Below, piece after piece: positions 1 through 33,692 of a stretch of 33,692 nucleotides of DNA; the stretch's first letter is position 1; each line of letters opens with the position of its first letter. The position numbers and the translations under genes were made by a program. Under the pieces are notes generated by a model. The model was given only the letters and a program-made list of their open reading frames with translations. It was not told the origin of the DNA and did no database searches. This stretch comes from Planctomycetota bacterium (GTDB lineage: Bacteria; Planctomycetota; Planctomycetia; Gemmatales; Gemmataceae): positions 1-33,692 of the forward strand of contig VGYC01000068.1 of the NCBI GenBank assembly GCA_016873095.1, read 5' to 3'.

Positions 1-51
1 AAAAACAATGGAAAGGAAGAACGACATAAGTACTTGAAACTAAACAACTTA

Positions 52-127
<76 letters not shown>

Positions 128-201
128 ATCGCAACAGTATGCCAGTGTCAGGCTTGCGTCACGGAAAATCTTGCGTCATCTGAACAAAGAATCACCGGCC
201 G

Positions 202-219
202 TGTAGCCATTGTGTAGCC
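202..219 (+). repeat. Candidate integrase arm sites, left (TGTAGCC x2)
   Basis: TGTAGCC occurs at 202-208 and 213-219, an 11-bp period that puts both copies on one helical face. The same pair with the same spacing recurs at the other end of the element (3183-3189 and 3194-3200). The integrase has an N-terminal arm-binding-type domain, so arm-type binding sites are a reasonable reading. Further short repeats nearby are TTGCGTCA at 154-161 and 171-178. Confidence 0.5.
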
Positions 220-223
220 AATC

Positions 224-1366
224 TCAGCCGAGGATGGCGTTCATGCGGTCGGCAGCGGCCGATTGCATGCCAGGCAGGACGTGGGCGTAGATGTCCAGAG
301 TGATCTGGATGCTGGCGTGGCCGAGACGCTCGCTGACGATCTTTGGGTTGACATTGTCAGCAAGCAGCAGGGTGGCGCAGGTGTGCCGCAGGTCGTGGAA
401 GCGGATGCACGGCAGCGGCTCACGCCCGGCTTTCTTGGCTGTCGCATTGGCGTCATCCATGATGGGCCGGAAGGAGCGGCGCATGAAGTTGCTCTTGCGC
501 AGCCAGCCGCCGTCGGTATCGCAGAACACCGAGCTGCCAGCATAACCTGAGGCCAGCATGAGCTTGCGATGCTCGTGCAGGGCCTTGATGGTGAACGGCG
601 ACAGCTTAATCTTGCGGCCGCGACCGGTCTTGGTTTCTTTCACGCGGTGATGCCCCTTCACCTCTTCGAGGCTACGCTGCACCGACACCTCGCCGGTGTT
701 GAAGTCGATGTCCGGCCACTGCAAGGCGAACAGCTCCCCCTGGCGCATGCCGCTGTCGATCGCCAGGACGTACAGCGCGTACAGGCGGTCGCTCTTGGCG
801 GCGTCAAGAAAGCACTTCACCTGCTCCCTGGTGAAGCAGACCATGCTCTGGCTCTGCCGTCGTGGCTTGGTGATTTCTCGTGCCGGGTTGCTGACAAGCA
901 GCCGGCGCTGGACCGCGTCGCGCAGGGCGATCTGCAAGACCGTTGCCGCCTTGCGGCACTGGCTGCTGTTGCCGCCGCCCTTCTCGATGACGCCGAACAT
1001 GTGCTCGATGTGCAGCGCCGTCAGCTTGCTCAGCCTGGTGCCGCCAAGGTGCGGGCTGATGTGCTTGCGTGACAGGTACTCGTAGCTGGTCAGCGTGCTG
1101 GGCGACACGCGCTTGCTGGCGATGCTGTCCAGCCAGAACTTCAGGTACTGGGCCACCGTCATGGTGCTCGGGTCGGGGATGGCACCGTCGGCGAGCTGGT
1201 TCTGGAGCTTGCGCAACTTGGCCTGCACGTCCGTCTTGGTCTTGCCGTAGACGACGCGTCGCTTGCGGCGGCCGTCCAGGTCATGGCCGACGCTCACCGA
1301 GGCTGCCCAGGTGCCATCCTTTTTTTGGTAGATACTGCCTTCGTTGCGACCGCGACGCTTGCTCAT
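224..1366 (-). CDS. Tyrosine recombinase / site-specific integrase
   Basis: A 380-residue phage-type integrase, the expected full length. Residues 1-60 form an arm-binding (AP2-like) domain with the usual GSIYQKKDGTW-type strand. Residues 65-165 match the SAM-like core-binding domain. Residues 175-375 are the catalytic domain with all key residues visible: Arg208 in SGMRQGEL, His324 and Arg327 in HDLRHT, His350 in LGHASI, and the nucleophile Tyr360 in LDIYAHV. The ATG start at 1366 is preceded by a GGAGA ribosome site. The gene reads toward the tRNA-Lys junction, and with the flanking direct repeats this says it integrated the 3.2-kb element and could excise it. No excisionase gene is recognisable. 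Confidence 0.96.
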   Translation of the reverse strand: MSKRRGRNEGSIYQKKDGTWAASVSVGHDLDGRRKRRVVYGKTKTDVQAKLRKLQNQLADGAIPDPSTMTVAQYLKFWLDSIASKRVSPSTLTSYEYLSRKHISPHLGGTRLSKLTALHIEHMFGVIEKGGGNSSQCRKAATVLQIALRDAVQRRLLVSNPAREITKPRRQSQSMVCFTREQVKCFLDAAKSDRLYALYVLAIDSGMRQGELFALQWPDIDFNTGEVSVQRSLEEVKGHHRVKETKTGRGRKIKLSPFTIKALHEHRKLMLASGYAGSSVFCDTDGGWLRKSNFMRRSFRPIMDDANATAKKAGREPLPCIRFHDLRHTCATLLLADNVNPKIVSERLGHASIQITLDIYAHVLPGMQSAAADRMNAILG

Positions 1367-1419
1367 GGTGTGTCTCCGGTTGCGAGATCATGGGTCGTGC
1401 TGACGTGGCTGCGACATGA

Positions 1420-1938
1420 TACCAGATCTCGCGCTCGGGAAACAGCCTTGGCGCGTACTGGTTGCAACAGACGCTTGGCGATGACTGGGTCGTGCACACG
1501 ACCGACCAGATCTACCGGTCGGCACACATCGACACGACCGTGCTAGCCCTGGACTCGGCCACCGTGCTGCTCAACGGCAGCCGCGTCGGCCCTCACAATT
1601 GCCCGCCGCTGCTGGACGGTTACCTGAAGCTCTACTTCAGCGACATCGTGCCGACGCCGAGCGGCACGATCGAGTTCCACGAAAAGGTGCGCAAGCCCGT
1701 GCACGCGGAGCTGGCCAGACTCGGCTTCGAGAGTTCGGTCGAGTTCCTGTGCTCGGACTGGATCGGCATGAACGTGCTGTCCATCGACCCTGAAACCGTC
1801 ATCGTCGACAAGCGGCAACTGCCGCTGATCCGCTTTCTGGAAGCCAACAGGTACACGGTCGTTCCCATCTCCTTCCGGCACTCCTACCTGCTGGGAGGCA
1901 TCCATTGCGCCACGCTGGACACGGTCCGCGACGAGTAA
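1420..1938 (+). pseudogene. 5'-truncated amidinotransferase (guanidino-modifying enzyme fold) remnant
   Basis: The open frame after the in-frame stop at 1417-1419 matches only the C-terminal half of the glycine/inosamine amidinotransferase family. It contains GNSLGAYWLQQTLGDD, then AHIDTTV with the catalytic His, and near the end GGIHCATLD with the nucleophilic Cys. The N-terminal half, including the catalytic Asp region, is absent, and no ATG begins the homology; the first usable start would be TTG at 1462 (158 residues against about 350-400 for the family). It ends at TAA 1938. The truncation lies just behind the integrase start, so element rearrangement probably removed the front of the gene. 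The protein cannot be a working amidinotransferase alone; a retained non-catalytic role is possible but unsupported. Confidence 0.7.
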
Positions 1939-2014
1939 AAGAATTTACTATTGAATTGACTGTCGATAATCACCTCAGGCGGTCTTTCAAGGTCAATTGT
2001 TAGCGAGGTGCATC

Positions 2015-2218
2015 ATGAAGAAGTTCTTGGCTGCGGCCGTTGTCGCGGTCGTCGTGCTGGCTGCCGCTGCGCCGGACGCCGAGGCGCGCTGCCGGCGTTT
2101 CCCGTTGGCGCGTGCCGTCGGCCGCGTTGCTCTGGCCCCGGCGCGGATCGCTGTCCGGGTCAGCGTCGGCGTCGCCCGCGTGGTCACGTTACCGTTTCGT
2201 GCTCCATTCCGGAGATGA
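2015..2218 (+). CDS. Small secreted basic protein
   Basis: A 67-residue protein starting at ATG 2015, preceded by GAGGTG at 2005-2010. Residues 1-24 are a clear signal peptide: MKK, a hydrophobic Ala/Val core, and an AEA-type cleavage site. The mature part is about 43 residues, rich in Arg, Val and Ala, with a single Cys near its start. It is not a family I can name, although short Arg-rich exported proteins of this look are common in planctomycetes. The stop codon at 2216-2218 lies one base before the ATG of the protease gene, so the two are almost certainly translated from one message. The function is unknown; a substrate, activator or inhibitor of the neighbouring protease is a guess from coupling. 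Confidence 0.72.
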   Translation: MKKFLAAAVVAVVVLAAAAPDAEARCRRFPLARAVGRVALAPARIAVRVSVGVARVVTLPFRAPFRR

Positions 2219-2219
2219 C

Positions 2220-2831
2220 ATGGCGGACTTCCTGGACACCGTACAGAACGTGATCAATGGCGTTGTCGCCATCGACCGCGCCGACGGCAAGGGCTGGGGG
2301 GCGACCGGATTCGTCGTGGGCGACGGCCTGGTGCTGACCGTCAACCATGCGTTGTCCGGCCGCCCTTACGTCGGCCTGCTGACGTTCGACGGCCGGCAAC
2401 TGACGGCCAAGAAGCAGATTGCCATGTCGGCCAACGATCTGGCGCTGCTGCATGTCGATGATATGCCGAGCAGTCTGGAGGTGCTGCCGCTTGCCGACGG
2501 CCTGCCGCGTCTGGCCGAGAGCGTGTTCTGCATCGGTACGCCATACGGCTATCCATTCTCGGTGTCGAAGGGCATTGTCTCGGCGCTTGGGCGCAGCATC
2601 AGCATGCCGTTTGGCGACACGATTGACGACGCCATCCAGACGGACGCGTGCGTCAACCCTGGCAACAGCGGCGGCCCGCTGTTCAACATGCGCGGCGAAG
2701 CGGCTGGCATGGTGTTCGCCCAGCACTCGGGTGCTGAGAATATCGGCTTCGCCATGAGCACCGGCTACATTCGCCGCTACCTGGACCTGCTGGCGTCGGC
2801 GAACAATCTCGATTTCCCGTGTCTGGCGTAG
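2220..2831 (+). CDS. Trypsin-like (Deg/HtrA-type) serine protease, no PDZ domain
   Basis: A 203-residue S1-fold protease. The triad is intact: His43 in TVNHAL, Asp73 in SANDLALL, and Ser150 in NPGNSGGPL. Family strands such as GATGFVVGDGLVLT and GIVSALGR are present. It consists of little more than the protease domain, with no PDZ domain and no signal peptide or membrane anchor, whereas classical HtrA/Deg proteases carry both. The start at ATG 2220 follows GGAGA and overlaps the end region of the small secreted protein gene by a one-base gap, giving translational coupling. It sits in the tRNA-Lys element as its best-preserved cargo. A cytoplasmic location is implied by the missing leader. A longer frame reaching upstream to 2040 has no family match and is not used. 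Confidence 0.88.
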   Translation: MADFLDTVQNVINGVVAIDRADGKGWGATGFVVGDGLVLTVNHALSGRPYVGLLTFDGRQLTAKKQIAMSANDLALLHVDDMPSSLEVLPLADGLPRLAESVFCIGTPYGYPFSVSKGIVSALGRSISMPFGDTIDDAIQTDACVNPGNSGGPLFNMRGEAAGMVFAQHSGAENIGFAMSTGYIRRYLDLLASANNLDFPCLA

Positions 2832-2934
2832 TCGCGGCACTGCATGCCAGCATGCGCACAAACGTACAGATTTCTTCCGAATTGGTTGCCGGTTATAACT
2901 GATGACCGGGGAAACCGTTTCGGAGAAATTCACC

Positions 2935-3180
2935 ATGTTGCACCTCGTCGCCATTCTGCTGCCGCCGGCAGCCGTGCTTGCTTGTGGCAAGCCCATCCAG
3001 GCCATCTTCATCAACGTCCCGCTGACCATTTGCTTTTGGATCCCTGGCGTCATCCACGCCTTCGCGGTGGTGTCGGCGTTTCGCACCAGGTCAGCAGGCG
3101 TCAACATGTCACAGGTCGTCAACGTCAACATGCCTGGCGACTACAGCGACCGCGAGCGCCGCCGGCTACGCCAGCGCTGA
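2935..3180 (+). CDS. Pmp3/YqaE-family (UPF0057) small membrane protein
   Basis: An 81-residue protein if started at ATG 2935, which follows GGAGAAAT; an upstream ATG at 2902 in the same frame would add 11 residues. Two hydrophobic segments carry the family signature, ILLPPAAVL in the first and FWIPGVIHAF in the second, separated by a short polar turn. Family members are proteolipids of about 50-60 residues linked to membrane potential and stress tolerance. The extra polar, Arg-rich tail of about 35 residues here is longer than usual. It is the last gene of the tRNA-Lys element, on the same strand as the protease but about 100 bases behind it. Integration into the inner membrane is expected. 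Confidence 0.75.
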   Translation: MLHLVAILLPPAAVLACGKPIQAIFINVPLTICFWIPGVIHAFAVVSAFRTRSAGVNMSQVVNVNMPGDYSDRERRRLRQR

Positions 3181-3182
3181 TT

Positions 3183-3207
3183 TGTAGCCAAACTGTAGCC
3201 TGACACT
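3183..3207 (+). repeat. Candidate integrase arm sites, right (TGTAGCC x2)
   Basis: TGTAGCC lies at 3183-3189 and 3194-3200 with the same 11-bp period as the left pair. The adjoining 11-mer AGCCTGACACT (3197-3207) is the exact reverse complement of 144-154 near the left end. Paired sites at both ends of an integrated element fit arm-type integrase or excision-factor binding; this is inferred from position only. Confidence 0.5.
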
Positions 3208-3293
3208 TCAGAACACCACTGAAGAGTAGTGTACAGCCATGGCGCTGCCTTCAAGGAATCCTGACAATTGCGAACATCCTTGTACACTACTTC

Positions 3294-3343
3294 ACGGACT
3301 TTTAATCCGTAGGTCCTGGGTTCGAGCCCCAGCGCCTTCAGTT
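3294..3343 (+). repeat. attR: 50-bp direct repeat / displaced tRNA-Lys 3' half
   Basis: This is a perfect copy of 78-127. It is a tRNA fragment holding the anticodon arm, variable loop, T arm and acceptor 3' strand but no D arm or acceptor 5' strand, so it cannot fold as a tRNA. It marks the chromosomal right junction of the element. A 10-bp inverted repeat (3226-3235 with 3281-3290) ends four bases before it and may belong to the recombination site. Confidence 0.9.
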
Positions 3344-3434
3344 TGGCACGCGAGGATTTCGAGAACGTGTTGCAAAGAATCTTGCCTGCCTTCTTGCAAT
3401 CGAACAGTCGCCCACCGCATTCTGCCAGTCGTGA

Positions 3435-4907
3435 TTGAGATTCAATGGAGGTCGCCTCCTGCGTGGCGAATCAGCCAGTTCGACTTCCGCCACCCGGCGC
3501 GGATTCTTCGGCCAGATCGGGATGGGCATCTACGGCGCCGCGCTGGCCTGTCTCTATCAACGTGATCTCGCCGCCAGCGAGGGCGACGCCGTCGCAGACC
3601 TTCGTCCGCGCCGACCCCACTTTCCGCCGCGCGCCAGGGCGGTAATCCACCTGTTCATGAACGGCGGCCCCAGCCAGATGGACTTGCTGGATCCGAAGCC
3701 GGCGCTCGATCGGCATCACGGGCAATCCTACTTCGATCGCATCGCCGGAGAGGTGGAAAACGTCCGCGACGCGGGAGCCATCATGCGCAGCCCGTTCCGC
3801 TTCGCGCGGCACGGACGCTCCGGCATGTGGGTATCGGAAGCAATGCCGCACCTGGCCCAGCATGTCGATGATCTCTGCCTGGTTCGATCGCTTTTCACCA
3901 CCAACATCACGCATGAGCCGGCGCTGTCGCTGATCCAATCTGGGCGGATGGCGTCGGGCTATCCCACTCTTGGATCGTGGGTCGTTTACGGGCTTGGCAG
4001 CGAGAGCCAGAACTTGCCGGCGTATGTCGTGCTCGATGATCCGCTGGGGTTGCCGGTGAACGGGCTGGAGAACTGGCAGGCGGGTTTTCTGCCGCCGATC
4101 TTTCAGGGGACGCGCTTTCGCTCGACCGGTTCGCCGGTGTTGAACCTGCGGCCCGAGCAGGAAGAGCCGCCCGCCATCCGGCAAATGCAGCGCGACTTGT
4201 TATCGCGCCTGGACGAGCTGCATCGCCGGCAACGGCCCGGCCAGCCCAACCTCGACGCCCGCATCGCCAGCTATGAACTGGCCGGGCGCATGCAACTGTC
4301 GGCCAGCGATGCCCTGGATCTGTCGCGCGAAAGCGTGCGGACCAGGGAGATGTACGGCATCGGCCGGCAGCCGACCGATTCGTATGGTCGGCGCTGCCTC
4401 ATCGCCCGCCGGCTGGTCGAGCGCGGCGTCCGCTTCGTGCAGCTCTACATCAACGGGCAGATCTGGGACAACCACACCAACCTGGCGACCGAGATGCAGG
4501 CGGCCTGCGACCGCACCGATCTACCCATCGCCGGCTTGCTGCAAGACCTGAAGGAACGCGGGCTCATGGATGACACGCTGGTGATCTGGGGCGGTGAGTT
4601 TGGCCGGCTGCCCATCGCGCAGCTTCCCGCGGACCGCAACGAGCGCCATGCCGGCCGGGATCACAACAAGAATGCCTTCTGTAGCTGGCTGGCCGGCGCC
4701 GGCATCCGGTCCGGTACGATCTACGGCGCCACCGACGAGCTTGGCCTCGCTGCCGTCGAGAACCGCGTCAGCGTCCCGGACTGGCATGCCACCATCCTGC
4801 ACCTGCTTGGCCTCAACCACGAGGAGCTATTCGTCATGCAGCACGGCCTGCGCGAACGGCTCACCGGCGTGCAGCCGGCGCGCGTGGTTCGCGAGATCCT
4901 GGCGTGA
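3435..4907 (+). CDS. DUF1501 family protein (sulfatase-like, Tat-type N-terminus)
   Basis: About 490 residues, a normal length for the family. The N-terminus has a twin-arginine-like leader, TRRGFFGQIG at residues 20-29, followed by a hydrophobic stretch, so export through Tat is likely. Family hallmarks include HLFMNGGPSQMDLLDPKP, LVIWGGEFGRLP and GRDHNKNAFCSWLAG. The fold is alkaline-phosphatase/sulfatase-like and the biochemical role is unproven. Planctomycetes usually pair it with a DUF1549/DUF1553 cytochrome-like gene; none is visible here because a tRNA and the integrated element lie directly upstream. The start is uncertain: TTG 3435 has no clear ribosome site, and a GGAGGT at 3448-3453 could serve CTG 3459. 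The gene's last 50 codons are repeated at 5965-6117. Confidence 0.85.
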   Translation: MRFNGGRLLRGESASSTSATRRGFFGQIGMGIYGAALACLYQRDLAASEGDAVADLRPRRPHFPPRARAVIHLFMNGGPSQMDLLDPKPALDRHHGQSYFDRIAGEVENVRDAGAIMRSPFRFARHGRSGMWVSEAMPHLAQHVDDLCLVRSLFTTNITHEPALSLIQSGRMASGYPTLGSWVVYGLGSESQNLPAYVVLDDPLGLPVNGLENWQAGFLPPIFQGTRFRSTGSPVLNLRPEQEEPPAIRQMQRDLLSRLDELHRRQRPGQPNLDARIASYELAGRMQLSASDALDLSRESVRTREMYGIGRQPTDSYGRRCLIARRLVERGVRFVQLYINGQIWDNHTNLATEMQAACDRTDLPIAGLLQDLKERGLMDDTLVIWGGEFGRLPIAQLPADRNERHAGRDHNKNAFCSWLAGAGIRSGTIYGATDELGLAAVENRVSVPDWHATILHLLGLNHEELFVMQHGLRERLTGVQPARVVREILA

Positions 4908-4974
4908 AGCTATCGAACGCGAATCGCCGCGCGGCGCATGGAACGTGTGGCACGGAATTCCGTGCTACGTTGTC

Positions 4975-5844
4975 CTACCAATCGTCGCCGAGCGGCTTGC
5001 CGTCGTTGGGCTGCACGGCCCGGTTCCAGGTTTCCACCGAGATGTTGCTGCTGACCGTGCGCACGCTGCCGTCCGCCAGGCCGACGTGAATCTCCTTCGG
5101 CAAGAAGCTCTGGGCGATGAGCGGCGAACACAGGCAAACCTTCGCGCTCGGCATGATCTGGAAGGCAGCTTCCTTGTCGCTGGCGTGGGCCTTCTTCTTG
5201 GCGGCATTCTGGCCGAAGAAGGCGGCGGTCTTCGCATTAGGCCTTGAGTCGTAACGGCTGCCGCCGTCGCCGCAGTAGGCGTACTTGGTGCTGAAGGCGA
5301 TGGTGTTGGAGGTGCCGTCGGTGATGGTGCGCACGAGCCGACTTGCGCCCGGCGCGATTTCGCCCAGTGCCGGCATGTCCTTGTCATACTTCGTCGCCAC
5401 GCCGGCATCAGCGAAGACGCGCAGGTTGGCGGGGAAGTTCTGGATGCCTACCTCCTCCTTGTCCTTCAAGGAGGGATCGAGCTTGGCAATGAACTGCGGC
5501 ACGACGACCGCCGGCACCTTCTTGTCTTTGTCGTAGTACATCAGGTGCAGCTTCTCTTGCTCGACGAACGGCAGCAAGTGGATATGGATGCTGACTCCGA
5601 TTCCTCCACCCTTGAAATTGCCGATCCACCCGTAGGCGGGCGGCAGCTTCTTGAACGTCCCGTCAAAATTGTGAATGGCCAGGCAGATTTGCTTGAGGTT
5701 GTTCACCGTCTGCTTGGCCGCGTCGCGCCCCTGCAACGCATGCACGGCGGGCAACAACACGCCGAGGCCGACGGCCGTTATCGCCAGTACCACCAGCACA
5801 TCGACGCGCGACAGACCGGGACGACGCATCTTCGCCAGGCTCAT
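4975..5844 (-). CDS. DUF1559 pilin-like (type II pseudopilin N-terminus) protein
   Basis: 289 residues from ATG 5844, chosen because AGGAGA lies at the right distance; an in-frame extension to 5877 lacks a ribosome site. The N-terminus LSRVDVLVVLAITAVGLGVL is the prepilin-type segment, with Asp in place of the usual Glu at +5. It is followed by LLPAVHALQGRDAAKQ and NNLKQICLAIHNF, typical of the planctomycete DUF1559 family. The end carries the family's C-terminal motif, a His followed by a DG pair (IHVGLADGSVR). These proteins are thought to be membrane-anchored, surface-exposed and pilin-like; their role is unknown and each genome has dozens. It lies convergent to the DUF1501 gene with a short gap. 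Confidence 0.9.
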   Translation of the reverse strand: MSLAKMRRPGLSRVDVLVVLAITAVGLGVLLPAVHALQGRDAAKQTVNNLKQICLAIHNFDGTFKKLPPAYGWIGNFKGGGIGVSIHIHLLPFVEQEKLHLMYYDKDKKVPAVVVPQFIAKLDPSLKDKEEVGIQNFPANLRVFADAGVATKYDKDMPALGEIAPGASRLVRTITDGTSNTIAFSTKYAYCGDGGSRYDSRPNAKTAAFFGQNAAKKKAHASDKEAAFQIMPSAKVCLCSPLIAQSFLPKEIHVGLADGSVRTVSSNISVETWNRAVQPNDGKPLGDDW

Positions 5845-5928
5845 GGTTGTCTCCTTGCAAGTGAGTTGGAACCCCACGCGAGGCTAACACGCCGCCGCGC
5901 CGCCGTCAAACGGAATCACCACGTAGCC

Positions 5929-5945
5929 GCAAGCTGCCAGCTTGC
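5929..5945. repeat. 17-bp perfect palindrome
   Basis: GCAAGCTG and CAGCTTGC flank a single C. The palindrome sits inside a stretch of about 30 bp (5922-5952) that recurs with small differences at 31282-31311, so it may belong to a dispersed repeat family. It lies between the DUF1559 start and a DUF1501 gene fragment. Confidence 0.6.
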
Positions 5946-5964
5946 GAGCTTGACCCCGCAAGAG

Positions 5965-6117
5965 GCCGAGAATCGCCTCAGCGTCCCGGACTGGCACGCC
6001 ACCATCTTGCATCTGCCCGGCCTCAACCACGAGGAGTTGTTCGTCATGCAGCACGGCCTGCGCGAACGGCTCACCGGCGTACAACCGGCGCGCGTGGTAA
6101 GCGAAATCCTGTCGTGA
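5965..6117 (+). pseudogene. 3' fragment of a second DUF1501 gene
   Basis: Fifty codons ending in TGA at 6115-6117 repeat the C-terminus of the DUF1501 gene that ends at 4907. The peptide from VPDWHATILHL to PARVV is shared, with only about five amino-acid differences over 50 positions and mostly silent base changes. No upstream part of the gene is present; the frame runs back only into antisense of DUF1559. This looks like the relic of a tandem duplication or of a deletion between paralogues, with the DUF1559 gene now between the two copies. It is unlikely to be expressed. Confidence 0.85.
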
Positions 6118-6269
6118 CTGCTCAATATTCGTTGCGTTGCTCCCCCCTCTCGGCACCCCGGCAACGAATCCTCGCCGACGGTCGCAGACGCAAGATCTTG
6201 TGCCGTCGCCCCTTGCACGAGAGGCAGCTTGCCGGATTCGCTGCGCGCTCCGTAACTGAGTCGCAACAA

Positions 6270-6320
6270 GCGTAAGCGCGACGTGCAAGGCTGGCGCGCT
6301 CCTGCACGTCGGGCTTACGC
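6270..6320. repeat. Strong 18-bp inverted repeat (possible terminator)
   Basis: The arms 6270-6287 and 6303-6320 are complementary at 17 of 18 positions around a 15-nt loop. The structure lies 17 bases beyond the stop of the minus-strand metalloprotease gene, where a transcription-ending or mRNA-stabilising hairpin would be expected. There is no clear U-tract, so it may instead be a dispersed palindromic element. Confidence 0.65.
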
Positions 6321-6336
6321 ACCGACGCTCGTCGAA

Positions 6337-8853
6337 TCATCCCTTCGGATTGAGAATCAACTCGATCTCGCGGCGGCAATCGCGGAAGTGAAGCCTTGTC
6401 ATGGGGTCCTGGGTGCGGGCCAGCGCGGCGGCGAGCAGGACATCGAGGTCTTGCAATGCGGCGCGAGCGACGGCGCGGAAGTCGGTCCCTTGCGTGGTGG
6501 CGCTGAGCGGGGCCAGCGGGTCGCCGTCCAGACCGGGCAGGCTGCCGCCGTCCTTGCGACCCAGCTCTTCCTTCATCAGGTCGAGATAGGCGCGTTGCAG
6601 ATGCCGGCGAAAGACATCCACCGCCGGCAGCGACCCCTTGGCCTCGCTCCAGACGCCGTCCTGCACGTCGGTCAGGAACTGCATGGCCGTGTAGGCCTGG
6701 GAGGGGTCGATCACCTCGGCGTCCATGAGCAGGCGAAAGCGCTTGCCGCTGAGCAGGTTGCGCAGCAGCGCCTTCTGCTGGCTCATGACCTCGTCGGCGA
6801 CGCCGAAGTACTTGAAGCGATTGACCAGGGCCGGTTGCACGACCTTGCGCGGCGTGGACAGCCCTTGCTCGAGCAGGAAGCGCACGGCGTCCCGCTGCTT
6901 CTTGCGCGACAGCCGCGTGAAGGTGTCGCCGCCGCGGCCGCCGAGGGTGCGCGACTCGACCACGCCGCCGACCATCAGCGCCACGGCGTTGAACCAGTTA
7001 TTGCGATGCTTGAGCATCGCCTTGTAAGCTTCCTGGAGGAGGGTGTAATCCTCGCCCAGCCGCGTGGTGGCGGGAATCAGCAGATCGGCGACGCGATCCA
7101 GGTTCTTGAGGCCGAGCAAAGTTGCCTCGATGGAATCGGTGCTGATGTTCTCGGTCTTGACCGTGGGATCGACGCTGGCGGGGCCGTCCTCGCCGCCGAA
7201 GCGCAGCCACGGCTCATCGAGCTGCCGCGCTGCCCACTGGTCAAGCGTCGGCCGTTCCGCCTCGGGATTCATGGCGCCGGCCACCGGCTTGTAGCCCCAC
7301 TCGATGGCGAAGAAATCGTAGGGCCCCAGCTTCGGAATCAGCGTCGTGACCTTGTCCTCCGGCTGGGCGACGTAGTTGAACCGGCCATAGGACATGATCG
7401 ACGCCACCGTGCCATGTTTCCTGGTGAAGTCCGGATCGCGAAGCTGGGCGACGGTGTAAGCCGAGCTGGCGCGATGATTGTGCCGCAAACCGAGCGTGTG
7501 GCCAACTTCATGAGCGGACACGTAGCGAAGCAACTCGCCGGTCAGCTCATCCGGCAGCGGCAGTTTCTGGGCGCGGACATCGCTGGCGGCGCATTGCACG
7601 AAGTACCACTGCTGGACCAGCTTGAGGATGTCGTGCCAGAAGATGATATGGGCGGAGATGATCTCGCCGGAGCGCGGGTCGTGGACGTGCGGACCCATGG
7701 CGTTCTGCGTCGGGTCGGCGACCCAGCGGATCACGGAATGCCGGCCGTCCTCCGGGTCCCAGTTCGGGTCTTCCTCAGGCGTGGGGGCAATCTTGCAGAT
7801 GATGGCGTTCTTGAAGCCGGCCCTCTCGAACGCCGGCCGCCAGTCCTCCACGCCTTGCTTGAGGTACATCCGCCATTTCTCGGGGACCTCGCGGCTCACG
7901 TAGAAGAGGATTGGCTTGACGGGCTCGGAGACGGCCGCCTCGGGGTCCTTTTTCTCCAGGCGGAAACGGGCAATGTACTGGCGTTTCACCATCCAGGTCT
8001 TGTCGCTGGCGTAGTCCTCGAAAGAGCGGGTGAAGTAGCCGACGCGCGGGTCGAAATAGCGCCCCTGCATCGGCCGCGCGGGCAGCAGGTTGACGCTGTG
8101 ATGGACGACGACGGAGATACTCCTGCCGCCGGGAGTAGCCTTGAGCTTCTTCGGCGCCGGGCCCGCAGGACCACCGCCGCCGCCGGAGCGAAAAGAGAGC
8201 AGTGCCCGTGCCGAGATCGTGCCTGGAAATACCTTGACGTACTCGAGGAACGACCGGGAATCGTCGATGCCGGCGCCGCCGGGCACGGCATTCTTGACGT
8301 TGAGTTCGGCCACGTCGGCTGTGAAGAGCGGCGTGGCGTGGACGACGGCGCTCTTGCCTTTACCCTCGGTCTCGACGTTGAGACTCATGATGATCGAGTC
8401 GTGATTGGCGGAATCGACCGCCCGCTGGATGGCCTTGCCATCGGCGCGTTTCTCGAAGAAGACCTGCCAGAGCAATACCTTGTTGCCGCGCCGTTCCCAG
8501 CGCACGACGAGATTGCCCAGCGCCTTGCCTCCCCAGCCGACTCCGGACGGGGCCTTGGCCACCTCCGTCGTCCACAACATGAGCTTTCCATAGACGGAAT
8601 CAGGAATCTCGAAATAGACCTTGTCGTCAATGCGATGGATCGTGAACAGGCCCGTGGTTGTCCTGGCCTTGTCGGTGATCACGTCCTCGTACTTCTTCAG
8701 CTCGCCGGGCTTGGTCTTCTTGCCCTTGTCCTTGGGCTTCTCTTTCGTCTTGTCCGGCTGGTCGTCGGCGACGATGGGCACGACGGCGCAGAAACCAACG
8801 CCGAGCAGTGCCACGAGGGAGAGCGCAAAAGCCAGCCTGGTTGTTCTCGACAT
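6337..8853 (-). CDS. Secreted zinc-dependent metalloprotease (metzincin-type, DUF5117/DUF4953-like)
   Basis: 838 residues from ATG 8853, preceded by a GAGGC-type site; an in-frame extension to 8904 would put 17 extra residues before the leader and is less likely. Residues 1-30 are a signal peptide (RTTRLAFALSLVALLGVGF), followed by a Lys-rich linker. The zinc site HEVGHTLGLRH at 448-458 is the extended HExxHxxGxxH of metzincins, and SIMSYGRFNYV near 485-495 supplies the Met-turn. The N-terminal 300 residues resemble the DUF5117/5118 segments found before this peptidase in bacteria. Large size and a signal peptide indicate action outside the cytoplasm. It stands alone between a DUF1501 fragment and the PilZ gene; substrates are unknown. 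Confidence 0.88.
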   Translation of the reverse strand: MSRTTRLAFALSLVALLGVGFCAVVPIVADDQPDKTKEKPKDKGKKTKPGELKKYEDVITDKARTTTGLFTIHRIDDKVYFEIPDSVYGKLMLWTTEVAKAPSGVGWGGKALGNLVVRWERRGNKVLLWQVFFEKRADGKAIQRAVDSANHDSIIMSLNVETEGKGKSAVVHATPLFTADVAELNVKNAVPGGAGIDDSRSFLEYVKVFPGTISARALLSFRSGGGGGPAGPAPKKLKATPGGRSISVVVHHSVNLLPARPMQGRYFDPRVGYFTRSFEDYASDKTWMVKRQYIARFRLEKKDPEAAVSEPVKPILFYVSREVPEKWRMYLKQGVEDWRPAFERAGFKNAIICKIAPTPEEDPNWDPEDGRHSVIRWVADPTQNAMGPHVHDPRSGEIISAHIIFWHDILKLVQQWYFVQCAASDVRAQKLPLPDELTGELLRYVSAHEVGHTLGLRHNHRASSAYTVAQLRDPDFTRKHGTVASIMSYGRFNYVAQPEDKVTTLIPKLGPYDFFAIEWGYKPVAGAMNPEAERPTLDQWAARQLDEPWLRFGGEDGPASVDPTVKTENISTDSIEATLLGLKNLDRVADLLIPATTRLGEDYTLLQEAYKAMLKHRNNWFNAVALMVGGVVESRTLGGRGGDTFTRLSRKKQRDAVRFLLEQGLSTPRKVVQPALVNRFKYFGVADEVMSQQKALLRNLLSGKRFRLLMDAEVIDPSQAYTAMQFLTDVQDGVWSEAKGSLPAVDVFRRHLQRAYLDLMKEELGRKDGGSLPGLDGDPLAPLSATTQGTDFRAVARAALQDLDVLLAAALARTQDPMTRLHFRDCRREIELILNPKG

Positions 8854-8970
8854 GATCGGTGCCTCGAATTGATGCGTTGATGCGGACGATCGGGATGAGC
8901 GCATTCTACGAAAGCTGGAAGAATTGGCAGGGAGACTGGTGTCGGATCGGCGCGGCAGGATCCAGGTGGA

Positions 8971-9528
8971 TCAGGTCGGCAGCAACTCGACAAAGTTGCC
9001 GCCGTTCTCGAACAGATCATCGCCGATCGCACAGGTCCAGAGGACGCGGACAAGAAAGCTGGATGCGGTCTCGCCGGAAGACAGCCGAACCTGCAGCTTT
9101 TGCCCCAGGAAACGACGCGTGCCTATGAGGCGGATGCCGGTCAGCGACAGATCGCGGCTCAGCAGCGTGTGCTGGCGCCCATCCTCGGTTTGCACGACGA
9201 CCACTTGAATGAAGTCGATGCGATCCTGCTGGCGGCGGTCTTCCTTTTGCCGGGCCTGCCGGCTTTCGCGCATGATCTTGCGTATGGCGCGCTGCACGAG
9301 TTGCTGCTGCCGCTGTTCCTGCTGCAGCTTGGGGCTGACCGCCTGGATGTGATGATAACGCCCTTGCCTGTAGTTCAGGCGCCCCTGGGCAAGCTGTACG
9401 ACGTCTTGCCATTGCGATTCCGGCAGTCCGGCTTGCTTCAGCTCGAGCCGGATGTCGCGTTGCACGACGTAGCCTAGTCGCTGTGCCCGGCGCACGACAC
9501 TGTCGGTGATTTCTTGCAGGGTCGCCAT
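8971..9528 (-). CDS. PilZ-domain protein (probable c-di-GMP receptor)
   Basis: 185 residues if started at ATG 9528; an in-frame extension to 9609 looks non-conserved. Residues 1-65 form a helical N-terminal region of unknown role. Residues 70-105 are strongly charged and Gln/Arg-rich, probably a helix leading into the PilZ barrel. The c-di-GMP motifs are both present: RxxxR at Arg99-Arg103 (RQQDR) and DxSxxG at 127-131 (DLSLTG). The rest of the barrel follows, ending in FENGGNFVEL. No signal peptide or membrane segment is seen. The gene is divergent from the topoisomerase gene and same-strand with the metalloprotease, from which it is separated by about 120 bases. No clear ribosome site precedes the start. 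Confidence 0.85.
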   Translation of the reverse strand: MATLQEITDSVVRRAQRLGYVVQRDIRLELKQAGLPESQWQDVVQLAQGRLNYRQGRYHHIQAVSPKLQQEQRQQQLVQRAIRKIMRESRQARQKEDRRQQDRIDFIQVVVVQTEDGRQHTLLSRDLSLTGIRLIGTRRFLGQKLQVRLSSGETASSFLVRVLWTCAIGDDLFENGGNFVELLPT

Positions 9529-9701
9529 GCAATTAGTTGTATACGCGTGCCCGCAGAGCGGCTTGTCGGATGGCTTGAGTCGCATAGCCCGTGCGAAAGC
9601 AAGGTGCAAGACCCACGGTCAGCAGTCAGCGATCAGCTTGCTTGGGACGGCTCAGGTAGCCCCTTATCCGGGACGCGTGACGTTCCTAAAATCAGCAGTG
9701 A

Positions 9702-9732
9702 GTCAGCGGTCGGCTGATAGCTGACCGCTGAC
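9702..9732. repeat. 10-bp perfect inverted repeat upstream of topoisomerase gene
   Basis: GTCAGCGGTC (9702-9711) and GACCGCTGAC (9723-9732) flank an 11-nt spacer. Related GTCAGCNGTCAGC-like units occur just upstream around 9617-9636. It lies 34-64 bases before the topoisomerase ATG, so it could form an RNA hairpin in the leader, or be a REP-like dispersed unit. Confidence 0.6.
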
Positions 9733-9765
9733 TGCCGATAGCTCACCACCCAAGGACGGAACCTC

Positions 9766-12108
9766 ATGCCAGAGAACATCCAGGCCGCTTCCATCGTCGA
9801 GGAAACCCGGCATCGATACTTGACCTATGCCCTGTCGGTCATCACGTCGCGGGCTTTGCCGGATGTGCGCGATGGCCTCAAGCCGGTGCAGCGCCGCATC
9901 CTGTACACGATGTTTCACGAGCTGCATCTGCGCTCCGATAGCCGGTACGTGAAGTGTGCCCGGATCGTCGGCGACGTGATGGGCAAGTACCATCCGCACG
10001 GCGACTCGGCCATCTACGATGCCCTCGTTCGCCTTGCTCAAGACTTCGTGCTGCGCTTGCCGCTCGTCGATGGCCAGGGCAACTTCGGCCACGTCAATGG
10101 CGATCCTCCGGCGGCGTATCGCTACACCGAGGCGAAGCTGCAGCCGGTCGCCGACAGCATGATGCTGGAACTGCGGCAGAACACCGTGGACATGCGGCCG
10201 ACGTACAACGGCGAGCAAGATGAGCCGGTCGTTCTCCCCGCGCAGTTTCCGAACCTGCTGGTCAACGGCACGTCCGGCATCGCCGTCGGCATGGCCACCA
10301 ACATTCCGCCGCACAATCTCGCCGACGTCATCAGCGCGGCCGTGCTGCTCATCGACGATCCAGACGCATCCACGGCCAATCTGCTCGACAAGCTCAAGGG
10401 CCCGGACTTCCCGCTCGGCGGCAAGATCATCACCGACCGCAAGTCGCTGCGCAAGATCTACGAGGACGGCACCGGCAGCATCCGCATGCAGGGCGAGTGG
10501 AAGCTGGAGGAGGGCAAGAAGCCGCACATCATCATCACGTCGATTCCTTACGGCGTGAACAAGGGCAACCTGGAGTCGGCCATTGGCGAGATCATCGCCA
10601 CCCGGCAATTGCCGCACCTGGTCGGCCTGCTCGACGAGAGCAGCGAGAAGGCCGGCTTCCGCATCGCGCTGGAGATGAAGCCGGAAGGCGAGCCGGAAAA
10701 GATCATGGCCTATCTCTACAAGCACACGACCCTGCAGGAGAACTTCGCCTGCAACATGACCTGCCTGGTCCCCGGCCCGGACGGCAAGCCGAAGCCGGAA
10801 CGCCTCGGCCTCAAGGAAATGCTCCGCTACTTCCTCGACTTCCGCTTCGCGACCGTGAAGCGCCGCTTCGAATATGAACTGGAACAGCTACGCAAGCGCA
10901 TTCACATCCTCGAAGGCTTCCGCATCATCTTCAACGACCTCGACCGGGCCATCAAGCTGATCCGGCAAAGCGAGGGCAAGGCCGACGCCGCCGAGAAGCT
11001 GATGAAGGCGTTCAAGCTCGATGACATCCAGGCCGACGCGATTCTCGACGCTCAGCTCTATCGCATCGCCCAGATGGAGATCAAGAAGATCCTGAACGAG
11101 CTGAAGGAGAAGAAGGCGGAGGCCGAGCGCATCGAGGGCATCCTGCGTTCCAACCGCAAGCTGTGGGGCGTCATCAAGGATGAGCTGAACGCGCTGGGCG
11201 AGAAGTTCGGCGACCGCCGCCGCACCCGCATCGCTCTCGGCGAGGAGACGCCGGAGTTCGACGAGGAAGCCTACATCGTCAAGGAGAACACCAACGTCGT
11301 CTTGACGCGGGATGGCTGGATCAAGCGCGTCGGCCGGCTGGCATCGGTCGAAGGGACGCGCGTCCGCGAAGGGGACGAGGTCATCGCCGTCGCCCCCGGC
11401 AGCACGCTCGACCACGTCATCTTCTTCGTGGACGACGGCACGGCCTACACCATGCGCATCAACGAGGTGCCCGCCAGCTCCGGCTACGGCGAGCCGCTCG
11501 CCAAGTTCTTCCGCCTCGGCGACCAGGTCAAGATGGTGACGGCCATCACAACCGATCAGCGTTTCATGCCGCTCGAGGAGAAGGGCAAGAAAGACGATCC
11601 GCCCGGACCGTACCTGCTGGCCATCACGTCGCAGGGCATGTCGCTGCGGCTGCCGCTGGCGTCGTACCGCACCGAGTCGAACAAACTCGGCCGGCGCTAC
11701 GCCCGGCTCGCCGAGGATGATCGCGTCGTCATGGTCGCCGTGCCGCGCCAGCACAAGACGATCTTTTTAGCCTCGGCGCAAGGGCGCGTGCTGCACTTCC
11801 CCATCGATGAGATCAACATCCTCTCTGGCCCCGGCAAGGGCGTCATCGGCATCAAGCTGTCGGATGATGACAGCTGCCTGGGTGGCGCCCTGATCGGCTC
11901 GTCCGAAGACCGCCTGCAAGCGCTGACATCCGCGGAAAAGATGCTGGACTTCGGTGGCCGGTACGAGATCACCTCGCGCGCCGGCAAGGGCTTCGAGGCG
12001 GTCAAGCGCAGCACCTTCATTCGTGTGGTGCCGCCGCCGATCCCGCTGGTGGACTGGGACGAGATCGAGGGCAAGAAGCCGGGGAAGAACGGGACGCTGT
12101 TTGATTGA
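9766..12108 (+). CDS. parC: DNA topoisomerase IV / gyrase subunit A (ParC-like)
   Basis: 780 residues of a type IIA topoisomerase A subunit, which cuts and rejoins double-stranded DNA with a B subunit not seen here. The N-terminus [19 protein letters not shown] and [19 protein letters not shown] are family-typical. The active-site Tyr is Tyr120 in [10 protein letters not shown]. The quinolone region reads [10 protein letters not shown] (77-86), with Ser81 and Asp85 of the sensitive type. The C-terminal beta-pinwheel starts near 500 and has no canonical GyrA box: the expected place reads [11 protein letters not shown]. That favours topoisomerase IV over gyrase, but a divergent planctomycete gyrase A cannot be excluded. 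An AAGGACGG site precedes ATG 9766. No parE neighbour is in the window. Confidence 0.9.
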
Positions 12109-12139
12109 GAAACCATCCGGGCGGCCCAGATTGGGAGGG

Positions 12140-12223
12140 CGAGGCTCCTGCCGAGCCGTTAGCCGTTCGCACGCTGACTTTCATGCGGCTTGCTCCTCGG
12201 TCAGCGGCTCGGCAGGAACCTCG
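12140..12223. repeat. Imperfect 19-bp inverted repeat (MITE-like or terminator)
   Basis: The arms 12140-12158 and 12205-12223 pair with a single mismatch, around 46 bases of spacer. Similarity continues weakly outward. The element fills the gap between the topoisomerase stop and the Uma2 gene. Long terminal-inverted arms around a short non-coding core fit a small non-autonomous element, but a plain 3' hairpin is also possible. Confidence 0.6.
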
Positions 12224-12289
12224 TCCGCCCTTACCGGAGTGCGCTTGCGTGCGGCTGCCGTGACGCGTAACATCGAGCAAGAAGAAACG

Positions 12290-12967
12290 ATGGCCACGGT
12301 TGCCCAAGATGTTCCGCCGCTCGCCGCCGGGGACAACCTGACGCGCGATGAATTCATGCGCCGCTGGGAAGCGCATCCGGAGATCAAGCGCTCCGAGCTG
12401 ATCGGCGGAGTCGTGTACACATCATTTCCAGTGTCGGTCGAACACGCGGATCGGGAAGGCGACGTTGGCGGCTGGCTGTTTGTTTACAAGACGGCCACTC
12501 CCGGCTGTGCAACCGGGCACGGCAGCACGACTTTTTTCGGCGATGACGTCGTGCAGGCCGATGTCAATTTGCGAATCCTCCGAGAGTATGGCGGTAAATC
12601 GTGGGTCGAGGGAAGTTATCTGCATGGCGCTCCCGAGCTGTTCACCGAGATCTCCCGCTCCAGCTCCGCCTACGATCTGCACCAGAAGCTCGAAGTCTAT
12701 CGCGAAGCCGGCGTTCAGGAGTATGTCGCCTTCCTCCTGTATGAACGCCAGGTCCGCTGGCATATCCTGGTGAATGGCGAGTACGAGCTGCTGCAGCCGG
12801 ACGTCGCCGGGGTCTATCGGTCGCGCGTCTTTCCCGGCGTGTGGCTGGACGGCCCGGCGTTCTGGGCCGGCGACACGCAAGCTGTAATCACACGGCTGCA
12901 TGAGGGCATCGCCACGCCGGAGCATCAGGAATTCGTCGCCAGGCTGGCGAGCCAGAAGAGGGCGTGA
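12290..12967 (+). CDS. Uma2 family protein (PD-(D/E)xK nuclease-like, DUF820)
   Basis: 225 residues from ATG 12290, preceded by an AAGAAGAA-like purine tract. Family features run in order: an N-terminal SELIGGVVY strand, then VVQADVNLRI with the acidic Asp91, PELFTEIS with Glu120, YDLHQKLEVYREAGVQEYVAF with Lys133, and a C-terminal RSRVFPGVWLD. These supply the D, E and K positions of the restriction-endonuclease-like fold. The family is hugely expanded in cyanobacteria and planctomycetes and its biological role is unknown. Compared with typical members (about 190 residues) there is a slightly longer C-terminus. It is preceded by the inverted repeat at 12140-12223 and followed by a 124-base gap before the kinase gene. 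Confidence 0.88.
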   Translation: MATVAQDVPPLAAGDNLTRDEFMRRWEAHPEIKRSELIGGVVYTSFPVSVEHADREGDVGGWLFVYKTATPGCATGHGSTTFFGDDVVQADVNLRILREYGGKSWVEGSYLHGAPELFTEISRSSSAYDLHQKLEVYREAGVQEYVAFLLYERQVRWHILVNGEYELLQPDVAGVYRSRVFPGVWLDGPAFWAGDTQAVITRLHEGIATPEHQEFVARLASQKRA

Positions 12968-13091
12968 CTTTTCTGCCCACCATCCGGGCCAAGCCGCGCA
13001 CGAAGATTGACAAGATCCGTCATGTCCATGGGACATCACCTTCAGCATTGCTACCATACAGTGGTAAGCCCGGGAAATCGCAGGCGCTACC

Positions 13092-16000
13092 ATGGCTACC
13101 GAGACGCATCTCAAAGAGTTGCTCATTCGCTGGGAGGAGCTGCGCGATCAGGGCAAGGACGTCACTCCCGAGGAGCTGTGCCGGGACCAGCCGGAGCTGG
13201 TCGAGCCGCTGCGGAAGCGAATTGCGGCCCTCCGGTCGATGGACTCGATGCTGGAGACGGCGCAACAGCAGGTCGGACCGGGCACTGCGGAGCATCAATC
13301 CCCTGCTGAGTCTGACGGTGACGAGCTATCGTCGGCGGGCCAGCGCGCGCCGGCGCCAGCCGCGACCGTGCCCGGCTATGAGATTCTGAACGAGCTGGGC
13401 CGCGGCGGCATGGGCGTTGTCTACAAGGCCCGGCAGATCAGTCTCAATCGATTGGTCGCGCTCAAGATGATCCGCGGCGAGCGCGACACCGACCCGATCC
13501 ACCTGGACCGTTTCCGCGCCGAGGCCGAGGCGATCGCCCGCCTGCAGCATCCGAACATCGTGACCATCCACGAGATCGACACGCACGAAGGCCGTCCGTA
13601 CATCGCCTTCGAACTGGTGGAGGGTGGCAGCCTGGACGACAAGCTAGGCGGCCGCCCGCAGCCGCCCCGGCAGGCAGCCGAGCTGATTGAGGCCCTTGCC
13701 GGCGCGATCCACTATGCGCACGAGCGCGGCATCATTCATCGCGACCTGAAACCGGGCAATGTGCTGTTTCAGGTGGCCCACGCCAGCGTTGCCGCGCATG
13801 CCGATGATATTGGCGGCATCCCGCGTGGCGCCATGCCAAAGATCACCGACTTCGGCCTGGCGCGGCGGATGGACAGCGGCCCTTCCCGTACGCGCACCGG
13901 CACGATTCTGGGAACTCCCTGCTACATGGCGCCCGAACAGGCGGCCGGCAAGACAGGCCAGCGGGGCCGGGGTGTCGATATCTACGCACTGGGAGCGATC
14001 CTTTACGAGCTGCTCACCGGCCGGCCGCCCCTGCAGGGGCTTACCAGCATCGAGACAATTCACCTGGTGCGCTACACGGAGCCGATGTGGCCGCGACGCC
14101 TGCAACCGTCCGTGCCCCGCGACCTGGAAACCATCTGCATGAAGTGCTTGCTCAAGGACCCGGCCAAGCGCTATGCAACGGCAAAGGAACTGGCCGTCGA
14201 TCTGCGCCGCTTCCTGATGGGCGAGCCGATCGCGGCCCGCTCCACGCCATTATGGGAGCGTGGCGTCAAGTGGGTGCGGCGCAAGCCGGCACTGGCGACG
14301 TTGCTGATTGGCGGCGTGCTGGCCGCCGCTTTCCTGGTGGCCACCGAAATCTGGTTTCGCGCACAGTTGCAGTCCGCCTTGCAAGAGGCACGCGACGAGC
14401 ATGCCGAGGCCAAGAATCGTCTGCTGCGCTTGCATGTGGCCAGTGCCGCCAATCTGCAGGACGCCGGCAACTTCTTCACATCCATGATCTGGCTGGTCGA
14501 GGCCCTCAAGATGGAGCCGCGCGAGCACGATCGTGAAGCCCATCGCATACGCATCGCTGCAACGCTGCGCTCGTGCCCAACGCTGGCGCAGCTCTGGTAT
14601 CACAAGCAGCAGGTCAACTATGCGGATTTCAGTCCGGACGGCAAGCGTGTGGTGACGGCCGGGGCCGACGCCATGGCGCGGCTCTGGGACCCGGTGTCGG
14701 GATTGCCGCTTGAACCGGCCCTATCACATCGCGGTGCTGTGCTGTTTGCGCGTTTCAGCCCCGACGGCCAATGGGTGGTGACGACCAGCACCGACAAGAC
14801 CGCTCGACTCTGGGTGGCACGCACGCGCAAGCAACACGGCGCCACGCTGGAGCACGAGGGCGCCGTCGCGTGCGCCGCCTTCAGTCCGGACAGCCGCTGG
14901 CTGGCAACCGCTGGCGCCGGCGGCATGGCGATCGTCTGGGATGTCGAGACGACCAGGGCGCGTTTCGCGCCACTCAAGCATGGCGACGCGGTCCGCGACG
15001 TGGACTTCAGCGACGATGGCCGCTGGCTGCTCACGGCGAGCGCCGGCACGGTGCACATCTGGGATGCCGCAACAGGCAAACCGCGGCTTGCCGACCCACT
15101 CCGCCATCCGCGCAGCGTTTGCTGCGCTCGTTTTCAGCCGAGCCCGGACAAGGATTCAACTGCCGAGCCAGCGATTGCCACCGGCTGTGAGGACGGCGGC
15201 GTTCGGCTCTGGGACGCGGCCAGCGGCAAGCCGATCTGGACCACGCACCACTTTGGGACCGTCAATGCCGTGGTTTTCAGTCCGAACGGCCAGCGCCTGG
15301 CCACCGGCAGCGCCGATCTGACCGCGCGTGTCTGGGACGTGAAGACCGGCAGCCAGGTGACTCCGACACTGAACCATGCCAGCAGTGTCCTGGGCGTCGC
15401 CTTCAGCAAGGATGGCGCCCGCCTGGCCACTTGCGGGGACGACAACACGGCGCAGGTCTGGAACTCCACGAGCGGTTGGCCGCTGGCGCCGCTGCTGTCT
15501 CATAACTCATCGGTGAGGCGCGTGGCCTTCGGGCCGGAGCCATCGGGACGCTGGCTGTTGACTGCATCCGAGGATCACAGCGCGCGGCTCTATGAATTGC
15601 CGGCGGCTGACGAGATGGTGCCGACCATCCGGCACGAAGCCGCCGTGCTTTTTGTCGGCTACGGGCCAGGTCCAGGAGCGGCCCTGGTGACGGCAAGCGC
15701 CGATCGCACGGCGCGGGTCTGGGACAACCAGGGCCAGCCAGTCACGCCGCCGCTGGTGCACGAGAAAGCCGTGCGCGATGCCGGCTTCAGCCCCGACGGC
15801 CAGTGGACCGTCACCGCCAGCGACGACAGCACCGCGCGCGTCTGGGATGCGCGGACAGGGAAAGCGAAGTTCGTGCTGAAGCATGGCGGGCCGGTGCGCC
15901 GCGCGGAATTTGCAGCAACCGGCCGCCGCATCGTCACCGCCAGCGCCGACAGCACCGCGGGCGTCTGGGACGCCGAGCGCGGCAGCGTTGTTGCTTCGCT

Positions 16001-16763
16001 GCGGCACGATGCCGCGGTTCGCGACGCACGCTTCAGCCCCGATGGCCTGTGCGTCGTCACTGCCAGCGCCGACGGCACGGCACGCATCTGGGAAGCGGAC
16101 TCCGGCAAGCGTCTGGGCAGGCCGCTCCGCCACGATCTCGGCGTGACCCGGGCACTGTTCGCGCCGGACGGCAAACGCATCGTCACGACGAGCGAAGACC
16201 AGACCGCGCGTATATGGGACGCGGAGTCCGGCAAGCATCTGTTGAGTTTCGATCATGCCGGGATCATCCTGGATGCCGCCTTCGACGCCGAAGGCAAGCA
16301 ACTCATCACGTCGAGCGACGACAACACCGCGCGGGTTTGGGACGCGCACACCGGCGAACTCCTGGTCCCGCCGCTGAAGCACAAGGGAGCGGTACTGGGC
16401 ATTGCCTTCAGCCCGCACAAGGGCGTGGGCCGCTGGATCGTGACTGCCAGCAACGACAATACGGGGCGTGTGTGGGACGCCAGGACCGGCGAACCCCTGA
16501 CGCCGCCTCTCATCCATTCCGGCTTCGGCCGCATCACCGATTCGGCATTCCACCCCTCGGGCCAGTTCGTGGCCACCGCCAGCGCCGACGCAACCGTCCG
16601 CATCTGGGATCTGCGGCCGACGGAGCTATCCCTCGCCGACCTGGAACTGCGCGCCGCCATCTATTCCGGCAGCCGTATTGATGAGAAGACGCTCGGTCTG
16701 GTGCCGCTCGGCCCCGTTGCCCTCGAAGAGAAATGGCGCTCGCTGCGCGTCAAGTCGAAATGA
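13092..16763 (+). CDS. Transmembrane Ser/Thr protein kinase with C-terminal WD40 repeats
   Basis: 1223 residues. Residues 1-90 are a planctomycete-type leader (ELCRDQPELVEPLRKRI). The kinase domain spans about 95-375 with GRGGMGVVY (103-111), Lys125, HRDLKPGN (216-223), DFGLA (253-257) and APE (280-282), so it should be active. A short insertion lies between HRDLKPGN and DFG (about 228-247). One membrane helix (about 399-420) follows. After a helical stretch, about 16 WD40-type repeats run from near 505 to 1190, most ending in A-R-V/I/L-W-D, probably forming two beta-propellers on the far side of the membrane as a sensor or binding platform. It stands alone, convergent with the PKS-NRPS gene. 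The target is unknown. Confidence 0.95.
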   Translation: MATETHLKELLIRWEELRDQGKDVTPEELCRDQPELVEPLRKRIAALRSMDSMLETAQQQVGPGTAEHQSPAESDGDELSSAGQRAPAPAATVPGYEILNELGRGGMGVVYKARQISLNRLVALKMIRGERDTDPIHLDRFRAEAEAIARLQHPNIVTIHEIDTHEGRPYIAFELVEGGSLDDKLGGRPQPPRQAAELIEALAGAIHYAHERGIIHRDLKPGNVLFQVAHASVAAHADDIGGIPRGAMPKITDFGLARRMDSGPSRTRTGTILGTPCYMAPEQAAGKTGQRGRGVDIYALGAILYELLTGRPPLQGLTSIETIHLVRYTEPMWPRRLQPSVPRDLETICMKCLLKDPAKRYATAKELAVDLRRFLMGEPIAARSTPLWERGVKWVRRKPALATLLIGGVLAAAFLVATEIWFRAQLQSALQEARDEHAEAKNRLLRLHVASAANLQDAGNFFTSMIWLVEALKMEPREHDREAHRIRIAATLRSCPTLAQLWYHKQQVNYADFSPDGKRVVTAGADAMARLWDPVSGLPLEPALSHRGAVLFARFSPDGQWVVTTSTDKTARLWVARTRKQHGATLEHEGAVACAAFSPDSRWLATAGAGGMAIVWDVETTRARFAPLKHGDAVRDVDFSDDGRWLLTASAGTVHIWDAATGKPRLADPLRHPRSVCCARFQPSPDKDSTAEPAIATGCEDGGVRLWDAASGKPIWTTHHFGTVNAVVFSPNGQRLATGSADLTARVWDVKTGSQVTPTLNHASSVLGVAFSKDGARLATCGDDNTAQVWNSTSGWPLAPLLSHNSSVRRVAFGPEPSGRWLLTASEDHSARLYELPAADEMVPTIRHEAAVLFVGYGPGPGAALVTASADRTARVWDNQGQPVTPPLVHEKAVRDAGFSPDGQWTVTASDDSTARVWDARTGKAKFVLKHGGPVRRAEFAATGRRIVTASADSTAGVWDAERGSVVASLRHDAAVRDARFSPDGLCVVTASADGTARIWEADSGKRLGRPLRHDLGVTRALFAPDGKRIVTTSEDQTARIWDAESGKHLLSFDHAGIILDAAFDAEGKQLITSSDDNTARVWDAHTGELLVPPLKHKGAVLGIAFSPHKGVGRWIVTASNDNTGRVWDARTGEPLTPPLIHSGFGRITDSAFHPSGQFVATASADATVRIWDLRPTELSLADLELRAAIYSGSRIDEKTLGLVPLGPVALEEKWRSLRVKSK

Positions 16764-16855
16764 CAGGTGGCCGTGGTGGGCATGGCCAAGTTACCAAGAA
16801 GAGGGCGCACATCCCGGCCCCAATAAGATGGGACGACGAGTTGCCGGCCACATGG

Positions 16856-16874
16856 GGTCGGCGGTTGGCCGACC
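16856..16874. terminator. Candidate bidirectional terminator hairpin
   Basis: GGTCGGC (16856-16862) and GCCGACC (16868-16874) form a 7-bp GC stem around GGTTG, between two convergent genes (the kinase stop at 16763 and the PKS-NRPS stop at 16902). There is no T-run, so it is only a candidate. The neighbouring 12-mer GCGACTACAGGG is tandemly repeated (16883-16894 and 16898-16909) and forms the last codons of the PKS-NRPS gene. Confidence 0.45.
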
Positions 16875-16901
16875 ACTGCCGAGCGACTACAGGGAGTGCG
16901 A

Positions 16902-19900
16902 CTACAGGGGCACGCTCCGCGCCTCGGCTGCGGCGTTGGCTGCGGCGTTGGCCAGGCATTCGCGCAGGCGTTCGGCCAAGACGTGGACGTGCGGCTCCTG
17001 CACCATCGAGTGGTGCTGGCCGGGGACGAAGTAAACATCAACAGCGTCGGCAAGCTGGCCCCAGCCGCGGTCGTCCGGCATGGGGACGTGCACCGGCGCC
17101 TCCAGCGGACGGAACAGGGTGATCTTGCCCGGATAGTGGCGCACCGCGTAGGCGTTGCCCAGCTCGATGTGCGCGTGGAACAGCCGTTTCAGGTCGTCGA
17201 GCATGCGTTGCACCAGAGGCAGCGGCGTGCTGTCATCAACAACGCCAAGCTTCCTGGCGTGCTCCCAGAGATAGGGAAGCTGCTCGTCGGGACCGAGCTG
17301 AGCGAGTTCCTCCAGGGTGAAGTCCAGACCGTATTCCTGCCAGGTGAGATCGTCCTCGCCGACATAGGGCCGGTTGGCGTCGTTGTGAGGGATGGTCGTG
17401 TCGAAGAGGGTCAGCAGGCCGACTTCCTCGCCACGGGCCCTGAGTTGCTGGGCCATCTCCAGGGCGATGATGCCGCCCATGGACCAGCCGCCGATGTGAT
17501 ACGGTCCCTGCGGCTGCACGTCGCGCATGGCGGCGAGGTAGTCGGCGGCCATCTCCTCGACCGTCGCCGGCACCGGCTCGCCATGGAACCCGGCCGCGCG
17601 GATGCCATAGAGCGGGTGTCCGCCGCCCAGATGGCGCGACAGCGGCTGGTAGCAGGCGACGATGCCTCCCGGCGGATGCACGACGAACAGGGGCGGCTTC
17701 GTGCCGCGCGGCTGCAATGGCACGAGCAACTCCGGCGACGGTGACGCCGACGTGCCATTGACATGCTGGCCATTGCTCTGCTGGCCATTGCTCTCGTAGC
17801 CGCGCGACGCGGCTGGCAGTGCGTCCGCGCCAAAGACCTCGCTGATCCGGTCCGGACAGGTATCCGCGAGGTGCCGCATCAGCCCGGAGATGGTCGGCGC
17901 CTCGAACAGGGCAATCACGTAGATGTGTTCGCCCAGCTTCTCCTGCAGATGATTGATCATGTGCACGCCGAGGATGGAACTGCCGCCCAGCTCGAAGAAG
18001 TTGTCCTCGATGCCGACCTGCTCGACATGCAGCAACTCCGCCCAGAGTTCCGCAAGAAACTCTTCCACGGCGGTCCGCGGCGCGACATAAGCCTGTTCCA
18101 TGTTGGGCCGTTCCAGCACGGGCAGGGGGAGCGCCTTGCGGTCGATCTTTCCGGTCGGCGTGATCGGCAGTTCCTCCAGCGTGACATATGCCGAGGGCAA
18201 GGCGTAGGCCGGGAGCTTTTCCTTGAGATGCTTGCGGAGGACCTCGATGGTGGGTAGCTCGGCGCCGTCGCGCGGTACGAGATAGGCCACCAGCCGTTGC
18301 GAGCCGACGCCGTCGCCGTGCACCGCGACGGCCGCTTCGCGCACCTCGGGGATCGATACCAGCAGCGTCTCGATTTCTTCCACCTCGATGCGATAGCCGC
18401 TGACCTTCACCTGCTGATCGATGCGTCCGTAGTATTCGATGCTGCCGTCGGCCCGCCAGCGACAGCGATCGCCCGTGCGGTACATGCGGCCCTGGCCCGT
18501 GAAGTGATTGGGCACGAAGCGCTCCGCAGTCTTGTCTGGATCGTTGAGATAGCCCCGTGCCACGCCCACGCCGCCCATCCACAACTCGCCTGGGACGCCC
18601 AGGGGTGCTGGGTTGCGAAACTCGTCCAGAATGTAGGCCTGCATGTTGGCGATGGGCCAGCCGATGGGCACGCTGGAGCGCGTGTCGCCGAGCAAGCACT
18701 TCCACCAGGTGGCCTCGACGGTGGTCTCCGTCGGACCGTAGAGGTTGTACAGGTCCACCGGCAGGATCGCGAATAGCCTGTCGGGTAGATCGACCGGCAG
18801 TGCCTCGCCGCCGGAGCTGAGCCAGCGTAGCCAGCGGCATTCCGGAAAGCGTGGGTGGTCGATGAACAGCCGCAACATGCTTGGCACGCTCTCCACCACG
18901 GTGGCGCGTTCCTCGATCATGCATTCCAGCAAGCGCGACGGGTCGCGTTCCGTCCCGGGCTCGGGCAACACCAGCAGCGCCCCGGTCGCCAGCGGGATGA
19001 AGATCGAGCAGATACTGGCGTCAAAAAAGTAGGCGAGACTCAAGAGATAGCGATCTTCCGGGACAACGGGCAACTTCTCCTGCTGCCAGAGGATGGTGTT
19101 GCAGATGGAGCGGTGATCGACCATCACTCCCTTCGGCCGACCCGTGGTGCCGGATGTGAAGATGACGTAGGCAAGGTTATCGGGCCCCACCTCGGCAGCC
19201 AGTTCCGGCCCGAAGCTGTAGCGGCCGTCCGCAGCATGAGGTTGATGCTCCACGCCGATGACGTCGCTGCCCGTTTCCGGCAATCGATTCTCCAGGTGCC
19301 TCTGCGTGAGGACGACCGGCGACAGGACCTCGTCCAGGATTGCTTTGAGCTTGTCGCGCGGGCTGGCCGGATCCAGAGGCACGTAGGCACCGCCGGCCTT
19401 CAACACGGCGAGGATGGCAACGATCATTTCCGGCGAGCGCTCGAAGAGCAGTGCCACGCACACTTCCGGCTTCACGCCCAGGGCGACAAGGCGATGAGCC
19501 AGATTGTTGGCCCAGCCGTCCAGGTCGGCGTAGGTCATGGTCCGGCCGCGAAAAGTCAATGCCACCGCATCCGGCGTCGCGCGAGCGCGTTGCTCGAACA
19601 GGTGATGCAGGCACAGGTCCTGCGGATAGTCGCGATAGGTCTGGTTCCAGTCGTAAACGACGAGTCGCCGTTCTGCTGGCGTGATCATCGGCAACTCGAG
19701 AACCGGCCGATCCGGATGTGCCAGCATCGCCTGGAGCAGGTTCAGGAAATGCTCGACCAGCCGAGAAACAGTCTCCTGGTCGAACAATTCCGCGTCGTAG
19801 CGGACGATGCCCTCGACGGTGTCCTCGCCCTCTTCCAGGACCATCTCCAGGTCGTACTGGACGGTATGCTGTTCGACGTTGCAAGTCTCCAGGCGCAGGC

Positions 19901-22900
19901 CATCGACAACGCGGCTGCCGTCCTGCTGGGAGAGCAGTTGCTGCCAGACGCCGCGCTGCATCGACAGGTGCGAGCGTTCGAGCGCGAACAGCACCTGGAC
20001 CAGCGGCGACTGCCCGGTTTGCCGCGGAACGGTCAGCTTCTCGATGAGCAGCGGGAATGGATAATCCTGATGCGACAGGGCATCGAGGATCGTCTGCCAC
20101 GATTGACGGATGAAGTCGCGCGTCGTCGGATTGCTCGCCAGCCTGGCGCGTAGCGGGATGAGATTCATGAAATAGCCGATGACGTTCGCGAACTCCGGCC
20201 GGCTGCGTCCGGTCACTGGTGACCCGACGAGGCAGTCTTTCTGCCCGCTGTAGCGACCGAGCAAGATCTGAAACGCTCCCAGCAGAACGGTGAACAGCGT
20301 TACTTCCTCGCGTGCAGCAAGCGCCTTCAAGCGTCGCGTCAAATCGGCGTCGAGGCGGCACAGCACCTGCTCGCCGCGATGGGCGCTGCGTGCCGGCCTC
20401 GAGCGATCGGTCGGCAATTCCAGAACGGTCGGCACGCCGGCAAGCTGTGCCTGCCAGTACGCGCGCAAGCGGTCCCCTTCCGGGCCCGCCAGCATGTTTG
20501 CCTGCCAGGCGACGAAGTCGCGGTACGAAGCCTTTGCCGGCAGCACCGCCTCTTTGCCCGCCAGCGCCGCGGCATACAGCAGCCGCATTTCTTCCAGTCC
20601 CACGACCAGCGACCAGAAATCGCCAACGATGTGATGCAACGTTCCCAGGAAGACGTGGTCCTCCGGGCCGCGCGTGAACAGGAACGCCCGGAACGGCGGG
20701 CCATGCTCGAGATCGAAGGGCCGATGCGCTTCCGCGCTGAGCCGTTCCTGCAATTGCTCCTCGCTCCACGCCGTGGCATCGACGACCTCGAAGTGCACCT
20801 TGGCGTCGTCGTGCACGCGCTGCACCAGTTCGCCGCGTTCCGCTGCGAAGGTGGATCGAAGCGCCGGATGCCGATCCAGCACTGTTTGAAGCACGCCGCG
20901 AAACACGTCGAGGTCGATGGTCGAGCGGAAGCGCAGCGGCAGGCTGATGTTCTGCACAGCGCTGTCGCGGTCCATCTGCTGCATGACCCACAAGCCGCGC
21001 TGCCCGTGGCTGAGCGGGAAAACGATGTCGGAACCCACGTCAGCCGCGATGTCCGCCGGCCCTTCGCCGGCCTCTGTCTTCGCCCACTGGCTCGCCACCA
21101 GCTCAGCCAGACGGTTCAAGGTCGGGCTGCGCATCAGCTCAACGATGGGCAGCGTGACGCGTAGCTCCTCCTCGATCCAGTTGCGTAGCTCGACGGCCAT
21201 GAGAGAATCGACGCCAAGTTGCACCAACGACTTCTCGGCATCGAGACGGGCACTCGAATCGCCGAGGATGCGTGCGACCTTGTCGCGCAGCAGCGTACCG
21301 ATGACGCCGTGGCGCTCCTCCGCTGCGGCGGCTTGCACGGCCTCGCGCGGCGCTAGCGGGCCGTCACTCCCGGTCGAACCTGCGCGATTCTTGAGCAGGT
21401 GCCCGAAGCGCGGCGACAGGCGGCCCGTCACGCCCAGACCCCGCCAGCGCGACCAGTCGACGCGCATGACGCTGACTTGAGTGAGTTGCCTGTGTAGCGC
21501 CCGCTCCAGGAGCGACAACGCCTGGCCGACCGAAAAGCTGAGCACGCCCTGGCGCTCCAGCCGTTCGCCCAGTTGCGGCCGCTGTGCCAGGTAGCCGACC
21601 TCGCCGAGGTAACCCCAGTTCACGGACAAGGCCGGCAGGCCAAGGGCGCGACGATGATGCGCCAGCGCATCGAGGAACAGATTGGCCGCAGCGTAGTTGC
21701 CCTGCCCGGCGTGCCCGAAGACACTCGACAGCGATGAAAACAGCACGAAGAAATCGAGTGGTCGATTCTGCGTCTGCCGGTGCAGGTTCCACGATCCTTG
21801 CATCTTCGGCGCCAGCACGCGCTTCATCAGGTCGTCGTCCAGCTTGAGCAGCAGCGAATCTTCCAGCACCATCGCCGAATGGAAGATGCCGCGCAGCGGC
21901 GGCAGCTCACGATCGATCTCGGCGAGCAAGGTCGCGACATCCGTCTCCCTGCTGATGTCGGTTCTCTTGACGACGATGTGTGCGCCTTTCGCGGCCAGGT
22001 CATCGAGGACCTTCTGCGTGGCCTCATCAGCGACACCGCGCCGGCCGACAAGAACCAGATGACGGGCGCCACGCTCGACAAGCCACTGAGCAACCGCCAG
22101 ACCGAAGCCGCCCAGACCGCCGGTGACCAGATAACTGGCATCGTCGCGCAGCGTCAGTGGTTCATCCTCAGCGGGCACAACCGCAGCCGGCATCTCGCGC
22201 ATCGACACGACGATCTTGCCCACGTGCCTGGCATGCTGCATGCACCGGAAGGCGTTGACCGCGTCGCCGACGGGGAACACTTGCTGCGGCAACGGCGACA
22301 GCGTGCCGTCGTCGAACTGTCTCGCCAGGTCGCGAAGCATCTTGCCCAGGAACGCTGGACGGTCGCGCATGACACGGTCGAGATCGATGGCGAAGAAGGA
22401 GAGGTTATTGCGAAACGGCTTCAAGCCGAGGCGGGCATTCTGATAAATGTCGCGCTTGCCGACTTCAAGGAAACGGCCATAGTCGTCCAGGACCTCGACG
22501 CTGCGCACCAGCGCTTCACCGGCCAGTGAGTTGAGGACGATATTCACGCCGCGCCCGCCAGTGACCGCCAGAACTTCGTCAGCGAAGGCCAGCGACCGCG
22601 AATCGAACGCATGGACGATGCCCATATCGTTCAGGAAAGCACGCTTCTCCTGGGTGCCCGCCGTGGCGAGAATCTCCGCTCCCGCCTTGCGGGCAAGCTG
22701 GACGGCTGCGAGCCCGAGGCCGCCGCTGGCAGAGTGAATCAGCACGCGCTCGCCGGCTTCGATGCGGGCCAGATGCTCCAGCGCATAGGCCGCCGTCAGG
22801 AAGACGATTGGAACGGCGGCGGCTTCCTCGAATGTCAACCGAGCCGGCTTGCGGGCCACCAGGTCGGCTCGCGTCGTCACGTGGCTTGCAAAGGCGAACG

Positions 22901-25900
22901 GCGCAACGGCCATTACCTCGTCGCCCAGTTGAAAGTCCTGTACCCCGGCGCCGACTGCCGTCACACGGCCGCTGCACTCCGCGCCCAGGGGAACCGGTCC
23001 CGGCTGCATGCCCGGGTAGAGACCCAACGCCTTCATCACATCGCTGAAGTTCAAGCCGGCGGCCACCACCTCGATCTGAACTTCGCCCTCGGCCGGCGGC
23101 AGACACCGGATGGCTTGAAGCCGCATGCTGTCGAGCGTCCCGGGACGCGGCGTGGTCAGGCGATACGCCGCCGCGGTCGTGTCGACCTTGCCTGGTTCAC
23201 GCGCAGCGACAAAGCGATGGACATAACGATCTCCGCCACGCCAGGCCACTTCATCCTCATTGTCGTTTAGCGCAATCTCGTCGAGCAGCTCAAGGTCATC
23301 CGTCTCGGGATCCAGGTCGATAAGCTTGCAGCGCAGTCGCGGATACTCGTTCGTGATGACGCGGCCGAGGCCGACGACGGGGCTTTGTGCGACGGCAACG
23401 GCGTCCTGGGCGGCGACCGCCTGAACTCCGCGCGTCACCAGAAACAGCGGAGCAGAAAGTCCCTCGCTTGCCCGGTCCCAAGAATGGACGAGATGGAGAA
23501 CGCTGAGCAATCCAGGCACCTGGGCGTCTTCCAGATCGTCAACCGACAAGTCCTTGGCCGCAGGGGCGTCGAGATTCCAGAGATGCACGATGCCGCCGGA
23601 CACCGGCTCCGGCAACTCGCGAAGCAAGCGGTCCATGTCGTTCGCGCTGCCGGGATCGACATGGAAGCAGTTTTCACCTTCACGAAAGAACCGAGTGCCG
23701 GCCATGACGGTTGTACAGCGCTGTCCCTGGCGGCGAAACCGGGTGGCCAGTTCGTCTCCCTTGCCGGTTCGATCGGCAAAGATCAACCAGTGAGCGGGCT
23801 CGTGAGCCAGATCTCCGTTAGTTGAGCCGTTAGTTGTGCCGTTGGTTGCGGGCGGCTCGCGGCGCGGCGACAACTCCCACTGGTAGGCATGGAGTAGATC
23901 ATTCAGCGCCTCCTCCGCGCTGTGGCCGGCGACGCAGTGGCTACGCAGACCGCGAACCTCGATGATCCGGTGGCCGGTCTCGTCGTAGACGTCGATCTCG
24001 ACCGTGGTCCAGCGCGGCGTCTTCTCGATCTGCCGGGCATGACACCAGAGCTTGCCACCTGGCCGACGGTGAAAGCGAATCCGCTCGATTTCAGTCGGCA
24101 GGTAGAGTGCGGTCCCCAGTTCGCCGGACGATGGATCGGCACAGATAGCAACCTGGAAACAGGAGTCCAGCAAGGCCGGATGGAACAGGTAATCGCCGAC
24201 GTCGCCGGCCACAGGTTCCGGCAGGCGAACGTCGCCGATGGCCTCGCAATTGCCGCGATAGACGTGTTCGATTCCCTGGAACGCTGGGCCGTAGTCCAGG
24301 CCAATTCTGTGCGAGTAAGCAAAGCAATCGGCCCCGCTGACCCGTTTCGGGCAGCGTGCGATAATCGCCTGGGCGTCGAAGTGAGTCGGCGACTCGACGG
24401 CCGTTCCAGCGCGAAGGTGCGCCCGGCAGTGCAGGGTCCAATCCGTGTCATCCTCGGCGCCGCGACCGTGGGTCTGCACGAAGCCACTCTCAGGTTGATA
24501 GGTCGTCTGAATGCGCACGGGCTTGTCGGCCGCGATGAAGCACGGATTGGTCAGCTTCACGTCCTCTAGCTGAATGCCGGCTTCCGGCAACGATTCGCGG
24601 GCCACGGCGAACGCCATTTCCAGAAACGCCGTCGCCGGAACGATGATGGATCGCTGCACACGGTGATCGGCCAGGTAGGGCAAGAGGCGGATGTCGAGGC
24701 GAGCCTCCCAGGTCGGGCGCGGCTCGGGCAACAGCATTCCGAGCAGCGGATGAACCGGCGCAGTTAGCCGCGACCACCGCGATTCCGAAGATTCGTGCCA
24801 GCAGCGTTCGCGCTGCCAAGGGTACGTGGGCAGACTGACAAACTGGCCGCGCTCGGAAAACACTCCCGACCAGTTGATCGAATAGCCGATGCCATGGAGT
24901 AGCCCCAGGGCACGCAGCATCGTGTCGCGTTCGTCCTCCTTGCGGCGAAGCGAGGCAACGACCTTGACCTTGCGACCGCGCTGCTGGTAGCACTCGGCAA
25001 TTGCTGCAGCCAGCACCGGATGTGGACCGAGTTCCAGTGCGGTATCGCAACCGAGTTCGACCAGACGATCGACGCCATCGGCAAAGCGCACGCCCTGGCG
25101 CACATTGTGCCACCAGTATTCCGGGCTCAGTTCCGGGCCGGCAAGTTGCTTGCCTTGCACCGTGGAGACAAAAGGCAGCGTGGCCGGTTGCGGTCGAATT
25201 CCCGCCAGCGCCGCCAGCAGATCCGCCTGTACCGGGTCCATGTGCGCGCTGTGAAATGCGTACTGCACCTGAAGCTGGCGATGGAAAATGCCTCGCTCTT
25301 GCAACTGTCGTGCGATCTCGGCAAGCGGCGCCGGGTCACCGGATATGGTGACGGAACTCGGCGAGTTGACGGCGGCCAGGGCGGCCGCGTCGCCGTGGGG
25401 TGCGAGCAATCGTTCCGCCTCTTCGCGCGTCAGCGCGGCAGCGAGCATGTGTCCGTGAGCGCTCGCCCGATCCATGCAGCGGCCGCGATGAAAGATGATG
25501 CGCGTTGCATCCTCCAGCGTAAAAATACCGGCCAGATGAGCCGCGGCAATCTCACCCACGCTATGACCGATCACCGCGTCCGGTGTCACTCCCCAGCTGC
25601 GCCACAATTCGGCGAGGGCCACTTGCAGCGCAAAAATCGCCGGTTGCGAGATGGCGGTCTGGTTCAGCCGCGATTCGCCCTCGGCACGCGTCAGTTCCTC
25701 GAGCAGGGACCAGTCGCCAAGGCCGCGAACGATGCAGTCGCACCGCTCAATCACAGCACGAAAGACCGCTTCCTGATCGAGCAGTTGCCGGCCCATCGCC
25801 CACCATTGCGGTCCCTGGCCGCAACAGATGAACGCCAACTTCGGCTTCTTTGCGACCGTGAGCCGATCGCTCACAAGGTTGGGGGAGGCGCTGCCGGCCA

Positions 25901-27482
25901 AGAACTCGTCCAGCCGCTGGCTCAGGTCGTCCTTGGAACCAGCGATGACCGTGAGCCGATGGTCTTGATGCGTTCGCCGCAAGGCAGCATGGGAGGCGAT
26001 ATCGTAAAGTGAGATTTCCTGCGGGCTGCCGGCAACGAAGTCGCGCAACTCGCTGGCGGCGGCCCTGAGCGCATCGGCATTGCGAGCGGAAAGCACGACC
26101 GGTTGGCTCAGCGAAGGCGTGACCGCGGATTTCACGACCGCCGGGGCGGGGGGCGATTGCAGGATCGTGTGCGCATTGGTCCCGCCGAAGCCAAACGAGT
26201 TGACGCCGGCAAGGAGATCGCCAGTCGCGCTGAGCGACTGGTTGGTTGTAGGAACCCGCAGCTTCAAGCCGGCAAAATCGATGTCCGGATTGGGCCGCTC
26301 AAAGTGCAAGTTGCCAGGCAGGACGCGATGATGCAGAGCCAGTGCCGTCTTGATGAGGCCGGCAATGCCGGCGCCCGCTTCGAGATGGCCGATGTTTGTC
26401 TTGACGGAACCCAGCAGGCACGGACGATCTGCCGGTCGGCCGGGGGCAATGACGTTGCCGAGCGCCCGCGCCTCGATGGGGTCGCCGACCGGCGTGCCGG
26501 TGCCGTGCGCTTCGACAAAGTCCAAGCCCGCGGGCTGAATGCCAGCGCTGTCACACGCCTGGCGGACCAGCGCCTCCTGAGCTTCCTGGCTGGGGACAGT
26601 CATGCCATTTGTCCGGCCGTCCTGATTGACAGCCGTGCCGCGGATCACGGCATAGACGCGATCGCCATCGGCCAGGGCCCTGGAAAGCGGCTTGAGGACG
26701 ACCATGCCCGCGCCCTCGCTGCGGACGAAGCCGGCACCGGCTGCGTCGAATGCCTTGCACCGTCCGTGTGGCGACAGCATGCCCAGGCGGCTGAAGCCGA
26801 CGTACCAATCCGGCATGAGCAGAAGATTGACGCCGCCAGCAAGGGCCAGCGGGCACTTTTCCACCCAGATACTCTGGCAGGCGAGATGGACCGCGACCAG
26901 CGCGGAGGAACAGGCGGTGTCAACGGATGCGCTCGGGCCCCGGAAATCAAGGCAGTAAGCAATGCGATTGGCGGCGATACTCAGCGAACTACCCGTATTG
27001 GTGTGCACATCGATGACACCGCGATCGCGAAACGATGTCTGGGCCACCGAGTAGTCCCAGCTCGATATGCCAACGTAAACCGCGGTGCGGCTACGAGCCA
27101 GCTTGTCCTGTACCTGGCCCGCGTCTTCGAGCGCCTCCCAGGCCGTTTCAAGCAGCAACCGCTGTTGCGGATCCATCCAGGCAGCTTCGCGCGGCGAGAT
27201 GCCAAAGAAATGTGGATCGAACTGATCAATGCTGGCGAGAAAGCCCCCCCAGCGCGTGGAACTCTTGCCGGGTTTGCCGCTTTCATCGTCAAAGAAAGTG
27301 CGCGCATTCCAGCGTTCCGCCGGGACCTCGGTGATGGCGTCCACGCCGGAATTGAGGAGTCTCCAGAACTTGTCAGGGCTATCAGCGCCGCCAGGAAAAC
27401 GGCAGCCGATGCCAATGATGGCGATGGGCTCGCGTGAGCCGGCGAGGGGCGCTCCCTCCGGCCAATGGGGAATGGAGTTCAC
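16902..27482 (-). CDS. Hybrid PKS-NRPS megasynthase (KS-AT-DH-ER-KR-ACP-C-A-PCP-TE)
   Basis: About 3526 residues from GTG 27482, which has AAGGAG 8 bases upstream; TTG 27515 would add 11 residues. Domains in order: KS 18-444 (Cys191 in DTACSSA, His326, His366); AT 549-850 (Ser641 in GHSVGE; YAFH at 741-744, suggesting malonyl-CoA); DH 911-1190 (His940, Asp1106; the motif Gly is Arg944); ER 1444-1760 (SASGGLGL); KR 1780-2035 (TGGLGGFG; Tyr1930, Asn1934); ACP (Ser2093 in [10 protein letters not shown]); C 2155-2600 (HHIVGDF); A 2620-3117 ([32 protein letters not shown]); PCP (Ser3169); TE 3260-3515 (Ser3334 in GWSMGG, Asp3361, HH 3490-3491). One fully reducing PKS module extends a chain with a C2 unit, one NRPS module adds an amino acid, and the TE releases it. 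No loading module or methyltransferase is present. Confidence 0.95.
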
Positions 27483-27883
27483 GGTGTTGGCTCCTTCGCC
27501 GACCGGGCCGAGCAAGTCCTCCTTTACTAAATCTGGCCTTGGACTCCGTAATCAGGCAAAACCCTTGCCCAATGTCCTATTTTAAACGCAAATTTTACGG
27601 AAACCGACCCAGGGGACAACATTTTGCAAATTGTGGCCCTGTCCCAGTTATCCCAACCGGCAATCCTTGACATGTCATCATTTTGATAAATACTGTGTCT
27701 GACAGATTACGAACCGCGCTGCTTTCGTTGGCGTTCCCTACCGCCGCAATGATAGGCAGATAGACGTAAAGCATTCATTTGCAGGACATTGCACGATCGA
27801 TCCCTGGCATTTCCTGGGTCCGGCATCTGGATTGCAAATCACTTTCGATACAGAACCTGGACTTTAAACGACGGGAGAGTGCC
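27483..27883. promoter_or_regulatory. Divergent promoter region of the biosynthetic locus
   Basis: This gap of about 400 bases is visibly more AT-rich than its surroundings and separates the divergent PKS-NRPS and NRPS genes, so it must hold promoters for both. On the plus strand a perfect TTGACA (27667-27672) has only a weak -10 (TACTGT, 27691-27696). A sigma-54-like element, CGGCATC-N4-TTGCA (27821-27836), keeps the GG and GC pairs at correct spacing 48 bases before the NRPS start. On the minus strand a TAAAAT hexamer (near 27569-27574) could be a -10. No operator palindrome is obvious. No coding frame is supported here. Confidence 0.45.
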
Positions 27884-30800
27884 GTGACCAGTACAATTAG
27901 ACGCAACGCCGAGCGCAGTTTTGGGCAACGAATTGCACGGGCGAATGAGGGATCTGTACTTCGAGTCAGCCAGTCACGTCTCATGCAATGCTTGTCGCAC
28001 GGCCAGAGAGCGCTTTGGTTCATGCAGCAACTGAACCCAGGCAGCGCGGCTTACAACGAGTCCTTCGCGTGGCGAATTCACTCACCCTTGAATGTGGACG
28101 CTCTTCGACAGGCGTTTCAGTGGATCGTCGATCGGCATCCGGTCCTGAAAACAACTTTTCCCTCGCGCGGGGGACAACCGCTGCAGTGCATCCATGGTCG
28201 CGTCATCCTGCCGTTTGCCCATGTGGATGCTTCCGGCTGGGATGCCGCCAAGCTCGATTCTGTTATTACGACTGAGGCGCATCGCACGTTCGACCTGGAG
28301 CGCGATGCTCCCATCCGCCTCCTGATTGCCAGCATCTCCCCCAATGAGCATGTCATGTTGCTGGTGATGCACCACATCGCCATGGACCTGTGGTCGCTGG
28401 GTGTGATGCTGGAGGACCTGCGTGTGCTGTACGATGCGGCGCGCAAGGGCTTCTCTCCGCCGGCCCAACGCAAGCAAAGTGCCTATGCCGAATTCATCAG
28501 CAAGCAGGCAGACATGCTGGCCGGGCCGGAAGGCAAGAAGCTGGCCGACTACTGGGAACACCAGCTTGCCGGTGAACTGCCCGTGCTGAACCTGCCGACC
28601 GACAATCCTCGGCCGTCGGTGCAGTCACAGAGGGGGGCCAGCTTCAACTTCGACATCGACGACGACCTCGCCGAATCCGTCCGCGAGTTCGCCAAGGGCG
28701 AGGGCGTGACGCCATACATGGTCGTTCTGGCTGTTTACCAGGTCTTGCTGCATCGCTACACAGGGCAAGATGACATCCTGGTCGGTTCCCCGACGGCGGG
28801 CCGCGTCCGTCCGGAGTTCCGCCGCACGATCGGCTACTTCGTCAATCCGGTAGTGCTCCGCGGAGACGTGAGCGGCAACCCAACCTTCAAAGAATTCCTG
28901 TCGCGCATCCGCCGTACGGTACTCGGCGCGCTTGGGCATCAAGAGTATCCGTTCCCGTTGCTGGTGGAGAAGCTGCAGCCTGTTCGCGATCCCAGCCGAT
29001 CGCCGCTGTTCCAGGCTAATTTTGCCTGGGAGAGACCGATTGGCGGCATCGACGGCCGTCGGGATCGCAACGGCTCGCTCATCACCGGCTTCCGTCTCGG
29101 CGACCTGCAACTTGAGTCGTACCCGCTGAAACTGGAAGCGACGAAGTTTGACCTCACGCTGATGGTGATGGAGACGGGCCGGTCGTTGTCCGGCACGTTC
29201 CATTACAATCGCGACCTTTGGCATGCCGATTCCATCTCTCGCATGGCCGGCCACTTCCGCATGTTGCTCCGCGGCATCGTTGCCCATCCGGAGCGCCCCG
29301 TCGGCGAATGGGAGATGCTCACCGCTCCGGAAAAGCAGCAACTGATTGAATGGAACGACACTGCTCGCGAGTTTCGCGCAGGCGTGTGCATCCAGCGCCT
29401 CGTCGAGGAGCAGGTTGACAGGACCCCTGACGCGACTGCGGTTGCCTTCGACGGCGGCTTGCTTTCGTACCGGGCGCTCAACGAGCGGGCCAACCAGCTC
29501 GCCCGCCACTTGCAGACTCTCGGTGTCGGTCCGGAGACATGCGTCGGCGTTTTCATGGAGCGGTCGCCCGAGACGGTCGTGGCCATTCTCGGCATTCTGA
29601 AGGCCGGCGGCGCTTATGTCCCGCTCGACCCCGTCTATCCAAAGGACCGGCTGGCCTTCATGGTGGAAGATGCGGCCATGGCGGTGATCGTGACGCACAG
29701 CAAGCTTGAAACCGAGCTGCCGCCGAATCAGGCGCGCATCGTATCGCTGGACACGGATTGGCCGGCAATCGTCCATCACGACAGGGACAACCTCGGCACG
29801 CAAATGACAGCCGATAACCTCGCCTACGTCATCTTCACCTCCGGCTCAACCGGCAAGCCGAAGGGCGTGCTGGTGACGCACCGCGGCATCGGCAATCTTG
29901 CCCAGGCGCAGATCCGCGCCTTCGAGGTAACCGCCGAGAGCCGGGTGCTGCAATTCGCATCACTGAATTTCGACGCCTCGGTGTCGGAGATCGTGATGTC
30001 CTTGTGCGCCGGGGCGACTCTCGTCCTGGGCACTCCCGAGAGCCTGCTGCCTGGCCCCGGCCTGACGCGGCTCATTCAAGAGGAGTCCATCTCGATCGTG
30101 ACGCTGCCGCCATCGGTGCTGGCCAACATGCCGGCGGATGCGTTCCCGAACCTACGCACGGTGGTGGCGGCAGGCGAGGCTTGCCCGGCCGAGATCGTGG
30201 CCCGCTGGGCCCCCGGCCGCAAGTTCCTCAACGCCTATGGGCCGACCGAGAATACCGTGTGTGCCAGCATGGCCGTTTGCCAGCCCAACGGCCGGCGTCC
30301 GACCATCGGCAAGCCGATGGACAATGTCCAGATTTTCATTCTGGATTCACGCCGCCAGCCGGTGCCGGTCGGTGTGCCCGGGGAGTTGCACATCGGCGGC
30401 ATCGGCCTGGCGCGCGGCTATCTCAATCGACCCGAGTTGACGGCCGAGAAGTTCATCCCGCACCCGTTCAGCGCCGAGCCGGGCGCTCGCCTCTATCGCA
30501 CCGGCGACCTGGCCCGCTGGCAGGCTGACGGCTCGATCGACTTCCTCGGACGAATCGACCACCAGGTCAAGATTCGTGGCTTCCGCATCGAGCTCGAGGA
30601 GATCGAGGCCACGCTCTTGCAGCATCCGGAGATCAGCGAGGCCGTCGTCATGGCACGCGCCGAAGACGGCGTCGACAAGCGGCTGGTTGCCTACTATGTG
30701 GCCGGCGAGATGGCGGCTCCGTCCATCACCGAGCTGCGTCGCTTCCTGAAGGAGAGCTTGCCAGAGCACATGATTCCGGCTGTGTTCGTGCGCATGGACG

Positions 30801-31114
30801 CCTTGCCACTGTCGCCCAACGGCAAGGTGGATCGCAAGAAGCTGCCGGCGCCAAGCGCCGACCGCCCAGAGCTCGAGCAAAAGTTCATCGCGCCGGAAAC
30901 GGAGACGCAGCGTGCCCTGGCCGGCATCTGGGCCGGCATCCTGGGCATCGACAAGGTCGGCATCCACGACAATTTCTTCGAGCTGGGCGGCGCCTCGATC
31001 CAGGTGCTGCAGGTCGCCGAGCGTGCGCAGGAGGCCGGCCTTCCCCTGGCGCCCGAGCACATGTTCCAGTTCCAGACAATCGCCGAGCTCGAAGCCGTCC
31101 TTTTTCAGGGGTAG
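27884..31114 (+). CDS. Stand-alone NRPS module (C-A-PCP, no thioesterase)
   Basis: 1076 residues from GTG 27884, which follows GGGAGAG; a TTG at 27779 in frame has weaker support. The condensation domain (about 35-480) starts with CLSHGQRALWFMQQ and has HHIAMDL at 163-169 in place of HHxxxDG. The adenylation domain (about 505-987) has IFTSGSTGKPKG, NFDASVSEI, NAYGPTENTVCAS, YRTGDLARW and NGKVDRKKLP. By eye the binding-pocket residues read D-A-S-T-V-A-A-V-C-K, which from memory matches a published Tyr signature. The carrier domain has Ser1038 in FELGGASIQ. There is no TE or docking domain I can recognise. Its C and A domains are close relatives of those in the divergent hybrid synthase, so the two presumably act in one pathway, this one loading an amino acid. 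Confidence 0.93.
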   Translation: MTSTIRRNAERSFGQRIARANEGSVLRVSQSRLMQCLSHGQRALWFMQQLNPGSAAYNESFAWRIHSPLNVDALRQAFQWIVDRHPVLKTTFPSRGGQPLQCIHGRVILPFAHVDASGWDAAKLDSVITTEAHRTFDLERDAPIRLLIASISPNEHVMLLVMHHIAMDLWSLGVMLEDLRVLYDAARKGFSPPAQRKQSAYAEFISKQADMLAGPEGKKLADYWEHQLAGELPVLNLPTDNPRPSVQSQRGASFNFDIDDDLAESVREFAKGEGVTPYMVVLAVYQVLLHRYTGQDDILVGSPTAGRVRPEFRRTIGYFVNPVVLRGDVSGNPTFKEFLSRIRRTVLGALGHQEYPFPLLVEKLQPVRDPSRSPLFQANFAWERPIGGIDGRRDRNGSLITGFRLGDLQLESYPLKLEATKFDLTLMVMETGRSLSGTFHYNRDLWHADSISRMAGHFRMLLRGIVAHPERPVGEWEMLTAPEKQQLIEWNDTAREFRAGVCIQRLVEEQVDRTPDATAVAFDGGLLSYRALNERANQLARHLQTLGVGPETCVGVFMERSPETVVAILGILKAGGAYVPLDPVYPKDRLAFMVEDAAMAVIVTHSKLETELPPNQARIVSLDTDWPAIVHHDRDNLGTQMTADNLAYVIFTSGSTGKPKGVLVTHRGIGNLAQAQIRAFEVTAESRVLQFASLNFDASVSEIVMSLCAGATLVLGTPESLLPGPGLTRLIQEESISIVTLPPSVLANMPADAFPNLRTVVAAGEACPAEIVARWAPGRKFLNAYGPTENTVCASMAVCQPNGRRPTIGKPMDNVQIFILDSRRQPVPVGVPGELHIGGIGLARGYLNRPELTAEKFIPHPFSAEPGARLYRTGDLARWQADGSIDFLGRIDHQVKIRGFRIELEEIEATLLQHPEISEAVVMARAEDGVDKRLVAYYVAGEMAAPSITELRRFLKESLPEHMIPAVFVRMDALPLSPNGKVDRKKLPAPSADRPELEQKFIAPETETQRALAGIWAGILGIDKVGIHDNFFELGGASIQVLQVAERAQEAGLPLAPEHMFQFQTIAELEAVLFQG

Positions 31115-31137
31115 CCACCACGCGAAATCTCTGAAGC

Positions 31138-31175
31138 GGAGCACGATCGATTTCCCACGATCATCGTACGCTCCG
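31138..31175 (+). terminator. Imperfect hairpin after the NRPS gene
   Basis: GGAGCACGAT near 31138 pairs with ATCGTACGCTCC ending near 31175, with a two-base bulge, starting about 25 bases beyond the NRPS stop. There is no T-run. It could end or slow transcription between the NRPS and the KAS III fusion gene. Confidence 0.35.
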
Positions 31176-31210
31176 CGCGCGGCAACGATTACACGCAGAT
31201 ATTCAGGAGA

Positions 31211-31269
31211 CCACCGGTTGTCCGACCGGTGGACGGGCGGAAGGGCGGCGGGATCGGTTCCCGCCGCCC
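31211..31269 (+). repeat. Two perfect hairpins in the NRPS-KAS III gap
   Basis: CCACCGGT/ACCGGTGG (31211-31218, 31225-31232) has a 6-nt loop. An 11-bp perfect stem, 31243-31253 with 31259-31269, closes the loop TCGGT. Both are GC-rich and would be stable in RNA. They may act as a terminator or processing site, or be part of the dispersed repeat that continues to about 31330. Confidence 0.6.
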
Positions 31270-31281
31270 GACTCCGCGCTC

Positions 31282-31330
31282 CGTAGCCACAGATGCCAGC
31301 TTGTGAGCTTGCAAGGGCGGACAAGATGGC
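31282..31330. repeat. Dispersed repeat unit, second copy
   Basis: 31282-31311 resembles 5922-5952, sharing CGTAGCC and GCCAGCTTG-GAGCTTG with one indel and a few changes. Inside, GCCAGCTTGT pairs with a downstream ACAAGATGGC with one mismatch. The two copies lie 25 kb apart beside unrelated genes, which points to a dispersed intergenic family. Confidence 0.5.
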
Positions 31331-31386
31331 AGCTTGTCACCAAGCCCTGGCCTACAATAATCACCACCCGTAACAGGAGACCGGAC

Positions 31387-33369
31387 ATGATAGTCGAAAG
31401 CATGGGAGTTTATCTGCCGCCACGCTCGGTCACCACCGAAGAGATCACACGCGGCTGCAAGAAACCGCTCAGCTTCCCGCTGGAAAAGATGACCGGCATC
31501 CACACGCGGCGCATGGCCGGCGACACCGAGTTCTCTATCGATCTCGCCCGCAGAGCAATCGACGAGTGCCTGGCGCTGTCGCGGCACACGGCGGACGACA
31601 TCGATCTGTTGATTTGCTGCAACATCTCGCGCGTCGATGGCCCGGATCACAAGACCACGTTCGAGCCGAGCACAGCCATCCGGCTGCGCGATCACTTCAA
31701 GCTGAAGAACGCCATCGTCTTCGACGTGTCCAACGCCTGTGCCGGCGTGTTCACGGGCATGGTGATGGCCGAGGGCTATCTCCGCACCGGGGCGGCACGC
31801 CGGGCCCTGGTCGTCAGCGGCGAGTATATCACTCATCTCACGAAAACCGCTCAGCAAGAAATCGACAACTTCATGGACCCACGCATTGCCTGCCTGACCG
31901 TCGGCGATTCCGGCGTGGCTCTCCTATTGGAACCGACAACGGACCCGAAGGTCGGTTTCCAGGCGCTGAGCCTGTACACACTCGGCAAGTATCACACTTA
32001 CTGCGTCGCCAAGCCGACCGACCAGGAGCATGGCGGCGCCATCATGGTCACGGATCCGATCAAAAGCTCGGCGATCGCCATCAACCAGGCCGTCGAGCAT
32101 TCCACCGAAGTGCTTCGGAAAGCAAACTGGCCCATCGAGACGGCCAGTCATCTGATCATGCATCAGACTTCGTCCACGGCGCTCAACGGTGCGGCCCGTG
32201 AGATCAACCAGCGCTTTGGCAAGAACGCCCTCGCCCCCGAAAAGGTCGTCAACAACATTGCCGAGCGCGCCAACACCGCGACCACGACCCACTGGGTCGC
32301 CGTCATGGACCAGATTCTCACCAACAAGATCAACCAGGGCGACCGCGTCATCTTCGGCGTGAGCGGCTCCGGACAGATCACCGGGACCGCGCTCTATGTC
32401 TTCGACGATCTGCCGGACCGTATCCGCGCGAAGACAAAGAGCCGGACAGGATCGGAAGTCCGCGTCACGGAGCAAGCAACCGCAGTGCGGGTGCGCATCG
32501 AGAGCGTGGGCACGGCCGGCGACGATGTGCCGCGCACCAGCATCCCGCTGGCGAAGTCGGCCGCCGAGGATTGCCTGTCGCGCTCCGGCCATGAGCGTGG
32601 CGATATCGACTTGCTACTCTTTGCCGGCGTGTATCGCGACGATTTCATCTGCGAGCCGGCCATCGCCGCCATGCTGGCCGGCGAACTGAAGATCAACGAC
32701 GACGTCGAGGCCGTCAAGAAGCGCAAGACGTTCGCACTCGACGTCTTCAACGGCGGCATCGGCTTCCTGAACGCGTGCCACGCGGCTACCAAGCGTATCC
32801 AGGCGGGGTTGACGGGACGCGCCATGGTCGTCGCCAGCGAGATCGAGAACAACGCGCCGCGCGGCGCCCCGGTGCGGCGCGGAGTCCGCGAGACTGGCAG
32901 CGCCATGATCCTCGATGCCGAAGGGGACGGGAAGACCGGCTTCGGCAGGTTTCATTTCCACTACGACACGCAACACCTGGCCGACGTGCAAGCCCACACC
33001 ATCTTTGCCGACGGCAAGACCACCCTTGGCGTGGAGTTGAAGCCGGACCGCGACCGCCATCTCATCGCGACCATCGTCCAGGGCGTGCACGCCCTCTTGA
33101 AGCAAGAGGGCATCGGCCTGGACCGCATCAAGGCGATCTTCCCGCCGCAGGTGTCGCCGGACTTCGTCGGCGACCTGGCGAAGGCGCTCGATGTACCGTG
33201 CGAGCGCATGATCGATGTCTCGCTCGCGGGCGAGGACCTGTTCACGTCAGCGTTGCCGTTCGCGCTGCGCAAGGCTCAGGAAGAGAAGAGGGTGCAGCCG
33301 GGTGATATTGGCTTGCTCATCGCGGCGGGCGCGGGCAACCAGGTGGGCTGCGCGATTTATTACTTCTAG
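31387..33369 (+). CDS. Fused tandem KAS III-like protein (active half + degenerate half)
   Basis: 660 residues from ATG 31387, preceded by AGGAGA. Residues 1-342 are a full KAS III/thiolase-fold ketosynthase with Cys118 in SNACAG, His259 in IMHQTSS and Asn296 in ERANTATTTH, plus the family's GDSGVALLL and GSGQITG. Residues 365-660 repeat the fold, but the Cys position is Gly457 (FNGGIG), the His position is Pro587 (FPPQVS) and the Asn is lost, so this half cannot catalyse condensation. Free-standing KAS III enzymes are homodimers of about 330 residues; a fused active-inactive pair mimics a heterodimer, as in PqsC/PqsB. It lies 272 bases after the NRPS module on the same strand, so acyl priming, acyl transfer or chain joining for that pathway is likely but inferred. 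Confidence 0.88.
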   Translation: MIVESMGVYLPPRSVTTEEITRGCKKPLSFPLEKMTGIHTRRMAGDTEFSIDLARRAIDECLALSRHTADDIDLLICCNISRVDGPDHKTTFEPSTAIRLRDHFKLKNAIVFDVSNACAGVFTGMVMAEGYLRTGAARRALVVSGEYITHLTKTAQQEIDNFMDPRIACLTVGDSGVALLLEPTTDPKVGFQALSLYTLGKYHTYCVAKPTDQEHGGAIMVTDPIKSSAIAINQAVEHSTEVLRKANWPIETASHLIMHQTSSTALNGAAREINQRFGKNALAPEKVVNNIAERANTATTTHWVAVMDQILTNKINQGDRVIFGVSGSGQITGTALYVFDDLPDRIRAKTKSRTGSEVRVTEQATAVRVRIESVGTAGDDVPRTSIPLAKSAAEDCLSRSGHERGDIDLLLFAGVYRDDFICEPAIAAMLAGELKINDDVEAVKKRKTFALDVFNGGIGFLNACHAATKRIQAGLTGRAMVVASEIENNAPRGAPVRRGVRETGSAMILDAEGDGKTGFGRFHFHYDTQHLADVQAHTIFADGKTTLGVELKPDRDRHLIATIVQGVHALLKQEGIGLDRIKAIFPPQVSPDFVGDLAKALDVPCERMIDVSLAGEDLFTSALPFALRKAQEEKRVQPGDIGLLIAAGAGNQVGCAIYYF

Positions 33370-33397
33370 TGCCTCCTCAAAGCTAGAATTTCGGGTT

Positions 33398-33457
33398 GGG
33401 TGCCATGGCCACGGCCTTGCGTGGCCATGCTCACCCAAAGCGGTGAGCATGGCACCC
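33398..33457. repeat. Nested palindromic element with alternative stems
   Basis: Three perfect stems overlap: 33404-33413 with 33420-33429 (10 bp), 33424-33435 with 33442-33453 (12 bp), and 33398-33407 with 33448-33457 (10 bp). The first two share bases 33424-33429, so they exclude each other. It lies between the KAS III fusion stop and the IS66 transposase end. It may be a terminator for both convergent genes or a dispersed palindromic repeat. Confidence 0.65.
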
Positions 33458-33474
33458 CAAAAAGACGTATTGGT

Positions 33475-33692
33475 TCACGGCGCGGGCAATAGAGATATTG
33501 CCCTTTGTTGATTGTGGTGGGCTTGGACTGCCTCGACAAGCCAGTCGAAGACGTTGCAGGATTGGCGGCGGCAGGTTTCGATGACAGTCAGCAGTCGCTC
33601 GACGAACTGACTGCCGGACGCTGATTGCGTGCCGAACGAGAGCTTCCGCCAGATGACCGCGTGCCGCAGCGCTTGCTCGGCGGCATTGTTGG
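33475..33692 (-). CDS. IS66-family transposase, C-terminal end (runs off window)
   Basis: Reading the minus strand from the window edge gives 71 residues ending at TGA (33475-33477). The peptide begins NNAAEQALRHAVIWRKLSFG and continues through TQSASGSQFVERLLTVIETCRRQ, the conserved C-terminal block of IS66-type DDE transposases; the Glu in NNAAE is the third catalytic acid. The rest of the gene lies beyond the window, so integrity cannot be judged. It ends about 105 bases after the KAS III fusion gene, convergent with it, and may mark the right edge of the biosynthetic locus. No terminal inverted repeat of the insertion sequence was identified on this side. Confidence 0.88.
   Translation of the reverse strand, partial: NNAAEQALRHAVIWRKLSFGTQSASGSQFVERLLTVIETCRRQSCNVFDWLVEAVQAHHNQQRAISLLPAP

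Follow-up and report, generated by a model that had tools for sequence, protein, structure and literature searches.

The question raised by this locus is what a protein made of two KAS III halves in one chain does beside genes for nonribosomal peptide and polyketide assembly lines (NRPS and PKS-NRPS). We analyzed a stretch of 33,692 nucleotides (contig VGYC01000068.1 of assembly GCA_016873095.1, a Planctomycetota bacterium of the Gemmataceae), called the window below. Positions 31387 to 33369 of the window form a single open reading frame of 660 amino acids that contains both halves, D1 and D2. It starts with the ATG at 31387, and its stop codon ends at 33369; the features of the locus are listed in Table 1. 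The ORF finder also listed a longer version that starts with a GTG at 31303; since homology to KAS III sets in at the ATG, the shorter frame is the more likely one.

Table 1. Features of the tandem KAS III locus in the window.
Feature	Coordinates	Strand	Basis
Divergent PKS-NRPS, KS-AT-DH-ER-KR-ACP-C-A-PCP-TE	16902..27515	-	Pfam
NRPS module C-A-PCP, directly upstream of the D1-D2 gene; fused to D1-D2 in relatives	27779..31114	+	Pfam; PCP motif LGGAS
Shine-Dalgarno-like AGGAG, 7 nt ahead of the ATG	31375..31379	+	Sequence
D1, LstA/OleA-like catalytic KAS III half, residues 1-346	31387..32424	+	Pfam; PDB sequence matches; AlphaFold model; tree
Glu93 of D1, in FEPSTA; D1 counterpart of OleA Glu117	31663..31665	+	Invariant in nine tandems; absent in FabH-type KAS III
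Cys118, predicted nucleophile	31738..31740	+	Alignment
His259	32161..32163	+	Alignment
Asn296	32272..32274	+	Alignment
D2, LstB-like half without Cys/His/Asn, residues 347-660	32425..33366	+	Sequence comparison; tree
Glu423 of D2, predicted to act in trans as base for D1; aligns with LstB E60 and OleA Glu117	32653..32655	+	Alignment

Pfam assigned residues 112-198 to PF08545 (ACP_syn_III) and two stretches to PF08541 (ACP_syn_III_C), the better of which (residues 571-658) lies in the second half (E = 1.2e-19 for the whole protein). The top sequence matches of D1 in the PDB were FabH chains, and D2 alone matched solved KAS III chains with E = 2.8e-6. The original prediction, made from the letters of the window, had held that the second half keeps the KAS III fold, and this is supported by the PF08541 stretch and by the match to solved chains. 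It had also placed a Cys118-His259-Asn296 triad in the first half, with Gly, Pro and no Asn at these positions of the second. Both assignments were confirmed: the motif NACAG, starting at residue 116, gives Cys118 as the nucleophile, and D2 has Gly457, Pro587 and an acidic stretch that replaces the Asn.

Structure prediction of the monomer, a check proposed with the original prediction, was run. From an alignment of 16 rows, AlphaFold2 gave a model of the whole chain with a pLDDT of 89 (only 67 when five sequences were used) and a pTM of 0.92, and the high pTM suggests that the relative placement of D1 and D2 is confident. Comparison of the D1 side of the model (about residues 1-352) to the PDB gave Z scores of about 40 to KAS III chains, with FabH, PqsD and OleA tied within about 1; the modeled fold alone would not choose among these three.

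The residues at the predicted active site were more informative. Cys118, His259 and Asn296 are invariant in all nine homologous tandems that we aligned, and a Cys-His-Asn triad was found in the second half of none of them. This invariance indicates that the triad pattern is not peculiar to one sequence. Glu423-Pro424-Ala425 of D2 is also invariant (9 of 9). There is a Glu-Pro at the position of OleA Glu117 in both D1 and D2, invariant in each half, and five FabH-type sequences have L, L, F, C and C, that is, no Glu, at the equivalent of Glu93 of D1. The Glu423 motif aligned with Glu57-60 of LstB-like proteins, and Glu59 of one LstB-like protein aligned with residue 117 of an OleA chain (4kti).

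This glutamate has a defined role in related enzymes. In OleA, each active site takes its general base, a Glu, from the partner subunit, and nearly all of the OleAs tested have Glu-Pro at 117 (PMC7064751). The E105A mutant of PpyS is dead, and CorB and MxnB, which are without that Glu, use a substrate with a more acidic position (PMC4578411). For LstAB, the C128A and H271A changes in LstA and the E60A change in LstB each abolish activity, according to a review (PMC12141560). Because the invariant Glu423-Pro aligns with the essential E60 of LstB and with Glu117 of OleA, D2 probably makes up one half of the active site. Its sequences indicate that D2 is under constraint, not idle. We considered that D2 might be a decaying half, and this was ruled out by the invariant motifs and by a dN/dS of 0.12 for D2 between two of the genomes (G314 and G254), though that value comes from few changes (12 synonymous and 5 non-synonymous). 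The tandem had been described originally as an active/inactive pair. The description stands insofar as the triad is intact in D1 only and absent from the second half throughout, yet D2 is not simply inactive, as it keeps the invariant, LstB-type Glu423.

To place the two halves among other KAS III proteins, we used a tree of 36 rows. A protein search of plasmid records had turned up pairs of neighboring genes, in Streptomyces and Rhodococcus, with matches to both D1 and D2, and these pairs stood in for LstA and LstB of S. toxytricini. All D2 halves grouped with the LstB-like proteins (support 100/100), and all D1 halves grouped with the LstA-like proteins with moderate support (92/93). The D1 copies were monophyletic (100/100), as were the D2 copies (100/98). 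On this tree the halves are fused homologues of LstA and LstB, an ancestry that is well supported, and the groupings argue for descent from an LstA-LstB pair that was joined once. A recent internal duplication was ruled out, since D1 and D2 fall in different deep clades.

The plasmid-borne pairs have neighbors of their own. In Streptomyces sp. NBC_01006, an LstA/LstB-like pair leads an operon, and the proteins encoded next match models for OleC, an olefin beta-lactone synthetase, for OleD, a 2-alkyl-3-oxoalkanoate reductase, and for NRPS and formyltransferase. Neither the OleC nor the OleD match reaches its NCBI equivalog cut-off, so both hold at the level of the family. A Rhodococcus plasmid and a second Streptomyces plasmid have annotations that match this operon. 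We take its layout to be that of the lipstatin operon lstA-lstF. Another LstA/LstB-like pair, on a plasmid of Rhodococcus sp. BH4 (L025:9935-11906), has no NRPS, OleC or OleD annotated within 21 kb and is perhaps a different use of such a pair.

All nine tandem copies come after a C-A-PCP module, five in the same polypeptide and four as the next gene. The original prediction had named NRPS and PKS-NRPS genes as neighbors, which Pfam confirmed, and had proposed to look for the same fusion beside such genes elsewhere; this search brought the copies, with that of the window, to nine. In the window, the D1-D2 gene is the next gene, 272 nt beyond the C-A-PCP gene. A second copy in the genome of the window shares 49% identity with the first and lies on contig C66, where an open frame of 1814 amino acids encodes C-A-PCP-D1-D2 with the tandem as the C-terminus of the NRPS. 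The same fusion was found in G027, G010 (on a contig of only 5.5 kb), L005 (where the PCP was recognized by its LGGCS motif only) and G128. In G314, G254 and G111, D1-D2 has a gene of its own immediately after a C-A module with a PCP motif, and in the first two of these it slightly overlaps the module gene. The earlier description of a covalently linked pair was thus correct as to the single chain and incomplete, as in five of the nine loci the NRPS is part of that chain too. In the tree, D1 of the window nests with the NRPS-fused copies of C66, G027 and G010 (96/92), and the larger group around these (100/97) otherwise consists of NRPS-fused copies alone. Because of this nesting, the free-standing gene of the window looks most simply like a secondary split from an NRPS-fused form.

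PKS genes adjoin the tandem in the window and are directly upstream of it in G027, L005, G128, G314 and G111; there was no PKS among the genes scanned around the C66 copy. No thioesterase domain was matched in the fused proteins scanned. We also looked for the remaining genes of a lipstatin-like route. There were no OleD- or formyltransferase-like neighbors, and nothing similar to LstC, LstD or LstF, among the genes scanned at the tandem loci. Likewise, no OleC/OleD-type or formyltransferase gene was present among the window genes scanned, which end where the contig stops, 323 nt after the tandem gene. Because the genome of the window (assembly 95.5% complete) has no OleC homologue at E ≤ 1e-30, the rest of the lipstatin route appears to be missing there. 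Adjacent OleC-like and OleD-like genes do occur in four genomes (G027:C2, G010:C955, G128:C166 and G111:C1), on other contigs or far from the tandem.

The tandem is a rare protein. A profile of five tandems found the fusion in 7 of 397 genomes of the class, including that of the window, and in 3 of 95 genomes of the family. A 392-genome sample of the phylum added one genome, G578, in which the halves are on separate genes with no NRPS alongside in the stretch scanned. Tandem-bearing genomes also carry other, FabH-type KAS IIIs. The tandem is not a housekeeping protein; the concern that the fusion might be a widespread one of that kind is answered by these counts and by its constant place behind an NRPS module. 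A scan of viral_contigs with the 660-amino-acid protein found no relative, and matches in the phages collection reached only about half of it. DUF1501 proteins and ADOP-like permeases are part of the gene content of the relatives. One copy, L005, is labeled as from a Mycobacterium metagenome-assembled genome, yet its tandem groups within the clade formed by the class of the window, and an 877-amino-acid FtsX-type permease beside it looks foreign to Mycobacterium; L005 is probably misbinned or transferred.

Among characterized systems, the closest likeness is to LstA-LstB, the KAS III heterodimer of lipstatin biosynthesis in Streptomyces toxytricini. In both, one half has the Cys-His-Asn triad and the other is triad-less with a conserved Glu, the halves fall in the same clades, and an NRPS is nearby. 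LstA and LstB are two polypeptides, whereas here there is one chain of 660 amino acids, which in relatives directly continues the C-terminus of C-A-PCP. The substrates described for LstAB are acyl-CoAs, and PCP-bound ones would be an extrapolation. OleA and PpyS, the head-to-head KAS IIIs, have in common with the tandem the thiolase fold, Cys-His-Asn and a Glu supplied by the partner (predicted here), but are stand-alone homodimers with two active sites, whereas the tandem has one complete active site left. FabH, the housekeeping KAS III, is single-domain and has no Glu before the conserved Pro.

The original prediction had compared the tandem to KS-CLF pairs and to PqsC/PqsB. KS-CLF of type II PKS shares the idea of a catalytic protein paired with a non-nucleophilic homologue, the CLF, which shapes the tunnel instead of supplying a base. 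It belongs to PF00109/PF02801, and neither of these matched the 660-amino-acid protein, for which Pfam gave PF08545 and PF08541 only. PqsBC, an alkylquinolone synthase, is also a KAS III heterodimer with one triad-less subunit, but it is unfused and joins octanoyl to 2-aminobenzoylacetate. PqsC is without the active-site Asn (PMC4807248), whereas Asn296 is invariant in the tandems. With Asn296 present, the KS-CLF families absent and D2 a homologue of LstB with its Glu, neither comparison held up.

We propose that the protein is a single-chain LstA-LstB, a di-domain for head-to-head Claisen condensation without decarboxylation, of the OleA/LstAB type, that serves the adjacent NRPS module; we put the probability of this reading at roughly 60%. 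In OleA and PpyS, the Cys-bound acyl group is deprotonated by the Glu of the partner and then attacks a second thioester (PMC4578411). We infer from these enzymes the reaction here, its two substrates, release in cis and the product. Cys118 of D1 would be loaded with a fatty acyl group, and Glu423 of D2 would cross the D1-D2 interface to take the alpha proton of that group. The resulting carbanion would attack the PCP-bound aminoacyl or peptidyl chain at its carbonyl, His259 and Asn296 would stabilize the intermediate, and the new carbon-carbon bond would release the chain from the NRPS. Hydrolysis and loss of CO2 would then give an N-acyl amino ketone, with a beta-keto acid or a pyrone as alternatives. 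This mechanism fits the position after the PCP and the thioesterase-free fused proteins, and it would not need OleC. Against a role in release, the pair is on a separate gene in the window, and the divergent PKS-NRPS there carries its own TE. The acyl-joining role suggested originally is supported as likely, now with a strict link to NRPS assembly lines.

The A-domain codes, read by eye, vary. That of the window, DASTVAAVCK, is a code associated with Tyr; DILQLGMIWK of G128 is Gly-like; and C66 has DAFVQALVWK. We take all three codes, with their positions, the final Lys and their meanings, as leads only. This variation suggests that the putative release unit serves modules with different amino acids.

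Chain release from NRPSs is known to occur by thioesterases, reductases, terminal C domains and Dieckmann-type cyclases. Somewhat short of an even chance, in our estimate, is the broader claim that fused LstA-LstB is an undescribed termination domain of NRPS and PKS-NRPS lines that, by non-decarboxylative Claisen release with a fatty acyl group, makes acylated amino ketones instead of acids, lactones or aldehydes. If so, intermolecular Claisen condensation of this type by a dedicated KAS III pair would add a new way of off-loading to those known for NRPSs. Amino ketone lipopeptides would be expected as a class of products, and the reaction could serve to join fatty acids to peptides. With an LstAB-like heterodimer in one chain, the division of labor between the halves should be testable by single mutations. 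The LstAB/OleA class of enzyme is known. The review hints at natural fusion chimeras of LstAB (PMC12141560), so the two-half fusion alone may be already known. We found no description of an NRPS-fused KAS III pair, or of one chain combined with an NRPS terminus, in the literature searched, which covered few subscription papers.

Other reactions would use the same residues differently. D1 could act like FabH, taking the PCP-bound chain onto Cys118 and extending it by decarboxylation of malonyl-CoA or malonyl-ACP, with D2 only a structural partner, like CLF for KS. The full triad of D1 is the one used for malonyl decarboxylation, and FabH chains lead its sequence matches; LstA, however, carries the same triad and condenses without decarboxylation, according to the review (PMC12141560). 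The Glu-Pro that is invariant in both halves and missing from FabH-type enzymes, together with the membership of D2 in the LstB clade, makes FabH-like extension seem unlikely. It is similarly improbable that the pair makes an acyl donor, by condensing two acyl-CoAs (or acyl-ACPs) into an alpha-branched beta-keto acid for use by the NRPS or PKS as in lipstatin, with proximity to the PCP only aiding channeling. That is the known activity of LstAB (PMC12141560), and lipstatin-like operons likewise contain an NRPS. The C-terminal fusions after the PCP point instead to the end of the line, and the genes that would accompany acyl-donor synthesis, OleC in the genome of the window and OleD or formyltransferase beside the tandems, were the ones missing from our scans.

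PKS-NRPS lines can also finish by Dieckmann cyclization, so D1 might release the chain intramolecularly, with the Glu of D2 as base, and close it into a tetramic acid or a related ring. In G027 no KR was found in the PKS, so a beta-keto amide could be formed there. However, the PKS modules of the window, L005 and G314 carry KR, DH and ER, and their acyl amides should therefore be without an acidic position. We regard Dieckmann release as very improbable overall; it is plausible only for a PKS whose product retains a beta-keto group, as may be the case in G027.

Several minor observations concern the surroundings of the tandems. A chain in which MbtH is joined to a MupA/Atu3671-type luciferase-like monooxygenase (TIGR04020) directly follows the NRPS-tandem fusion at two loci (L017:5454-6737, minus strand, and L019:16306-17565, plus strand) and is conserved between the two genomes. 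The NRPS ahead of separate-gene tandems begins with a TubC N-terminal docking domain at L038:8848-12264 and L041:9422-13480. In the window, a tyrosine recombinase/phage integrase lies near the left end of the contig (224-1366, minus strand), and a Ser/Thr protein kinase is fused to a long array of WD40 repeats (13092-16760, plus strand). At the other end, where the contig stops, positions 33431-33691 (minus strand) encode what by eye is the C-terminal part of an IS66-type transposase (NNAAEQALRHAVIWRK...).
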